This document shows, piece after piece, positions 1 through 64,000 of a stretch of 64,000 nucleotides of DNA (positions are counted from its first letter, which is position 1; every line of letters begins with the position of its first letter). The notes under the pieces are model-generated. The model made no database searches. It was not told the origin of the DNA and worked only from the letters and a program-made list of their open reading frames with translations. The DNA lies in contig NZ_CP125942.1 in NCBI RefSeq assembly GCF_039602135.1, positions 1,302,001 to 1,366,000 of the forward strand, read 5' to 3'. The stretch is from Glutamicibacter sp. B1 (GTDB taxonomy: Bacteria; Actinomycetota; Actinomycetes; Actinomycetales; Micrococcaceae). The position numbers and the translations under genes were made by a program.

Positions 1-411
1 GCGTTTTGGCCTGGCGGATTGACCTTGATCTTGCAGGCTCAGCCTTCACTGACCTGGGATCTAGGGGAGACCCGGGGAACCGTTGGATTGCGCGTACCCA
101 ATGATGACACCGCCCTAGAACTACTACGCGAGACCGGCCCCTTGGCCGTGTCTTCGGCCAATCGCTCCGGGCAACCGGCGGCCCTCGACGTTGATTCGGC
201 TATGGAACAGCTCGGCGAATCCGTCGACGTGTATCTTGATGGTGGCTCGAGGGGCGAAGATCCTACCCAGGTGTTGCCCTCAACGATTATCGATTGTACC
301 GGTGAACATCTCAAGGTTGTTCGTGCTGGCGCGATTTCCATCGAAGAGTTGCGCGTGGTCGTTCCTGAAGTGCTCGACTTGGGACAGGATGCCCCAGGCC
401 AGGACGCATGA
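1..411 (+). CDS. L-threonylcarbamoyladenylate synthase, C-terminal part (5' end outside window)
   Basis: The open frame runs in from base 1 and its first residues, AFWPGGLTLIL, match the conserved core of the Sua5/YwlC/YrdC family. These enzymes make threonylcarbamoyl-AMP from threonine, bicarbonate and ATP for the t6A modification of tRNAs reading ANN codons. Further family blocks follow: GLRVPND, then GPLAVSSANRSGQPA, the nucleotide-binding SxAN segment. About 136 codons are present; the N-terminal KxR half lies to the left. The stop overlaps the next start (ATGA), so it is probably translationally coupled to the glycosyltransferase gene. This gene is commonly found just before wecA/rfe and the atp operon in actinobacteria. 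Confidence 0.9.
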   Translation, partial: AFWPGGLTLILQAQPSLTWDLGETRGTVGLRVPNDDTALELLRETGPLAVSSANRSGQPAALDVDSAMEQLGESVDVYLDGGSRGEDPTQVLPSTIIDCTGEHLKVVRAGAISIEELRVVVPEVLDLGQDAPGQDA

Positions 412-1523
412 GATTATACGTACTGCTCATCGCCTTTAGCTTTACAGCATCGTATCTACTGACCCCGGTGGTCCGTTCCCTAGGGGAGCGGTTCACCACT
501 AATCAGTTGGTGCGCGAACGCGATCAGCATCAGGCACCCGTCGTAAAATTCGGCGGCGTTGCCATTATTGCCTCCTTTGCCATGGGACTGTGGCTGGCGA
601 GCAATTTTCACTTCTTCCGAGGTGTCTTTGGCGGGGAAGCACTCACCGGCCTGAGCCTAGCGCTACTGGTCATTGTGATTCTGGGGCTAGCAGATGACAT
701 GTTTGATCTGCGCTGGTGGATCAAACTAATTGGTCAAATCCTTATTGGTTGGCTCGTGGCTACCCATGGGGTGTTGATCCAATCCTTGCCGGTGGGATCA
801 TGGCAGATCGATCGAGATTGGCTACAGGTTGTGATCACCATATTTTTGGTTGTACTCACGATGAACGCCATTAACTTCTCTGACGGGCTAGATGGTTTGG
901 CAGCCGGACTGGCAGCCATCGGAGCAGCGACCTTCTTTGTGTACTCCTACATTCTGGCCACGCATGTCAGTGCCGAAGACTACGCCAATTTAGGTGCGCT
1001 TCTTTGCGCTCTGTTATTGGGTGCCTGCCTAGGATTTTTACCGCATAACTTCAACCCCGCGAATATCTTCATGGGGGAGAGCGGCGTGCTGGCCATCGGT
1101 CTGATTCTCTCGGTGTCGGCCATTGCCGTCACCGGCGACGTTCAAGGACTCGACGCCCACCGCTTCCGCAACATCCCGGCCTATATGCCCATGATGTTGC
1201 CCATGGTCATTGTCTTCTTACCAGTACTAGACCTTGTACTCTCGGTTTTCCGGCGTCTGGCCAACAAGCGCTCACCCTTTTCCCCAGACTCCAAGCACAT
1301 CCATCACCGGATGCTCGCCCAGGGCCATTCGGTACGTCGCGCAGTGATTTTGCTCTATTTGTGGGCTGCAGTGATAGCTGTATCGGTGGTCTCTATTGCC
1401 TTCATCCCGGTCATCTTGGTGATCCCGCTGGCATTGGTGCTGGTGTTGGTGGCAGCGATCGGCACGTGGTGGCCTCTGGTGCTGCGACGCGTGGAAGCCC
1501 TACGTAAGCGACTGGGGCATTAA
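408..1523 (+). CDS. MraY/WecA-family undecaprenyl-phosphate sugar-1-phosphate transferase
   Basis: A 371-residue polytopic membrane protein of about eleven hydrophobic helices. It carries the signatures of the polyprenyl-phosphate N-acetylhexosamine-1-phosphate transferases: an Asp pair at 96-97 (LADDMFD), NAINFSDGLDGLA at 153-164 with the catalytic and Mg-binding Asp residues, FNPANIFMGESG near 215-226 and the cytoplasmic HIHHRM motif at 297-302. WecA/Rfe enzymes transfer GlcNAc-1-phosphate from UDP-GlcNAc to undecaprenyl phosphate to start wall polymer or teichoic-acid-like glycan synthesis. The HIHHRM motif and the position before the atp operon favour WecA/TagO over MraY. The start overlaps the sua5 stop by four bases. 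The exact sugar donor is not readable from sequence. Confidence 0.9.
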   Translation: MRLYVLLIAFSFTASYLLTPVVRSLGERFTTNQLVRERDQHQAPVVKFGGVAIIASFAMGLWLASNFHFFRGVFGGEALTGLSLALLVIVILGLADDMFDLRWWIKLIGQILIGWLVATHGVLIQSLPVGSWQIDRDWLQVVITIFLVVLTMNAINFSDGLDGLAAGLAAIGAATFFVYSYILATHVSAEDYANLGALLCALLLGACLGFLPHNFNPANIFMGESGVLAIGLILSVSAIAVTGDVQGLDAHRFRNIPAYMPMMLPMVIVFLPVLDLVLSVFRRLANKRSPFSPDSKHIHHRMLAQGHSVRRAVILLYLWAAVIAVSVVSIAFIPVILVIPLALVLVLVAAIGTWWPLVLRRVEALRKRLGH

Positions 1524-1643
1524 ACCGCTACAAAAGCCTTGCTGTGTAATCCATAAGCAAACTCTTTCTATCTCGTGTAGAATTCAGTGTGGATCTTCTT
1601 CCGGGATCTCTTTTGGGTGAGCGGAAGTTATAAGTTTCATCAG

Positions 1644-1661
1644 CATCGTGGGTACACGATG
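1644..1661 (+). promoter_or_regulatory. Small hairpin in the leader before the AtpI-like gene
   Basis: A perfect 7-bp stem, CATCGTG paired with CACGATG around the loop GGTA, lies 33 bases before the GTG start of the AtpI-like gene. There is no T-run after it, so it is not a typical terminator. The 1524-1694 gap also holds AT-rich stretches that could carry the operon promoter, such as TAGAAT at about 1578, but no convincing -35 box goes with it. Confidence 0.35.
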
Positions 1662-1694
1662 GTCCCTCGGATTTGACGAAGAAAGGTTGCGGAC

Positions 1695-2129
1695 GTGACT
1701 TCCAGTTCTGCCCGCGTCAGTATTTCGTCAGCTCCGAAATCCATCTGGTTGCCGATTCTGGCTTTGTCACTGGTGTATTCGCTGATCGCAACGGCCGCAT
1801 TTTTCCTGATTTCGTGGTTGTTTGCCGATCTGCGTTATGCGCTGTCGGGTGTTTTGGCGGCTGGGGTTGTCATTGGCTTTTTTGCCATTGGCATTCTGAT
1901 CGCCGAAGCTGCGGGACGAATTCGTCGCACGTGGGCCATGCCTGCGTTTTTAGGCGCGTATGTCATCAAGGTTTTTGGTATCGCCTTCGTGTTGTTGAAC
2001 CTGGGTTTGCCCGAATGGGTAAACCGTCAGGGATTCGTTCTTGCAGCAGCTATCTCACTCGTTGCCTGGCAGGTTGGTGAAGTTCGAGCTTTTATGAAGT
2101 CTCGACTGCCAATCTACAACGAGGACTAG
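1695..2129 (+). CDS. AtpI-like small membrane protein preceding the ATP synthase operon
   Basis: A 144-residue protein with about four hydrophobic helices (roughly residues 18-42, 46-70, 80-103 and 112-128), starting at GTG after the AAAGG of GAAGAAAGG. Length, topology and position immediately upstream of atpB fit the weakly conserved AtpI/ATP synthase protein I group, which helps assemble the c-ring in some bacteria. Sequence conservation in this group is low, so the call is mainly positional. The long overlapping ORF in another frame is a shadow. A 265-base gap with no further gene separates it from atpB. Confidence 0.65.
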   Translation: MTSSSARVSISSAPKSIWLPILALSLVYSLIATAAFFLISWLFADLRYALSGVLAAGVVIGFFAIGILIAEAAGRIRRTWAMPAFLGAYVIKVFGIAFVLLNLGLPEWVNRQGFVLAAAISLVAWQVGEVRAFMKSRLPIYNED

Positions 2130-2394
2130 GGAGTTCCGGCCGGCGAATGTGTCGGAAGGATGCTGTGAGTTTGATAAGCTTACTACGGGTCATTTTTAGC
2201 TAAGCGCTGGATTGCGTGAGGCTGGATACATATGCGCTTGCGGGGGAACCTGCAGGTGGCACCTCATCAGGGTTGATGCCTCCGGCAACAGCTGCGATGG
2301 GATCCCCGTTTGATCTTTTCTTCACACGGTGAGAGGCAGTTTCCGCCAGTCACCGCCTTTTGCCCGTGACCGTTACTGCAGAGAGGACAGCGCG

Positions 2395-3207
2395 TTGTTC
2401 GCGTTTGCGCTCCCAATGGCCTCAGAAGAAGGCGGCTTCATTCCGCCATCGGTGTCCGATACCCACCTCCCCGAGATTTTCCCTTGGGCAGCCGAGTACG
2501 GCACCGGTTTCGGCAAGCAGATGCTCATGATCGTTTTGTCGATCGTGCTCATCACTTGGTTCTTCAGCGCCGCCATCAAGAACCCGAAGTTGGTTCCAGG
2601 CAAGATGCAGTACCTCGCTGAATCCGGTTACGCCTTCGTGCGTAACGGCATCGGCCGCGACATCATCGGCGAGAAGAATTTCCGCCCTTGGATTCCGCTG
2701 CTATTCGCGACTTTCTTCTTCGTACTGCTCAATAACCTCTTCGGCGCGATTCCGTTCTTGCAGCTTCCATCGTTCTCACACGCTGGTTCTGCATACGCGA
2801 TGGCGATCATCATCTATGGCACCTGGATTGCTGTAGGTCTGAAGAACCACGGTATCCGCTTCTTCAAGCTGGCCGTCACCCCAGCCGGTGTCAGCCCAGT
2901 GATGTTGATTCTGCTGGTGCCGTTGGAAATCATTTCTAACTTCATCGTTCGTCCGCTGACGCACTCGCTGCGTCTGATGGCAACGATGCTGGCAGGCCAT
3001 ATCATTGTGATGCTGGCTGCTTCGGGTGCCCGTCACTTGATCGTGATCCAGGATTCGCTGGCACTGAACGGTGTTGGTGTTCTGGTGATCGCAGGTTCCG
3101 TGGCTATGTACTTCCTTGAATTGTTGATCATGGTGCTGCAGGCGTTCGTGTTTACCCTGCTGACCGCGATCTACATCCAGGGTGCAATTGAAGCTGACGC
3201 CCACTAG
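2395..3207 (+). CDS. atpB: F1Fo ATP synthase subunit a
   Basis: Subunit a forms the proton half-channels of the Fo motor beside the c-ring. The protein has the expected five to six membrane helices and the signature SLRLMATMLAGH, holding the essential channel arginine, followed by the C-terminal LLIMVLQAFVFTLLTAIYI helix. The frame is open further upstream (GTG at 2329), but I prefer TTG at 2395. It sits 7 bases after GAGAGGA at 2381-2387 and gives the usual short N-terminus (FAFALPMASEEGG), leaving 270 residues. It is the first structural gene of the operon. Confidence 0.93.
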   Translation: MFAFALPMASEEGGFIPPSVSDTHLPEIFPWAAEYGTGFGKQMLMIVLSIVLITWFFSAAIKNPKLVPGKMQYLAESGYAFVRNGIGRDIIGEKNFRPWIPLLFATFFFVLLNNLFGAIPFLQLPSFSHAGSAYAMAIIIYGTWIAVGLKNHGIRFFKLAVTPAGVSPVMLILLVPLEIISNFIVRPLTHSLRLMATMLAGHIIVMLAASGARHLIVIQDSLALNGVGVLVIAGSVAMYFLELLIMVLQAFVFTLLTAIYIQGAIEADAH

Positions 3208-3239
3208 GCCATTTCTTATTTACTAAATCCCAAAAGTTC

Positions 3240-3291
3240 TTCCTTGAACCATTCAAGGAAAACCTCACAACCTACCGGCACGAGGCCGGTA
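3240..3291 (+). promoter_or_regulatory. Two hairpins in the atpB-atpE gap
   Basis: The 103-base gap contains two perfect stem-loops. TTCCTTGAA (3240-3248) pairs with TTCAAGGAA (3252-3260) across a 3-base loop. TACCGGC (3273-3279) pairs with GCCGGTA (3285-3291) across a 5-base loop. Neither is followed by a T-run. The second ends just before the GAAAGGAA ribosome-binding region of atpE. In other bacteria, structures flanking the c-subunit cistron tune mRNA stability or initiation so that c is made in excess; that role here is an inference. Confidence 0.6.
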
Positions 3292-3310
3292 TCTTGAAAG
3301 GAAAATTCGC

Positions 3311-3517
3311 ATGAGCGGCTCCCTGAACATGATCGGTTACGGTCTGGCAGCAATTGGTTCGGCTATCGGCGTGGGCTTGATCTTCGCTGCGTACATCAAC
3401 GGCGTTGCACGTCAGCCAGAGGCACAGCGCATCCTGCAGCCAATCGCAATGCTCGGCTTCGCACTTGCTGAAGCACTGGCCATCCTTGGCCTGGTTTTCG
3501 CCTTCGTTATCAAGTAA
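3311..3517 (+). CDS. atpE: F1Fo ATP synthase subunit c
   Basis: A 68-residue proteolipid hairpin: helix 1 at about 7-29 with the glycine-rich GSAIGVG packing motif, the polar loop ARQPEAQ with R34-Q35-P36, and helix 2 at about 45-67. Glu54 (in ALAEALA) is the ion-carrying carboxylate. It lacks the extra Gln/Ser ligands of sodium-binding rings, so proton specificity is expected. The start ATG follows GAAAGGAAAA with good spacing. It lies in the conserved order between a and b, with hairpins in both flanking gaps. Confidence 0.97.
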
Positions 3518-3531
3518 GTCTTTCCCGGCTG

Positions 3532-3557
3532 TAGTGGCCTCGCCACTATCGCGAGGC
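3532..3557 (+). promoter_or_regulatory. Mutually exclusive hairpins in the atpE-atpF gap
   Basis: Two perfect 7-bp stems overlap and cannot form together. Stem A is TAGTGGC (3532-3538) with GCCACTA (3542-3548), loop CTC, extendable by a G-U pair. Stem B is GCCTCGC (3537-3543) with GCGAGGC (3551-3557), loop of 7. The atpF ribosome-binding site AAGGA lies 27 bases further on. No T-run follows. Confidence 0.6.
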
Positions 3558-3597
3558 ATACACACAAGTGGAAACTAATAGATAAGGAATGGTGAGA

Positions 3598-4152
3598 ATG
3601 AACAGCACTGACTTCATCCTCGCTGCGGGCGAATCGGTTAACCCGCTGATGCCTAACCCGTGGGAAATTCTCGTCACGGGCGTTAGCTTCGCGGTTCTCC
3701 TTTTCATCGTCATCAAGGTCATCGCTCCGAAGTTTGAGCAGGCCTATGAAGATCGCGTCACCGCGATCGAAGGCGGTCTTGAGAAGGCCGAGGCAGCACA
3801 GAAGGAAGCAGAGGAGACCTTGGCACAGTACAAGGCTCAGCTTCTGGAAGCACGCACCGAAGCAAACCGCATCCGCGAGGAAGCTCGCAGCGAAGGCGCT
3901 CAGATCCTTGAAGATCTGAAGACCAAAGCAACCGACGAAGCTGCCCGCATCAGCGAGCAGGCACAGCGTCAGATCCAGGCAGAGCGCACCGCTGCTCTGT
4001 CCTCGCTTCGCACCGACGTGGGCACCTTGGCCACCGAGCTTGCAAGCAAGGTTGTTGACGAAGCTCTGAAGGACGATGCCCGTGCACAGCGCGTGGTTGA
4101 TCAGTTCCTGAACGATTTGGAAGCTCAGCAGAACGCAGGTGCATCGAACTAA
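3598..4152 (+). CDS. atpF: F1Fo ATP synthase subunit b
   Basis: Subunit b is the peripheral stalk that holds the catalytic head against rotation. The protein has one N-terminal membrane helix (PWEILVTGVSFAVLLFIVIKVI) and then a long charged helix rich in Ala, Glu, Lys and Arg, typical of the b coiled coil (EKAEAAQKEAEETLAQYK). ATG at 3589 is also in frame, but its AAGGA would abut the codon. ATG at 3598 leaves a 9-base spacing and begins MNSTDFILAAGE, as in relatives, giving 184 residues. The stop TAA shares its last base with the atpH start, so translation is probably coupled. Confidence 0.93.
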   Translation: MNSTDFILAAGESVNPLMPNPWEILVTGVSFAVLLFIVIKVIAPKFEQAYEDRVTAIEGGLEKAEAAQKEAEETLAQYKAQLLEARTEANRIREEARSEGAQILEDLKTKATDEAARISEQAQRQIQAERTAALSSLRTDVGTLATELASKVVDEALKDDARAQRVVDQFLNDLEAQQNAGASN

Positions 4153-4964
4153 TGGCAAGTGTATCGAGCGAGTCATTGGCAAAGGCCTTGGAGTTCTTGG
4201 AACCCAAGTTGGCACTGGCATCTATTGAGCTGCCAAAGGAACTGTTCGCGGTCCTGGAAGTACTGGATGCAAATGCCGGTCTTCGCCGAGCATTGACTGA
4301 TCCAGCCCGTGAAGATGCTGAAAAGGCAAGCCTTTTGGCTCAGCTGTTGCGCGGAAAGATCTCGGCTGATGCTGAGAAGACCGTCGCTCAGTTGGCTTCA
4401 ACCCGCTGGAGCTCGGAACGCGACATTAGCGATGCGCTCGAAACGCTGGCTGTCACCGCAGTTACTGCAGTGGCTGAACAGCAGGACGGCGCTTCAGGGC
4501 TGAACAAGCTGGAGCAGGATCTGTTCTCCTTCATCGAGGTAGTTCGTGGCAACCATGAACTGCAGCGTGCGTTGGATGATGCACAGGCCCCAGTTGAAGC
4601 TAAGCGTGCTCTTGCGCTCAAGCTTGTGCCTAACGCGTCGCAGACCTCGCAGGTTTTGATCTCCCAAGCAGTTTCTAACCCACGTGGTTTGAAGCCAGCA
4701 ACCCTGGTAGAACGCTTTGTTGAACTTGTCGCTAAGCGCCAGCAGCGCTGGATCGCTACGGTGACCAGCTCGGTGGAGCTTTCGCAGGCTCAGCGTTCGC
4801 GCCTGGAGACCAGCCTGAACAAGCTATACGGTCGTCAACTTAAGCTCAACACCGCTATCGACCCATCGCTGGTTGGTGGACTGGTAGTTAAGGTTGGCGA
4901 CGAAGTTGTCGACGCTTCCGTGGCATCGCGCGTGGCGGATTTGCGCCGCGCACTGGCTAACTAG
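4152..4964 (+). CDS. atpH: F1Fo ATP synthase subunit delta
   Basis: Subunit delta caps the F1 head and attaches it to the b stalk. At 270 residues it is longer than the roughly 180-residue enterobacterial form, as is usual for actinobacterial delta. The C-terminal part carries the family blocks: a [19 protein letters not shown] segment, then [25 protein letters not shown]. It begins on the last base of the atpF stop codon with no separate ribosome-binding site in the gap. Confidence 0.93.
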
Positions 4965-4965
4965 G

Positions 4966-5060
4966 ACTTTTGCCAGGAGATCGCTCCTGGCAAAAGTTCC
5001 GGTCAGCCGGGACCAACACAGACTTCATTCACATCGATCCACCACCTATGAGGGTGGATC
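4966..5060 (+). promoter_or_regulatory. Perfect 14-bp hairpin plus a second hairpin in the atpH-atpA gap
   Basis: Immediately after the atpH stop, ACTTTTGCCAGGAG (4966-4979) pairs perfectly with CTCCTGGCAAAAGT (4984-4997) across the loop ATCG. A second stem, GATCCACC (5036-5043) with GGTGGATC (5053-5060), ends just before the AGGAGAGCAGGGA ribosome-binding region of atpA. There is no T-run after the first stem, so it is not a clear intrinsic terminator inside the operon. An RNA-processing or stability element, or a partial attenuator, is more likely. Confidence 0.75.
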
Positions 5061-5086
5061 ACAATTTAGGAGAGCAGGGACTGCAG

Positions 5087-6724
5087 ATGGCCGATTTGAC
5101 CATCAATGCCAACGACGTCCGCAATGCCCTAAACGAGTTCGCATCTTCCTACGAACCGGGTAAGGCAGAGCGCACCGAGGTGGGACGCGTCGTCGCCGCG
5201 AGCGACGGCATCGCCAGAGTGGAAGGTCTTCCTTCCGTTATGGCCAACGAGTTGCTGAAGTTCGAAGATGGCACCCTGGGCCTCGCCCAGAACCTCGACA
5301 CCCGCGAAATCGGTGTCGTTGTGCTTGGTGACTTCACCGGCATCGAAGACGGCCAGAAGGTAGAGCGCACCGGCGAGATCCTTTCGGTTCCAGTCGGCGA
5401 CGGCTATCTTGGCCGCGTTGTTGACCCACTGGGTGAACCACTGGATAACCTGGGCCCAATCGCTGCAGAAGGTCGTCGTGCACTGGAACTCCAGGCACCA
5501 GGCGTCACCCAGCGTAAGAGCGTCCACGAACCATTGCAGACCGGCCTGAAGGCTATCGACGCAATGATCCCGATCGGCCGTGGCCAGCGTCAGCTGATCA
5601 TTGGTGACCGCCAGACCGGTAAGACTGCTATCGCAGTTGACGCCATCTTGAACCAGCGTGATAACTGGGCAACCGGCGACGAAACCAAGCAGGTTCGCTG
5701 CATCTACGTGGCAATTGGCCAGAAGGCATCGACCATCGCTGCCGTACGCCAGACCCTCGAAGAGCAGGGTGCACTGGAATACACCACCATCGTGGCTTCC
5801 CCAGCGTCTGACCCAGCAGGCTTCAAGTACTTGGCTCCATACGCAGGCTCGGCCATTGGCCAGCACTGGATGTACGGTGGCAAGCACGTTCTGATCGTCT
5901 TTGATGATCTGTCCAAGCAGGCTGAAGCTTACCGCGCCGTGTCGCTGTTGCTGCGCCGTCCACCAGGACGTGAAGCATACCCAGGTGACGTCTTCTACCT
6001 ACACTCCCGCCTGCTTGAGCGTTGCGCCAAGCTGTCGGACGAGCTCGGTGCAGGCTCGATGACTGGTCTTCCAATCATCGAAACCAAGGCTAACGACGTG
6101 GGCGCGTTCATCCCGACCAACGTGATCTCGATCACCGACGGTCAGATCTTCTTGCAGTCGGACCTGTTCAACGCCAACCAGCGTCCAGCTGTCGACGTGG
6201 GTATCTCGGTATCTCGCGTGGGTGGCTCGGCACAGGTCAAGGCCATGAAGAAGGTTTCCGGTACTTTGAAGCTGGAACTGGCTCAGTACCGCGACATGCA
6301 GGCCTTCGCAATGTTCGCTTCGGATCTGGATGCCGCTTCCAAGCAGCAGTTGACCCGTGGTGCACGCCTGATGGAACTGCTCAAGCAGGGTCAGTACACC
6401 CCATACGCCGTTGAGGACCAGGTCGTTTCGATCTGGGCCGGCACCAACGGTTACCTGGACGATGTTCCAGTTGAGGACGTGCGCCGCTTCGAAGCTGAGT
6501 TCATCGACTACCTGCGTCACCGCACCGACGTGCTGACCGTGATCGGTCAGACCGGCAAGCTGGAGAACGAAACCTTGGAAGCTATGAAGTCCGGCATCGC
6601 CGACTTCAAGGCTGGCTTCTTCGGTGCAGGCAGCGATCAGCTGGTTGCCGCTGGCCACGAAGAGCACGATGCTCTGAACGCCGAGTCCGTTGACCAGGAA
6701 CAGATCGTCAAGCAGAAGCGCTGA
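5087..6724 (+). CDS. atpA: F1Fo ATP synthase subunit alpha
   Basis: The non-catalytic nucleotide-binding subunit of the F1 hexamer. Walker A GDRQTGKT is at residues 173-180, [16 protein letters not shown] forms the Walker B region, and [27 protein letters not shown] is the alpha signature region. The frame is open from 4970, but ATG 5087 ([18 protein letters not shown]) follows AGGAGA and CAGGGA and gives the standard 545-residue protein. The upstream extension would read through the intergenic hairpins. The C-terminal tail is charged and ends QEQIVKQKR. Confidence 0.97.
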
Positions 6725-6738
6725 CACATTTCTTGCTG

Positions 6739-6772
6739 AGGGGAGCGGTACCGGTCACGGTGCCGCACCCCT
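6739..6772 (+). promoter_or_regulatory. Hairpin in the atpA-atpG gap
   Basis: AGGGG-A-GCGGTACCG (6739-6753) pairs with CGGTGCCGC-A-CCCCT (6758-6772) across the loop GTCA. This makes a 14-bp stem with one A-A mismatch and one G-U pair. It lies 14 bases after the atpA stop and 27 before atpG, without a T-run. With the hairpins in the atpB-E, E-F and H-A gaps, it makes structure a regular feature of this operon's longer gaps. Confidence 0.65.
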
Positions 6773-6799
6773 ACAGTAGGGAATAAGGAAAGGACACAC

Positions 6800-7693
6800 A
6801 TGGGAGCCCAGATTCGGGTCTACCGCCAGAAGATCGGATCGACCAAGTCGATGCGCAAGATCTTCAAGGCGATGGAACTGATTGCTGCATCCCGCATTGG
6901 TAAGGCACGTACGCGTGTCGCGGCATCACTGCCATACGCCAATGCGATTACCCGTGCAGTAACCGCCGTCGCGTCCCAGGCCGATGTCGAACACCCACTG
7001 ACCACCGAGCCGGCGCAGGTACGCCGTGCCGCGGTCTTGGTAATGACTTCGGACCGAGGACTTGCCGGGTCCTACTCCGCCAGCGTTCTGAAGCAGGCAG
7101 AGCACCTCGTGGAACTGCTGCGTGAAGAAGGCAAAGAAGTTAAGACCTACCTGGTCGGCCGTAAGGCACAGGCTTACTTTGATTTCCGTTCACGCGAGTA
7201 CGCAAGAGTGTGGACCGGAGAAACTGATTCTCCGCGTTTCGAAACCGCACACGAGCTGCGCGACGTCCTCCTAGAGGACTTCAACACCGACTTTGAAGAA
7301 GGTGGCGTCGAAGAAATTCACGTCGTTTACACCCAGTTCAAGTCGATGGTCACGCAGGAACCGACGGTCATCCGTCTGTTGCCGTTGGAGGTTGTCGAGG
7401 ATGAATCCGAGACTCCAACCGACGAGCTGTTGCCACTGTACGAGTTTGAGCCATCGCCGGAAGAAGTTCTTGACGCACTGCTTCCTCGGTACATCGAGTC
7501 TCGATTGTTCAATTGCCAGCTGCAGTCCGCAGCTTCGGAGCTTGCTGCACGTCAGCGCGCAATGAAGGCTGCAGGCGACAACGCCGGCGAATTGATCAAG
7601 AAGTACACACGATTGCTTAACAATGCCCGTCAGGCTGAAATCACCCAGGAGCTTTCGGAAATTATTGCCGGCGCCGACGCGCTGAACAGCTAA
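6800..7693 (+). CDS. atpG: F1Fo ATP synthase subunit gamma
   Basis: The central rotor shaft: 297 residues with the conserved N-terminal helix motif [25 protein letters not shown]. The mid-domain reads [20 protein letters not shown], and the C-terminal helix contains [25 protein letters not shown] and [25 protein letters not shown] 6800 follows AAGGAAAGGA. The insertion around 205-225 rich in Glu, Asp and Pro ([15 protein letters not shown]) is typical of actinobacterial gamma subunits. Confidence 0.96.
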
Positions 7694-9178
<1,485 letters not shown>

Positions 9179-9180
9179 AC

Positions 9181-9450
9181 ATGGCCGAACTTCAGGTCGA
9201 AATCGTAGCGGCCGACCACTTCGTGTGGTCGGGCGCTGCGAAGCTGGTCAAAGCACGCTCGGTAGACGGCGAGATCGGAGTTCTGCCCGGTCACGTTCCG
9301 ATGCTGTCGGTGCTTGCCGCTGGGGATCTGGAAATCGAACCGGTTTCCGAGTCCCGCTTCTCGGTTCAGGTCGACGGGGGATTCTTCTCCGTTGAGTCGG
9401 ACCGCGTGGTCATCGTTGCTGACAACGCTGTGCTTGGTTCCGCAGCGTAG
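9181..9450 (+). CDS. atpC: F1Fo ATP synthase subunit epsilon, short form
   Basis: The protein is 89 residues long and contains the N-terminal beta-sandwich (LQVEIVAADHFVWSGAAKLVKARSVDGEIGVLPGHVPMLSVL). It stops right after the VIVADNAV strand. The C-terminal two-helix domain of the roughly 135-residue enterobacterial protein, which inhibits ATP hydrolysis, is therefore missing. Short epsilons are common in this family of bacteria. It starts two bases after the atpD stop and closes the operon. Confidence 0.95.
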   Translation: MAELQVEIVAADHFVWSGAAKLVKARSVDGEIGVLPGHVPMLSVLAAGDLEIEPVSESRFSVQVDGGFFSVESDRVVIVADNAVLGSAA

Positions 9451-9458
9451 GCAATGAA

Positions 9459-9887
9459 TTGTTTGAGATAACCGCACCAGTTCTTATCGCGTTGCTGATC
9501 CTGATCGGCATCGTCATGTTCTTTGGCGCTATGGCTGTGCGTCGCATTCAATTGCGACGCACGCTGGGCACCTTTGACGCCAGTATTCTTACGCCTCAGG
9601 GCAAATGGATGATGGTGATCGGTCGCTACGGCGGCGGACATGTAGATCTGTTGCGGTTTTTCTCTGTCTCACCAGTGCCACGGTTCCAGCTGACCCGTCG
9701 CGGACTGGATATCACCGGAACCCGCCGCGCCACCGACGAGGAAGCCTCGCGGATCCCGCCAGGATTCATCGTTGTGATGCTGAATCGTGGTGGAGAAGAA
9801 CTACTGTTAGCCATGGATTACCGTGACTACACTGGCTTTTCTGCCTGGCTCGAAGCCGGGCCGATCGCCGGAAGCTGGCAGATTTAG
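9459..9887 (+). CDS. DUF2550 family membrane-anchored protein
   Basis: A 142-residue protein with one N-terminal transmembrane helix (about residues 5-27) and a cytoplasmic domain starting RRIQLRRTLGTFDASI. The blocks GKWMMVIGRYGG, FFSVSPVPRFQLTRRGLDI and VVMLNRGGEELLLAMDYRDYTGFSAWLEAGP are those of DUF2550, an actinobacterial family nearly always found directly after atpC. Its function is unknown. The start is TTG at 9459, eight bases after the atpC stop; no better in-frame start exists. Confidence 0.8.
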   Translation: MFEITAPVLIALLILIGIVMFFGAMAVRRIQLRRTLGTFDASILTPQGKWMMVIGRYGGGHVDLLRFFSVSPVPRFQLTRRGLDITGTRRATDEEASRIPPGFIVVMLNRGGEELLLAMDYRDYTGFSAWLEAGPIAGSWQI

Positions 9888-9895
9888 AATTTCAT

Positions 9896-9940
9896 AACTA
9901 TGGGCCGCCGTTTCGAAAGTAACGGCGGCCCATAGTTTTG
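9896..9940 (+). terminator. Intrinsic terminator of the atp operon
   Basis: AACTATGGGCCGCCGTT (9896-9912) pairs perfectly with AACGGCGGCCCATAGTT (9921-9937) across an 8-base loop, followed by a short T-run. The 17-bp GC-rich stem ends transcription coming from atpC/DUF2550. It may also slow readthrough from nagA on the other strand, whose T-tract there is weak. Confidence 0.9.
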
Positions 9941-9948
9941 CCCTGGGG

Positions 9949-11157
9949 TTAGAGGTACTGGCCCTTGCGGATGGTCTGTACCAATTGCAGGTTTTCATCA
10001 AGGATCAAAACATCAGCGGCAAATCCGTAGTGCAAGGATCCCACCTCGTCGGCCAGGCCGATCAGGGAAGCTGGAATGGACGTTGCCGAGTTTACCGCCT
10101 GCACCAGGGGGACACCGGCGGCCACAGTATGCTGGAGGACCTGCAGCAAGGTGGAGGTGCCACCGGCAAGCGAGTTATCACTGGCCAGGCGCGCCTGAGC
10201 GTCCACCACGTTAACCTGCTGGGGTCCTAGGGTGTATTGCCCATCAGCAAGCCCTGTAGCGGCCATGGAGTCGCTGACCAGCAGGACGTTATCGGCTCCA
10301 ACCAGACGGTAGACCAAACGCACGGTATCAGGGGAGAGGTGCACCCCATCGGAGATGAGCTCTACAAAGGCATTGCGGTTGGCCGCCTCTTCAAGACAGG
10401 CTGCTACCGGTCCGGGCTCGCGGTGATGTAACGGTGGCATGCCGTTGAATAGGTGGGTGACCGTAGGTCGCTCGGTGAAGCCATCCACGCCGGCGCTACG
10501 CAGTTGTTCCCGGGCGAAGCGCAGGGATTCCGCGGTGACGCTAGCTGTGGCATTGGTATGGCCTAGGGAAGGAACAACGCCCTGGGAGACCAGCTGTTCG
10601 ATCAGCTCGTCACTGCCTTCCAACTCTGGAGCGTAGGTCATGGTGCGTAGCTGTCCGCGGCTGGCAGCAACCAATTCCGTGGCGAACTCTGGATCGGGAA
10701 GCTGTAGGTAGCGTGGGTCTTGAGCACCACAGCGAGCCTCGGAAAGGAAAGGGCCTTCACTGTGAATGCCAGCAATTGCGCCGGACTCGGCGAACTCAGC
10801 CAGAATCTCAGCGGCGTCGACCATTGAGCCTGGCTCTGCGGTCACCAGCGAGGCCAATAACGTGGTGGTGCCAGCGCCGTGGAGGAATTCCAGAGCCGTG
10901 GTGATGCTGGAATGATCTGGCGCAGAAAAGTCCGTGCCCATTGCACCGTGGCAGTGTAGGTCCACCAAGCCGGGGATGATCGTGGCCCCGGCCACCAGCT
11001 CACGGACTTCAAAGTCTTGGGCGTCCGAGCGGGCAAGGAAGTCATCTTTGTTACCAGCGAAAGCGATGCGATCACCGTCAACGGCAAGTACGCCATCGGT
11101 GACCTTCTGTCCGTCAGATATCAGGGTGGCGAAAAGGGCGTAGCGCGTTGAAGTCAT
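9949..11157 (-). CDS. nagA: N-acetylglucosamine-6-phosphate deacetylase
   Basis: A 402-residue amidohydrolase. NagA removes the acetyl group from GlcNAc-6-phosphate, giving glucosamine-6-phosphate and acetate for amino sugar catabolism and wall recycling. Visible motifs are VDLHCHGAMGTDFS (metal and substrate histidines), GIHSEGPFLS (metal-binding Glu), SLGHTNAT, THLFNGMPPLHHREPG, ELISDGVHL and LLVSDSMAATGL with the catalytic Asp. The start is ATG at 11155-11157. No nagB or PTS gene is adjacent, and it converges on the atp operon. Confidence 0.93.
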   Translation of the reverse strand: MTSTRYALFATLISDGQKVTDGVLAVDGDRIAFAGNKDDFLARSDAQDFEVRELVAGATIIPGLVDLHCHGAMGTDFSAPDHSSITTALEFLHGAGTTTLLASLVTAEPGSMVDAAEILAEFAESGAIAGIHSEGPFLSEARCGAQDPRYLQLPDPEFATELVAASRGQLRTMTYAPELEGSDELIEQLVSQGVVPSLGHTNATASVTAESLRFAREQLRSAGVDGFTERPTVTHLFNGMPPLHHREPGPVAACLEEAANRNAFVELISDGVHLSPDTVRLVYRLVGADNVLLVSDSMAATGLADGQYTLGPQQVNVVDAQARLASDNSLAGGTSTLLQVLQHTVAAGVPLVQAVNSATSIPASLIGLADEVGSLHYGFAADVLILDENLQLVQTIRKGQYL

Positions 11158-11179
11158 GTTCCCAGCTTAGAAGACAGAA

Positions 11180-11203
11180 GCCCCCGAGTCATCGACCGGG
11201 GGC
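11180..11203 (-). terminator. Hairpin between nucS and nagA
   Basis: GCCCCCG (11180-11186) pairs with CGGGGGC (11197-11203) across a 10-base loop, 20 bases after the nucS stop on the minus strand. The following minus-strand bases, TTCTGTCTTC, are only moderately T-rich, so termination may be partial. Confidence 0.5.
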
Positions 11204-11223
11204 AACTGTTCAAAAAAGTTGGG

Positions 11224-11919
11224 CTAGAAAAGGCGCCCGGCTGAGTCATCAACACCACGCATGGCGTCATAATCCAAGGTGAGGCAACGAATTCCGCGAT
11301 CCTCAGCGAGCGTACGAGCCTGCGGTTTGATCTGCTGGGCAGCAAAAATTCCGGTCACCGGCTTCAGCAATGGATCGCGGTTGAGCAGATCCAGGTATCG
11401 GGTCAGCTGTTCCACACCGTCGATGTCACCACGACGCTTGAGCTCTACCGCCACGGTGGCACCCTTGGCATCACGAGCGAGGATATCTACCGGACCAATG
11501 GCGGTCATATATTCACGGCGAATCAGCTTGTGGCCATCGCCGAGCAATTCGATCTGTTCGGCCAGCAGGCGCTGAAGGTCTGCCTCAACGCCGTCTTTGA
11601 TCAGGCCCGGGTCGGTACCCAGGATATGTGCTGAGTCGTGCTCGAAGCTGTGGAAATTGATGGTCAGCTTGTCATCGGTTTTGGCGCTGGCAACAGTCCA
11701 GGTGGACACCGCGCCCAAGGCGGCAGCATCTTCATCGGGAGTTCCCTCATGCAGGGTCAGGGGAGGGTTCATCCAGTTCAGCGGCTTATAGCTACCACCA
11801 TCGGAATGGATCAGCACCGAGCCATCGGCCTTGACCATCACCAGGCGAGTCGCCAACGGAAGGTGGGCTCGAAGACGGCCCTCGTAATCTACTGAACACT
11901 TTGCAACCACTAAACGCAC
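11224..11919 (-). CDS. nucS: Mismatch-specific endonuclease NucS/EndoMS
   Basis: NucS replaces MutS/MutL in many actinobacteria by cutting both strands at mismatches. The 231-residue protein has the N-terminal DNA-binding domain ([16 protein letters not shown]) and a PD-(D/E)XK nuclease core with D145 (VDILARD) and E159-x-K161 (VAVELKR). The C-terminus ends GRLF; in relatives the C-terminal tail binds the sliding clamp. GTG at 11919 is preferred over an in-frame GTG nine bases upstream. It matches homologues and lies exactly 7 bases after a TAAAGT -10 hexamer (11927-11932), implying a leaderless mRNA. Confidence 0.93.
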
Positions 11920-11966
11920 CCCACACACTTTACTAGCTGGTTGTTAGTTGTGTTGGTAGATACGGC

Positions 11967-12329
11967 ATGATTAATGACATGCCACGTTCAAACCGTCCAC
12001 GCCGTTCCAAGAATTTACGTCCCGGCAAGGCACGAAACCATGACGAAGAATCGGAGTATGAAGCCGGCACTGACGACTGGCTACAGCGCGCCCGCTTCGG
12101 CGTGGTGCGACTGCAAGATGCGCCCGACGGGCAATGGCATGTACGCAAGATTGCACCGCTGAACGCCAATAAGGTTTACACCTGCCCCGGCTGCCATCAG
12201 CAGATCGGCGTGGGGGTAGGACACGTTGTTGCTTGGCGGGCAGACCACTGGTCAGGTGATGACGCAGCAGCATCGGCCCGTCGTCATTGGCACCCACATT
12301 GCTGGGATACCCGCTCCTACCGCTATTAG
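11967..12329 (+). CDS. Small basic Cys/His-rich protein divergent from nucS, function unknown
   Basis: 120 residues; the basic N-terminus (RSNRPRRSKNLRPGKARNHDEE) is followed by a compact domain with CPGC near residue 73 and HWHPHC near the end, with a further His between. The pattern CxxC...H...HxHC suggests a small zinc-binding domain. Similar genes sit beside nucS in related actinobacteria, often misnamed ATP/GTP-binding protein; I see no P-loop. ATG 11979 (MPRSNR) is a possible alternative start. It is divergent from nucS, so their promoters share about 47 bases. Confidence 0.7.
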   Translation: MINDMPRSNRPRRSKNLRPGKARNHDEESEYEAGTDDWLQRARFGVVRLQDAPDGQWHVRKIAPLNANKVYTCPGCHQQIGVGVGHVVAWRADHWSGDDAAASARRHWHPHCWDTRSYRY

Positions 12330-12338
12330 GCGCGTGTC

Positions 12339-13697
12339 CTAACGATGGTCTTGGCGTGCGATAAAAACTTCGCGGAGCAAGATCATCGCGCTGGCAGCTA
12401 CCGGAATAGCCATGAGCGCACCGGTGACCCCGGCCAGAGTTCCGCCGGCGATGACCGAGATGACAGCTACGGCACCGGGCACCGCCACCGCCCTACGCAT
12501 AATGCGTGGGGACACAAAGTAGGCCTCAACTTGTAGGTACCCGAAGTAGCAGACGGCGTAGATCACTGCGGTCTGCCATCCCAAGGACAATGTCACCAAG
12601 GTGACCAGAATCCCAGCAATCACGCCACCAACCAGCGGAATGAAGGCCAGTATGGCCACTAGCAAGGTCAAGAGTGCGGCGAACGGAACACCAAGGATGG
12701 TCATCAGCAGCAGGGCCACCAGCGAGTTCAAAATCGCTACGGAAGCCTGACCCATCACGTAGTTACCGACAGACCGGGTAATTCTTTCGGCCAGTTCACT
12801 GACCCGCTGACGCTTTGACCGCGGAGCTAGGCGCAAAGAAAAGCCCATGATGCCGGGTAGCGAAGCCAAGAAGTAGATGGCCAGCACCAATACGATCAGG
12901 ATGCCAAACATGGACTGTGCCACGGTCTGAGAGACACCGAGCACGCCACCAAAGACGTTGGTGACCGCACCGGAATCACCGAAGAAGCGATTGACTTCGG
13001 TGGTGACGCGTTCGGACAGTGCGTACTGCTGATCGATTTCTTGTACCCATTCACTGTTCAAAAAATCTGCGACGATTTCCGGCGCCCGGGTGATGAAGCT
13101 CGTGATCTGGTTGACCAAGGTTGGAATGATCAACGCCATGAACCCGCCAAATATGGCTAGCGTGCCCACCATCGTCAGTACGACAGACATGGGACGGGAC
13201 AGCCCGCGTCGCATCAAAAAGCGCACGACTGGGTCCAACCCCAAGGCGATGAACAGCGCAATGGCAATCCAGGTCAGCAACGAACCGACATTGGTCAGGA
13301 CGTAGTATCCGCCGAGGGCCAAACCCACGCCGATGGTGGCCAAAAAGCCCATGGACACCGGATGCAGCGCCGGGAAGGGGTCAAGAGATTCTTCTGACTG
13401 ATGTTCTGGGACTTCACCGAGTGCCGCAGCACGCGTCGGGGTGCTGAACATTTTGCCTAGGCCCGCGCTCAGTCGTCGGGCCCAGCGACTTTGGAGCGGA
13501 GCACTTGGACTGGTGGCGCTCTGCGCTGTACCAGACTCGGCTTCCGGCGAATTCACAGGTTTTGAATCCGTTGATTCTGCAGCCGTAGTAGGTGTAGCGG
13601 TGTGATCCTCAGGCTCGTGAGGATCGTTGTGTTGGCGCTGTTGATCTGGCTCCATGGCACTGAGCATATCGCGGGCACCGGTGTTTTTGTGGTGCAT
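12339..13697 (-). CDS. AI-2E family transporter (PerM/YdiK-like)
   Basis: 452 residues; a low-complexity cytoplasmic N-terminus of about 115 residues rich in Asp, Glu, Ser and Pro, then about eight membrane helices of the UPF0118/AI-2E exporter family. Family landmarks are GLALGGYYVLTNVGSLLTWIAIALFIALGLDPVV, the central soluble stretch and PLVGGVIAGILVTLVTLSLGW. Members export diverse small molecules or ions; the substrate is not predictable. The start is unsettled: in-frame ATGs also occur at codons 11 and 15, and I saw no clear ribosome-binding site for any of them. It converges on the small Cys/His protein with a 9-base gap. Confidence 0.82.
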   Translation of the reverse strand: MHHKNTGARDMLSAMEPDQQRQHNDPHEPEDHTATPTTAAESTDSKPVNSPEAESGTAQSATSPSAPLQSRWARRLSAGLGKMFSTPTRAAALGEVPEHQSEESLDPFPALHPVSMGFLATIGVGLALGGYYVLTNVGSLLTWIAIALFIALGLDPVVRFLMRRGLSRPMSVVLTMVGTLAIFGGFMALIIPTLVNQITSFITRAPEIVADFLNSEWVQEIDQQYALSERVTTEVNRFFGDSGAVTNVFGGVLGVSQTVAQSMFGILIVLVLAIYFLASLPGIMGFSLRLAPRSKRQRVSELAERITRSVGNYVMGQASVAILNSLVALLLMTILGVPFAALLTLLVAILAFIPLVGGVIAGILVTLVTLSLGWQTAVIYAVCYFGYLQVEAYFVSPRIMRRAVAVPGAVAVISVIAGGTLAGVTGALMAIPVAASAMILLREVFIARQDHR

Positions 13698-13815
13698 GAC
13701 ATTGCATGAAAATACTATTGATCCACTTCACAGCCCCGGAACGGAACCATGATCGCGTTGAACTCGTTAGACTTGGGAATGAACTGCAGTAAGACGTAGG
13801 CGAATAGGTGAACTC

Positions 13816-15552
13816 GTGCGAAAAGTAATCTCCGTGATCGCGATGCTACTGGGGGCCGCAGCCCTCGTGGTTGGCATCGGACAGAAGACCTTTTGGGCCC
13901 CGCCCGAAACGGTCACTGCGACCATGCCGCAACTTGACGGCGAGGCACCGCTGACAGTGATCGAGTCTTCGGTCAATGATCCCAAACTTGACCCGGTAGA
14001 ACTGGTAATCAAGGCCAAGGGTGAATTCACTGCGTCTTTGGGACGTAGCTACGACGTTGATGCTTGGGTCGACAATGCAGCACACGTGTCGCTGACCGGT
14101 GTTGATACCGAGAATCACCAGATGATCGCTAAATACGTTGACGGTGAGGCCGAAGTGCCTAACCCTGCCGGCGATGACATCTTCTTTGATTCACAAAGTG
14201 CTGATGGCACCATGACCTACCGCTGGACGACTCCTGACTCCGGTGACTGGTCGCTGCTATTGGCCGCAGGCGGAAAGGACGCAGCCCCAGTGGACATTTC
14301 CGTGACCTACGCCAACGATGACGCAATGCCATTTGCTCTGCCGTTGATCATCGCCGGTGCAGTACTGCTGGTCTTTGGGCTGGCCCTGCTGGTGATGCGT
14401 CCAGCTAAGCCAAAGAATTCCGCTAATACTCAGCACTCGGTGGCTGCAGCTGCCGTTGTTGCACTGGCGATTTCCGGTGTTGCGCTGCCAATGCAGCCGC
14501 AGGATGATTCCAGCGCTACCCCTTCGGAATCTGCTTCCCCATCCGATGAAGCTAGCTCAAGCGCATCTTCGTCCGCTCCTGCAGAAGAGTCAGCATCGGC
14601 TTCTGCCACCGAGTCGGCTTCAGAGTCCAGCGAAACTTCTGACGCGGAACCTACCGCCTACCCGGTACTAACCGAAGAGCAGCTCAAGAACGTTCTGGCT
14701 GATGTTCAAAAGCAGGTCGGCAACGCCGATGATAAGCAGGATGTGAAGGCTTTGGAGTCCCGCGCTGCCGGTGCCTTTAAGTACCTGCGCGGCCAGCGCT
14801 ACGAGATGCTTAAGAAGGACTACAAGGTTGATAAGCCGTTGACCTTGAACACTCAGGTCTTGCGCTCGGCTGCCGTGCCAAACGCCAGCGGCGCTGAATT
14901 CCCTCGCGTGATCTCAGTGGTCACCGCGAAGGACAACGACGCTGATACCCTGCCACAGGCCTTGACCTTGGTGCAGAAGAGCGCGCGTGATAACTACCAG
15001 GTTGTTTTCGCCGGTCAGATGCTGCCGAACTCATCCTTCCCGGGCATCGCAGTGGGGGATCCTGCCACGAAGCAGCTGACCGCTGATGCTAAGGACCTGC
15101 AGATGACTCCAGAAAAGGCCCTGGACGCCCTGGCTGATGTCCTGACCAATGAGAATTCGAAGCAGAAGGATCAGTTTGCTGACTCCGAGTTCATCAAGGC
15201 GATCCACGCCGCGCAGAAGTCCGAATCGGATGATGCCGACGAGGCAAAGGTAAGCTACAAGCGTTCAGTAACCAAGGGCGACACCTACGCCGTGTCCACT
15301 CCAGATGGCGGTGCCATCGTGGTGGGCAAGCTTAATAACAAGGCCCTGTTTGAGCGCACCGAAAATGCCGACCCGCTCAAGAGCAGCGATAAGTTGACCG
15401 AACAGCTGTTGGGTTCCAGCTCGTCCAATGGCAACGTGGAAAGCACCTACGCCGAGCCAGTGATGTTCTACATCCCGGCCGATGGATCTGAAGACAAGAT
15501 CCAGCTGATCTCCGCTGACCAAGTCCTGCTCACTGTGAAGGAAGTTGACTAG
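13816..15552 (+). CDS. Large envelope protein with three membrane segments and a Ser/Glu-rich linker, unrecognised
   Basis: 578 residues from GTG 13816, five bases after GGTGA. Hydrophobic segments lie at about 4-22, 173-195 and 207-225. Between the first two is a roughly 150-residue extracytoplasmic domain (VDAWVDNAAHVSLTGVD, TYRWTTPDSGDWSLLLAAGG). Residues about 226-275 are low-complexity Ser/Ala/Glu/Asp, a surface-linker composition. A roughly 300-residue C-terminal domain follows, predicted outside the cell. I recognise no catalytic motif. It is five bases upstream of the thioredoxin-fold/TPR gene, so the two are probably co-transcribed. A wall-associated or transport-accessory role is only a guess. 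Confidence 0.75.
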   Translation: MRKVISVIAMLLGAAALVVGIGQKTFWAPPETVTATMPQLDGEAPLTVIESSVNDPKLDPVELVIKAKGEFTASLGRSYDVDAWVDNAAHVSLTGVDTENHQMIAKYVDGEAEVPNPAGDDIFFDSQSADGTMTYRWTTPDSGDWSLLLAAGGKDAAPVDISVTYANDDAMPFALPLIIAGAVLLVFGLALLVMRPAKPKNSANTQHSVAAAAVVALAISGVALPMQPQDDSSATPSESASPSDEASSSASSSAPAEESASASATESASESSETSDAEPTAYPVLTEEQLKNVLADVQKQVGNADDKQDVKALESRAAGAFKYLRGQRYEMLKKDYKVDKPLTLNTQVLRSAAVPNASGAEFPRVISVVTAKDNDADTLPQALTLVQKSARDNYQVVFAGQMLPNSSFPGIAVGDPATKQLTADAKDLQMTPEKALDALADVLTNENSKQKDQFADSEFIKAIHAAQKSESDDADEAKVSYKRSVTKGDTYAVSTPDGGAIVVGKLNNKALFERTENADPLKSSDKLTEQLLGSSSSNGNVESTYAEPVMFYIPADGSEDKIQLISADQVLLTVKEVD

Positions 15553-15557
15553 TACCC

Positions 15558-16469
15558 ATGAGCGAAGAGAACATCCCCTCAACCCGCGGGGCGGTAGACC
15601 TTTCGGCCCTGGCTAATCAGGGCCCGCAGGCTACTGACTCTGCTGCCTCGGCAGCTGCTAGCTGGACCACCAACCTTGACGAGGCGGCTTTCCAGCAGTT
15701 TGTGGGACTCTCGCAGAGCGTTCCAGCTATCGTGTCCCTGGGGTCACCGCGCGTACAGGTATCGGCAGATCTTGACGCCGTGCTACGCAAACTGGTGGAT
15801 GCCAAGGGCGGTAAGTTTGTTCTTGGCTTGGTGGATGCAGAAACTTATCCGCAGATCGCTCAGGCTTTCCAAGCTCAGCAGATTCCGATGGTTGTTGCTT
15901 TGGTGAAGGGCCAGCCTGTGCCCTTGTTCCAAGGTCCTGCCGCGGAAGAACAGATTAGCCAACTGTTCACCCAGCTTGAGCAGCTGGCAGTACAACAGGG
16001 ATTGACCGGGACTATTCCGCCATTTTCTGGAACCGCGACGGATACCGAACCGCCATTGCCACCACTGCATCAGAAGGCCGTGGATGCCATAGATGCGGGG
16101 GACTACGCAGCCGCGGAGGCAGCCTACCTCGAAGCGCTCAACGAGAAGCCAAATGATCATGAAGCTCAGGTTGGCGTCTACCAGGTGCGACTGCTCTCGC
16201 GCACGCAGAACCTTGACCTAAACAAGGCTCGTGATCTGGCAGCACAGAACCCAGAAGACCTTGGCGCGCAGCTTGATGTGGCTGACCTCGATGTCATTGG
16301 CGGTCACGTGGAGGATGCCTTCGCTCGTCTGGTGCTGTTGATTTCAAAGCTGGCTGATGATGATCGTGAACGTGTTCGCCGTCGCCTTATCGAGCTTTAC
16401 GCGGTAGTGGGCAATACCGATCCTCGCGTTGCAGCTTCCCGTCAGAAATTGGCGCGCGTGCTGTTCTAA
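15558..16469 (+). CDS. Thioredoxin-fold/TPR protein of the YbbN/CnoX type
   Basis: 303 residues. Residues about 35-150 follow the thioredoxin fold (FQQFVGLSQSVPAIVSLGSP, FVLGLVDAETYPQIAQAFQAQQIPMVVALVKGQPVPLFQGPAAEEQISQLF), but the usual WCGPC site is replaced by SLGSPR, so there is no redox CxxC. The C-terminal half is helical with TPR-like repeats (AVDAIDAGDYAAAEAAYLEALNEKPNDHEAQV). This architecture is that of CnoX/YbbN, a holdase that passes clients to GroEL or DnaK. Lack of the cysteines suggests a purely chaperone role. A strong terminator follows. Confidence 0.82.
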   Translation: MSEENIPSTRGAVDLSALANQGPQATDSAASAAASWTTNLDEAAFQQFVGLSQSVPAIVSLGSPRVQVSADLDAVLRKLVDAKGGKFVLGLVDAETYPQIAQAFQAQQIPMVVALVKGQPVPLFQGPAAEEQISQLFTQLEQLAVQQGLTGTIPPFSGTATDTEPPLPPLHQKAVDAIDAGDYAAAEAAYLEALNEKPNDHEAQVGVYQVRLLSRTQNLDLNKARDLAAQNPEDLGAQLDVADLDVIGGHVEDAFARLVLLISKLADDDRERVRRRLIELYAVVGNTDPRVAASRQKLARVLF

Positions 16470-16486
16470 ATTTGCTGCGTCACAAA

Positions 16487-16526
16487 GCCTCGGTCGACAA
16501 GAAAATTTGTCGGCCGAGGCTTTTTT
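16487..16526 (+). terminator. Intrinsic terminator after the thioredoxin-fold/TPR gene
   Basis: GCCTCGGTCGACAA (16487-16500) pairs with TTGTCGGCCGAGGC (16507-16520), with one G-U pair and a 6-base loop, followed by six T residues. A textbook rho-independent terminator ending the 13816-16469 unit. Confidence 0.93.
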
Positions 16527-16589
16527 CGTACTCAGGAATAACTCCAAAGGATGATGTGCATTGACTTGGTGCTTTGTTAGCCTGAAAAC

Positions 16590-17354
16590 ATGAATCAGAT
16601 CGCACTGGATATTCGCGGCCTCGCCAAGCAATTTGGTCCCAAAGTCGCAGTGGACAATGTCAGCCTGCAGGTACCTTCCGGATCTTTTTATGGCCTAGTC
16701 GGCCCGAACGGCGCCGGTAAAACCACCATGCTCTCCATGGCCACCGGACTGCTCAGACCCGATGCCGGGCAGGCCCTGGTCAATGGCGTGGATATCTGGG
16801 CGGACCCGCAAGCAGCCAAAGCGACCATGGGTGTACTGGCCGACGGCGTGCGTCAGTTTGATCGCCTCACCGGTCGGCAGTTGGTTACCTACTCCGGACT
16901 CTTGCGTGGCATGGAACGAGCAGAGGTCACGGATCGAACCGAAGACTTATTACGCGTTATGGACCTCAGCGATGACGGCGACAAGCTCGTGGTGGACTAT
17001 TCGGCGGGTATGACCAAGAAGATTTCCTTGGCTACCGCCATGATTCATTCACCGAAACTCTTGGTACTAGACGAGCCTTTTGAAGCCGTTGACCCGGTCT
17101 CGGCGGCCAATATCCGTGACATCCTGAACGACTACGTTAAGTTCGGCGGCACCGTGATCGTGTCCTCGCACGTCATGGATCTCGTGCAGCGCATGTGTAC
17201 CCACGTTGCTGTCATTGCCGGAGGTGTGCTCAAGGCACAGGGTTCGGTTGATGAGGTACGTGGTGAGATGACCTTGGAAGACCGCTTCGTTGATCTGGTC
17301 GGCGGACGAGCAAATAATGAAGGGTTGTCATGGTTGCGCACATCCTCAAACTGA
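16590..17354 (+). CDS. ABC transporter ATP-binding protein (ABC-2 exporter type)
   Basis: 254 residues with all ATPase motifs: Walker A GPNGAGKTT near residues 37-45, a signature region YSAGMTKKISLATAMI (a variant without the usual LSGGQ), Walker B LLVLDEPFEAVDP, and the switch His in VIVSSHVMDLVQ. This is the short single-domain ATPase of ABC-2 exporters. TAGCCT at 16578-16583 lies six bases before the ATG, so the mRNA is probably leaderless. The 3' end overlaps the permease start by 25 bases, implying coupled translation. The substrate is unknown. Confidence 0.9.
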   Translation: MNQIALDIRGLAKQFGPKVAVDNVSLQVPSGSFYGLVGPNGAGKTTMLSMATGLLRPDAGQALVNGVDIWADPQAAKATMGVLADGVRQFDRLTGRQLVTYSGLLRGMERAEVTDRTEDLLRVMDLSDDGDKLVVDYSAGMTKKISLATAMIHSPKLLVLDEPFEAVDPVSAANIRDILNDYVKFGGTVIVSSHVMDLVQRMCTHVAVIAGGVLKAQGSVDEVRGEMTLEDRFVDLVGGRANNEGLSWLRTSSN

Positions 17355-18895
17355 AACTACGACTGCTTGCCAATGGGTTCAAGCGTTCGGTAGGTCAGCT
17401 GGTCGGTGTGATCATCGGTGGCGTGTACGCCTTAGGGCTGATAGTGATGCTGACCCTGGCCGCCTGGTTCACAGCCGGAGAAAGCGCGATTGCCGGAGAA
17501 GTGAGCATCATCGTCGCGTCATTGGTGGTGCTGGGCTGGGCGGTGATTCCACCGCTGCTGACCGGTGTTGATCTGACCTTGGAGCCTTCGCGGTTTGTGC
17601 ACTTTGGCATCCCGCAAAAAGCCTTGGGCCCGGCCCTGGTGCTATCCGGATTTATTTCGGTACCTGCGATCTTGACGATTGTTGGGCTCATTGGTGGTTC
17701 GCTCACCTTCCGTTATGATCCTTTGGCACTGGTGGTTGGAATCGTGGCTGCCATCATTACCGCGGTGATGGCGGTGTTGGTATGCCAGTATTTGACGATT
17801 ATGGCTACCGCCTTGCGCGCCAAGCGTCGATTCCGCGAATTCACCTTTGCGGTGTTGTTTTTGATCTTGGTCTGCTTGGGGCCAATCATCTCCTCGATCG
17901 CCATGGCAGCGAGCAGCCTGGTGGATTTGGTAGTGCCTATCGCCAATGTATTGGCCTACACGCCGTTGGGAGCTGCTGCGGCCCTCCCCGGTGCCATCGC
18001 TGCTGGGAACTACGTGCAGTTTGGTATCTGTCTGGTGCTGACGGTGATCTATCTGGCCGGCCTGTATTGGTTGGTTTCTCGAGCGACAGCCAAAGCGACG
18101 GTCACGCCGCCACCGGAACAACAAGCTGCCAAACAAAGTGGCTTGGGGTTCTTCAAATACGCACCAAGTAATCCAGCAGGTGCCGTCGGGGCCCGCGCTT
18201 TGACCTATTGGTTCAAAGACCCGCGCTACGCCATCGGTGTATTGATGGTTCCGGTGCTGCCGTTGATCTTCTGGTTTGTCGGCAACCAGAGCGGAAACTA
18301 CACCATGATGTTCCTGTTGGGACCCTTTATCGGAATCCTGCTGGGCTTTTCCATTTCCGCCGATATTTCCTATGACAATACGGCGTTTGCATTGCATGTT
18401 CTTACCGGGGTTTCAGGGCGCGCCGATCGTGCCGGACGAGCCCTGGCCTGCCTGACGCTGTCAATCATTCCGGTGCTTGCTGCGGCAATACTGCCCGGAG
18501 CGATCTCCGGCGAAGTATGGCGGATTCCCGGTGACATTGGCATGTCCCTGGCTGCTTTGCTCGTCGCCTTAGGTGTTGCTTCGGTCGCCTCGGCCCGATA
18601 CACCTACGCGGTACCACTTCCAGGGGATAATCCCATGAAGACCCCTCCAGGTAACGGTATGCGCGTGGCGCTAACCCAGTTGGCTACTTTCACGACCATG
18701 GGAGTCTTGCTGATCCCGGTGATCATTCCGTACCTGATTGGCTGGTTCCAAGAGTCGCAGGGCTTTAGTTACCTGACCCTCGGCATTGGTTTGGTACTGG
18801 GCATTGGACTGTTCTTCGGCGGCCTAGTCCTAGGTGGTAAGTGGTACGAAAACCGGGCACCTGAGCTGATGCAAGCGGTCATGCTCAACAAATAA
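17330..18895 (+). CDS. ABC-2 type transporter permease
   Basis: 521 residues with about twelve hydrophobic helices, arranged as two similar halves around a central hydrophilic stretch (TPPPEQQAAKQSGLGFFKYAPSN). It starts at ATG 17330 inside the ATPase gene, after GAAGGG. Its size suggests two permease domains in one polypeptide, so two ATPase subunits would pair with a single permease. No substrate-specific motif is visible. Most of the minus-strand open frames beneath it are shadows. Confidence 0.87.
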   Translation: MVAHILKLKLRLLANGFKRSVGQLVGVIIGGVYALGLIVMLTLAAWFTAGESAIAGEVSIIVASLVVLGWAVIPPLLTGVDLTLEPSRFVHFGIPQKALGPALVLSGFISVPAILTIVGLIGGSLTFRYDPLALVVGIVAAIITAVMAVLVCQYLTIMATALRAKRRFREFTFAVLFLILVCLGPIISSIAMAASSLVDLVVPIANVLAYTPLGAAAALPGAIAAGNYVQFGICLVLTVIYLAGLYWLVSRATAKATVTPPPEQQAAKQSGLGFFKYAPSNPAGAVGARALTYWFKDPRYAIGVLMVPVLPLIFWFVGNQSGNYTMMFLLGPFIGILLGFSISADISYDNTAFALHVLTGVSGRADRAGRALACLTLSIIPVLAAAILPGAISGEVWRIPGDIGMSLAALLVALGVASVASARYTYAVPLPGDNPMKTPPGNGMRVALTQLATFTTMGVLLIPVIIPYLIGWFQESQGFSYLTLGIGLVLGIGLFFGGLVLGGKWYENRAPELMQAVMLNK

Positions 18896-18912
18896 ATCTC
18901 GTGAAGCCAATT

Positions 18913-18966
18913 CGGCACGCGGTCATTGCGTCAGCAAAATGCTGGGGTGAGACCGCGTGTCGTTTT
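18913..18966 (+). terminator. Probable terminator after the ABC-2 permease
   Basis: CGGCACGCGGTC (18913-18924) pairs with GACCGCGTGTCG (18951-18962), with one G-U pair, closing a 26-base loop that contains a small AGC/GCT inner stem. TTTT and TTG follow at once. The loop is long but the outer stem is strong. Confidence 0.75.
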
Positions 18967-19116
18967 GTTGTTAAAACTCCATGAATCACAGTTGCTGGAT
19001 CGGCCTAAAAGCGCGCATGTGGAGGCGGAAGCACAAAGACTTTTGGCAGTGGATGTGGACAAGCTCCCATGCTGAACGGACTCGCAAAGCAGGTAATTCG
19101 TACTAGACTTGAAGGC

Positions 19117-19368
19117 ATGGTGGAACAGTCTGAAGAAACTCGTGGCGGCACAGCGACGATCGAACGGACCGAGACAACTCAGAGTGTCGAGGCTGGCGAT
19201 CATGAGCGTTTTGCCCATTACGTGCAGAAGGAAAAGATCATGGAATCGGCGCTGTCCGGTGAGCCAGTGATCGCCCTGTGCGGCAAGGTATGGACCCCAG
19301 GTCGAGACCCCAAGAAGTTCCCGGTATGCCCTGAGTGCAAGGAAGTTTACGACTCCTTGATGGGGTAG
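19117..19368 (+). CDS. DUF3039 protein
   Basis: 83 residues from ATG 19117, which lies 7 bases after TAGACT (19104-19109) and so fits a leaderless start; the open frame extends 48 bases upstream. The conserved block GDHERFAHYVQKEKI...GEPVIALCGKVWTPGRDPKKFPVCPECKEVYD defines DUF3039. The spacing C-x17-CxxC suggests a small metal-binding fold. Function is unknown. In actinobacteria the family is repeatedly found just before a DEAD/DEAH helicase gene, as here (55-base gap), so a joint role in nucleic acid metabolism is likely. Confidence 0.85.
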   Translation: MVEQSEETRGGTATIERTETTQSVEAGDHERFAHYVQKEKIMESALSGEPVIALCGKVWTPGRDPKKFPVCPECKEVYDSLMG

Positions 19369-19423
19369 TGCCCGAGAACGAACAGCACTACTTCACACAC
19401 AGCACGCGGCCGGGAAAAGGTAA

Positions 19424-21190
19424 ATGACCGAGACACTTTTTGATTTTGGCGACAAACTTCCACTGGAAGACAAGCTCCCTGTAGCGTATCCAGAACGTGC
19501 GGCCTGGGGAACCGGGCCGAAACTTCGCGCCTGGCAGGCCGAAGCCTTGGCTCAATACTTTGAGACCGAGCCCAAGGACTTCATGGCCGTGGCTACCCCC
19601 GGCGCAGGTAAAACTACCTTCGCACTGCGCTTGGCCAAGGTGCTCATCGATTCGGGCAAAATCAATCGCATGATTGTTGTCGCGCCGACCGACCACCTGA
19701 AAAAGCAGTGGGCCGACGCGGCAGCCCGAGTTGGTATTGCACTGGACCCTAATTACAAGAATTCTGATGGGCGCCACGGCTCGCACTATTTGGGTGTTGT
19801 GGTGACCTATGCCCAGGTGGCCCTCAAGCCTGCAGTGCATCGTGCCAAGACCGAAAATGCTCGGACCTTGGTGATCATGGATGAGGTCCACCACGCAGGT
19901 GACGCCCTGTCCTGGGGCGACGGTATCCGCGAAGCGTTTGAGCCAGCAACACGACGTTTGGCCTTGACCGGTACCCCGTTCCGTTCCGACGCGGCCCCCA
20001 TTCCTTTTGTGCAGTACGTCGATGAGGGCGATGGAATTCGCCGTTCCAAGGCGGACTACACCTACGGTTACGGCAATGCGCTTGCTGACCACGTGGTTCG
20101 CCCGGTGCTCTTCATGGCTTACTCGGGCAACATGCGCTGGCGTACCGCTGCCGGCGAGGAAATGGAAGCGAACCTCGGCGAGGGATTCACCAAAGACGTC
20201 ACCGCTCATGCGTGGCGTACCGCCTTAGATCCGCACGGCGATTGGATACCTTCGGTGCTCCGTGCTGCGGACCGACGTCTTTCCGAGGTCCGTCGTACAG
20301 TGAAAGATGCCGGTGGCCTGATTATCGCCACCGATCACGAGGACGCCCGCGGTTACGCCACTCAGCTTGAAGCGATCTGTGGCGAAAAAGTCACGACCAT
20401 CCTCTCCGATGATCCCAAAGCCTCCGAGAAGATCGATGAATTCTCGGCCTCCGAAGCCCGGTGGATGGTCGCCGTGCGCATGGTGTCGGAGGGCGTTGAC
20501 GTGCCCCGATTGTGCGTCGGTGTGTATGCGACGAGCACTTCGACTCCGCTGTTCTTTGCCCAGGCGGTTGGACGCTTTGTGCGTAGCCGCAAGCGTGGGG
20601 AAGTAGCGAGCGTGTTCTTGCCTTCCGTGCCGATTCTGATGGCTTTAGCCAACGAGATGGAAGTCGAGCGCGACCACGCGCTGGATAAGGAAGGCTCCAA
20701 GGACGAGGACGGTCTGGACGATTCACTTCTTGAGGCTGCCAATAAGGAAGAGAAGGCTAGCGATGAGCTGGCGCGCAATAAGTTTGAAGCTCTGAATTCG
20801 CAGGCTTCCTTTGACCGTGTGCTCTTTGACGGTGGCGAATTTGGTACCGGTGCAGATATCGGTAGTGATGAAGAACTAGGATTCCTTGGCATTCCAGGCT
20901 TATTGGAGACCGACCAGGTTTCTGAACTGTTGCGCAAACAACAGAGCAAGCAGATTAACCGTGGTGGCACAAAACCCGAGCCGGTCTCTGATCACCGCCG
21001 AATGATGGAATTGCGTACCAAACTCTCCAAGAACGTTTCGGCGTGGGCTGCCCGTACGGGAACGCCCCATGGACAGATTCACAATAAGCTGCGCAGCATT
21101 TGTGGCGGACCGGCAGTGCCTCAGGCCACCGCCGATCAGCTACAGGCTCGTATCGACAAATTGCAGGACTGGTTCGTCGGTCGCAAATAA
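19424..21190 (+). CDS. DEAD/DEAH-box helicase, superfamily 2
   Basis: 588 residues. Walker A ATPGAGKTT is at 57-65, VVAPTDHLKKQW is motif Ia, VIMDEVHH (Walker B, 153-157) motif II, RLALTGTPFR motif III, and the C-terminal RecA domain ends with FFAQAVGRFVRSRKRGE (motif VI, arginine fingers). The shape resembles the type III restriction or RecG-like SF2 helicases. After residue 430 comes a charged acidic stretch (KEGSKDEDGLDDSLLEAANKEEK) and a C-terminal helical domain. The actual substrate, DNA or RNA, is unknown. Confidence 0.87.
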   Translation: MTETLFDFGDKLPLEDKLPVAYPERAAWGTGPKLRAWQAEALAQYFETEPKDFMAVATPGAGKTTFALRLAKVLIDSGKINRMIVVAPTDHLKKQWADAAARVGIALDPNYKNSDGRHGSHYLGVVVTYAQVALKPAVHRAKTENARTLVIMDEVHHAGDALSWGDGIREAFEPATRRLALTGTPFRSDAAPIPFVQYVDEGDGIRRSKADYTYGYGNALADHVVRPVLFMAYSGNMRWRTAAGEEMEANLGEGFTKDVTAHAWRTALDPHGDWIPSVLRAADRRLSEVRRTVKDAGGLIIATDHEDARGYATQLEAICGEKVTTILSDDPKASEKIDEFSASEARWMVAVRMVSEGVDVPRLCVGVYATSTSTPLFFAQAVGRFVRSRKRGEVASVFLPSVPILMALANEMEVERDHALDKEGSKDEDGLDDSLLEAANKEEKASDELARNKFEALNSQASFDRVLFDGGEFGTGADIGSDEELGFLGIPGLLETDQVSELLRKQQSKQINRGGTKPEPVSDHRRMMELRTKLSKNVSAWAARTGTPHGQIHNKLRSICGGPAVPQATADQLQARIDKLQDWFVGRK

Positions 21191-21224
21191 GCCTGCTGAC
21201 AGGTACTAGTGCCATAATTCTGCC

Positions 21225-22937
21225 ATGGCTAAAAATGAATTATCGGTAGCAGCCCGGGTCCATCGACGAGATCGCGCTCGGGCTGCTGCTTCGTATCTAG
21301 CCATCTTTTTGGGTTTGATCAGCCTGTTCGCCCCGGTGATCGCCCACTTAGCCGGAGCCGCGCCACTGTTGTTTTCCGGCCCGTTAGCGGCCTTCCCTCC
21401 CTTTCTTTATCAAATTTCGCGCATCTACATTATTTTTGGAAGCTTCAGCCTCTTTGTGATGGCGCGATACCTTCGCTCGGGCAACCGACTTGCGTGGGGA
21501 GTTTCGATAGCGTTGCTGGTGCTCATTGCGCTCTTCAATATTGGAAAGACCATTGATTGGCCGGTGGCGGTGCTCAGCCTCGCGGGGGCGGCGTGGTTGG
21601 CTGCAAAGCAAGCCGCGTTCCCGGTACGCCCCGGAAAGGTCCTCACTCGGCGCTCGCTGTTGGTCGGTGGCGCGGTGCTTCTCTTGGCGACCATCATTGC
21701 TGTCGGATTGTTGATCCATCTCGTTCGAGATAATGCAATGAGTCTAGGCGATGGAGTACGTACGCTCTTTAGTTCACTGGATGTGGAACTTCACGAACGC
21801 GGCGAGCACCCGCGACTAGAACTGCTGCTGGCCTTGGTGCTGAGCATTGTGGGTTTGGTGATGTGGCACCTGCATGTGGCCAATCACGCCAGAGAGATTG
21901 GTGCACAGGAACACCACGAAGCACGTGAACGGGCCCGCAGTGTGATCGATGCTTATGGCGGCGGTACCCTGGACTATTTTGCCTTGCGCGATGACAAAGA
22001 ATGGTTCTTCCTCAAAGACTCGGTGCTCGCCTACGCTATTCGTGGCTCGGTCTGCTTGGTGTCTCCGGATCCTATTGGCCCGGCCGAGCAACGCGAGGAA
22101 ATCTGGGCCGAGTTCATGCTCTGGGCAGAACACCATGGCTTGGCCGTGAGCGTACTGGCGGCGGGCGAAGAGTGGCTACCGATCTATGAGGACAGCGGTC
22201 TGCACACGGTGTATCTGGGAGACGAAGCCATTGTGGACTGCCAGAATTTTTCATTGGCAGGCAAGAAGTCAAAGTCTTTGAGACAAGGACACGCCAGAAT
22301 CGTACGTGCCGGATATTCGGTACAGCACGTTGACCCCTTGCAAATCTCCGATCAGCTCAAGCAACGACTGGAAGCGTTGAGCCTGCAGAGCCGCCAAGGT
22401 GAGGTTGAGCGTGGTTTTTCGATGACTCTTTCGCGCCTGTTCGATCCTGAGGACAAAGGGCTGATGCTCTCGATTGCCTTCGATGCTCAAGGGATTGCCC
22501 AAGCGTTTATCCAGTGGATGCCAGCCTCTGCAGCTAACGGCTGGTCGCTGGACGTGATGCGCCGGAGCACTGCTGAGGACATGCCAGGTGGGCTCATGGA
22601 TTTCATCATCATTGAGACCATCGGGAAACTGGCTACTGAAGGCAAACACGGACTGGGGTTGAACTTTGCGGTCTTGCGCGATGCCGTGGCAGAAGACAAA
22701 AATTCATCACGGTTCGAGAAGCTGGTGGCCCAACAAGCATCCAAACATGCTCAAGTCGCTTCACTATGGAAATTTAACTCAAAATACGACCCACAGTGGC
22801 AACCGCGCTATGCGGCAGTTGGAACCATGGACCTATGGTTAGCCCAAGGACTAAGCATGGCTCATGCCGAAGGCCTGGCCGAGTTCCCCTCCTTACCTTC
22901 CTTCGCCTCTGCGGCAACAGGAAGGAACAAAAAGTGA
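21225..22937 (+). CDS. DUF2156 membrane protein, MprF-like lipid aminoacylase domain without a flippase
   Basis: 570 residues: about six N-terminal helices (to about residue 225), then a cytoplasmic DUF2156/GNAT-like domain with LRQGHARIVRAGY, GEVERGFSMTLSRLFDPEDKGLM and GKHGLGLNFAVLRD. DUF2156 is the catalytic half of MprF and LysX, which move Lys or Ala from aminoacyl-tRNA onto phosphatidylglycerol and so lower the surface charge. No lysyl-tRNA synthetase domain is fused, and the membrane part is shorter than in MprF. CATAAT (21213-21218) lies six bases before the ATG, implying a leaderless start. The aminoacyl donor cannot be told from sequence. Confidence 0.8.
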   Translation: MAKNELSVAARVHRRDRARAAASYLAIFLGLISLFAPVIAHLAGAAPLLFSGPLAAFPPFLYQISRIYIIFGSFSLFVMARYLRSGNRLAWGVSIALLVLIALFNIGKTIDWPVAVLSLAGAAWLAAKQAAFPVRPGKVLTRRSLLVGGAVLLLATIIAVGLLIHLVRDNAMSLGDGVRTLFSSLDVELHERGEHPRLELLLALVLSIVGLVMWHLHVANHAREIGAQEHHEARERARSVIDAYGGGTLDYFALRDDKEWFFLKDSVLAYAIRGSVCLVSPDPIGPAEQREEIWAEFMLWAEHHGLAVSVLAAGEEWLPIYEDSGLHTVYLGDEAIVDCQNFSLAGKKSKSLRQGHARIVRAGYSVQHVDPLQISDQLKQRLEALSLQSRQGEVERGFSMTLSRLFDPEDKGLMLSIAFDAQGIAQAFIQWMPASAANGWSLDVMRRSTAEDMPGGLMDFIIIETIGKLATEGKHGLGLNFAVLRDAVAEDKNSSRFEKLVAQQASKHAQVASLWKFNSKYDPQWQPRYAAVGTMDLWLAQGLSMAHAEGLAEFPSLPSFASAATGRNKK

Positions 22938-22998
22938 TTTCCGCGGTCAACCTTTTGGTCCTTGGTGAACCGTGAAGTTCTGTGAAAGGTTAGGGCAG

Positions 22999-23637
22999 AT
23001 GACAAAGCGCGAAAAGTATTTTCGATACGCATTGGGTTCTGGTGCGTTGGCCTATTCTTCGGGCATGCTCAGTGAAGCGCTACTGGGCTGGAAACTAGAT
23101 CCACGTACGACACTATTATCTGAGTTAGCTGCCAGTGGTCATCCTGATCGAAGAGTATTCCGAGTGACAGACATCGTGGCAGGCACGTTATTCATTGGTG
23201 CCAGCGCCGTGCCACAGCACCGCCGTGCCACAACATTTCGAGTGTTATTGGCTCTGTTCGGAACTGCCACGATCGCCGATGCACTCAGCCCCCTGGACTA
23301 CCCGATTTCACAAGACGAGCAGAACCCGAAGGACCAGAAGCATCGCGGTGCCCCGAGCCTTCGCCATCGGGCGCACTATCTCACAACGACTCTCGCTGGC
23401 AGCGCCGCTGCGGGAATTTGTCTGCACGATTGGCAGCTACAACGCCGTCAGTCGGGCACGGTGCGAAAGTTTGCTGGTCCCGCAGTGGTTCTTGGAGAAA
23501 TCGCGGGAGTCGTGGCCTTGGCTTCCCCCAAGCTTCTACCTGGTATCGTGCAAAGGATGCAGACCCTCGGATTTACTGCCATTTGCCTGGACCTCGCTCG
23601 ACGTGGGCTGGCCACTTCACCATCGCCCAAAGTGTGA
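22999..23637 (+). CDS. DUF998 family membrane protein
   Basis: 212 residues from ATG 22999 (after GAAAGG), with about six hydrophobic stretches. The family signature is visible as LLSELAASGHPDRRVFRVTDIVAG, with LSPLDYPISQDEQ and HRAHYLTTTLAGSAAAG in loops. DUF998 proteins are of unknown function; some sit with drug- or stress-response genes. The frame opens 27 bases upstream at a GTG, but ATG has the better spacing. It is convergent with the reductase gene, with no terminator in the 48-base gap. Confidence 0.75.
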   Translation: MTKREKYFRYALGSGALAYSSGMLSEALLGWKLDPRTTLLSELAASGHPDRRVFRVTDIVAGTLFIGASAVPQHRRATTFRVLLALFGTATIADALSPLDYPISQDEQNPKDQKHRGAPSLRHRAHYLTTTLAGSAAAGICLHDWQLQRRQSGTVRKFAGPAVVLGEIAGVVALASPKLLPGIVQRMQTLGFTAICLDLARRGLATSPSPKV

Positions 23638-23685
23638 ACCCATCGTGACGGGGAGACTGGAGACTTGGGGATCCGCTGCGGTCGG

Positions 23686-24285
23686 TTACGCCTTGGTAGA
23701 AGCTTCGCTGACCCGGTCGTAGGTCAGCACCCGGATCCCTGAATCAAGTACGCTCTGTGCAACGGGTTGGAACCGATGAAACTCAAAGGGCCCGTCAAAA
23801 AGTGGGATGCCGGCGCCAATTACTGATGGATTTTGTTTCAGGATCAGTCGGTCGATTTCGGGGAGCAAACTGTGGGCTAGTTTCCCACCACCGACCAACC
23901 ACAAGTCTTTTCCTGGTTCATTTTTCAGTTGGCGCACTCGTTGGCGTGCACTGCCCGGAACGATTTCAACGTCAGGGTTGTGGCTCTTGAGCGTTGTTGA
24001 GAACACCAGGTGGCGAAGGTGCCGATAGGCATCGGTGGTCCCGGCAGCCAAACCAACTTCGTAGGATGCCCTGCCTTCAAGAACAGTGTCGAAGGTAGTG
24101 CCAGGATCGGAAATCCCTAGCGCTTTCCGCGCGGCCGTGGGCAAGGCTTCGGGGTAGTGTTCGATCATAAAACTGATCAGGTCTTGCGCTAAGGGGAAGA
24201 ATTCTGCGCCACTAGGATCACCACCATCGGGCCCGGCAATGTAGCCGTCCAAAGTTGTGGCCACGTAGTACACGAGCTTGCGCAT
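23686..24285 (-). CDS. RibD C-terminal/dihydrofolate-reductase-fold protein
   Basis: 199 residues from the ATG at 24283-24285, preceded by GGAAC. The start MRKLVYYVATTLDGYIAGPDGG is the conserved N-terminal strand and loop of the RibD_C family. EVGLAAGTTDAYRHLRHLVFSTTL and KNEPGKDLWLVGGGKLAHSLLPEIDRLIL carry the NADPH-binding glycine-rich segment. Members include a wide range of uncharacterised reductases. A longer in-frame extension upstream lacks a ribosome-binding site. The gene stands alone between DUF998 and pncA. Confidence 0.82.
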   Translation of the reverse strand: MRKLVYYVATTLDGYIAGPDGGDPSGAEFFPLAQDLISFMIEHYPEALPTAARKALGISDPGTTFDTVLEGRASYEVGLAAGTTDAYRHLRHLVFSTTLKSHNPDVEIVPGSARQRVRQLKNEPGKDLWLVGGGKLAHSLLPEIDRLILKQNPSVIGAGIPLFDGPFEFHRFQPVAQSVLDSGIRVLTYDRVSEASTKA

Positions 24286-24380
24286 GTCGGTCCGTTCCAG
24301 GAGGCAAAAGTGTGCCCCCAGCATGCCCACGGAGTGAGTCCACGGTCAAGTGCCCTAGAGGATCAGAGCTCGGTTCGCAC

Positions 24381-24974
24381 CTAGCCCAGAGTTAGAACCG
24401 TGACTCCGGCATCGCGTAATTCATCATGAACGGCGGGCAGGTTTTCGGGTGTGACAGCAGCTGTCAGTGGCGAGATGACTGTGGCGCTGAAACCCTCAGC
24501 CACAGCGTCCAAGGCCGTGGCGCGCACGCAGTGATCCGCTGCCAATCCGACAATATCCACGGTGGTGATGCCTGCTTCGCGCAACCACGGGGCCAACAAC
24601 GGGCCACTTTCATCGTCAATAGGGGCACCGTCGATGAGCTCGCGTGCTTCAAATCCTGAATAGGCGGCGGTGAAACGGCCCTTGGCAAAATGCGCGTCGA
24701 CCGGCGTATCTTTGAGCAGCGGGTGTAGCTCGGCTCCGGCGGTTCCAGCAATACAATGTGGTGGCCACGAATCAACGTAGTCTGGCGTTGATGAAAAGTG
24801 GGCTCCGGGCTCAATGTGCCAGTCTTGCGTGGTGATCACGGCCGAATAACTCTGGCGGCGTTCGGCAATATCGCTGGCGATCGCTGCAGCAACGGCATTT
24901 CCGCCCGCTACGGCCAGGGCACCGCCCTCGCAAAAGTCAGGTTGCAGATCAATGATCAGCAGGGCTCGAGTCAT
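24381..24974 (-). CDS. pncA: Nicotinamidase
   Basis: 197 residues; deaminates nicotinamide to nicotinic acid for NAD salvage, and its neighbour pncB uses the product. The catalytic triad is visible: Asp9 in LLIIDLQPDF, Lys in HFAKGRF and Cys in LAADHCVRATALDA. Metal ligands lie in TTQDWHIEPGAHFS. ATG 24974 follows AAGGAGC with a 5-base spacing; the 11-residue upstream extension has none. The gene is downstream of pncB on the same strand with a 77-base gap that holds a hairpin. Confidence 0.93.
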   Translation of the reverse strand: MTRALLIIDLQPDFCEGGALAVAGGNAVAAAIASDIAERRQSYSAVITTQDWHIEPGAHFSSTPDYVDSWPPHCIAGTAGAELHPLLKDTPVDAHFAKGRFTAAYSGFEARELIDGAPIDDESGPLLAPWLREAGITTVDIVGLAADHCVRATALDAVAEGFSATVISPLTAAVTPENLPAVHDELRDAGVTVLTLG

Positions 24975-24989
24975 GGCTTGCTCCTTGAT

Positions 24990-25030
24990 GCGGGCCGTTG
25001 AATTCACCTTGTGAATAGGCTACGGCCCGC
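24990..25030 (-). promoter_or_regulatory. Nested hairpin in the pncB-pncA gap
   Basis: GCGGGCCGT (24990-24998) pairs perfectly with ACGGCCCGC (25022-25030). Inside the loop sits a second palindrome, TTCAC-CTT-GTGAA (25003-25015). In the mRNA the outer stem ends five bases before the AAGGAGC ribosome-binding site of pncA. It could act on RNA, limiting pncA expression relative to pncB, or the inner palindrome could be a protein site. There is no T-run. Confidence 0.6.
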
Positions 25031-25051
25031 AACTGAGATTTTCGTGTGTTT

Positions 25052-26350
25052 TCAGTTCTGAATCATGATCGTTGGAATGACCGGTTCGCCACGCTGCAAC
25101 TTGCGAGCAACGCCAGGCAGTTCTTGGATCGATGCGCGATGACGTTCGGTGGCTTTCTGTACCCCGGAAGCACCGGTGTAGGACTGATCAATTTCGCCAT
25201 TGACCACCAGCGGCACCACGAGTTCGCGTTCTGGTCCACCGGTGGTGTGCTCGGTGGTGGAGACAACTTCCGCCACAGCGCGGTCACGGTCATTGAGCTG
25301 ACGTACCGCGTGCTTGCGACCGCCAATACTAGCCTTATTTGCGGCGGCTTTGGCCACGGGGATCCACTCGCCGGCATCATCTTGACGCGCAACAAGCTTG
25401 TAAACCATTGAAGCGGTGGGGTGCCCGGAACCGGTGACCAGGGCGGTGCCTACGCCGTAGGAATCAACCGGGGCGCTGGCCAAGGCAGCGATAGCGTATT
25501 CGTCCAAGTCCGAGGTGACGGTGATCTTCGTGTTCCAGTTGCCTAGATCATCAAGTAACTGGCGGACCCAACCGGCCTGTTGCACCAGATCACCAGAATC
25601 GAGGCGAACCCCGCCGAGTTCAGGACCGGCGACCTCAACGGCGGTGCGAACACCTTGTTCGACATCGTAGGTATCCACCAACAAGATCGTGTCCTTACCC
25701 AGCGAAGCTACCTGCGCTTCAAAGGCGGCGCGCTCCGAATCGTGCAGCAGGGTGAAGGAGTGGGCAGAGGTTCCCACGGTCTTTAGCCCGTAACGAGCAC
25801 CTGCCTCCAAATTTGAGGTCGAAGCGAAACCGGCAATCATCGCTGCGCGGGCTGCGGCAACGGCCGATTCTTCGTGGGTGCGTCGCGATCCCATTTCGAT
25901 GCAGGGGCGGTCACCGGCCGAGGCGATCATGCGCGAGGCGGCCGAGGTGATGGCCGAGTCGTGATTCATGACCGAAAGCAGGTAGGTTTCTACCACGCAG
26001 GCTTCGGCGAAGGTGGATTCGACGGTTAGCAGGGGAGAGTTAGGGAAATACAGCTCGCCCTCGGCGTAACCGGAGATGTTCCCGCTGAATCGGTAGTTTT
26101 CCAAGTACTTGATGGTCTGTGCGTTGACGACCTTGTTGTCTTTGAGGAAGCGCAGCTGCTCGTCGTCAAAGTGAAAATCAGCCAATCCTTCAAGCAAGCG
26201 TCCGGTGCCGCCAACAACTCCATAGCGACGTCCCTCAGGCAAGCGCCGTGCGAACGCTTCAAACACGGAAGGGCGGTGGGCCGCACCGGACTCGAGTGCC
26301 GCCTGAAGCATGGTCAACTCGTAGTGGTCGGTGAAGAGGCTGGTGCGCAT
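25052..26350 (-). CDS. pncB: Nicotinate phosphoribosyltransferase
   Basis: 432 residues; converts nicotinic acid and PRPP to nicotinate mononucleotide. Recognisable are the start LFTDHYELTMLQAAL, IEMGSRRTHEESAVAAARAAMIAGFASTSN, GTSAHSFTLL with the active-site His, and VTSDLDEYAIAAL with GVGTALVTGSGHPT for phosphate binding. ATG at 26348-26350 follows AGGAGCG. It forms an NAD salvage pair with pncA. The 144-base gap up to clpS serves divergent promoters. Confidence 0.93.
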   Translation of the reverse strand: MRTSLFTDHYELTMLQAALESGAAHRPSVFEAFARRLPEGRRYGVVGGTGRLLEGLADFHFDDEQLRFLKDNKVVNAQTIKYLENYRFSGNISGYAEGELYFPNSPLLTVESTFAEACVVETYLLSVMNHDSAITSAASRMIASAGDRPCIEMGSRRTHEESAVAAARAAMIAGFASTSNLEAGARYGLKTVGTSAHSFTLLHDSERAAFEAQVASLGKDTILLVDTYDVEQGVRTAVEVAGPELGGVRLDSGDLVQQAGWVRQLLDDLGNWNTKITVTSDLDEYAIAALASAPVDSYGVGTALVTGSGHPTASMVYKLVARQDDAGEWIPVAKAAANKASIGGRKHAVRQLNDRDRAVAEVVSTTEHTTGGPERELVVPLVVNGEIDQSYTGASGVQKATERHRASIQELPGVARKLQRGEPVIPTIMIQN

Positions 26351-26494
26351 GGGACGCTCCTGAAGATCGAAAAAGTATCAGCGGTGGTGCTGCCTGTACT
26401 AGCAGACCGGTTTTTACTGTATAACGGCTCACGCTGAAGATGATATTTACCGTGTCCTGCGTGGCGTTCAGAATCGACGCGTAAAATAGAAATT

Positions 26495-26779
26495 ATGACC
26501 GCAATGCCCGATGTACTTCCCGAAATCGAAACCGCCGCCACGTATGAAAAGCCATGGCGCTTGATTGTGTGGAATGACCCGGTGAACTTGATGAGCTACG
26601 TGGCCTACGTGTTCCGTTCCTACTTTGGATTCACGGCTGAAAAGGCTGAACAGCTCATGCTGCAGGTGCACCATGACGGATTCTGCAATGTGCGCAGCGG
26701 TAGCCGTGAAGCCATCGAATCAGATGTCCAAGCGATGCACGGATTCGGGCTCAACGCGACCATGACCCAGGAGGCCTAA
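26495..26779 (+). CDS. clpS: ATP-dependent Clp protease adaptor ClpS
   Basis: 94 residues. ClpS binds N-degron proteins and delivers them to ClpC/ClpA. The core WRLIVWNDPVNLMSYVAYVFRSYFGFTAEKAEQLMLQVHHDG carries the conserved Asn-Asp-x-x-N/Met residues of the binding pocket and the VHHDG loop. TAAAAT at 26482-26487 lies exactly 7 bases before the ATG, so the transcript is probably leaderless. A DUF2017 gene follows two bases after the stop, as is standard in actinobacteria. Confidence 0.93.
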   Translation: MTAMPDVLPEIETAATYEKPWRLIVWNDPVNLMSYVAYVFRSYFGFTAEKAEQLMLQVHHDGFCNVRSGSREAIESDVQAMHGFGLNATMTQEA

Positions 26780-26781
26780 GG

Positions 26782-27360
26782 GTGGCCAAGGCCTTCAAAT
26801 ACGGTGCCCACGGAATTACTGGCACCCTGCATTCTGCTGAGCGTAAGTTACTGCGCGAACTCTTTGGTGACGTGATCACCATGCTGGAAGAGCGTGCACT
26901 TGTACACCAGCTTCCTGACGATATCGACCCCTTGTACGCACTAACTGGAATGCGACCTGAGTCGATGGATCTGCCGGCGGTCACTGATCCGGCACTGTCT
27001 AAACTTCTACCTGATGCCAGCGATGACCCTGTTGTAGCAGCAGAACACCGCCGACTGACCGAAGCCGACTTGATTGCACAGAAGACTGGCCGATTGCGCG
27101 AGGCCCAGTTCCTGATGGAAACCGACAAGATTGTGCTGGAAAAAGAGAATGCACAACGCTTTGCGCAGGCGCTGAATGATGTCCGGCTCGTTTTGGCCGA
27201 ACGCCTTGAAATTCGAGACGAACAGGATGCTGAACGCGTCTCTGAAGTCTTGGACGCGGCGGAGGTTGAAACCCCTGAAGAGTATCTAGCGTTGGTTTAT
27301 AACTTGGTCTCCTGGGTGCAGGATACGTTGATGAGCGCCCTGATGGATGCGGAGTATTAA
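26782..27360 (+). CDS. DUF2017 protein
   Basis: 192 residues from GTG 26782 after AGGAGG. DUF2017 is an actinobacterial family almost always found between clpS and murI; function unknown. The N-terminal HSAERKLLRELFGDVITMLEER is a helical segment and SDDPVVAAEHRRLTEADLIAQK a charged middle block. The clpS pairing suggests a role in the same protein turnover pathway, but this is inference. It has no membrane segment. Confidence 0.85.
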   Translation: MAKAFKYGAHGITGTLHSAERKLLRELFGDVITMLEERALVHQLPDDIDPLYALTGMRPESMDLPAVTDPALSKLLPDASDDPVVAAEHRRLTEADLIAQKTGRLREAQFLMETDKIVLEKENAQRFAQALNDVRLVLAERLEIRDEQDAERVSEVLDAAEVETPEEYLALVYNLVSWVQDTLMSALMDAEY

Positions 27361-27363
27361 TCG

Positions 27364-28287
27364 ATGAATTCCTATTTTGCTACCGAGCAAGTTTCTGTTC
27401 CTGATGCCGATACGCCGATCGGCATCTTTGACTCGGGCGTTGGTGGACTGACCGTAGCTCGCGCAGTGATTGATCAGCTCCCGGGCGAATCACTGATCTA
27501 TGTTGGTGATACGGCAAACTCGCCTTACGGACCCTTGCCGATTGCTCAGGTGCGTGCCAACGCATTGGGCGTCATGGATGAGCTGGTGGATGCAGGCGTG
27601 AAATTACTGGTGATCGCCTGCAACTCTGCGTCGGCCGCGGTCTTGCGTGATGCTCGAGAACGCTACACCGCTAGATACGGAATTCCGGTGGTGGAAGTCA
27701 TTCAGCCTGCAGTACGCCGTGCAGTGGCTGGCTCCAAGAACGGCAAGATCGGCATCATCGGTACGCAAGCTACGGTCGGTTCGCGGGCCTACGAGGATGC
27801 CTTCGCTGCTGCCCCTGATCTTCAAGTGACTTCCGTGGCCTGCCCGCGTTTTGTGGAGTTCGTGGAATCAGGAATTACTGCCGGCCCAGAACTTCTGCAG
27901 ATCGCGCAGGAATATTTGGCGCCACTTCAAGAAGCTGGCGTGGACACCCTGATTTTGGGGTGCACCCACTACCCATTGTTGACCGGTGTTATTTCTTATG
28001 TCATGGGTGATGGTGTCACCTTGGTTTCCAGTGCCGAAGAAACTGCCAAGGATGTTTTCCGTGCATTAACGCGTCATTCATTGGTGCGCGAAGATGGTGT
28101 CGCGGCGCGTCATGAGTTCCTTGCCACAGGCAACGCTGATAGTTTTGGTGTACTGGCTCGCCGTTTCCTCGGACCCGAGGTTTTGCAGGTGCGCCACGTG
28201 GACCATGTGGCCGCCCACTACCCGACCGGTGCGATTGCGCGGATTACTCCGCAAATGATTGCCGCGTCGAAAGCGAGAAACGAATGA
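27364..28287 (+). CDS. murI: Glutamate racemase
   Basis: 307 residues; supplies D-glutamate for peptidoglycan. [17 protein letters not shown] gives the N-terminal acid/base region, [14 protein letters not shown] the first catalytic Cys and [11 protein letters not shown] the second, with PYGP between. The N-terminus is about 18 residues longer than in enterobacteria. It follows DUF2017 by three bases and overlaps the MBL-fold gene by four bases (ATGA). Confidence 0.95.
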
Positions 28288-29225
28288 AGCTGACCATCAT
28301 CGGATGCACCGGGTCGTTTCCTGGACCGGGATCTCCTGCGTCCTGTTACCTGGTGTCCGCCTTTGATGGCACGCGCGACTGGAAGATTCTCCTAGATTTA
28401 GGTTCCGGCGCGCTGGGCGTTCTGCAACGCTACACAGATCTTAAAGACATTGATGGGATCATGATTTCCCATCTACACCCGGATCACTGCATGGACCTTT
28501 GCGGTCTACATGTGGCGATTCGTTGGGATCCTAATGGCTGGGGTCGTGAACGCATGCTGGTGCACGGACCAGCAGCGACCGCCAACCGGATCGAAACTGC
28601 CTACTCCTTGCCCGATGGTGACACCATGGCCAAGGACTATGACTTCCAGGTGTGGACGCCGAATAAACCAGTAAAAATTGGGCCCTTCACCATCACGCCT
28701 TATCCGGTGCGTCACCCGATTGAGGAAGCCTACGCCTTGCGCGTGGAGGCCAGCGAACCGGGCCCGGATGGCGAAATGCTCACGAGTGTTTTGACGTACT
28801 CGGGGGACACCGACACCTGTGATGGCCTGGTCGAAGCAGCCAAAGGCGCGGATATGTTCCTCTGTGAGGCTGCCTTCGAAGAAGGCCGCGATGATCATAT
28901 CGACGGCGTTCACCTGACCGGTAAACGAGCTGGCGATATGGCTACTGCTGCCGGCGCTGAACGCATGCTACTCACACACATTCCGGTGTGGACCGATATC
29001 AATAAGGTTGTGGAAGAAGCTAAGGGAACTTACTCCGGCGGTATTGCTGTGGCAGTATCCGGCGTGACCTATGGCGTGTACTCGGGAAGCCTGAAAGAAG
29101 ATAAAGATCCTTCTCTCTTTAGAGGGGAGCGCGGTACCGATTATTTGAAGACGCGTACCGGCACCTTGCCCACCATTTCTTATGAAAAGACGCGTAAGTT
29201 CCCACTACTTAAACGTAAAAAATAA
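28284..29225 (+). CDS. MBL-fold metallohydrolase
   Basis: 313 residues of the beta-lactamase-like fold. [12 protein letters not shown] is the HxHxDH metal motif, VRHPIEEA holds a further ligand, and [10 protein letters not shown] and LLTHIPVW supply the remaining Asp and His. This gene order (murI, MBL, rph, rdgB) is conserved in actinobacteria, where such proteins resemble RNase Z or cyclic nucleotide phosphodiesterases. The length and C-terminal [12 protein letters not shown] tail are not those of a typical RNase Z, so substrate is left open. A terminator follows. Confidence 0.85.
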
Positions 29226-29239
29226 ATATCTAACGAAAG

Positions 29240-29288
29240 ATCAGCATCATCGAAACGGCCAGCTTCGTTGCGGTGGTGCTGATTTTTT
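29240..29288 (+). terminator. Terminator after the MBL-fold gene
   Basis: ATCAGCATCATCG (29240-29252) pairs with CGGTGGTGCTGAT (29271-29283), including two G-U pairs, and is followed by six T residues. The loop is 18 bases. It separates the clpS-murI-MBL unit from rph. Confidence 0.8.
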
Positions 29289-29392
29289 GTTGCACTCTTA
29301 GACAATGCTCTATATCGCCACGAGGTGTATTTCACCGTAACTCTCTGGCGAGCACGTGAAGATCATCGGGTACGCGTGGTTAGGATGGAATC

Positions 29393-30127
29393 ATGACTTT
29401 ACGCGCTGACGGCCGAGGAGCCGCGCAACTTCGAGACATCACCATCACCCGCGGCTGGTCCGCCCAGGCCGAGGGCTCTGCACTGATTGAATTCGGTAAC
29501 ACCCGAGTACTGTGCACCGCTTCGTTCACCGAGGGCGTGCCACGCTGGCTCAAGGGACAGGGCACCGGATGGGTCACCGCCGAATATGCCATGTTGCCAC
29601 GTGCCACTAACACCCGTAATTCCCGCGAATCGGTCAAGGGCAAACTCTCGGGACGTACCCACGAAATTTCGCGTCTGATCGGTCGTTCGCTACGTGCCGT
29701 TGTTGATACCAAGGCCTTGGGCGAAAACACCATCGTGTTGGACTGTGACGTGTTGCAGGCTGACGGTGGCACTCGTACCGCGGCCATCACCGGTGCCTAC
29801 GTGGCGCTGTCTGAAGCAATTACCTGGGCTCGCTCGCAGGGCATCGTGAAAGAGAACGCCAAGGTTCTCACCGACTCGGTGGCCGCGATCTCCGTGGGCA
29901 TCATCGACGGAACCCCAATGCTTGATTTGCCGTACGAAGAAGACGTCCGAGCAGAGACCGACATGAACGTTGTTGTCACCGGCTCCGGCGACTTTGTTGA
30001 GGTTCAGGGCACCGCCGAAGGTGTTCCTTTTAAGCGTGCCGAATTGGATGCTCTGCTTGATCTTGCTTTGGGCGGAACCAACGAACTGGCACAGATCCAG
30101 CGCGAAACGTTGAAGATCTCCAAATGA
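29393..30127 (+). CDS. rph: Ribonuclease PH
   Basis: 244 residues; phosphorolytic 3' trimming of tRNA precursors. [16 protein letters not shown] and [25 protein letters not shown] with [20 protein letters not shown] hold the phosphate-binding Arg and RNA contacts; [23 protein letters not shown] is the active-site core. TAGGAT at 29381-29386 lies six bases before the ATG; AGGATGG could also serve as a ribosome-binding site, so the leader length is ambiguous. It overlaps rdgB by four bases. Confidence 0.95.
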
Positions 30128-30759
30128 GCCAGCCAGTCCTTGTTCTCGCATCGCACAACCAGGGCAAACTGCGTGAGCTACGCGAATTGTTGCGTGGACA
30201 GGTCCCTGGGTTAGACGTTGACACTCAAGTCATTGACGCAGCCACCGCTGGGGCTACCGACCCAGTGGAAGACCAGGTCACCTTTGAAGGCAACGCGCTG
30301 AAAAAGGCCCGCGAAATTGCCGCGTCGACCGGGCTGATTGCGCTCGCCGATGATTCTGGTCTGAGCGTTGATGTTCTTGGTGGTGCTCCAGGAATCTTTT
30401 CCGCCCGCTGGTCTGGGGTCCACGGAAATGATGAAGCGAATATTGATCTATTGCTTGCGCAGTTGGGCGATATCGCTGTGGAGCACCGTGGTGCGCAGTT
30501 TGTCTGCGCCGCTGCCTTAGCGACTCCGGCCGGCGATGAATTCGTTGAACTGGGCAAGGTGGAAGGCCTGCTACGCACGGAACGCGCTGGTGATCATGGA
30601 TTTGGTTATGACCCAATCTTTGAACCTGTCGGGGCCGGAAAATCGATGGCAGAGCATACGCCACAGGAGAAGAACGCGATCTCTCATCGTGCTCGAGCCT
30701 TTGCTGCCTTGCTTCCCACCATTGTTGAGGCTGTCAGCAAAGCGATTAGCAACGGCTAA
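30124..30759 (+). CDS. rdgB: RdgB/HAM1 family XTP/dITP pyrophosphatase
   Basis: 211 residues; hydrolyses dITP, XTP and ITP to keep deaminated purines out of DNA and [19 protein letters not shown] is the N-terminal substrate loop, [26 protein letters not shown] holds the metal-binding Asp, and GFGYDPIF with [11 protein letters not shown] are the C-terminal motifs. It begins four bases before the rph stop, a conserved coupling. Confidence 0.94.
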
Positions 30760-30771
30760 TCTTTGGTAACG

Positions 30772-30817
30772 CAACGCCAGCCAGTGACTACTTTGCGGTA
30801 GTCGCTGGCTGGCGTTG
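30772..30817 (+). terminator. Long stem-loop between rdgB and the CotH gene
   Basis: A 20-bp stem, 30772-30791 with 30798-30817, has one G-U pair and a 6-base loop TTTGCG. It has no T-run on either side, so termination by the classical mechanism is uncertain, but its position between convergent genes fits a shared transcript barrier. Confidence 0.65.
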
Positions 30818-30850
30818 TGCATTAGGCCGGATGATTGATCCGGTCAGTTT

Positions 30851-32692
30851 TTAGGAACTGGAAGTGGCCGAGGCGCTTGGCGTAGCATCATCCTCTTCAG
30901 TTTTTGGTGCCGTGGAAGGCTGCTGCGTATTCGGCGTCGTGCCATCGGCTGATTCAGAAGTGAAGTGCGAGCGGATGGAATCTGCTTCGCTACTTACCGT
31001 GTCAGCATCAATGAGATCACTCGCTTCGTTATTCAACAGCGTGGTCCACTTAGTCAGGATTTCTTCGGCAGTGCCCGACTCGTAGAGCTTATTGGTCAGC
31101 TCGGTCTTGGCCGCTTCATACTGTGCCTTGAAGTTTTCGTCGGCGAGGAAGCGGGTCACCAATGCGTTGGATTTTCCGCCCATCGACCGGCCACCGTTTT
31201 GACCTCCGGCAGCCTTGTCGTCCGTGGTCTTAGTATCGCCATCGGTAGCTGTCTTGCCGTCCGAGGAATTGTCATCGGTTGACTTCTGGTCTGTGGAATT
31301 TTGATCAGTGGAGTTCTTGTCGGTGGAGTTCTGATCAGACGAGTTCTGATCTGGGGGAGTCATATTGCCTCCAGGAGCGCCACCCTGACCATTCATTTCA
31401 GGACGTTGCCCTCCACCGCCACCACCGAATGACAGGCCGTCTGGCATCTCTCCGTTAGCTAGATCCTTGAGAACATCGATCAGTTCGGTGCCATCCTCCA
31501 AAGTCATCTGATCGGGGAGCTCGACGCCATCTGGAACCGTACCCGCCTCAATCTGTTTCTTCGCATCCTCTAGTTCTAGACCGTCAGGGAGCATGCTGGT
31601 CAGCAGCGAATCGGTGTCCATCTTGCCTGGGCCACCGGCGTTGCCGCCACCCATGCCTCCGCCTTGACCGCCGCCCATGCCGCCGCCTTGGCCTCCTCCC
31701 ATACCGCCGAAGGAAAGGTTCTGATCCCAAGCGACAACTGTCATCGTTTTCGATTCGCTGTCATATCGGAGGAATGAATTGTTGCCTGGGCCGTCAATGT
31801 CATCAGTATTCGATACCAAATCTTGCATGGCCAAGTACGTAGCGAACTGATCCGTATCTAGATAGTCGGAGAGCTTGCTGGAGAAATCTTCATCGGAAGA
31901 GTTATTCACGAAGTCTAAGAAGGTAGCGATTGGGGTCAGATCATCGGTACCGGACTCAACATCGAAAGCAGATTCGTAGTCGCTGCCAGAATCACCGCGG
32001 TAGGAGTAGTCACCATCGGCATCGGCCTTGTAGGTAATTCCCTCACCTTCAAATGTTTCTTCGCTGTAGAGCTCATCAGAGGGGTTATCAATGACCAAGC
32101 GTAGTTCTGCATCTGAACCGTTCAAGGAGAACCGGGTTGCTGCAGCGTGTTCGGTGGCCAGTCCTGCTTCACCAAGCAGGTCCAGAGCGACCGCTTCATT
32201 CAGGGAAGACTCGCTCGTGTTGGTTCTCACGACGAATTCGGTTCTAGCGGAGTAGCTCTGGTTTTCCTCATATTTATCCAGACGCAGGATCCATGGGAGG
32301 GTCGCGGCGTCCGAGGATTCGTCGGTACCGCGAAGGGTGGAGTTACCCTTCAATTTCAAACCAACATTTTTGAAAGTGGTTCCGTCGATCGTGACTTCCG
32401 CGGAAATCCATTCCTTGGATCCGTCGGTGGAGTAGGCTTTCAAAGCTGCGGTGATGTCATCTGGATCAGCCGTGACACTGATTTCATGGACAGTGTCAGC
32501 ATTGAAGAAGGTGGAGGTTTCGCTACTGACTTCGGTGTTGATGATGCTGTGCGACGAAGCGTTGGCTGACGTGGTGCAGCCTGCTAGGGCCAAGGCACCG
32601 ATGGACAATGAGGCGACTGCCGTCATGACTCGTGGGGATCTAATACTAAAACGTCGAGGGGACTGCGCCCGATGGTTGGGTGAGTCAAACAT
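30851..32692 (-). CDS. CotH-kinase-family lipoprotein with Gly-rich insert
   Basis: 613 residues. The N-terminus has a hydrophobic signal with lipobox ALAGC at Cys39, so the protein is predicted to be a cell-surface lipoprotein. CotH fold landmarks: VGLKLKGNSTLR at 110-121 (nucleotide-loop region), DLVSNTDDIDGPGNNSF at 291-307 and VVAWDQNLSFGG at 319-330 (catalytic and metal Asp/Asn). A 30-residue Gly/Met/Gln run follows at 329-358. Residues 448-480 form DQNST-like repeats. B. subtilis CotH is a secretory protein kinase; that activity here is inferred. ATG 32692 follows AGGAG with five-base spacing. It is last in a three-gene operon. Confidence 0.85.
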   Translation of the reverse strand: MFDSPNHRAQSPRRFSIRSPRVMTAVASLSIGALALAGCTTSANASSHSIINTEVSSETSTFFNADTVHEISVTADPDDITAALKAYSTDGSKEWISAEVTIDGTTFKNVGLKLKGNSTLRGTDESSDAATLPWILRLDKYEENQSYSARTEFVVRTNTSESSLNEAVALDLLGEAGLATEHAAATRFSLNGSDAELRLVIDNPSDELYSEETFEGEGITYKADADGDYSYRGDSGSDYESAFDVESGTDDLTPIATFLDFVNNSSDEDFSSKLSDYLDTDQFATYLAMQDLVSNTDDIDGPGNNSFLRYDSESKTMTVVAWDQNLSFGGMGGGQGGGMGGGQGGGMGGGNAGGPGKMDTDSLLTSMLPDGLELEDAKKQIEAGTVPDGVELPDQMTLEDGTELIDVLKDLANGEMPDGLSFGGGGGGQRPEMNGQGGAPGGNMTPPDQNSSDQNSTDKNSTDQNSTDQKSTDDNSSDGKTATDGDTKTTDDKAAGGQNGGRSMGGKSNALVTRFLADENFKAQYEAAKTELTNKLYESGTAEEILTKWTTLLNNEASDLIDADTVSSEADSIRSHFTSESADGTTPNTQQPSTAPKTEEDDATPSASATSSS

Positions 32693-32699
32693 GATGCTC

Positions 32700-33473
32700 C
32701 TAGGGGTGCAGGGACACTGCAGTGGATATTTTGTGTTTGGTTGTCTTGTGCCAGCGATTGGCTGGGAGATTCTGATTCAGCAGGCTCATCCCGGTAGCAA
32801 ATTTGGAAATTCTCGATGGCCGAATCTGATGCCGCCACAGCAATTTGTCGGCAGGTCCGGCGTTCAGCGCCGACTTTGTTTCCACGATGATTTCATTGCA
32901 TTCAAGCCGGAACCCAGTGCGTGGTTCGGTCCACACGAGGTTGTTATCTACCGTGACTCGACTGTTGGTCTCCGGGAGAAACAGCGTGGTTCGGCTGTAG
33001 GAAGAATCAATGACAGGGGTGAGGCTGGTTGGAACGATCGGGCAAGAACCCAGCTCGTGATCGAGGGTTTCCTGGATGTACTCCAGTGACTGTTCACTGA
33101 GCGCTGCGCGGTCCGCAAAGGGATGTTCAATGCGTTCTTTGACAGTCTGTTCGCGGGCGCCTTCGGTTTTGACTTCGAGATAGCACTGCTGGGTATCCAT
33201 ATAGCTTCTGGTGCGCACCTTAAAACGACGACGACGCGGATGAGCTGCTAGATGGAAACTGGCCAGGTCCGGGGTATCAAAGTAGACCGAAGTGTAATCC
33301 GAAGCTCGGCGCCCATCGATGGATAGCACCAGTGCTTGCTGGGCTAATAGCGGGAGCACCTGCTCAGCCTGCTGTTGGGTGAGAATGTATTTGCGGTCGG
33401 TACGGGTTTGAAGAGCTGCTGCCTCGTTGAGTTCTTCGAGGCTAATAGTCTGTAGCTGGTCGCTGAAATTCAT
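32700..33473 (-). CDS. VTC-domain protein (polyphosphate-polymerase-like)
   Basis: 257 residues. The VTC fold is the catalytic domain of yeast Vtc4, which makes polyphosphate from ATP inside a basic tunnel. Matching features here are TRTDRKYIL (R27, K28), YTSVYFDTPDL, RRRRFKVRTRSY (residues 80-91), CYLEVKTE (E100, K102), KERIE (112-116), RTTLF (R161), IVETK (E198, K200) and SKF near 224. No membrane segment is present. It overlaps the DUF4956 gene by four bases and ends seven bases before the CotH start. Bacterial members are mostly uncharacterised, so polymerase activity is inferred. Confidence 0.82.
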   Translation of the reverse strand: MNFSDQLQTISLEELNEAAALQTRTDRKYILTQQQAEQVLPLLAQQALVLSIDGRRASDYTSVYFDTPDLASFHLAAHPRRRRFKVRTRSYMDTQQCYLEVKTEGAREQTVKERIEHPFADRAALSEQSLEYIQETLDHELGSCPIVPTSLTPVIDSSYSRTTLFLPETNSRVTVDNNLVWTEPRTGFRLECNEIIVETKSALNAGPADKLLWRHQIRPSRISKFATGMSLLNQNLPANRWHKTTKHKISTAVSLHP

Positions 33474-34087
33474 CGGGTCTGTCCGGTAATCACTTCGTGG
33501 TTCTCTACGGTGCGTGAAGTATCTGGCTCAATCATCTTTAGACTGGGCCGCGAGTAACGGACCTTCACGATGGTCTTGTCGTTGATTAGATCCAGCTGTT
33601 GAACTACTGCCTGGTGGATGGTTGCCCCACCAAAGAGCATGCTCAGGTGTGCGTTAAGCTCATCATCATCGGCGATGGCCCGGTCCAAAACCACTTCTTG
33701 ATGGCGGTAGGTAGGCAAGACCTTTGAGTGGTCTGCTACCAGCATGGCCACCAAGATCAGTGCGACCAAGGTGATTGGCAACCAGACCGGGGTCGGGCCC
33801 ATGCCGGCGATCAGGCCGATGGCCAGGGCTGAGAAGTAGTAAGCAATTTCGTGCTGTTCAAGCTCGGTGGAGCGCAGACGGATGATGGACAGAACGCCGA
33901 ACAGTCCCATTCCGAGTCCTGCGCTGACGGTGCTTCCGGCTAGAGCCGTCGCGACAGCGAATACACCGATGTTGATTCCGATATACGACACTGCCAAATC
34001 TCGGCGGCGGTGGCGACGTAGGTATAGGCCAAAGGTGAGGATCAGGATGGCAGCGATATCGACAGCTGCGAAAAGCAAGACGTTCAT
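33470..34087 (-). CDS. DUF4956 membrane protein
   Basis: 205 residues with four to five hydrophobic helices between residues 3 and 120 (AAVDIAAILILTFGLYL, GINIGVFAVATALAG, GLGMGLFGVLSIIRLRSTELEQHEIAYYFSALAIGLIAG, VWLPITLVALILVAMLVAD) and a cytoplasmic C-terminal domain of about 85 residues. The SIIRLRSTELEQHEIAYYF block is characteristic of DUF4956. ATG at 34087 follows AAGGA. It is the first gene of the operon with VTC and CotH; the trio recurs in many bacteria. It may anchor or feed the VTC enzyme at the membrane, a hypothesis only. Confidence 0.82.
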   Translation of the reverse strand: MNVLLFAAVDIAAILILTFGLYLRRHRRRDLAVSYIGINIGVFAVATALAGSTVSAGLGMGLFGVLSIIRLRSTELEQHEIAYYFSALAIGLIAGMGPTPVWLPITLVALILVAMLVADHSKVLPTYRHQEVVLDRAIADDDELNAHLSMLFGGATIHQAVVQQLDLINDKTIVKVRYSRPSLKMIEPDTSRTVENHEVITGQTR

Positions 34088-34323
34088 AAATTTCCTTGTA
34101 GTTCTTCGGAAAGGGGGTTGTTAAAAGTCTTGAATTACTTGCTGTGGGATTCGTAGGACATCTTCATGAGGAAGCTAAGGGGCAGGTCAGATCACACTCT
34201 CGGGAAGGGATTCCTGAGAATTTCGTAGTGGAATGTCACGCGGAATTCTGCGGTTTTTAACCTAATTTTTTGCTTCTGTATGCGTTCTTTATGCGAATCC
34301 TAAGAAAGTGAGTCCGGTAGCTC

Positions 34324-34352
34324 TTGCGCTTCTCTGCTAGTGGTTCTATGGT
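34324..34352 (+). promoter_or_regulatory. Promoter of the GntR-ABC operon
   Basis: TTGCGC (34324-34329) and TATGGT (34347-34352) are separated by exactly 17 bases. The start of transcription should fall at about 34359, giving a 57-base leader with GAAGGGAG before the ATG. The -10 box overlaps the left arm of the operator by two bases. Confidence 0.65.
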
Positions 34353-34384
34353 TAGTTACATGACTAACTAACTCACTAACTAAC
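34351..34384 (+). promoter_or_regulatory. Operator-like repeats before the GntR gene
   Basis: GTTAGTTA (34351-34358) and TAACTAAC (34365-34372) form an inverted repeat with a 6-base spacer. The right arm is part of ACTAACTAAC (34363-34372), repeated directly at 34375-34384. YtrA-type GntR repressors usually bind inverted repeats in their own promoters. Position over the predicted transcription start argues for autorepression. Confidence 0.75.
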
Positions 34385-34415
34385 CTGGTGGGAACGAACA
34401 CTGAAGGGAGCCAGC

Positions 34416-34775
34416 ATGATCGATGACTCAAAGCCCATATTCATTCAGATTGCTGAGCTGATTGAGAACGACATTGTCTCTGGTGTTCTTGCCGAAGAAG
34501 CCCAAGTCCCATCAACCAATGAGTTCGCAGCCTTCTATCGGATCAATCCAGCCACAGCGGCAAAAGGGATCAATCGGCTCGTCGAAGATGGGCTGCTCTA
34601 TAAAAAACGGGGGATCGGAATGTTCGTCACCGAAGGTGCGCCACAACGGTTACGAGAACAGCGCCGTGAAAAATTTCAGCAGCAATTTATTACGCCACTC
34701 ACCGCCGAAGCTTCAAAACTAGGCATCGGCATCAACGAATTGGTGGCCATGATCAAAACCAGTTCGGATACCTAA
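34416..34775 (+). CDS. GntR family regulator, YtrA subfamily
   Basis: 119 residues: an N-terminal winged helix (PIFIQIAELIENDIVSGVLAEEAQVPSTNEFAAFYRINPATAAKGINRLVEDGLLYKKRGIGMFV) and only about 45 further residues. The lack of a large ligand domain is typical of YtrA regulators, which control adjacent ABC transporters and often respond to cell-envelope stress or antibiotics. ATG follows GAAGGGAG. It is the first gene of a unit with an ATPase and permease 30 bases downstream. Confidence 0.9.
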   Translation: MIDDSKPIFIQIAELIENDIVSGVLAEEAQVPSTNEFAAFYRINPATAAKGINRLVEDGLLYKKRGIGMFVTEGAPQRLREQRREKFQQQFITPLTAEASKLGIGINELVAMIKTSSDT

Positions 34776-34805
34776 AACTTCGTCGCAAGGCAGGGAAGGT
34801 ACGTC

Positions 34806-35720
34806 ATGACTCAAGCAACAGCAATCGCCATCCGCGATCTGACCAAAACCTACAAAGACCTCAAAGCACTCGATAACATCAACCTGGATCTGGAACCCAA
34901 CCGGATCTACGGACTGCTCGGACGCAACGGTGCCGGCAAGACAACGCTGATGTCCATCTTGACCGGTCAAAACTTCCAAGACCACGGAACTGTGCAGGTC
35001 TTTGGACACGAACCCTTCGAGAACGATGCAACTCTTGCGCGGATCTGTTTCATCAGGGAATCCCAAAAATACCCCGATGACTTCAAAGTCCATCAAGCAT
35101 TTGCTGCAGCTTCCCTGTTTTTTGAGAACTGGGATCAGCACCTGGCCCAAGAGCTGATGAAAGAATTTGATCTGCCGGCCAAGCGCAAAATTAAGAAACT
35201 CTCCCGCGGTCAACTCTCCGCGGTAGGAGTGATCATCGGCCTGGCCTCACGAGCTGAAATCACCTTCTTCGACGAACCATATTTGGGCCTAGACGCAGTA
35301 GCACGGCAAATCTTCTACGATCGTTTGGTCGCGGACTTCGCTGAGCATCCACGCACGATCGTGCTCTCCAGCCACCTCATTGATGAGGTCGCCAACCTGC
35401 TTGAACACGTAATCGTGATCGACAAGGGCCAGATAGTGATTGACGCCGAGGCCGAAGAACTCCGCGGAGCAGCAGTAACCGTCACAGGAGATGCCGCCAA
35501 AGTTCAAGAATTTGTCGGTACGGCGAAGGTTCTGCATCAAGATGGACTCGGTGCTCTGGCCAGCGTCACCATCGAATCCCAGCTTGATGCGGGGCGCCGC
35601 GAGCAAGCCAAGCTTATGGGACTCGATCTCAGCCCGGTGTCACTACAACAGTTCGTAGTTCGTAGCTCGTTGAGTTCAGCGAGCGAAAGAGTCGATGAAA
35701 AGTCGGAGGCTTGGTCATGA
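34806..35720 (+). CDS. ABC transporter ATP-binding protein
   Basis: 304 residues. Walker A GRNGAGKTT, the Q-loop is replaced by a region with IRESQKYPDDFK, the signature KLSRGQLSAVG (LSRGQ), Walker B ITFFDEPYLGLD and the switch His in IVLSSHLIDEV are all visible. The C-terminal 80 residues form an accessory domain. It is probably controlled by the upstream GntR. The stop overlaps the permease start by four bases (ATGA). Substrate unknown; homologous units are often linked to lantibiotic or cell-wall stress. Confidence 0.9.
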   Translation: MTQATAIAIRDLTKTYKDLKALDNINLDLEPNRIYGLLGRNGAGKTTLMSILTGQNFQDHGTVQVFGHEPFENDATLARICFIRESQKYPDDFKVHQAFAAASLFFENWDQHLAQELMKEFDLPAKRKIKKLSRGQLSAVGVIIGLASRAEITFFDEPYLGLDAVARQIFYDRLVADFAEHPRTIVLSSHLIDEVANLLEHVIVIDKGQIVIDAEAEELRGAAVTVTGDAAKVQEFVGTAKVLHQDGLGALASVTIESQLDAGRREQAKLMGLDLSPVSLQQFVVRSSLSSASERVDEKSEAWS

Positions 35721-36412
35721 ACCGCATCATCAAAGTTGCTCGAATGCAACTGATCAACAAGGCCACTTTCATTGGCATTCCGTTGATCATCTTGTTCAGC
35801 TCATTCCTTTTTACCGTGGTGATCTGGTGGCTGGTCCGCCGAAACGATGCTGAAGGTATCCTTTACGGCGGCGGGGCTCAAGCCCCGATGTGGTACTTTC
35901 TTGCCCTAGGCATTCAAGCCTTGACCCTCACTTTCCCCTTCTCCCTAGGGATGAGCATTTCGCGTCGGAGTTTTTATCTGGGGACATTGGCCTTGTTCGC
36001 AACCTGCGCCCTCGTACTCTCGGTCTTCTACTACCTCATGGGATTGTTGGAGACGGCTACCGGGGGTTGGTGGTTAGACGGACGCTTCTTCGCTCTGCAA
36101 TGGATTTCCGAAAATAATTGGTTCATTCAGATCATGTTCTACTTCGTACTCATGGTCCTGTTGTTCATGATCGGCTTCCTCATTGCCACGATCTACATGC
36201 GCTGGCGGCAGATGGGTATGGTCTTCTTCTTCACCTCGCTGGGCGTAGTAGTCATAGGTGCTATCGCCCTAATCACTTTCACTGATACCTGGATGCAGTT
36301 TTGGGAATGGGTGATGACATGGAGTGCCGGAGGAGTGACGCTCTGGGGAGGCCTAGTCGCCGTTCTGATGGCAGGATGCTCATATCTCACGCTACGTAAG
36401 GCAACTGCGTAG
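35717..36412 (+). CDS. ABC transporter membrane protein partner
   Basis: 231 residues with about six hydrophobic helices and short loops. ATG 35717 is favoured over TTG 35711, because CGGAGG at 35704-35709 then has 7-base spacing and the start overlaps the ATPase stop. Sequence conservation in this group is low, so the call rests on topology and on coupling to the ATPase. It ends the GntR-ABC unit; the 181-base gap after it carries GAACCG/CGGTTC and CCCGT/ACGGG stems without a T-run. Confidence 0.8.
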   Translation: MNRIIKVARMQLINKATFIGIPLIILFSSFLFTVVIWWLVRRNDAEGILYGGGAQAPMWYFLALGIQALTLTFPFSLGMSISRRSFYLGTLALFATCALVLSVFYYLMGLLETATGGWWLDGRFFALQWISENNWFIQIMFYFVLMVLLFMIGFLIATIYMRWRQMGMVFFFTSLGVVVIGAIALITFTDTWMQFWEWVMTWSAGGVTLWGGLVAVLMAGCSYLTLRKATA

Positions 36413-36593
36413 TCACATAGTTGACGAACCGGTACACGGTTCCCGTTCAAAAATGACGGGAAGCGTGCACCATTTCGTTTTGTTCGCTGGCACCCTTGGG
36501 CCAAGAACGATCCTTGCTATTCTCGGTAAGTACCAGGGTGAAAGTTGGCTTTCAAACCAAAAAGTCATAGCCCGTATCCCTAGGAGGACGTGC

Positions 36594-37094
36594 ATGAGCA
36601 CCCGAGCAACCGGAACCCGCACAAGTGACGGCGCACTGGAACTCCGACGAAAATTTACCCAGTCTCCGAGTGAATTATGGTCCTACCTCGTCAATTCCGA
36701 GCGTCTGGCGTTGTGGTTCGGTACCTACAGCGGTGACCCGGATAGCGGCGCGGTGGATGTTGTGTTGCTGGCTGAAGAAGGCGCACCCAGCGAACAGGTG
36801 GAAATTCTAGAATGCGATCCTCGGGCCTGGGTACTGAAAGTACGTACAGGTGAAGGAGCGGAGAGCTGGCAACTAGAACTACAGATTCACGCTGAGGGGA
36901 CAGGCAGTGAACTCATATTCCAAATGCCTGGATTGGATCCGTCCATGGCAGGCTCGGTAGGACCGGGATGGGAGTACTACCTTGACCGTCTGACTGCTGC
37001 AGTCAGTGGAGGCGATGTCGGAACCATCGATTTTGAGAAGGATTATTATCCTGCGCTGAGCGAATACTACGAGCAACTGTTTCAAGCGAAGTGA
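36594..37094 (+). CDS. SRPBCC/AHSA1-type domain protein
   Basis: 166 residues from ATG 36594, which follows TAGGAGGA at ideal spacing; the frame is open 141 bases upstream without a start signal. The N-terminal ALELRRKFTQSPSELWSYLVNSERLALWFGTYSG is the helix-grip start typical of AHSA1 proteins (stress-related, START-like ligand pocket). SELIFQMPGLDPSMAGSVGPGWEYYLDRL is the second typical block, like the GW...YL ending. Ligand unknown. Confidence 0.82.
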   Translation: MSTRATGTRTSDGALELRRKFTQSPSELWSYLVNSERLALWFGTYSGDPDSGAVDVVLLAEEGAPSEQVEILECDPRAWVLKVRTGEGAESWQLELQIHAEGTGSELIFQMPGLDPSMAGSVGPGWEYYLDRLTAAVSGGDVGTIDFEKDYYPALSEYYEQLFQAK

Positions 37095-37303
37095 CATTTC
37101 GGACCTGATGCACAGTGATGTCTGACTTCAAACTACGACATGCCCAGCGGTTAGTGCGTTCGTTCCCTACGGTCCAAATGCTGATTAGCTACAAGTCAAC
37201 TGCGCTTCTATGGCTTCATGCTGCGAGCCAAACCGCCGTTGAGTACTCCGGGAGTAGAGCCTGTGATGCCAGAGTCAGGGTTTAAGCGAGTAAGCTATTG
37301 GGC

Positions 37304-38305
37304 GTGGCATTGGACTTCACAGCAGTAGATTTTGAGACAGCGAACGGTTTTATCGGCTCCGCCTGTTCGGTGGGCCTGGTCAAAGTACGTTCCGGAAAAA
37401 TAGTTGAAACCGAACAGTGGCTGATGAAGCCACCAGAAGGTTTTGACCACTTTGATCCGCGCAATGTCTCAATCCACCACATCACCCCGGATATGGTCAT
37501 TGACTCGCCACGCGTCACCCAGAAACTCCCCGAACTTCTCGATTTCATTGGACCTGATGTGTTGGTGGCACATAATTCGGCTTTTGACTCGGGAGTCATT
37601 CGGGCAGCCTCGGAGGCCAGCGAGATCCCCGTGCCGGAAATTGCGCACCTATGTACTGTGAAGCTTTCCCGTAAAGCCTATGACCTGCCCAGCTATTCAT
37701 TGCCATTTGTAGCTGAAGAAGCGGGCCACCCCATCGAGAATCACCACGAGGCGCTCGCCGACTCCACCGCTTGTGCCTGGGCCATGATCGACATGGCAGG
37801 ACGCAGTGGTGTTCAGTCAGTTCTTGAAGCCGCGGATCACTACGGTGTGCGTCTGGGGCTCACCTCAGCGTGGCAACCGGGCGATGAATACTCACGAGCT
37901 ACCCGCGACGCCCAAGGATGGTTGGCTTCCGGGCACCCATTGCCACCACAGGACGCATTTAACAACTGGCCTCAAGAAGGGCCAAACCCGAGCCCTAATC
38001 CAGAAGCTGATCCCGGTCACCCTCTCTACGGGCAGATCATGGTCTTCACTGGCAATTTGGCCTTGCCCCGTCCACAGGCCAAGGAACTCGCTGCCGAACA
38101 CGGTGCGCAAACGGCCTCACGAGTTACGCGGGCAACGACCGCACTGGTCGTGGGAGATGGCTTCGTCCCGCAAGACTTGGCTAATGGTCGTTTGACCAAC
38201 AAAGCCAAGCACGTGTTGCGCCTGCGCGAAAAAGGTCAGAAAGTCACCATCATTTCTGAAGGGGAATTCATGCAGATGGTCGGCGGGTTTGGGCTGATCG
38301 CCTAA
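37304..38305 (+). CDS. DnaQ-like 3'-5' exonuclease with C-terminal BRCT domain
   Basis: 333 residues from GTG 37304. The DEDDh exonuclease motifs are clear: Exo I AVDFETAN, Exo II LVAHNSAFDSGV and Exo III HHEALADSTACAW. The C-terminal 90 residues (GQIMVFTGNLALPRPQAKELAAEHGAQTASRVTRATTALVVGD) are a BRCT domain as in DNA ligase. This pairing is known in actinobacterial DNA polymerase III epsilon-like proteins. TAAGCT (37291-37296) lies exactly 7 bases before the GTG, which decides it over TTG 37298 and implies a leaderless message. The 209-base gap before it has no gene. Confidence 0.87.
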   Translation: MALDFTAVDFETANGFIGSACSVGLVKVRSGKIVETEQWLMKPPEGFDHFDPRNVSIHHITPDMVIDSPRVTQKLPELLDFIGPDVLVAHNSAFDSGVIRAASEASEIPVPEIAHLCTVKLSRKAYDLPSYSLPFVAEEAGHPIENHHEALADSTACAWAMIDMAGRSGVQSVLEAADHYGVRLGLTSAWQPGDEYSRATRDAQGWLASGHPLPPQDAFNNWPQEGPNPSPNPEADPGHPLYGQIMVFTGNLALPRPQAKELAAEHGAQTASRVTRATTALVVGDGFVPQDLANGRLTNKAKHVLRLREKGQKVTIISEGEFMQMVGGFGLIA

Positions 38306-38326
38306 AGCACAGCAACTTAAGAAGAT

Positions 38327-38354
38327 GAAAGCCGGCTCCTAGAAGCCGGCTTTC
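38327..38354. terminator. Bidirectional terminator between exonuclease and convergent gene
   Basis: GAAAGCCGGCT (38327-38337) pairs perfectly with AGCCGGCTTTC (38344-38354) across a 6-base loop. The built-in AAA/TTT gives short T-tracts on both strands between two convergent genes. Confidence 0.75.
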
Positions 38355-38375
38355 CTCGTCTGGTAGTAATTCTGG

Positions 38376-39314
38376 CTAAACTAGCAGAGCCATCCAACGA
38401 TCGTGCAATTCGGAAATGATGTCATCGAGGGCGCTGGCTGGGCGTTCTCCCACCGCTTCAGTTCCATACACGGCAGCCAACAGCGCTACAGCATAGGCAT
38501 CAACTTCAGGATCCCGGTCTTCCGGATTTGACACGACTGATTCAGGAGCAGCCTCAACATCTGACTCCTCCGACGACTCTTCTGCATGGTCACCAAAGTA
38601 CGCGTTGTAGGCATCTTCTGGTGCGAGCGAGATGTTATCGCGAATCTTGGAAACCACCGCACGCAGAGCCGAAGCCGAAGGGCCTTCCAGATCCACCAGG
38701 AATTCATCCCATTGCGTGGCGGACTCTTCGGAGCGTTCCATCGCGGAGCGAATGATTTTTGCTGCAGCCACCGCAGTTTTAGCTGCCTGAGCGTCGTGGG
38801 TTAGGAATGCGGCCGCACGAGCCAGGGTTTCCGTGGTACCTAGCGGTACACGGGCCAAGAGCGCGGTGATGGCTGCACGCGGCAGGACACCAGTTGAGTC
38901 AGCATCGGCACCCGTCGGGCGTCCTGGCTGTCCCATATCAGCGCTGTTCAGTCCCGAGATGTTCTGTGGATCGCCATCAGCGATTTTCTCGAAGACCTCA
39001 ACGTTAGAGAATTCTTTATCGATCCAGCGGCCCAGGGGCTCTGGCGCACCGGCAGGGAAGCTGCCGGTAAGTTTCTTGTAGCTACGTAGCGCAGCAAGCC
39101 ACATGCAGGCTGCTTCGTCACTTGCGACACCATCACGAGCCCACTCCAACGCTTCTAGCAGGCCGTCGGCCAGGTAAAGCGGGAGGATTTCGGTGGCGCC
39201 GGGGTCGATGTCGTCGCGGGCGTGGGTTGCGCCGTCGGCTAGGCCGAGGAGGATCGCAAACACTTTGTCTGAGTAGTTCTCTGGCAGGAGTGCAGATTCA
39301 CCGGATTCATTCAC
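38376..39314 (-). CDS. Acidic helical protein divergent from sbcD, unrecognised
   Basis: 312 residues, strongly acidic and mostly helical by composition, without signal peptide or membrane helix. The N-terminal half (LLPENYSDKVFAILLGLADGATHARDDIDPGATEILPLYLADGLLEALEWARDG) and the middle (ALLARVPLGTTETLARAAAFLTHDAQAAKTAVAAAKIIRSAMERSEE) look like structured helix bundles. Residues about 240-270 form an acidic linker (DHAEESSEESDVEAAPESVV). GGAG precedes the ATG by six bases. It resembles the DUF4192-like or YbjN-like proteins only weakly, so I give no name. Confidence 0.65.
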   Translation of the reverse strand: MNESGESALLPENYSDKVFAILLGLADGATHARDDIDPGATEILPLYLADGLLEALEWARDGVASDEAACMWLAALRSYKKLTGSFPAGAPEPLGRWIDKEFSNVEVFEKIADGDPQNISGLNSADMGQPGRPTGADADSTGVLPRAAITALLARVPLGTTETLARAAAFLTHDAQAAKTAVAAAKIIRSAMERSEESATQWDEFLVDLEGPSASALRAVVSKIRDNISLAPEDAYNAYFGDHAEESSEESDVEAAPESVVSNPEDRDPEVDAYAVALLAAVYGTEAVGERPASALDDIISELHDRWMALLV

Positions 39315-39365
39315 AGCTCCATTCTAATGTCCAAGTTGTCCCAGACATTGCATATGGTTGGAAAT

Positions 39366-40532
39366 ATGCGATTGCTACATACCTCAGATTGGCATTTGGG
39401 CCGGACCTTCCATGGTGCGTCCCTGATTGACGCGCAACGTAGTGTGCTTCAAGAAATCATCGATGTTACTGTCAATCAACACGTTGACGTGGTGCTGATC
39501 TCCGGCGATATCTACGACCGGGCCCTGCCTCACGTTGATGCGGTGCAATTGTGCAATTGGGCGCTTCGTGAACTGCGGGCCACGGGCGCCACTGTTGTCA
39601 TCACCAGTGGCAACCATGATTCAGCTTCACGCTTGGGTTTTGGTGCGGATCTATTAGATAGCGCAGGGGTACACATCATCGCTGACCTTGAGCGCATGGT
39701 GAATCCGATAATCTGCGAAGCTGAAGACCACCAAGTGGTGATCTATGGCATTCCCTACTTGGAACCGCGCATGGTGATGGAACAGCTGGGAGCTGGTAAG
39801 GCCAGCCATGAAGCAGTAGTTCAGGCGGCTATCGGTAAAATTGATGAGCATCTGAGTGCGCTGAATACTTCCCACAAGCCAGTGGTCTCGATTGCCATGG
39901 CGCACCTGTTCGCTGCAGGTGGTTTTTCTAGCGATTCCGAACGTGAACTGAGTACCGGAAATCTTGACGTTGTTCCTGTGGAGCTTTTTGAACGCTTTGA
40001 TTACGCCGCACTGGGCCATTTGCACGGCCGTCAAAAAGTTCGGGAACATGTGCGCTATTCCGGATCACCCCTGGCCTATTCCTTCTCCGAAGTGAAACAA
40101 ACCAAGGGACTATGGCTCATCGACACGAACGCTGAAGGCATCAAAAGTGTCCAAGAAATCTTACTGACAGTTCCAAAGAAATTAGCCGTTCTCAAAGGGC
40201 AACTTTCGGACCTGCTGAATGATCCTGAGCTTGAGTACGCTACCGAAGCATGGTGCCAAATCACGCTTACCGATGCGCAACGTCCCGCCGATGCCATGAA
40301 CGCTCTGCGTACCCGATTCCCTGACACAGTGGTGCTGAACTTTGCTCCCGAGGGCGGGACGAGCACCGAACAACCGGCGACCTACGCAGAACGAATGGCC
40401 AAGGCAACAAGCACCCAAGACGTGGTGGGTGACTTCGTGGAGCATGTGCGTGAACGTGCTGCCGATGAAGCCGAATGCGAAGTCATAACTGCTGTTATTC
40501 GTGCTACAAGAGAGGCACAGGTCAGCCAGTGA
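39366..40532 (+). CDS. sbcD: Exonuclease subunit SbcD (Mre11-like)
   Basis: 388 residues; the Mn-dependent nuclease partner of SbcC, which cuts hairpins and protein-blocked DNA ends. Phosphodiesterase motifs are MRLLHTSDWHLGRTFHG, VLISGDIYDRA, VVITSGNHDSASR, IAMAHLFAAGG and LGHLHGRQ. The frame opens earlier at 39327, but MRLLHTSDWHLG is the family start. TATGGT (39353-39358) lies 7 bases before this ATG, which suggests a leaderless mRNA. It overlaps sbcC by four bases (GTGA). Confidence 0.95.
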   Translation: MRLLHTSDWHLGRTFHGASLIDAQRSVLQEIIDVTVNQHVDVVLISGDIYDRALPHVDAVQLCNWALRELRATGATVVITSGNHDSASRLGFGADLLDSAGVHIIADLERMVNPIICEAEDHQVVIYGIPYLEPRMVMEQLGAGKASHEAVVQAAIGKIDEHLSALNTSHKPVVSIAMAHLFAAGGFSSDSERELSTGNLDVVPVELFERFDYAALGHLHGRQKVREHVRYSGSPLAYSFSEVKQTKGLWLIDTNAEGIKSVQEILLTVPKKLAVLKGQLSDLLNDPELEYATEAWCQITLTDAQRPADAMNALRTRFPDTVVLNFAPEGGTSTEQPATYAERMAKATSTQDVVGDFVEHVRERAADEAECEVITAVIRATREAQVSQ

Positions 40533-43500
40533 GAATTCATAAACTCCAGATTCAAGCTTTTGGTCCCTTCGCGCACAGTGAAGAGATTGACTTTGACGAG
40601 CTCGCCGACGGTGGACTTTTCCTACTTGACGGCCCCACTGGTGCAGGAAAATCTAGCATCCTGGATGCGATTTGTTATGCCCTCTACGGTTCACTACCCG
40701 GAAGCCGAAGTGGTAGCCGGCAGATTCGTTCCGACCATGCGGCCGCGGATCTGGCCCCTGAGGTGGTCTGTGAACTGACCATTGGTGACCGTCGTTTTGA
40801 AGTGACGCGTTCACCGGCGTGGATGCGCCCATCAAAGCGAGGCAAGAATAAAACCACAGAGCAGAAGGCATCGAGCCTCCTACGGGAATTCACCCCGAAT
40901 GGATGGAAAGAACTCTCCACCCGCAATGACGAAGTCGGGCATGTACTGGGCAGTCTTCTGGGTCTGGACCGGGAGCAGTTCACCAAGGTTGTAATGCTTC
41001 CGCAGGGCGGATTTGCTGACTTCTTGCGGGCGAAAGCCAAAGACCGAGAAGAACTACTGGCGAATCTCTTTGATACCAGCGAGTATGCGCGCATTGAAGA
41101 AGAATTCTCGGTGCGTCTGGCCGAAGAGCGTAAAAAAACCGAGAATATTGAAGCACGGATCAGTGCTGCCGAAGAGTCCATTCATGCTGAAGCGCGTTCC
41201 TTCCTCGCCGGACGAGAGCTGGCCAATTCTTCTGAAGAACCGGAAGAAGCGTCAGTACTATCTGGCGACGAGAATTTTGCCAACTATCGATTGAGAATCA
41301 ACGATATTCTTCAGCAAGCTCAGGCTGAGGCTGAGAAATTCAGTAAGCACAAGACACGGACCGAGCAACTGACTCGTTCATTGGAAGAACGCCGACGGGT
41401 ATTCGCCCGGCTTGGTGAACTAAAAGCAATGCGAGAACGCTTTGCCCAAGGCCATGAGGATGCGGTTGAAGCCAGCAGAAGACTAGAGCAGGACGCCAAG
41501 GCTGTCTCGGTACGCGCGTACCGCGAGCAGGTTTTGGGCGCTCAAACCTCATTGGAGCAATCTGCGCAGGCTTGGGAAGAACAACGACAGTGGCTCATAG
41601 GCGCCACCAATCAGCGCTACGATCCGAACGAATCCAGTTTAGAAACCTTGCACAACCAGAGCCGCGAAGTTGCCGACGAACTGGCTATCGCGAAGTCAGT
41701 TCTGGAAGAAGAAAAGCGACGCGCTCCCTTGGCCAAGCAGGTAACCCAAGCCGAACAAAGCGCGGCAGAACACGAGAAATCTCGAATCCAGGCAGAGACA
41801 GACCTCGCAGGGGTGAAGAACGAACGCGACCTGTTGGGCAGCGAGGACCTGAACCACGTTGAAGCTGGCGAGAATCTGCACGACGCCAAAGAGCACTACC
41901 AACTGGTGGAGGCGAAAATTGCCCACGCCATCTCACGTGATGACCTAGAGAAAAAAGTCTTGGCAGCACGCGAAAAATTAAGTGCCCAAGAGCTGAAAAC
42001 CGTCGAGGCTGAAAAGGGCCTGCTGGCTCTTCGCACCGAACAATTAGCACAAAGTGCTCTGCGACTGGCAGCCGCGCTGGAAGAGGGAAAACCCTGCCTA
42101 GTTTGTGGCTCTGCTGAACATCCTGCTCCAGCCCAGGCAGACGCCGATGCCACGCTGATTGATGATGAACAGATCCAAGCATCAGAAGCCCTGGTAGTTG
42201 CCGCGCGCAAGGAAGCGCAAAAGGTGGCCCAAATACGTGACACCTTGATTGCGAAACTAGAATCTGCGCAACTTGCCGCCGGTGAATCGAGTGTCGAGCA
42301 GCTGAGAATGGATTTGGCTCAGTCCAAAGAACAGCTGGAGATTGCAACTAAACGACTAGAGACGATCAATGCACGGTTAACAAAACTTGAGCAGCTACGC
42401 ACCCGCATCGAACAACTCACAGATCGCGCTGCTCAAGCCGCTCTGGATCATTCCACAGCCCAACAAAACGCCTCCTCGTTGGCTGCCCAGTTGCAGCAAC
42501 TTGATGCCAAATTAGCTGAAATTCGGCGCGGCAAAAAGAACCTTGCTGAACAGGTCTTTGAACTTCAAGAAAAAACTACGGGACTAGCAAAGTCGGTGCA
42601 GTCCTTGCGCTTGCTACTTGATGCTCGTGAGCGCTTTAGCAAAGCGGAAGCAATCTGGGATCAAGAGCGTCAAGCCGCTGGTTTTGAAACGATCAACGAC
42701 TATAGTGAGGCGCTACTTCAGGTCGAGTTGCGTGAGCGGTTGCGACAGTTACAACGTGCAGATGCTGATCTGGCCAGCGCCATTGCCACCCTTGAAAAGT
42801 CTGAAGACTACGCTTCCGCCCAAGAACTCGAAGCACGTGGTGTTCAAGCTCCTAACGATGATGAAATCCAAGAAGCACGTGAACAGGCGAGTGTCGCGGA
42901 AAAACAGTATGAGTCTGCACGCGAGCAGGTCGTCGTGGCCGTAACTCGTCTGGAGCGACACGACCAATCGGTCTCACAGCTAGAGCGTATGCGATCAGAT
43001 GCTGGACCTGTGATTGAAACCTACCGGCGCCTTCGAGGGTTGGCGGAAGTCATTCGCGGTGGGGGAGAGAACCTCTACAAGATGACGCTGAGTACTTATG
43101 TGTTAGCTGCCAGGTTAGAAGAGGTTGCGATTGCGGCAACCGAGCGTCTTGACGCGATGTCGGGAGGCCGATACTCGCTACATCATGATGATTCCAAGCA
43201 AGGTAATTCAAAGTCGGGCTTGGGGCTTCGCGTTCTGGATGCATGGACAGGCAAATACCGTGAAACCCAAACTCTTTCTGGCGGTGAAACCTTCATGGCT
43301 TCCTTGGCATTGGCTTTAGGGCTGGCAGATGTCATTTCACACCACTCCGGAGCGGTAGACATGCAGACCCTCTTTGTTGATGAAGGTTTTGGATCACTGG
43401 ACGCTGAGACCCTTGAAGAAGTCATGCAGGCCCTAGAGAATCTGCGCGCCGGTGGGCGAACCATTGGCTTGGTTTCTCACGTTGCAGAGATGAAACAGCG

Positions 43501-43582
43501 TATTATCAACCGGGTGTCGGTTATCAAGACCCAGCACGGTTCAACCATCCAACGCGAAGGCTTAGTAATGACTGCGCCCTAG
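40529..43582 (+). CDS. sbcC: Exonuclease subunit SbcC (Rad50-like ATPase)
   Basis: 1017 residues from GTG 40529, inside the sbcD stop. Walker A GPTGAGKSS lies at 35-43, then two long coiled-coil arms (about 190-510 and 550-860) joined by a zinc hook with C523-L-V-C526. Next come the signature LSGGE at 916-920 and Walker B LFVDEGFG at 948-955. SbcCD processes hairpins and double-strand ends. The zinc hook dimerises two SbcC coils. Length is usual for the family. Confidence 0.96.
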   Translation: MRIHKLQIQAFGPFAHSEEIDFDELADGGLFLLDGPTGAGKSSILDAICYALYGSLPGSRSGSRQIRSDHAAADLAPEVVCELTIGDRRFEVTRSPAWMRPSKRGKNKTTEQKASSLLREFTPNGWKELSTRNDEVGHVLGSLLGLDREQFTKVVMLPQGGFADFLRAKAKDREELLANLFDTSEYARIEEEFSVRLAEERKKTENIEARISAAEESIHAEARSFLAGRELANSSEEPEEASVLSGDENFANYRLRINDILQQAQAEAEKFSKHKTRTEQLTRSLEERRRVFARLGELKAMRERFAQGHEDAVEASRRLEQDAKAVSVRAYREQVLGAQTSLEQSAQAWEEQRQWLIGATNQRYDPNESSLETLHNQSREVADELAIAKSVLEEEKRRAPLAKQVTQAEQSAAEHEKSRIQAETDLAGVKNERDLLGSEDLNHVEAGENLHDAKEHYQLVEAKIAHAISRDDLEKKVLAAREKLSAQELKTVEAEKGLLALRTEQLAQSALRLAAALEEGKPCLVCGSAEHPAPAQADADATLIDDEQIQASEALVVAARKEAQKVAQIRDTLIAKLESAQLAAGESSVEQLRMDLAQSKEQLEIATKRLETINARLTKLEQLRTRIEQLTDRAAQAALDHSTAQQNASSLAAQLQQLDAKLAEIRRGKKNLAEQVFELQEKTTGLAKSVQSLRLLLDARERFSKAEAIWDQERQAAGFETINDYSEALLQVELRERLRQLQRADADLASAIATLEKSEDYASAQELEARGVQAPNDDEIQEAREQASVAEKQYESAREQVVVAVTRLERHDQSVSQLERMRSDAGPVIETYRRLRGLAEVIRGGGENLYKMTLSTYVLAARLEEVAIAATERLDAMSGGRYSLHHDDSKQGNSKSGLGLRVLDAWTGKYRETQTLSGGETFMASLALALGLADVISHHSGAVDMQTLFVDEGFGSLDAETLEEVMQALENLRAGGRTIGLVSHVAEMKQRIINRVSVIKTQHGSTIQREGLVMTAP

Positions 43583-43696
43583 GATTGGACTTGCCGTCTG
43601 GTGGTAGCTATCTTGAAAGTAGTGCCATCAGGCATGTCTGGGAAATTTTGTGCGTCGGGGGGTGTGGGACGGCGCACGCCTCGTTATGGAGTTTTG

Positions 43697-44971
43697 TTGA
43701 CTCAGCATGCGTTGTCGAATGAAAATCGCAAAGATCCGGCAATGAAATCCGGATACTCTGCACTTATTCCTCTGGTAGGAGCCCCGTTCCTGCCTCTTAC
43801 TTTCCTTGCTCGCCTACCTTTGGCGATGCTCACCATCGGGTCCATGACCCTTGTCACCGCGACCACTGGTTCCTATGCCCTGGGTGGACTTGCAGCTGCC
43901 ATGGTGGGCCTCGGCTCCGCTGTGGGTGGCCCGAGTATCGGATACCTCGCTGACCGCTTCGGACAACGGCCTATATTGGTTACCGTTGCCTTGATCCACA
44001 GTATTCTGTTGGTCCTGCTGACACTCTTGGGCGATAGCGGACCGGATCTGTCTGTGCCACTGTTGGTCCTGATGTGCCTGATTACCGGCGCCACCGGACC
44101 TCAAGTGGGTCCAATGTCGCGTGTTCGGTGGATCGCCATGACACGGCAGCAGAAGAAAAATCCAAAAGTCCTTTCAGCGGCGCTGAGCCTCGAATCCATG
44201 TTTGATGAACTGGGATTCGTCTTCGGCCCGGTGGCTGTTGGTTTGCTTGCTTCGCTGGTAAACCCAGTGTTGCCACTGTATCTGGCGGCCATCATGACCT
44301 TGGTGCTCGTTCCTATTTTCGCCACTCACTCCACCGGTCATGCAGTGAGGCCGGTCAAGAACTCCAAAACTGTTGAGAAGGTACGCATTTCTGCCGCTCA
44401 AGTAGCCGCCATTGGTGCACTAGTGCTGGGCATGATCGCGCTGGGTACGGTCTTTGGTTCATCGGCAGCCGGTACTCTGGCTTTCGCCGGTGATCAGGGA
44501 AATTCAAATGAGGGTGGCTTGCTCTACGGAGCGATGGGGCTTTCCAGTGCCATCGCAGCCATCTCGGTGGCTGCTTGGCCGCAGTACTTCCGGCAGATTA
44601 ACCGCTGGATCCTTTGCGGCGGATTGTTGACCATCTTCAGCTTCGGTATGCATTTGGCAAGTTCCACTCCATGGATGGTCGTTGCACTGTTCATTGCTGG
44701 CTTTGCCGTAGGTCCGGTGATTGTCACCGTCATGACCTTGGGCGGAGAAGTTGCGCCTGCAGCTCGACTCTCTACCGTCATGACCATGCTCTCGGCAGGC
44801 ATTGTCGTGGGTACAGCAATTGGAAATGGCTTGGCAGGAGTCTTTGCCGACTCGCTTGGTTATCTCGGAGCGTTCTGGGTATCAACTGGGGGAGCGCTCG
44901 TGATCTTGCTGGCGGCCTTGGCGATGAAGGTGATTGTCGCCAAGTCACCTTCCTTGTCCAGAGTGAGATAG
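43697..44971 (+). CDS. MFS transporter, 12-TM type
   Basis: A 12-helix major facilitator of about 424 residues. VGGPSIGYLADRFGQRPILVTVAL is the loop 2-3 motif (GxLaDrxGrr) and RLSTVMTMLSAGIVVGTAIGNGLAGVFAD is near TM 11. Starts are uncertain: GTG 43601, TTG 43697 (five bases after GGAG) and ATG 43742 are all in frame; I choose TTG. Substrate unknown. A strong bidirectional terminator separates it from the IclR gene. Confidence 0.85.
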   Translation: MTQHALSNENRKDPAMKSGYSALIPLVGAPFLPLTFLARLPLAMLTIGSMTLVTATTGSYALGGLAAAMVGLGSAVGGPSIGYLADRFGQRPILVTVALIHSILLVLLTLLGDSGPDLSVPLLVLMCLITGATGPQVGPMSRVRWIAMTRQQKKNPKVLSAALSLESMFDELGFVFGPVAVGLLASLVNPVLPLYLAAIMTLVLVPIFATHSTGHAVRPVKNSKTVEKVRISAAQVAAIGALVLGMIALGTVFGSSAAGTLAFAGDQGNSNEGGLLYGAMGLSSAIAAISVAAWPQYFRQINRWILCGGLLTIFSFGMHLASSTPWMVVALFIAGFAVGPVIVTVMTLGGEVAPAARLSTVMTMLSAGIVVGTAIGNGLAGVFADSLGYLGAFWVSTGGALVILLAALAMKVIVAKSPSLSRVR

Positions 44972-44986
44972 GCACTAAAACGAACT

Positions 44987-45040
44987 AAAAAGCTCACCGG
45001 CAGCGAATCATCCAATGATTCACTGCCGGTGAGCTTTTTT
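44987..45040. terminator. Bidirectional terminator, MFS and iclR-type gene
   Basis: GCTCACCGGCAG (44992-45003) pairs with CTGCCGGTGAGC (45023-45034). An inner GAATCA/TGATTC stem follows one mismatch. A-run 44987-44991 and T-run 45035-45040 flank it, so it works in both directions. Confidence 0.93.
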
Positions 45041-45056
45041 GTGGCCTGAAAAGGTA

Positions 45057-45752
45057 TTAGTGGGCTAGTTTTTCGCTGATGCGTTTGGCAGCTAGCTTTA
45101 GTGCTTCAATGACTGGCTCGTAAGTATCAACGGTGCTCGTGGCGAAAACAACCGCGAGTGCTGCAGGCGTCCGCCCCGGCTGTTCAATCGGAACGGCGAG
45201 GGACGTGACACCCTGGATTACTTCGTTCTCACTCGTGGCATAACCATCGATCCGTGCTTGGGTGGCGGCATCTCGATAGGCAACCGTGGTATCCATTGCT
45301 TCCCATGCCTCTTGGCTGTAATGCGATTGGATGGCGATGCCTGCGGCTCCCACGTCCATGCCGTGAACGGTGCCCGGACGGTGAACGATGGCACGTTGTG
45401 AGTTCAATGGAGATACTGACTGCAATGTGGTGCATTGGTCGAATTCCCATACCGCCACGAAGGCAGTCATGGACAATTCATTTGCAAGAGTGGTCAGTTC
45501 CACGGTGGCAGTCGCCTGTAAGTCATGCTGAACCGAGCGGGCCAAGACCGCCAGCCCAGAAGCAGAGCGAATGTGACCGGCTTCGTCCCGATTGAGCAGA
45601 TGGTGTTGCTCTAAAGTACGGATGATCCGGTAGGCAATCGAACGGTGTACCTCAAGCTTTTCAGCAATTTCTGCAATGGTGAGGTGCACCGGGGAACTGG
45701 CGACGATTTCGAGTACGCGAATACCGCGGGAAAGCGTCTGGGAAGTAGGCAT
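45057..45752 (-). CDS. IclR family transcriptional regulator
   Basis: 231 residues: winged helix at the N-terminus (LTIAEIAEKLEVHRSIAYRIIRTLEQHHLLNRDEAGHIR) and an IclR effector-binding domain (HGMDVGAAGIAIQSHYSQEAWEAM, ENEVIQGVTSLAVPIEQPGRTPAALAVVF). IclR proteins act as repressors or activators of neighbouring catabolic or transport genes. It is divergent from the MHS-type transporter across a 266-base gap that carries two palindromes. The effector is unknown. Confidence 0.9.
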   Translation of the reverse strand: MPTSQTLSRGIRVLEIVASSPVHLTIAEIAEKLEVHRSIAYRIIRTLEQHHLLNRDEAGHIRSASGLAVLARSVQHDLQATATVELTTLANELSMTAFVAVWEFDQCTTLQSVSPLNSQRAIVHRPGTVHGMDVGAAGIAIQSHYSQEAWEAMDTTVAYRDAATQARIDGYATSENEVIQGVTSLAVPIEQPGRTPAALAVVFATSTVDTYEPVIEALKLAAKRISEKLAH

Positions 45753-45937
45753 GAAACTTCAATCTGGCGCATGCATTGGGGTAACGCGTTGCGGCGCCCT
45801 CGCTGTGAGCCTTGTGGCTGCTGAACGGTTGATCTATCTGCAATTTTAGTCGTTCTCTATTAGAACACCGAATTCTTCACCGCCTTCACTCGAAGGGAAC
45901 GCGGTCCATCAGGAGCTAAAGTCGCGTAAATGTTGTG

Positions 45938-45956
45938 ATCTGATTCACTCTCAGAT
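45938..45956. promoter_or_regulatory. Inverted repeat in the IclR-MFS gap
   Basis: ATCTGA (45938-45943) and TCAGAT (45951-45956), spacer 7, lie upstream of the CATAAT -10-like hexamer at 45969-45974. IclR regulators commonly bind such short inverted repeats. Confidence 0.5.
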
Positions 45957-45976
45957 TATGATTGTGGGCATAATAA

Positions 45977-45994
45977 ACCGTCCGAACGGTCGGT
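45977..45994. promoter_or_regulatory. Near-palindrome before the MHS transporter
   Basis: ACCGTCCGAACGGTCGGT is an 18-base near-palindrome (7 of 9 pairs symmetric) starting three bases after the CATAAT hexamer, where it would overlap the transcription start. Its form resembles TetR-family sites more than IclR sites, so the binding protein is open. Confidence 0.5.
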
Positions 45995-46018
45995 AAAGTA
46001 ACGATTAAAGGGCAGCTC

Positions 46019-47359
46019 ATGTCATCAACAGTCACTCGCACCCAGGAAGAGCGCCGGGTACTCGCCGGAACTCTCGTGGGAACCACCATTGAGTGGTACG
46101 ACTTCTTCATCTTCGCTCAGCTCACCGCAACCCTGCTGACGCCACTGTTCTTGGCGCCTTTGGGAGCGGCAAACCCGGGACTTGCTCAGATTCTTTCCTT
46201 CGCGATGATCGGTATCTCATTCTTCTTCCGTCCGCTGGGCGCCATCGTGGCCGGACACCTCGGTGACCGGTACGGACGCAAGAAGATTCTGGTACTCACG
46301 CTGATCTTGATGGGTGCGGCCACCGCGCTTATTGGTGTACTTCCTACCTATGCCTCCATCGGGATCGCGGCACCAATTCTGCTGGTCTTGCTTCGTGTAA
46401 TTCAGGGATTCTCTGCTGGCGGCGAATGGGGCGGCGCAGCACTGATGGCCGTGGAGCACGCTCCCAAGGAACGTCGCGGATACTTTGGTGCCTACCCGCA
46501 GATCGGCGTACCGATCGGCATGATCCTGGCCACCGGCCTGCTCTACATCCTTCGCGTAGCAATGTCACCAGAGGCTTTCCAAACCTGGGGCTGGCGCATT
46601 CCGTTCCTGCTCTCGGTGGCACTGATCTTGGTGGGTTACATGATCCGCCGTGCAGTGGAAGAATCACCGGTCTTCAAGCAGCTGTCCCAGCGTAAAGTTG
46701 CAGAACACACGCCACTGCGTGAACTGATGGCGAAGAACTCCAAGCAGGTAATTCAGGCAGCTCTGATTTTCGTCTCCAACAATGCCGCCGGTTACCTGGT
46801 GATCGCGTTCTTCATCTCCTACACCACCGCAGTCTTGAAGATGCCAGTGGCACCGGTGCTCTTGGCGACCACCCTCGGCTCGGTGGGATGGTTGATCTTC
46901 ACCCTCGTCGGCGGTTGGCTCTCGGATAAGATCGGGCGTCGGGCGACCTTTGTGATCGGCTATGCGATTGTTTTCGTGTGGATGATCCCGATGTTCATGT
47001 TGGTCAATACCGGCAATATCGTGCTCTACGCGGTGGCGATCTTCGTACTGACCGTTGGACTGGGATTGTCCTACGGTCCGCAGTCGGCTATGTATGCAGA
47101 AATGTTCCCGGCTCACGTACGCTACTCGGGTATTTCAATCGGTTACGCCATCGGCGCCATCCTTGGCGGTGCTTTCGCCGCGACCGTGGCCCAGATCTTG
47201 CTAGAAACCACTGGTTCATCGATCTCGATCGCCGTCTACATCATGGCGCTAACTGTCATTTCGGTGGCAGCGGTGCTGTGGGTTGGCGAAACTCGCGGAC
47301 GAAACCTACACGTTGAAGAAGTTGAAGGAAGCAACGAAGACTTGCGGACTTCACTGTAG
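46019..47359 (+). CDS. MFS transporter of the metabolite:H+ symporter type
   Basis: 446 residues, twelve helices. The MHS signature is strong: GTTIEWYDFFIFAQLTATLL in TM1, SFFFRPLGAIVAGHLGDRYGRKKILVLTL in loop 2-3, LRVIQGFSAGGEWGGAALMAVEHAP (TM 4-5), and ELMAKNSKQVIQAAL in the middle. Relatives import organic acids such as shikimate, citrate or alpha-ketoglutarate and proline/betaine. The substrate here cannot be read off; regulation by the divergent IclR would be consistent with an aromatic or organic acid. AAAGGG precedes the ATG. Confidence 0.9.
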   Translation: MSSTVTRTQEERRVLAGTLVGTTIEWYDFFIFAQLTATLLTPLFLAPLGAANPGLAQILSFAMIGISFFFRPLGAIVAGHLGDRYGRKKILVLTLILMGAATALIGVLPTYASIGIAAPILLVLLRVIQGFSAGGEWGGAALMAVEHAPKERRGYFGAYPQIGVPIGMILATGLLYILRVAMSPEAFQTWGWRIPFLLSVALILVGYMIRRAVEESPVFKQLSQRKVAEHTPLRELMAKNSKQVIQAALIFVSNNAAGYLVIAFFISYTTAVLKMPVAPVLLATTLGSVGWLIFTLVGGWLSDKIGRRATFVIGYAIVFVWMIPMFMLVNTGNIVLYAVAIFVLTVGLGLSYGPQSAMYAEMFPAHVRYSGISIGYAIGAILGGAFAATVAQILLETTGSSISIAVYIMALTVISVAAVLWVGETRGRNLHVEEVEGSNEDLRTSL

Positions 47360-47369
47360 AAAGTCTTCC

Positions 47370-47434
47370 AAAAACACGCTGCCCGTGCAGTTGGCCGGAT
47401 CTGAACGATCCGATCAACTGCACGGGCAGTTTTT
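47370..47434. terminator. Bidirectional terminator between MHS transporter and lacI-type gene
   Basis: CTGCCCGTGCAGTTG (47379-47393) pairs perfectly with CAACTGCACGGGCAG (47415-47429), with an inner GGATC/GATCC stem. An A-run at 47370-47374 and TTTTT after 47429 flank it. Confidence 0.92.
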
Positions 47435-47482
47435 ATGCCTACTCAAAAGATATTGAACTGAGCCTGCGGCTTAGGGGGAGTG

Positions 47483-48496
47483 CTAGGCAGCATCCAGAGG
47501 GCGGGAGGTTGAGGAGCGGACCACCAGGCGGTGATCAACCTTGTGCGCGTGGGCTGGTTCCTCGCCGCGAATGGCACGAAGCAACATTGCCACGGCCAAT
47601 TCACCTTGTTCGTGCGGCCGTTGCTCAATGGTGGTCAAGCCAAACATTTCTGCAAGGTCATGGTTATCAACGCCGATGACCGAGAGGTCGCGGGGGACCT
47701 GCATGCCAAGATCGCGGGCTGCCAGGATTGCGCCGATGGCCATCTCATCGCTGGCTGCCATGAGTGCGGTAGGGCGGCTTGCCGGATTGCCCAAGAGCTG
47801 TTTAGCTACCGCGTAGGCCTGAGGCATGGTGAAGTCCGCGCCTACACAAAGGTTCTCGTCAACGGCAATTCCTGCATCGTGCAGGGCTTGCTCGTATCCG
47901 GTGCGGCGATGACTTGGGACGCGGAAGTCTACGTCGGTTTCCTCGTTACCCCCGATAAATCCAATTCGGCGGTGGCCGAGCGAAATGAGGTGTTCGGTGG
48001 CGAGCGCTGAAATTCCTTCATCATCAACGTGCAAGGTGGGCACCCCGGGCAGTGGTCCACCTACACCCACCAACGGCTTATCCAAGGCGTGCAGGGCTTG
48101 GACTTCTTCGGAGTTCAGTTCTACGTTCACGGCGATGACCGCATCAACTCGTTGACGTAAGAGGAAGTCAGAAAAGACCTTTTCACGCTGCCCACGATCC
48201 TTGGTGAGCTGGTACAAGGTGGTGTCATAACCTTCGTCCATCAGCCGGCGGGAAATTCCTTCCAGCACGCTGGCATAGAACCAGTGATTGATCACCGGAA
48301 CCAAGACTCCGACATTTCGGGTGCGACCTGAAGCCAATCCTGAGGCCGAGGAAGAGACGACGTACCCCAACTCTGCTGCGGCGCGTTGCACGGCCTCCTG
48401 CGCTGAAGCAGAAACCGATCCTCGTCCAGAGAGCGCACGGGAGACAGTTGCTACCGAGACTCCGGCTACTTGAGCGACATCTTTGATCCCGGCCAC
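47483..48496 (-). CDS. LacI family transcriptional regulator of the alpha-glucoside locus
   Basis: 337 residues from GTG 48496, which has GGAAGGAC six bases before; the frame is open further upstream without start signals. N-terminal HTH AGIKDVAQVAGVSVATVSRALSGRGSVSASAQEAV; the rest is the periplasmic-binding-protein-like ligand domain with LVPVINHWFYASVLEGISR and the C-terminal TTIEQRPHEQGELAVAML. It follows the GH13 gene by 114 bases on the same strand. The two TGYAAGCGTTTMCA operators in the GH13-binding-protein gap are its likely targets. Confidence 0.9.
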   Translation of the reverse strand: MAGIKDVAQVAGVSVATVSRALSGRGSVSASAQEAVQRAAAELGYVVSSSASGLASGRTRNVGVLVPVINHWFYASVLEGISRRLMDEGYDTTLYQLTKDRGQREKVFSDFLLRQRVDAVIAVNVELNSEEVQALHALDKPLVGVGGPLPGVPTLHVDDEGISALATEHLISLGHRRIGFIGGNEETDVDFRVPSHRRTGYEQALHDAGIAVDENLCVGADFTMPQAYAVAKQLLGNPASRPTALMAASDEMAIGAILAARDLGMQVPRDLSVIGVDNHDLAEMFGLTTIEQRPHEQGELAVAMLLRAIRGEEPAHAHKVDHRLVVRSSTSRPLDAA

Positions 48497-48519
48497 AATA
48501 CGTCCTTCCTTCAAGTTGT

Positions 48520-48562
48520 TGGCCGCGGTGATTGCAAAAATCTTCTGCGTGCACCGCGGCCA
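48520..48562 (-). promoter_or_regulatory. Hairpin in the leader of the LacI-type gene
   Basis: TGGCCGCGGTG (48520-48530) pairs perfectly with CACCGCGGCCA (48552-48562), an 11-bp stem with a 21-base loop. It lies between the GH13 stop and the ribosome-binding site of the regulator. Without a T-run, it may be an mRNA stability or attenuation element that separates expression levels of the two genes. Confidence 0.5.
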
Positions 48563-48610
48563 CTGTTCAACGATACCCGGTGAGCTTGGCACCGAGGCTG
48601 ATTGATTTGG

Positions 48611-50299
48611 CTAGGCGAGCAAGAACCAAATTGTGGTTTCCGCGGGAATCTGCACCGAGGATGTGCCGGTGACAGGCTGGCTGCGGACCAATTCTTGTGC
48701 GCCCTGTGCGAGCTCGGGAAGGTCCTGCGCGGTGGTGCCAAGGTTGGCAACGACGAGTACCTTGCCGTTGCTGAAGACCAGAACATCAGCATCTTCTTCT
48801 GAATTCCACGTCAAGTCACCGGTGCCGAGGTCATACTCTTTGCGCAGCTGCAGTAGGCGGCGGTAGAGGTTCAGGGTGGAATCGGGATCCTCTACCTGCA
48901 TATCGCGGGCGTACGGTGCCCAATCGGTTGGCTGTGGCAACCAGCTTTCACCGTTGTCGCTGAAACCGAAGGCTGGGGCATCGCTCTCCCATGGCAGTGG
49001 CACACGGCAACCATCGCGTCCATAACGTTCACCATTGGTACGGAACCAGGTCGGATCCTGACGAGCATCATCTGGAAGGTCGACGGCCTCGGGGAGGCCG
49101 AGCTCTTCACCCTGGTACAGGTAGGCACCACCTGGCAACGCCAGCATGAGCGCGGTGGAAGAACGGGCTCGGCGCAAACCCACGGCTGGATCTGGCAGGT
49201 TTGGTGTGTTGGGACCAATGCCTTCACCCTGGGGGTTGTCATCGGTCAATGCCAGACGAGTGGCATGTCGCACCACGTCGTGGTTCGACAATACCCAAGT
49301 GCTTGGCGCGCCGACGGCACCAAATTCGAGCAGTGATTCATCAATGGTTTTGCGCAGCTGTGGTGCGTTGTAATCGCAGGAGAGATAAGGGAAGTTGAAG
49401 GCCTGATGCATTTCGTCTTTACGCACCCATTTGGCCATCAGTGACAGGGGACTCACCCAGGCTTCGGCGCACAAGACGCGCTCGCCGTCGTATTCATCCA
49501 TGACTTCGCGCCACTCGCGGTAGATCTCATGCACGCCATCTTGACCCCACCAAGGGGCAAGTTCTTCGGTGCCGCCCATCGAGGCGCCCGTAGGGTCCGG
49601 GGTAAAGTCCGGCAGTCCTTCGGCCTTGATCAGACCGTGGGCTACGTCGACGCGGAAACCGTCGGTGCCGCGATCAAGCCAGAAGCGCAGGACGTCGCGG
49701 AACATGGCGCGTACTTCAGTGTTGTTCCAGTTGAAGTCGGGCTGTGATGAATCAAAGATGTGCAGGTAGGACTGGCCTACGCTGCCATCTGGGTTGGTGG
49801 TGGAGGTCCACATGGGCCCGCCGAAGACTGATTCCCAGTTATTTGGATGTCCCTGTGCCGGTGGATCCATAAAAATAAACCGGTCGCGTTCCGGGGAACC
49901 TGGGGCTGCCGCAAGGGCTTGCTGGAACCAGGGGTGCTGGTCCGAGCAGTGGTTGGGTACCAAGTCGATAATGACTTTTAGCCCTAGTTCGTGGGCACGG
50001 GCAACCATGGCGTCAAAGTCTTCGAGCGTTCCAAAAAGGGGATCAACATCGCAGTAATCTGCGACGTCGTAACCGGCATCCTTCTGGGGCGAGGTGAAGA
50101 AGGGGGAGAGCCAAATAGCGTCGACAGAAAGTTGGGCGATGCTCTCTAAGTTTTGGGTGATACCGCGCAAATCGCCCATGCCGTCGTTATTGGAATCGGC
50201 AAATGAGCGTGGGTAGATCTGATAGATCACCGAAGAGCGCCACCATTGAGAGTCTTCGGTCTGCAAAGGGTTATCAGCTTCTGAGCGAGTTTGAGTCAT
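48611..50299 (-). CDS. GH13 alpha-glucosidase
   Basis: 562 residues of glycoside hydrolase family 13, oligo-1,6-glucosidase/alpha-glucosidase type. WWRSSVIYQIYPRSFADSNNDGMGDLRGI opens the barrel; DGFRVDVAHG carries the nucleophile Asp, LCAEAWVS the acid/base Glu and VLSNHDVVRH the third Asp. There is no signal peptide, so it acts in the cytoplasm on imported alpha-glucosides. ATG 50299 is chosen over a 62-residue upstream extension. It lies 7 bases after a TATCGT -10 box that pairs with TTTACA at 17-base spacing. Confidence 0.92.
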   Translation of the reverse strand: MTQTRSEADNPLQTEDSQWWRSSVIYQIYPRSFADSNNDGMGDLRGITQNLESIAQLSVDAIWLSPFFTSPQKDAGYDVADYCDVDPLFGTLEDFDAMVARAHELGLKVIIDLVPNHCSDQHPWFQQALAAAPGSPERDRFIFMDPPAQGHPNNWESVFGGPMWTSTTNPDGSVGQSYLHIFDSSQPDFNWNNTEVRAMFRDVLRFWLDRGTDGFRVDVAHGLIKAEGLPDFTPDPTGASMGGTEELAPWWGQDGVHEIYREWREVMDEYDGERVLCAEAWVSPLSLMAKWVRKDEMHQAFNFPYLSCDYNAPQLRKTIDESLLEFGAVGAPSTWVLSNHDVVRHATRLALTDDNPQGEGIGPNTPNLPDPAVGLRRARSSTALMLALPGGAYLYQGEELGLPEAVDLPDDARQDPTWFRTNGERYGRDGCRVPLPWESDAPAFGFSDNGESWLPQPTDWAPYARDMQVEDPDSTLNLYRRLLQLRKEYDLGTGDLTWNSEEDADVLVFSNGKVLVVANLGTTAQDLPELAQGAQELVRSQPVTGTSSVQIPAETTIWFLLA

Positions 50300-50306
50300 G
50301 ACGGTA

Positions 50307-50335
50307 ACGATAATAGATGTCCGCCAGAATGTAAA
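50307..50335 (-). promoter_or_regulatory. Leaderless promoter of the GH13 gene
   Basis: On the minus strand, -35 TTTACA (50330-50335), 17-base spacer, -10 TATCGT (50307-50312), then 7 bases to ATG at 50299. Transcription should begin at or next to the start codon. The -35 box is the end of the LacI-type operator, so a bound repressor would block polymerase. Confidence 0.75.
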
Positions 50336-50343
50336 CGCTTGCA
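50330..50343. promoter_or_regulatory. LacI-type operator 1
   Basis: Minus strand TGCAAGCGTTTACA: a 14-base imperfect palindrome with the central CG typical of LacI-family operators. It covers the -35 box of the GH13 promoter. Confidence 0.75.
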
Positions 50344-50423
50344 CATTTGCCCTCAGTATCCGAGAGGTTGTGGCTTGACGTGTCCGCGGAGTGAGCGAAC
50401 TAAAGCTGATTTTATCGACCGTC

Positions 50424-50452
50424 TTGCCAACGCTGGTGATATGTGCCACTCT
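50424..50452 (+). promoter_or_regulatory. Candidate promoter of the sugar-binding-protein operon
   Basis: TTGCCA (50424-50429), 17-base spacer, CACTCT (50447-50452), a weak -10 box that keeps the conserved A and final T. LacI operator 2 begins at the last base of this box. The leader to the ATG would be about 110 bases. Confidence 0.5.
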
Positions 50453-50465
50453 GGAAACGCTTACA
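50452..50465. promoter_or_regulatory. LacI-type operator 2
   Basis: Plus strand TGGAAACGCTTACA; the reverse strand reads TGTAAGCGTTTCCA, matching operator 1 (TGCAAGCGTTTACA) at 12 of 14 positions. It lies at the predicted -10/start region of the importer operon, 109 bases from operator 1. Confidence 0.75.
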
Positions 50466-50566
50466 AATTGAAGTGCCACTCGCATTTCCTCGAGGTAACC
50501 GGCGGCCCCGCGGATTTCCGCACCCTAACCGGCCCATCGGACAAAGTTGTCACGAAAGGACATCCC

Positions 50567-51829
50567 ATGAAGGTGAATACACGCCCCTGGCTTCTTGGCG
50601 GAGCATTGACGGCCATCGCAGCCCTGTCTCTGACCGCCTGCGGTGGGTCCGGATCTGCCGAAACCTCCTCCAGCCCGGCGACCGAGCAGTCCTCTCCAGC
50701 TGCAGCATCTGGCGGTGAGCTCACCGTGTGGGTAGACGCCAACCGCGAACCCGTACTGAAGGAAGCCGCTGCAGATTTCGAAAAGCAGTCCGGCGTCAAG
50801 GTCAACCTGGTCATCAAGGACTTCTCCAAGATTCAGGAAGACTTCCTGCGCCAGGTACCCACCGGCAAGGGCCCAGACATCACCATTGGTGCCCACGACT
50901 GGTTGGGCAACCTGGTGAACAACGGTGTGGTTCAGCCAGTTGAACTCGGCGATAAAGCATCAGACTTCCAAGACGTTTCCATCAACGCCATGAGCTACGA
51001 GGGGAGCACCTACGGAGTCCCATACGCCACCGAAAACCTTGCCCTGCTGCGTAACGCAGATCTAGTGGACGAAGCACCAAAAACTTTCGACGACATGATC
51101 AAGGCAGGCAAGGAAGCTGACACCGAGTTCCCATTCCTGGTACAGGTCACCGATGTGGGCGACCCGTTCCACGCCTACCCATTCCAGACCTCATTCGGCG
51201 CACCGGTCTTTGGCACCGATGACACCGGAGCCTATGACGCAACCGACCTGCAGATTGGTAACGAAGGTGGCGTGGAATTCGCTAAGTGGCTGGCTGAACA
51301 AGGTGATGCTGGAACCCTGAAGACCAGCATCGATGGAGACATCGCTAAAGAGAAATTCGTCTCCGGTGATTCACCATTCCTGCTGACCGGTCCATGGAAC
51401 GTGGAAGCTGTTGAAAAGGCCAAGATCAACCTGGCCATCGACCCAATCCCATCCGCCGGTGGGGAACAAGCTCAGCCATTCGTCGCAGTACAGGGATTCT
51501 TCGTCTCCTCGAAGACCGAGAACCTGTTGGCAGCCACCGAATTCCTGACGAACTACATTGGCACCGAACAAGTCCAGACCGACCTCTACGAAGTGGGTAA
51601 CCGCCCACCAGCAAACAAGGCAGCCTTCGAAGCGGCTAAGTCTGATGAAGTGATTGCCTCCTTCGGTGAAGTTGGCGCCAGCGGCGTGCCAATGCCGAAC
51701 ATTCCAGAAATGGCCGCTGTGTGGGAATTCTGGGGTGTGGCTGAAGCAGAAATCATTGATGGCAAGGCCGATCCAACCAAGCGTTGGAAGCAGATGACCG
51801 AGGATATCGAAAAGGCCATCAGCAAGTAG
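50567..51829 (+). CDS. Extracellular sugar-binding lipoprotein of the maltose type
   Basis: 420 residues from ATG 50567, six bases after GAAAGGA; the upstream open frame of 92 codons lacks a start signal. Signal peptide with lipobox LTACG (Cys near 25), a short Ser/Ala/Glu linker, then a family 1 solute-binding fold (GGELTVWVDANREPVLKEAAADFEKQSGVKVNLV; FLLTGPWNVEAVEKAKINLAIDPIP). It resembles MalE-type binding proteins. It should pass maltodextrin-like alpha-glucosides to the two permeases downstream. Confidence 0.9.
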   Translation: MKVNTRPWLLGGALTAIAALSLTACGGSGSAETSSSPATEQSSPAAASGGELTVWVDANREPVLKEAAADFEKQSGVKVNLVIKDFSKIQEDFLRQVPTGKGPDITIGAHDWLGNLVNNGVVQPVELGDKASDFQDVSINAMSYEGSTYGVPYATENLALLRNADLVDEAPKTFDDMIKAGKEADTEFPFLVQVTDVGDPFHAYPFQTSFGAPVFGTDDTGAYDATDLQIGNEGGVEFAKWLAEQGDAGTLKTSIDGDIAKEKFVSGDSPFLLTGPWNVEAVEKAKINLAIDPIPSAGGEQAQPFVAVQGFFVSSKTENLLAATEFLTNYIGTEQVQTDLYEVGNRPPANKAAFEAAKSDEVIASFGEVGASGVPMPNIPEMAAVWEFWGVAEAEIIDGKADPTKRWKQMTEDIEKAISK

Positions 51830-51939
51830 GCTCGCCTGCCACACTCCTGGCACTGGAGCCGGCACCAGCACGACGCCGGCTCCAGTGACTTCAACCAGGC
51901 CAGCACCATCTGAACTTTACTGACAGGGACATCTGGAAG

Positions 51940-53535
51940 ATGACTAAGACTGCCCCAGAGGCACCGCCACGTCACAGCGACGACCCGAAACGTAAGCTGT
52001 CGCCAGCGGCACAACGTTTCGCCAATGCATCAAGCACAAGCCTCGGCTCCATCCTGATCAAGATCATTCTTATCGCCATCGTGGACGCCACCGCCGTATT
52101 TGCCCTCTTCACCGCCATCGGGCGTGAAGCATGGGCCATCGCCACCGTCATTGCGGTGATCACTGTGCTGATCAATGTCGTCTACTTCAAGAGGGGATGG
52201 CTTCCGGCCAAGTACTTGCTACCGGGCACCATCTTCTTGTTGATCTTCCAGGTCTTTGTCATTGGCTACACCGGATATATCGCCTTCACCAACTACGGTT
52301 CGGGGCATAACTCAGATAAGGCCGACGCGATCTCTTCCTTGTTGCAGTCAAATCAGGAACGTGTTGAAGGCTCACCTGGTTACCCGGTCAAGCTCTATGA
52401 CGGCGATGACGGTCTGGCCATGCTCATCGAACGTGACGGCCAACAGCTCATTGGTGACGAAAACACCGCGCTGAGTGCACTGGAACCAACCTCCCTTGAT
52501 GGGTACACCGAACTGAACTTTGCTGATCTGCTCGGCCGCCAGCAAGAAGTCACCTCATTAAAGGTAGAGGTGAGCGATAATCCAGCCGACGGTACCCTAC
52601 GCACCAGTGATGGTCGCACGGCCTACCAGTACACTTCATCGCTGAAGTACGACGAAGCTGCCGACACCATGACGGATCAAAAGACCGGTTTGGTTTACAA
52701 AGATACTGGCGTTGGTGCTTTCACAGCTGAGGACGGATCGCAGCTGATGCCAGGCTGGTCCATCAACGTTGGCTTTGATAACTTCACCCGCGCTTTCACC
52801 GATTCCTCGATCCGCGGCGCACTGTTCTCCGTCTCGATCTGGACCTTCGCCTTTGCTTTCCTCTCGGTGGCATCGACCTTCTTCCTCGGACTATTCCTTG
52901 CCATTGTCTTTAATGACATGCGCATGAAGGGTCGGAAGATTTACCGAGTCATTTCCATCCTTCCCTACGCCTTCCCAGCCTTCCTCGGTGGATTGGTCTG
53001 GGCTGGAATGCTCAACAAAGACTTCGGCTTTGTGAACCAAGTCCTCTTTGGGGGCGCGAATATTCCGTGGCTGACCGACCCATGGCTGGCCAAGTTCTCC
53101 GTCCTTTGGGTCAACCTCTGGTTGGGCTTCCCATATATGTTCCTGGTGTGCACCGGTGCCTTGCAATCCATTCCGCAAGAACTCTCTGAAGCAGCAACCA
53201 TTGATGGTGCAAAGCCTTTCCAGATTTTCCGTCTGATCAAACTTCCGCTGTTGCTCGTTTCCGTGGCGCCACTGCTGATCAGTTCCTTCGCCTTCAACTT
53301 CAATAACTTCAACGTGATCTACATGCTCACCGAAGGCGGACCACGACTCGAAGATGCAGGGCTGAATGTCGGCGCGACCGACATCCTGATCTCCATGGTT
53401 TACAAGGTCGCCTTCGTCGGCTCCCAACGTGACTATGGTCTGGCCAGCGCGTTCTCCATCATCATCTTTGTGATCGTCGCAATCATCTCAATCATCAGTT
53501 TTAAGCAGACCAAGGCTCTGGAGGAGTTGAACTAA
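51940..53535 (+). CDS. Sugar ABC transporter permease, MalF type
   Basis: 531 residues, longer than most sugar permeases (about 300). About three helices lie in the first 125 residues. A roughly 150-residue extracytoplasmic insert follows (ISSLLQSNQERVEGSPGYPVKLYDGDDG through GLVYKDTGVGAFTAEDG), the counterpart of the P2 loop of E. coli MalF that contacts MalE. Five helices come after it. The EAA motif, ELSEAATIDGAKPFQIFRLIKLP, touches the ATPase. Presence of a P2-like loop strongly supports a maltose/maltodextrin system. Its stop overlaps the next start by one base. Confidence 0.92.
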   Translation: MTKTAPEAPPRHSDDPKRKLSPAAQRFANASSTSLGSILIKIILIAIVDATAVFALFTAIGREAWAIATVIAVITVLINVVYFKRGWLPAKYLLPGTIFLLIFQVFVIGYTGYIAFTNYGSGHNSDKADAISSLLQSNQERVEGSPGYPVKLYDGDDGLAMLIERDGQQLIGDENTALSALEPTSLDGYTELNFADLLGRQQEVTSLKVEVSDNPADGTLRTSDGRTAYQYTSSLKYDEAADTMTDQKTGLVYKDTGVGAFTAEDGSQLMPGWSINVGFDNFTRAFTDSSIRGALFSVSIWTFAFAFLSVASTFFLGLFLAIVFNDMRMKGRKIYRVISILPYAFPAFLGGLVWAGMLNKDFGFVNQVLFGGANIPWLTDPWLAKFSVLWVNLWLGFPYMFLVCTGALQSIPQELSEAATIDGAKPFQIFRLIKLPLLLVSVAPLLISSFAFNFNNFNVIYMLTEGGPRLEDAGLNVGATDILISMVYKVAFVGSQRDYGLASAFSIIIFVIVAIISIISFKQTKALEELN

Positions 53536-54455
53536 TGAGTACCGATACCTCAACCACCCACACGACTCCAAGCTTTACCCCGATCCCACGTCCAGCGCGA
53601 CGAACCTTCGGCAAGTGGTTCGCCACCACAGGATGGCGGCACCTGATCGGTGTGGCCCTGTGCATCTACTCAGCATTCCCGCTGCTCTACGTGCTCTCGG
53701 CATCGTTGAATCCTAACGGCACCCTGCTGTCCTCCAATGGATTCTTCTCCACCGTCGGATTGCAAAGCTACGTTGATCTCTTTCAAAACGAACAGCGTCC
53801 CTTTGCTGCATGGTTTGCTAACACCCTGTTCATCGGACTGACTACCGCTGCAGCGTCGGTGTTCCTCGGCGCACTGGCAGCTTATAGTTTTTCGCGCATG
53901 CGATTCACCGGACGCCGAGTTGGACTGGTCAGCTTGCTCATCGTGCAGATCTTCCCGCAGCTACTAGCAGTGGTGGCCATCTTCATCCTGCTCACCTCGC
54001 TGGGCGATGTTTTCCCTGCCCTAGGAATCGATAACCAGATCGCCTTGATCATGGTGTACCTCGGCGGCGCACTGGGTGTGAACACCTACCTGATGTACGG
54101 CTTCTTCAATACCATCCCGGTGGAAATTGACCAGGCAGCAAAGATCGATGGAGCTGGCCACGCACGGATCTTCTTCACCATGATCCTGCGCCTAGTCGCT
54201 CCGATTCTTGCAGTGGTCGGACTCTTGTCCTTCATCTCCAGCACCAGTGACTTCGTCTTGGCCTCGGTCGTATTGGTCTCGCCAGAAAACCAGACGCTTG
54301 CGGTGGGTCTGTACTCCTACGTCTCAGAAGAGTTCACCTCAAACTGGTCAGTCTTCGCCGCCGGCGCGGTCTTGGCAGCCCTGCCCGTCATGGCGTTGTT
54401 CCTTTTCTTGCAGAAGTACATAGTTGGCGGCTTGACCGCTGGTGCTGGCAAGTAA
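53535..54455 (+). CDS. Sugar ABC transporter permease, MalG type
   Basis: 306 residues, six helices, starting on the last base of the MalF-type stop. EAA loop: PVEIDQAAKIDGAGHARIFFTMILRLVAP. N-terminal SAFPLLYVLSASLNPNGTLL is typical of MalG. No malK-like ATPase gene follows; in many actinobacteria one shared ATPase (MsiK) energises several sugar importers. Confidence 0.92.
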   Translation: MSTDTSTTHTTPSFTPIPRPARRTFGKWFATTGWRHLIGVALCIYSAFPLLYVLSASLNPNGTLLSSNGFFSTVGLQSYVDLFQNEQRPFAAWFANTLFIGLTTAAASVFLGALAAYSFSRMRFTGRRVGLVSLLIVQIFPQLLAVVAIFILLTSLGDVFPALGIDNQIALIMVYLGGALGVNTYLMYGFFNTIPVEIDQAAKIDGAGHARIFFTMILRLVAPILAVVGLLSFISSTSDFVLASVVLVSPENQTLAVGLYSYVSEEFTSNWSVFAAGAVLAALPVMALFLFLQKYIVGGLTAGAGK

Positions 54456-54482
54456 GCGAGCACATTCCTACTAGCGCGTTTC

Positions 54483-54541
54483 CAACGAGCACAGCGCCGA
54501 TAGGTACCTTCGCTGGGTACCCGTCGGCGCTGCGCTCGTTG
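54483..54541 (+). terminator. Long stem-loop after the sugar permease operon
   Basis: 18-bp arms, 54483-54500 with 54524-54541, one mismatch, loop containing an inner GGTACC/GGGTACC pairing. No T-run follows, so it may act as a processing or stabilising 3' end rather than a strict terminator. Confidence 0.65.
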
Positions 54542-54569
54542 CCGTCCAAGAACACGTAAAGTAAAAGAC

Positions 54570-55556
54570 ATGAAGACTTACCTGCCGCGCGCTGCCCGGA
54601 ATTATGTGGTGCAGTTGTCACGTGCCTTGGATTTTCTCTCTGAGCAGGAACGCAAACAGGTTCTTGAACAAACACGCGAGGAAATTCATCGACTGCCAGG
54701 CGGGGGACGCCGCAAACGTGAACTGATCAGCGCGCTGGGGGAACCGGCGACTCGGGCTCGCAAATTTGAACGGACAGAACCCGAAGAGCTAGAAGTCAGT
54801 AGCGGGAAGCATTTTCTGACACGGATCTTAGCCTGGCCCATTTGCGCGCTCGCGTTAATGACGGTAGTTGTTGTGCTCTTTGCTCCACCACAACAAGAGC
54901 TGATCTCCTCCCAAGGGCTAGGCCAACTACTGACGCCCGTTGGTGGATGGCTCGCGGCGCTAGAGGAAACCATTGGAAGCCAGCTGATCTGGCTTGCCTT
55001 CATCCCGGTAGTTTTCAGTTTGTTACCACTATGGCTCCAAGGCGCCGTGGGCATGACCCTTCAAATTCTGGGTGCCGTGGTCATGACCGCAGTATGTCTC
55101 GGAGGTGGCATCCTTCCGCTGTACTTCGTCCCGGTCACCATCTTGTTGTGGGCTCAGGTATTCACGCCGTTATTGATGATGCGTGGTTCGATGGCACGTC
55201 CTGGCTCTGGCTGGTTGGTCACCGCATCGGTCATCCTCATTGCAGCACTTGCCTTCACCACCTATCAAGGACTGGCAAGCTTCACCGGTGCCCAGTGGCT
55301 TGTTCTAGCGCCCGGGGTAGTGTTGGTGGTCTTAGCTGCTCTGCTTCCTACTCGTTGGAAAGCTGCTCACATCTCGCTAGTCGCAGCAGGGTTTTTGGTG
55401 ATGGTGGCCGGATTTATCGCGGCGCTGCCCGGAACATACAATGCCTTGTTATTGTGGCCGTGGTTGGCAGGCGGCCTGTCATTCGCAGTGGGACACCTAG
55501 CCGTGGCGGCGGGTCTATGGCATGAACGGGCCAGAAAGCTTCTCGCATTGTTTTAG
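54570..55556 (+). CDS. Membrane protein with HAAS-like N-terminal domain
   Basis: 328 residues. Residues about 1-65 (NYVVQLSRALDFLSEQERKQVLEQTREEIHR) look like the HAAS domain, a small helical module that pairs membrane proteins with PadR-type regulators. Seven or eight hydrophobic helices follow. No PadR gene is adjacent, which is unusual. TAAAGT (54557-54562) lies seven bases before the ATG, so the mRNA is likely leaderless. Function unknown. Confidence 0.68.
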   Translation: MKTYLPRAARNYVVQLSRALDFLSEQERKQVLEQTREEIHRLPGGGRRKRELISALGEPATRARKFERTEPEELEVSSGKHFLTRILAWPICALALMTVVVVLFAPPQQELISSQGLGQLLTPVGGWLAALEETIGSQLIWLAFIPVVFSLLPLWLQGAVGMTLQILGAVVMTAVCLGGGILPLYFVPVTILLWAQVFTPLLMMRGSMARPGSGWLVTASVILIAALAFTTYQGLASFTGAQWLVLAPGVVLVVLAALLPTRWKAAHISLVAAGFLVMVAGFIAALPGTYNALLLWPWLAGGLSFAVGHLAVAAGLWHERARKLLALF

Positions 55557-55610
55557 CGGCTCGAAGCTAACAAAACAGATTTACTCAGAACTTCCATATA
55601 TTCTCATGGC

Positions 55611-56366
55611 ATGGTCAATGACATGGAAACTACACCTGCGCCCACTGCGAAGCGCGGACGCGGGCGCCCCCGCAAGGATTCTGAGTTTATTAGCCTGAGC
55701 AAAGAGCTATTGGGTCAAAAGGCTTTGGAGATCGCTGGAACTGAAGGTTACAGCGCCCTGACCATGCACCGCCTAGCCTCCGAACTTGGGGTGACTCCAC
55801 GCGCCCTGTACAACTATGTGGCTGATCGCGGCGAAGTCATCAATCTTGCCATGCAACAGTTCATGTCCCTTAGCCCCACGCTTGATTTTGATGCTGAGCA
55901 CTGGAAAGACGGGGTGCGCGATGCGTACCTGGCCACCCGGGCTGCCTATCGTTCCTACCCGCGTGCTTCCCTATTGAGCATGGACGAAAAAGTGCACGCA
56001 GTGCCCGGACCACGACGGACTGAACTCGTTGAACGCTTATTGAAGTTCTATGTCGAAACCGGGCTGACACTGAAGCAAGCAACTAGCATGACTCGTGCCC
56101 TAGAACGCGATGTGCTCGGCTTCGTGCTGCACGTTGACTACTTTTATGACCGACGGACTTCGGACTCTGACTACGTCCTGAACCATCCGGTGCCTAAGCC
56201 GTGGCTAGATGACTATCCTGAAATTCCCGCACCGTACGCACGTGAAGCTCTAGAACTTCCAGAACAGAATAGTGACGAACTATTCGACGAAGTCATCGAA
56301 TTACGCGTGCTAGCCATTGAACGGCTCCTGGAGCGCAATAGCGAAACTTCGGTGGCTGAAGACTGA
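55611..56366 (+). CDS. TetR family regulator with AT-hook-like N-terminus
   Basis: 251 residues. KRGRGRPRKD at residues about 14-23 matches the AT-hook core (RGRPRK), a minor-groove DNA-binding motif not usual in TetR proteins. The HTH region is ALEIAGTEGYSALTMHRLASELGVTPRALYNYVADRGEVINLAM, and the C-terminal part is a TetR_C-like ligand domain. TATTCT at 55599-55604 precedes ATG 55611 by six bases; ATG 55623 is an alternative. It is followed by an efflux pump gene 97 bases downstream, its probable target. Confidence 0.87.
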   Translation: MVNDMETTPAPTAKRGRGRPRKDSEFISLSKELLGQKALEIAGTEGYSALTMHRLASELGVTPRALYNYVADRGEVINLAMQQFMSLSPTLDFDAEHWKDGVRDAYLATRAAYRSYPRASLLSMDEKVHAVPGPRRTELVERLLKFYVETGLTLKQATSMTRALERDVLGFVLHVDYFYDRRTSDSDYVLNHPVPKPWLDDYPEIPAPYAREALELPEQNSDELFDEVIELRVLAIERLLERNSETSVAED

Positions 56367-56463
56367 AAATTCCTCGTCAGGGAATATATTTTCGGAAGGC
56401 GACGCTGAAGTAGGTAGATCTATCGCCTTCCTGCGGTGGACTACTGTGCCGAAAGTTGTCCCG

Positions 56464-58020
56464 ATGCCACAAAGCAAGTCCGAAGTAGCACCAGATTCCA
56501 GTGAGTTATCTGCTGGAGCGCGTTGGCGACTTCTTGGGGTCTTGCTTGCAGCGATGTTCATGTCGCTGGTTTCGGTCAGTATCGTCAACGTAGTGTTGCC
56601 CTCCATCGGGTCAACGCTGCATGCCAGCGAAGCCGATATGCAGTGGGTGCTTTCTGGCTATGCGTTGACCTTTGGTGTGGTGCTTGTTGCAGCGGGACGC
56701 GCAGGAGACCTGTTGGGCCGTGGCGTCATGTTTGTCGCCGGCGTCACCATCTTTACCCTCGCCAGCATTTTGGCCGGACTAGCTACGGACCCAATGCTTT
56801 TGAACATTGCCCGTTTCATCATGGGTGTCGGCTCTGGTCTGCTCAACCCACAGGTGATGGGCATGATCCAACAGCACTTCCGTGGTGCGGCACGAGGTAG
56901 GGCCTACGGGTTATTGGGCACGGTCGTTGGTTTTTCCGTTGCTATCGGACCGGTGGTCGGTGGACTACTGATTAACTGGCTCGGTGCCGATGCCGGATGG
57001 CGTTCAACCTTCCTAATCAACGTGCCCGTCGGGATTTTGGCGATAGTTTTGGCCGTCGTGTGGTTACCAAAACCGCTCTTCACTAAGCCGGCAGGCAAGG
57101 TGGATTTGGATCCAGTGGGTGCAATCATTCTTGCACTGAGCATTTTTGCTCTCTTACTTCCCTTTGTTCAGGGCCGAGAGAATCCCGCCTTATGGTGGCT
57201 CTTGGCAGGTGCCCTGATCTTGCTGGCCGTGTGGGTCTGGTGGGAGAAGAAGTACAAGGAACGTGGACGCGAACCCATGGTTGAATTGGCGCTGTTCAAA
57301 ATCCGAAGCTTCACCAACGGCACCCTGATCGCTGGTCTGTACTTCATGGGCGTATCGAGTGTTTGGGTACTCGTGGCTATCTACGTGCAAGAATCTCAAG
57401 GATTCACCGCTCTGGAATCAGGGCTGATCTGTCTTCCCGCTGCGCTACTCTCGGCCTATAGTTCGCATATCGCTGGCCGATATGCCACCACTCTAGGACG
57501 CAAACTGGTCATCGGTGGCACGCTCAGTGCGCTGTTCGGACTGCTGGCCACCATTGCCGTGGTGGTCCTTGAAGAGCAAGTAAATCTCAACATCTGGTGG
57601 ATGTTGCTATCCCTGTCATTCATCGGTATTGCCCAAGGTTTCATCATTTCCCCGAATCAGGCATTGACCCTGATGGAAGTACCGGTGGGCAACTCGGGAA
57701 GTGCCGGGGGATTGATGCAGACCTCTCAACGCGTGGGGACGGCCGTGGGCATTGCGGTCATTACCGCAGTGTTCTACGGACTGAACCATGTTGCTGGATA
57801 CTCGCTGGCAATGGAGCTCTCGTTCGTGGCGATTTCGGTACTAGTTATCGCCACACTCTTGGTAGCCATTCTTGACCTGCGCCAAGGGAAAACCAAACCA
57901 CAGGTATCTACTCGTGCGGAGTATGTCCCAGTGACCACCGGTGTGCAGCGCACGGTGACCGGAGCTATTGACGTGGTGGGGCCCAAAGAGCCAAGCCAGC
58001 CGGTAGACTCGCAGCCCTAG
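56464..58020 (+). CDS. DHA2-type MFS drug efflux transporter (14 TM)
   Basis: 518 residues from ATG 56464; the frame is open upstream into the TetR gene. Fourteen helices; signatures are SIVNVVLPSIGSTLHASEADMQWVLSGYALTFG (TM1, motif D1), AAGRAGDLLGRGVMFVAGVTIF (motif A) and YGLLGTVVGFSVAIGPVVGGLLINW (motif C, proton antiport). DHA2 pumps expel drugs or cationic dyes. GTG 56446 is another possible start. The region 56367-56463 shows a weak palindrome around TAGATCTA, a possible TetR site. Confidence 0.9.
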   Translation: MPQSKSEVAPDSSELSAGARWRLLGVLLAAMFMSLVSVSIVNVVLPSIGSTLHASEADMQWVLSGYALTFGVVLVAAGRAGDLLGRGVMFVAGVTIFTLASILAGLATDPMLLNIARFIMGVGSGLLNPQVMGMIQQHFRGAARGRAYGLLGTVVGFSVAIGPVVGGLLINWLGADAGWRSTFLINVPVGILAIVLAVVWLPKPLFTKPAGKVDLDPVGAIILALSIFALLLPFVQGRENPALWWLLAGALILLAVWVWWEKKYKERGREPMVELALFKIRSFTNGTLIAGLYFMGVSSVWVLVAIYVQESQGFTALESGLICLPAALLSAYSSHIAGRYATTLGRKLVIGGTLSALFGLLATIAVVVLEEQVNLNIWWMLLSLSFIGIAQGFIISPNQALTLMEVPVGNSGSAGGLMQTSQRVGTAVGIAVITAVFYGLNHVAGYSLAMELSFVAISVLVIATLLVAILDLRQGKTKPQVSTRAEYVPVTTGVQRTVTGAIDVVGPKEPSQPVDSQP

Positions 58021-58058
58021 GCTCTTGCCAAGACAGCTAACCGAATCGAGGATTGCCG

Positions 58059-58361
58059 ATGACTGCACAGGCACTATTGGGCCTCTGGGGAAGCAAAATC
58101 CCAAAACGTCCATGGCTTGAATTTCTCGACGACGGAAAAGTCGTAGGTTCCGATGGCTGTAACCGATTATTCGGGACATGGTCTGAAGCGCAGGACGTGG
58201 AGTTTATTGCGCTCGCCGGGACGAGAATGTTCTGTGAAGGCGTGGATGATTGGTTAGCAAGGGCTAGCACTGGAAAGCTATTGGATGATGGCTCCTTGGC
58301 GATTTTTGATCAAGACAAAAATGAGCTAGGAATCCTGGTCAAAGATGACCAAAATTCCTAG
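58059..58361 (+). CDS. META/HslJ-like domain protein
   Basis: 100 residues from ATG 58059, six bases after GAGGA. The block WLEFLDDGKVVGSDGCNRLFGTW followed by FIALAGTRMFCEG is the META domain core (GxxGCNxxxG, then TxMxC), as in HslJ, a heat-shock-related protein linked to novobiocin tolerance in E. coli. There is no signal peptide, unlike typical HslJ, so it is predicted to be cytoplasmic. The last codons lie inside a terminator hairpin that serves the opposite strand. Confidence 0.78.
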   Translation: MTAQALLGLWGSKIPKRPWLEFLDDGKVVGSDGCNRLFGTWSEAQDVEFIALAGTRMFCEGVDDWLARASTGKLLDDGSLAIFDQDKNELGILVKDDQNS

Positions 58362-58364
58362 CTC
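58317..58364 (-). terminator. Terminator of the desaturase gene, inside the META gene
   Basis: GAGCTAGGAAT (58323-58333) pairs with ATTCCTAGCTC (58354-58364), with an inner TGGTCA/TGACCA stem and loop AAGA. On the minus strand the stem is followed by a T-run (A-run 58317-58321 on plus). The hairpin covers the last 13 codons and the stop of the META gene. Confidence 0.75.
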
Positions 58365-58387
58365 TAAATTGGTTGAGTCTATGGCTG

Positions 58388-59488
58388 TTAGGAGCTCACG
58401 CGGTATCCGGACACCATCGGGCAATCAAATGGATCGCGGGCCGAGAGACCTACCTTGTTGAGGTAGGTGATGACTTGCGCATAGGACTCTCGGATACTGG
58501 CAACAGTGTAAGGAATCTGGTGTTCGTTGCAGTACTCGCGCACGATTCTTGACACTGCGGCCAGATTGGCACGGGGCATCGAGGGGAACAGGTGGTGCTC
58601 GACTTGGTAGTTCAGCCCGCCAAAGAGGTGTGAGAGTACTCGGTTACCCCAGGAAGAGCGGGCCATGATGTTGCGGCTGGTGAGTACCTGGCGAGAGAAG
58701 AAATCGATGCGCGCATCGCCGGGAACCATGGGCATGCCCTTGTGGTTCGGTGCGAAGGAAGCACCCATGTAGATGCCAAAGACTGCCAGCTGTACTCCGA
58801 TGAAGGCAAAAGCCATGCCGATGGGCAAGAACATAAAAATCAACGCAAGATACAGTCCTACACGCAGTGCGATCGCTAGTATCTCGCGCTTACGTCGCTT
58901 CGTGCGGTGTGCAGTGAACAGATAACGGATCGACTGAACATGTAAATTGAGTCCTTCCAGGGTCAGTAACGGGAAGAATAGGTAACCCTGACGTTGCGTG
59001 ATCCACTTGAGAAATCCGCGTTGTCGTTGCGCATCAACTGGCTGGAATGAGATGGTGTCCCATTCAATATCGGGATCTTTGCCAATGGTATTAGGCGTGG
59101 CATGGTGCTTATTGTGTTTGTTCATCCACCACTGGTAGCTGATTCCCACAACAACATTGGCAAGAAAACGGCCCAACTTGTCATTGGTCTTCCCGGAGGA
59201 CAGGATCTGACGATGAGCTGCTTCATGAGCCAGGAACGCGAACTGCGTCAGCAGAATTCCTAGTGCCGCTGCTATGAGCAACTGATACCAGCTGTGTCCA
59301 AGCAGAATGGAACCAGCAATTGCTGAGCCCAAAAGGATGACCAGTACGGATCCCAACCCCAAATAGTGGGCCCGACGTCGCCCAGAAAGACCTGCGTCTT
59401 GAACGAGTTTCTTTACGTGGAAAAAGCTTTGGGGATCTCCGGGCCTGTTAGAAGGTGCGGAGGGCTGAAGAACGGAACTGCTACTCAA
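58388..59488 (-). CDS. Membrane fatty acid desaturase
   Basis: 366 residues starting at TTG 59488, six bases after AAGGA. Three His boxes of the integral-membrane desaturases are present: HEAAH (at about 108), HNKHHATPN and the C-terminal EHHLFPSMPRAN. Four hydrophobic helices flank them. This acyl-lipid/acyl-CoA desaturase group inserts double bonds into membrane fatty acids, often for cold adaptation. The regiospecificity cannot be deduced. Confidence 0.9.
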   Translation of the reverse strand: MSSSSVLQPSAPSNRPGDPQSFFHVKKLVQDAGLSGRRRAHYLGLGSVLVILLGSAIAGSILLGHSWYQLLIAAALGILLTQFAFLAHEAAHRQILSSGKTNDKLGRFLANVVVGISYQWWMNKHNKHHATPNTIGKDPDIEWDTISFQPVDAQRQRGFLKWITQRQGYLFFPLLTLEGLNLHVQSIRYLFTAHRTKRRKREILAIALRVGLYLALIFMFLPIGMAFAFIGVQLAVFGIYMGASFAPNHKGMPMVPGDARIDFFSRQVLTSRNIMARSSWGNRVLSHLFGGLNYQVEHHLFPSMPRANLAAVSRIVREYCNEHQIPYTVASIRESYAQVITYLNKVGLSARDPFDCPMVSGYRVSS

Positions 59489-59616
59489 GTCTGATCCTTG
59501 GCTGTGGTAGCGGGCGACATCTCAGTCGAAAGAACTGAAAGTCTCGGCTCCTATGCGTTCAAGCCTACGGTAGATGACTGTGAACCTGCCCTATGTGTCC
59601 TCTGCGTTAGCAGCGT

Positions 59617-61257
59617 CTAATAGTGAACGCTGAGTTGTCCCGCTGATAATTCCCAATGGCTGGTCAACCGAACGTTCTCCAGTAACCTGCGGTCGTGGGT
59701 CACCAGCAGTAGCGCACCCTCATATGCTTCCAAAGCTTCTTCCAACTGTTCGATGGCCGGGACGTCTAAGTGGTTGGTTGGCTCATCCAAGACCAGAAGA
59801 TTCACGCCTCGTGCCTGGAGTAATGCCATGGACGCGCGGGTGCGTTCACCGGGTGATAAGGAATTGACCAGCGCAGTGGATTGGTCAGCTTTCAGACCAA
59901 ACTTTGCCAGCAGGGTACGCACCTCAGCCGAAGAGTATTCGGGGACGGAGTTCTCGAATGCTTGGCCTAATGGCAGGTCACCGGGAAGCTGACTACGGGC
60001 CTGATCAATCTCTCCGATGCTCACCGAACTACCCAATGAAGCCGTGCCGGTGTCGGGGGACTGTTTGCCCAGCAGAAGATTGAGCAGGGTGGACTTTCCA
60101 GCACCATTCGGTCCGGTGATGCCAATACGATCGGAGGCATTAACCTGCACGGAGACCGGTCCAAAGGTGAAATCACCGTGCTGCAACTGCGCCTGATTTA
60201 AGGTGCACATGACCGATGAGCCTCGGGGTGCGGCAGCGATGGAAAACTGCAGAACCCACTCTTTGCGCGGTTCGGCCACTTCCTCCAGACGGGCAATGCG
60301 AGACTCCATCTGGCGGACCTTGGCGGCCTGTTTCTCTGAGGATTCGCTATTGGCGCGACGCCGGATCTTGTCATTATCAGGGGCTTTACGCATGGCATTG
60401 CGAACACCCTGGGAGGACCATTCGCGCTGTGTGCGGGCACGAGCGACAAGATCTGACTTCTGGTTTTCAAACTGCTCGTAGGCTTCACGGGCGTGGGTAC
60501 GGTTGATGGCTCGTTCGGCCAAATAGGAGTCGTAGCCACCCTCATAAACGGCGACCTTGTTTTGGGCGAGGTCCAATTCAATGATGCCGGTGGTGCAGCG
60601 TGCCAGGAATTCTCGGTCGTGGGATACCAAGATGACAGGGGAGCGCAGAGAATTGATGAACTCTTCGAGCAGTTCAAGCCCTTCCAGATCAAGGTCATTG
60701 GTGGGCTCATCGAGTAGCACGATATCGAAACGAGAGAGCAGTAGTGCCGCCAACGCGACGCGTGCGACTTGGCCGCCAGAAAGTGCTGTCATCTCTGTTT
60801 CAACCGGGAGGGTGAATCCTAGTTTGGCTAGAACCTCGGGGATTCTGTCTTCCAAATCCATGGCACCTGAAGCCATCCAATGATCAAAAGCTGTCGCATA
60901 GGCGTCATCGGCGCCTGGTTTATTGCTACCAAGATCTTGGGCGGTTTCTTCCATGCGGGAGGTCGCTTCAGCGCAACCGGTGCGCCGTGCCAGATAGCCG
61001 GCTATGGTCTCTCCGGGAATGCGTTCATGTTCCTGCGGCAACCAGCCAATGAAAGCGGAATCCGGGGCGGTACTGACCGAACCAGACTGAGGTGTGGCGG
61101 CCTTGGCAAGTAAGGAGAGCAACGTGGATTTGCCTGCCCCGTTGGCACCCACCACGCCATAAACATTTGACGTTGTCGCAGTGAAGTTTAGGTTGGAAAA
61201 CAAAGTTCGGTGGGCGTGGCCACCGGTGAGATCTTTGGCCACGAGCGTTGCAGTCAT
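59617..61257 (-). CDS. ABC-F family ATPase
   Basis: 546 residues with two ABC domains and no membrane segment. First domain: Walker A GANGAGKST, signature LSGGQVARVALAALLL, Walker B IVLLDEPTNDLDLEG. Second: GPNGAGKST, SLSPGERTRASMALL, LLVLDEPTNHLD. An inter-domain linker of about 90 residues with REAYEQFENQKSDLVARARTQREWSSQGVRN is the ABC-F hallmark. Members act on ribosomes as translation factors or antibiotic protection proteins. ATG 61257 lies seven bases from TAGAAT (61265-61270), a leaderless start; the 28-codon upstream extension is rejected. Confidence 0.9.
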   Translation of the reverse strand: MTATLVAKDLTGGHAHRTLFSNLNFTATTSNVYGVVGANGAGKSTLLSLLAKAATPQSGSVSTAPDSAFIGWLPQEHERIPGETIAGYLARRTGCAEATSRMEETAQDLGSNKPGADDAYATAFDHWMASGAMDLEDRIPEVLAKLGFTLPVETEMTALSGGQVARVALAALLLSRFDIVLLDEPTNDLDLEGLELLEEFINSLRSPVILVSHDREFLARCTTGIIELDLAQNKVAVYEGGYDSYLAERAINRTHAREAYEQFENQKSDLVARARTQREWSSQGVRNAMRKAPDNDKIRRRANSESSEKQAAKVRQMESRIARLEEVAEPRKEWVLQFSIAAAPRGSSVMCTLNQAQLQHGDFTFGPVSVQVNASDRIGITGPNGAGKSTLLNLLLGKQSPDTGTASLGSSVSIGEIDQARSQLPGDLPLGQAFENSVPEYSSAEVRTLLAKFGLKADQSTALVNSLSPGERTRASMALLQARGVNLLVLDEPTNHLDVPAIEQLEEALEAYEGALLLVTHDRRLLENVRLTSHWELSAGQLSVHY

Positions 61258-61346
61258 GGGGTCAATTCTACGGCGCAATGAGTGGTACAAACACACTGGG
61301 GAGGTGAGAACCCATAGGATCTTCACCTCCCCACCGTTCAAGCGAC

Positions 61347-62855
61347 CTATTCGGTAGCGTCGCCCAGTCTCTGGAACTTTAACTGTCGTCGAGCCAGCCG
61401 ATGAGCATCGGGGATGGCGCGGGCCAAGGAGATCTCTGCTGCGATGGCTGCGCCGAGTTCTTGGCAGAACTCGCGCGGGCGCACGGCCGCATCAATCTGT
61501 TCCGCCACCACATGATCAACCAGACCAAAACCGCACAGATCCGGCACACCGATCTTTTGCTGACGGGCCATTTCGGCTGCTCTGTCTGTGGTTCGGTGGA
61601 TGATAGCGCTGGCGCCTTCTGGTGGCAGTGGCGATAGCCATGAATTCTCTGCAGCCAGTGTTCGGTCAGCAGGAAGGAGCGCTAAAGCGGCGCCACCGGT
61701 ACCTTGACCTAATAACACTGAGACGGACGGAGAACGCAGCCCAATTAGTTCGCTCAGCGAGCGTGCAATTTCTCCAGCCAACCCACCTTCTTCCGACTGC
61801 ACCGAGAGCTCGGCCCCGGTGGTGTCGATGATGGTGACCAATGGCAGGTTGAGTTCTTGGGCTAACTGCATGCCACGCCGGGCTTCGCGTAATGACGCTG
61901 GTCCTAGGCTGGCCGTTTCGGGATGTCGTGGACGTTGTTGCCCGATCACCACACAGGGCTGGTCGCCAAAGCGTGTTAATGCAAGCATCAGGCCTGGATC
62001 TTTTTCGCCCTGTCCTGTTCCGTTAAGTGGTAGAGCTTCTTCGGCTGAGGCCAAAAGCATTCGAGTATCTGGCCGACGTGGGTTTCGGCTTCGCTGCACC
62101 GATTCCCATACGTCTTTGGAATCGCGGACATAAGGACGCCCTACCGGTGCAGGCACGATGCCTTCGGTGGAATTTGGTTGCAAGATCGACAGTGCCCGGT
62201 CAATCAGGCTCGGTAATTCCTGTGCAGGAACAACTGCGTCTATCAGTCCCTTGCGGAATAGATTCTCAGAAGTCTGAACTCCATCCGGGAACTTTTGATC
62301 ATAGAGGGCTTCATAAACTCGGGGTCCGAGGAAACCCAAGAGTGCTCCGGGCTCAGCCACCGTGATATGCCCCAAAGATCCCCAGGAAGCCATCACTCCG
62401 CCGGTGGTTGGGTGACGCAGGTAAACCAGGTAAGGAAGTGCTGCTTCCTTGTGTCGACGTACCGCATCAGTGATTGACACCATGCCCAAGAAGGCGAGGG
62501 TTCCTTCTTGCATGCGGGTGCCACCGGATGCAGGTCCAGCAAGCAAGGGTAGTTTTTCTGCTGTCGCTCTCTGGATGGCTGCCACGATACGTTGCGCCGC
62601 GGCCTGTCCAATGGAGCCAGCCAAAAAATTGAACTCCGAGACAATGACGGCAACTTCCCGCCCGCGGATCCGGCCTTTGCCGGTAATGACTGCTTCGTCG
62701 GTATTACTTTTACTGGAGGCAGATTGCAGAGCTGCAGCGTAGTCCGCGCTGAGCAAGGGTTGTTTCGGGGAGTTATCCCATGATTCAAACGAGTCTGGGT
62801 CTAAGACGATGTCTAGTAGCGTTGCTGAGTCAATGCGTAAGGTTTTGGTGCTCAT
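61347..62855 (-). CDS. Acyl-CoA carboxylase carboxyltransferase, fused beta-alpha subunits
   Basis: 502 residues from ATG 62855, which follows AAGGGAG. The N-terminal half resembles AccD (PLLAGPASGGTRMQEGTLAFLGMVSITDAVRRH, TTGGVMASWGSLGHITVAEPGALLGFLGPRVYE) and the second half AccA (SLREARRGMQLAQELNLPLVTIIDTTGAELSVQSEEGGLAGEIARSLSELI). Both crotonase-like halves that bind carboxybiotin and acyl-CoA are present. No CxxC zinc ribbon precedes the first half, unlike E. coli AccD. A separate biotin carboxylase/carrier is needed. The upstream gene is a CaiB-type CoA-transferase that ends on its first base. Confidence 0.85.
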   Translation of the reverse strand: MSTKTLRIDSATLLDIVLDPDSFESWDNSPKQPLLSADYAAALQSASSKSNTDEAVITGKGRIRGREVAVIVSEFNFLAGSIGQAAAQRIVAAIQRATAEKLPLLAGPASGGTRMQEGTLAFLGMVSITDAVRRHKEAALPYLVYLRHPTTGGVMASWGSLGHITVAEPGALLGFLGPRVYEALYDQKFPDGVQTSENLFRKGLIDAVVPAQELPSLIDRALSILQPNSTEGIVPAPVGRPYVRDSKDVWESVQRSRNPRRPDTRMLLASAEEALPLNGTGQGEKDPGLMLALTRFGDQPCVVIGQQRPRHPETASLGPASLREARRGMQLAQELNLPLVTIIDTTGAELSVQSEEGGLAGEIARSLSELIGLRSPSVSVLLGQGTGGAALALLPADRTLAAENSWLSPLPPEGASAIIHRTTDRAAEMARQQKIGVPDLCGFGLVDHVVAEQIDAAVRPREFCQELGAAIAAEISLARAIPDAHRLARRQLKFQRLGDATE

Positions 62856-64000
62856 CAGTTGTTCTCCCTTCTTGAAATCAGCCACTGTTCAATGTCTTGT
62901 GCATTGGAGTTAAGTACCGGTGGCGCAGTGTGCACTGTGCGTGTCGTTTCATTATTGGTGGCCGGGTCGAAGAAACGTAGCGGTGGTCCTGGAAGGCTAA
63001 TTTTTCCTAGGACTTCATGCTCTACCTCAACGATCAGCCCCTGAGATTTCACTTGATCCCATCCGTAGACTTCCTCGATGGTGCGGACCTTGCCCGAAGG
63101 GATTCCTTCCGCATCAAGGGCATTGAGCAAATCTGAAGCGTTATAGCCGGAAAAGGCTTTTTCGATGAGCTCGTTGAGTGCCGGTCGGTTCTCTACGCGA
63201 ACAGAATTATTGGTAAAACGCGGATCATCTGCGGGGAGGCCAAAAGCGTTGGCGAAATTTTGCCATAATTTTTCACTGCCAATGCTGATCTGTACTTTTG
63301 AATCCTTGCAACCGTACAGTCCGTAAGGAGCAATGGACGGGTGATGGTTGCCGATGGCTCTTGGGCTTTCTCCGGCTACGGTGGTGCGGGTTCCCTGGAA
63401 TGCGTGGACACCGATGATGGATGCTAGAAGGGATGTGCGTACTACCTGTCCTCGTCCGGTCTTTTCCCGATCTAGAAGTGCTGCCAGTGCGCCGTAGGCT
63501 CCGTACATTCCTGAGAGTAGATCTGCGATAGGTACGCCGACCTTTTGTGGATCGTCGGGGCCTGAACCGGTAATTGACATCAGGCCGGCTTCACCTTGCA
63601 AGATTTGGTCATAGCCACTGCGATGAGCTTCCGGTCCATCATGTCCAAAGCCTGTGATGGACAGGATGATCAAACGAGGGTTGAGCTTGTGCAAGGTTTG
63701 AACACTGAACCCTAACCGGTCTAGGACCCCGGCGCGGAAGTTTTCCATGAGCACGTCACTGTTCTTGATGAGCTCTTCTAACTTGGCCTTGTGCTCTTGG
63801 TCTTTCAGATTCAGCGATAGTGAGAGTTTGTTGCGGTTGCAGGAAAGGAAGTAGGTGGCCTGTCGGTTCTCGGCGGGGCCAACAAAAGGTGGGCCCCAGC
63901 CGCGGGTGTCATCCCCGGTCCCTACAGTTTCAATTTTGATGACCTTGGCACCGAGGTCTCCCATCATCATCCCTGCATGCGGGCCAGCGAGAGCCCGGGT
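62855..64000 (-). CDS. CaiB/BaiF (class III) CoA-transferase, 5' end outside window
   Basis: The frame runs off the right edge: TRALAGPHAG precedes the first internal Met. It has the family start of class III CoA-transferases (RALAGPHAGMMMGDLGAKVIKIE) and GADVLMENFRAGVLDRLGF-like NSDVLMENFRAGVLDR, GHDGPEAHRSGYDQILQGEAGLMSITG with the conserved catalytic Asp region, and GVPIADLLSGMYGA. These enzymes move CoA between organic acids. It is coupled to the carboxyltransferase gene (TGATG overlap), so it may act on the same acyl-CoA pathway. Confidence 0.88.
   Translation of the reverse strand, partial: TRALAGPHAGMMMGDLGAKVIKIETVGTGDDTRGWGPPFVGPAENRQATYFLSCNRNKLSLSLNLKDQEHKAKLEELIKNSDVLMENFRAGVLDRLGFSVQTLHKLNPRLIILSITGFGHDGPEAHRSGYDQILQGEAGLMSITGSGPDDPQKVGVPIADLLSGMYGAYGALAALLDREKTGRGQVVRTSLLASIIGVHAFQGTRTTVAGESPRAIGNHHPSIAPYGLYGCKDSKVQISIGSEKLWQNFANAFGLPADDPRFTNNSVRVENRPALNELIEKAFSGYNASDLLNALDAEGIPSGKVRTIEEVYGWDQVKSQGLIVEVEHEVLGKISLPGPPLRFFDPATNNETTRTVHTAPPVLNSNAQDIEQWLISRRENN

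Follow-up and report, generated by a model that had tools for sequence, protein, structure and literature searches.

The core of the locus described here is a pair of genes, DUF4956 and VTC, with an exchangeable, apparently secreted partner encoded beside it. In the window, the whole stretch of 64,000 nucleotides from Glutamicibacter sp. B1 that was analysed (genome of 3.6 Mb, single contig), this partner is a CotH-type lipoprotein. Since the first two genes are nearly always together, bacteria may own a membrane-bound polyphosphate machine for the cell surface. The reading that we tentatively favour, and consider plausible, is that bacterial VTC and DUF4956 would form a polyphosphate polymerase in the membrane that serves the outside of the cell, where the exchangeable third protein would act.

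The positions, the strand, the 4-base overlap of DUF4956 and VTC (33470-33473) and the 7-base gap between VTC and CotH (32693-32699) given by the initial annotation agreed with the ORF coordinates, and its assignment of the three families was confirmed by Pfam matches that were all above the cut-off (Table 1). The spacing and the ribosome-binding sites are consistent with one operon, and translational coupling from VTC to CotH is likely, because the CotH ribosome site and the stop codon of VTC overlap. Divergent from the operon, genes for a GntR regulator and an ABC transporter are found at 34416-36412, and the 10 other flanking ORFs are housekeeping or miscellaneous genes (NAPRTase, Asp/Glu racemase, RNase PH, Ham1, SbcD-like and others); no polysaccharide or pel-like gene is present in the 13 flanking ORFs of the window. 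No Rfam element reached the gathering score in 26000-40000, a simple promoter scan returned no promoter and the terminator count was near the shuffled level (5 versus a mean of 3.7).

Table 1. Features of the DUF4956-VTC-CotH locus, in coordinates of the window.
Feature	Position	Strand	Remarks
DUF4956 gene	33470..34087	-	ORF of 205 aa; PF16316, 5.4e-58
VTC (polyphosphate-polymerase type) gene	32700..33473	-	257 aa; PF09359, 4.5e-28
CotH-type lipoprotein gene	30851..32692	-	613 aa; lipobox Cys39; PF08757, 2.2e-30
CotH ribosome-binding site AGGAG	32697..32701	-	Overlaps VTC stop codon; from sequence
DUF4956 Shine-Dalgarno AAGGAA	34092..34097	-	First gene of the operon; from sequence
VTC tunnel motif K85-x-R87-x-R89-x-Y91	33201..33221	-	R87 and R89 equal Vtc4 R264 and R266; invariant in 120/120 VTC sequences
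DUF4956 motif G57-S73, GLGMGLFGVLSIIRLRS	33869..33919	-	Aligns with MgtC motif
CotH D300 to D323	31724..31795	-	Equal B. subtilis CotH D228 and D251, same spacing of 23; alignment to 5jd9
CotH low-complexity insertion, residues 328-507	31172..31711	-	180 residues after second Asp: 45 Gly, 22 Asp, 27 Ser/Thr

Across 18 genomes of the genus, VTC and DUF4956 were found in the same 17, and each of the 25 VTC copies had a DUF4956 match at no more than 277 nt (in the second locus of the window genome DUF4956 is split over two frames, and the nearer piece was used for the distance). CotH was present in nine of the 18, each time 411-426 nt from a VTC match. The genus has two such loci, a CotH-less pair in 16 genomes and the trio in 9, and the window genome carries both. 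In a phylum sample of 119 genomes VTC occurred in 13 and DUF4956 in the same 13, and none of the 15 VTC copies lay more than 278 nt from a DUF4956 match; in one genome a stop codon falls inside each of the two matches. CotH was detected in 11 genomes, all among the 13 with the pair, and lay within 1.4 kb of it in 10 of these 11; one genome has CotH on a separate 5.8-kb contig. The 14 control genomes gave VTC and DUF4956 matches in the same three, and CotH in Bacillus subtilis and in two of the three; Corynebacterium glutamicum is among the controls matched by all three families. Over the 119 genomes, Fisher's test gave P 1.3e-17 for the joint occurrence of VTC and DUF4956 and 7.4e-14 for that of CotH and the pair, both optimistic because the genomes are related. 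Chance clustering of the genes was rejected on the co-occurrence in genus and phylum, the related loci and these P values, which also bore out the earlier claim that the unit is recurrent. The three genes are not equally bound to each other: the VTC-DUF4956 association is near-obligate, whereas CotH is often not adjacent, 16 of the 18 genus genomes having a pair that is not beside CotH.

The variability of the third gene was examined in the best 80 of at least 578 confirmed stretches from a DUF4956-centred scan, which are therefore near relatives; their ORFs were called by length, without a gene finder. All 80 were titled Actinomycetota except one contig labelled Sporosarcina, and the closest named locus among them, with a 98 percent identical DUF4956, is labelled Arthrobacter sp. 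NIO-1057; Arthrobacter sp. S41 comes next, and then three Glutamicibacter records. VTC was found just downstream of DUF4956 in 78 of these best 80 loci, the exceptions being one locus with CotH in which no VTC was seen and one with DUF4956 near a contig end. By our own profiles, a Cthe_2159-type gene was present in 68 of the best 80, CotH in 13, both in 5 and neither in 4. The Cthe_2159 ORF starts at most 300 nt downstream of the pair, or overlaps it, in 65 of the 68 loci. One of the 68 ORFs was set aside (one of two pieces of a single locus); 66 of the remaining 67 from the best 80 loci match Pfam Cthe_2159, and 51 of the 67 have a lipobox-like motif within the first 220 residues, with consensus LAGC. 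The Cthe_2159-type protein has no kinase domain and is annotated as carbohydrate-binding; Cthe_2159 probably binds acidic sugars. In the phylum sample, the two genomes with the pair and no CotH have Cthe_2159 beside the pair, so that all 13 pair-bearing genomes carry CotH or Cthe_2159 somewhere in the genome, and five of the six genomes with Cthe_2159 also have VTC. Polysaccharide genes lie near some DUF4956-VTC loci, and not in the window. Other neighbour clusters in the best 80 of at least 578, each identified by one Pfam-scanned representative, include one of GT2-GtrA type, seen at 29 loci, and one of phosphodiester-glycosidase (NAGPA) type, seen at 18.

Plasmid records gave 19 matches (16 + 3, one record being in both lists), and the pair was present in all seven regions that were opened, two of which (Streptomyces and Nonomuraea) were unannotated and were read with our own profiles. 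The Shinella and Aminobacter plasmids carry DUF4956-VTC followed by a phytase-like protein with a signal-like N-terminus, and the Deinococcus plasmid has VTC-DUF4956 near an acid phosphatase. The order is VTC-DUF4956-CotH-unknown-HEAT-glycosyltransferase on the Planococcus plasmid (L156) and is repeated in the actinobacterial locus L163, with a HEAT protein and a chitin-synthase-like GT2; CotH-VTC-DUF4956 stands among glycosyltransferases in Pseudobutyrivibrio, DUF4956-VTC in Streptomyces and VTC-DUF4956-CotH in Nonomuraea. Three further matches were recorded in a phage collection.

The VTC domain is the single Pfam match of the window VTC protein (257 aa), which lacks SPX and a membrane domain and matched Vtc4 (3g3q) by profile at E 2.6e-23. 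The initial annotation had asked whether a predicted structure would contain a basic tunnel; the tunnel fold is present, Vtc4 is the best structural match and the Vtc4-type basic residues are in place. The Vtc4 residues K200, R264, R266, K281, K294, R361, R373, E426 and K458, which we take to be those that serve a Vtc4-type polymerase, correspond to K28, R87, R89, K102, K112, R161, R172, E198 and K224 of the window protein, and these nine were kept in 118-120 of 120 VTC sequences (17 of 137 hits were set aside as duplicates or with fewer than 150 aligned residues). The position of Vtc4 K455 is occupied by R221, also basic, but only 63 of the 120 sequences have R or K there. A VTC with lost active-site residues was rejected, the residue set being nearly invariant. 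From the residues listed at first, the 80-91 stretch (K85, R87, R89, Y91), E100/K102 and E198/K200 stood, while R27 is not conserved and the conserved pair is R24/K28. The yeast VTC complex (Vtc1-Vtc3-Vtc4, with catalytic Vtc4; PDB 3g3r, 8i6v) shares with the bacterial protein the fold of the tunnel and almost all of the catalytic residues, and it also has a companion membrane protein. In contrast to it, bacterial VTC has neither SPX nor fused membrane helices, its partner is a different, five-helix protein (DUF4956), and the bacterial locus has one VTC protein and adds a lipoprotein as third gene. The missing SPX and fused membrane domain leave the claim of a Vtc4-like way of working unaffected.

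DUF4956 consists of five predicted helices (residues 2-119) followed by a small beta-alpha-beta-beta domain (128-179); the positive-inside rule would place the C-terminal domain and an Arg-rich loop at 24-30 in the cytoplasm. Among 121 distinct sequences (17 of 138 hits set aside), 120 of which have a letter at these positions, R70 is found in 118 and R72 in 120, and the R70 position is Thr in both alphaproteobacterial sequences. The AlphaFold model is of low confidence (pLDDT 63, pTM 0.43), and Foldseek and VIA returned for it weak matches of the C-terminal part to ACT-type (E above 0.1) and other small alpha-beta domains, together with single helices; no MgtC structure was among the listed matches. 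DUF4956 may be a distant relative of MgtC, a tentative lead from profile comparison. The hhalign comparison of the two profiles gave a probability of 68.9 (P 4.5e-5, score 39.1, 123 co-linear columns), a result favoured by the MgtC set, 17 of 20 MgtC loci selected with a motif that contributes to the match. Controls with reversed MgtC, VTC and GT2-GtrA stayed below 1 percent probability, the best of 40 global column shuffles scored 17.4 and the best of 40 local ones 33.3 (probability 37), and poorer sets, wrong-strand frames among them, brought the DUF4956-MgtC comparison to 1.2 percent. The MgtC/SapB profile (PF02308) is co-linear with DUF4956 over helices 3-5 and the C-terminal domain, with a G-x-G-x-x-G...R motif in common, but the window DUF4956 has no Pfam match to PF02308 and the profile probability is only 69 percent. 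MgtC is tied to phosphate balance, and the kinship, if true, would join the two fields.

In the mechanism that we propose, DUF4956 and VTC would make up one membrane-bound machine. Cytoplasmic VTC would, in the manner of yeast Vtc4, build a phosphate chain from ATP gamma-phosphates within its basic tunnel, and DUF4956 would anchor VTC and probably pass or present the chain at the membrane, like the membrane part of the yeast complex. The third protein, CotH here and Cthe_2159 or a phytase-like protein elsewhere, would act outside the cell, either on a surface polymer or on the product itself. The near-obligate pairing, the fold and residues, the lipobox of the window CotH, the exchange of partners and the polysaccharide genes near some loci are observations; ATP as substrate, polyphosphate as product, its transport through the membrane and its use by the third protein are inferred.

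The same fold is found in triphosphatases and cyclases, and VTC could instead use its tunnel to hydrolyse or sense nucleotides or short polyphosphates, the VTC-DUF4956 pair then regulating surface polysaccharide synthesis and making no polymer. A synthase-type glycosyltransferase adjoins the unit in two phyla, the unit is in print beside pel genes (accessible text of PMC7112168), and the ACT-type matches of the small end domain of DUF4956, weak as they are, would suit a regulatory role. We nevertheless consider this reading unlikely, if worth keeping in mind, as the tunnel residues follow Vtc4, which is the best structural match, the flanking ORFs of the window have no polysaccharide gene, and a PelG profile at E 0.001 gave no match in the 13 pair-bearing genomes, that of the window included (2 of the 119 were over the cut-off).

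The CotH protein of the window has a hydrophobic N-terminal stretch ending in the lipobox LAGC, which places it outside the cell, and it matches the CotH spore-coat kinase (PDB 5jd9) at E 0.0014 with equivalents of both D228 and D251, so that the lipoprotein with CotH kinase motifs seen by the initial annotation was recovered, with kinase activity as a prediction. It differs from the spore-coat kinase in being a lipoprotein by its lipobox and in its 180-residue insertion, and Glutamicibacter is presumably not a spore-former. Among related CotH ORF pieces, many of them cut or beginning at a stop codon, 35 of 46 had a hydrophobic N-terminal stretch and 23 a lipobox-like motif; under a narrower rule these were 15 and 9 of 43. 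According to the accessible text of PMC7821199, the D228Q and D251A mutants of B. subtilis CotH are inactive and its phosphorylation target is Ser-rich repeats.

An exported phosphate polymer might be the donor for a CotH kinase working where there is no ATP, its target being a surface protein or its own Ser/Thr-rich insertion. The lipobox, the two active-site aspartates, the fact that CotH never occurred without the pair in the 119 genomes, the Ser/Thr and Asp content of the insertion and the Ser-rich target of B. subtilis CotH speak for such a role. Many pairs, however, have no adjacent CotH, B. subtilis matches CotH but not VTC, and we know of no CotH that uses polyphosphate; with so many pairs having a non-kinase partner, we regard the donor role as improbable. 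The pathway first envisaged for this locus, built for phosphorylation of a target through CotH, was not borne out in that form: among the best 80 loci, from at least 578, 68 have the kinase-less Cthe_2159 and only 13 CotH, most genus genomes have a pair standing apart from CotH, and two alphaproteobacterial loci have a phytase-like partner. A fuller version, in which VTC and an MgtC-related protein are a second bacterial polyphosphate system besides PPK1 that threads chains across the membrane for exchangeable surface proteins and, with CotH, allows ATP-free phosphorylation of surface proteins or glycans outside the cell, seems to us more doubtful again. That polyphosphate is a structural surface polyanion, which Cthe_2159 or CotH would bind so that it forms or cross-links a matrix together with glycan and metal ions, would suit the carbohydrate-binding annotation, the exchange of CotH for Cthe_2159 and the polysaccharide genes near some loci, but is very improbable, leaving the conservation of the CotH catalytic residues unexplained.

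A VTC-DUF4956 pair that is nearly obligate, occurs in several phyla, keeps the Vtc4 residues and has an apparently secreted partner allows two questions to be tested directly: whether a VTC enzyme produces polyphosphate for export in bacteria, and what the phosphate source of extracytoplasmic CotH kinases is. PPK1 is the usual bacterial polyphosphate maker (accessible text of PMC10657179) and was found in all 18 genus genomes, and VTC as the only polyphosphate enzyme of the genus was rejected on this count. Searches of the open-access literature found no function for the DUF4956-VTC-CotH set, in line with what had been claimed initially, and nothing on bacterial VTC with polyphosphate, on MgtC together with DUF4956 or on the gene neighbourhood of bacterial CotH kinases; a CotH protein figures in the accessible text of PMC8250860, in which the terms VTC and DUF4956 are absent. 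Within that literature, and as far as searched, the new points are how strictly VTC and DUF4956 go together, that Cthe_2159 or a phytase-like protein can take the place of CotH, the census of conserved residues, the presence of the genes where Pel is missing and PPK1 is present, and the lead to MgtC.

The gene set itself is already in print. In the accessible text of PMC7112168, cotH, a poly-phosphate polymerase and DUF4956 (-DUF4832) are accessory genes of Gram-positive pel operons, and regulation of Pel by phosphorylation was proposed to act via them. The window has the same three families in one cluster, but its scanned flanking ORFs include no pel gene, and a purely Pel-linked accessory set was rejected on the PelG result given above. 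The set is also in print, in part, as NELoc-2 of Clostridium perfringens, which according to the accessible text of PMC2879425 has VTC, a membrane protein of ~225 aa named tubulin/FtsZ, and CotH in a row; the membrane protein is probably DUF4956. NELoc-2 continues with a hypothetical protein, then a HEAT-repeat protein and then a glycosyltransferase; this arrangement resembles the Planococcus plasmid and L163, not the window.

A gene order shared between Bacillota and Actinomycetota, seen on a Planococcus plasmid (L156) and in locus L163, runs VTC, DUF4956, CotH, a protein of unknown family of about 700 aa, a HEAT protein and a chitin-synthase-like GT2 protein, and is similar to that of NELoc-2 of C. 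perfringens; this cluster is possibly a polysaccharide synthase system. In the alphaproteobacterial plasmids of Shinella and Aminobacter (L153, L154) the third gene encodes a phytase-like protein (PF13449) with a signal-like N-terminus. A contig labelled Sporosarcina (L083) carries an Arthrobacter-like DUF4956-VTC-Cthe_2159-CotH cluster, by transfer or contamination. VTC proteins are also encoded in three unannotated human-faecal 'Bacteriophage sp.' records (H20-H22) of the phage collection, whose phage origin is doubtful.

The second DUF4956-VTC pair of the Glutamicibacter genome that contains the window (G000) is followed by a response regulator and a histidine kinase, and its DUF4956 frame is broken into two within the C-terminal domain; unbroken counterparts are present in sister genomes, and the break may reflect a sequencing error. 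The pair of the phylum-sample genome G116 has in-frame stops in both matches (TAG in VTC, TGA in DUF4956), being either decayed or misassembled. G000 also has a Cthe_2159 gene distant from both VTC genes.

Within the window, an intergenic repeat is a possible GntR operator, and the low-complexity insertion of the CotH protein could be a phosphorylation target.

Coordinates of the features discussed
Feature	Location	Remark
Split DUF4956, second G000 pair	L001:692-1204; L173:8245-8777 = G000:C1:226244-226776	
Repeat ACTAACTAACTCACTAACTAACC	window 34363-34385	between DUF4956 operon and divergent GntR-ABC operon
Six-gene VTC to GT2 cluster	L156:5389-12824	
Six-gene VTC to GT2 cluster	L163:2108-9972	
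Plasmid locus, phytase-like third gene	L153:5397-7723	
Plasmid locus, phytase-like third gene	L154:5457-7709	
DUF4956-VTC pair with internal stops	G116:C1:191830-193102	
CotH-protein insertion	window 31172-31711	Gly/Met and Ser/Thr/Asp-rich
Cthe_2159 gene	G000:C1:1647518-1648378
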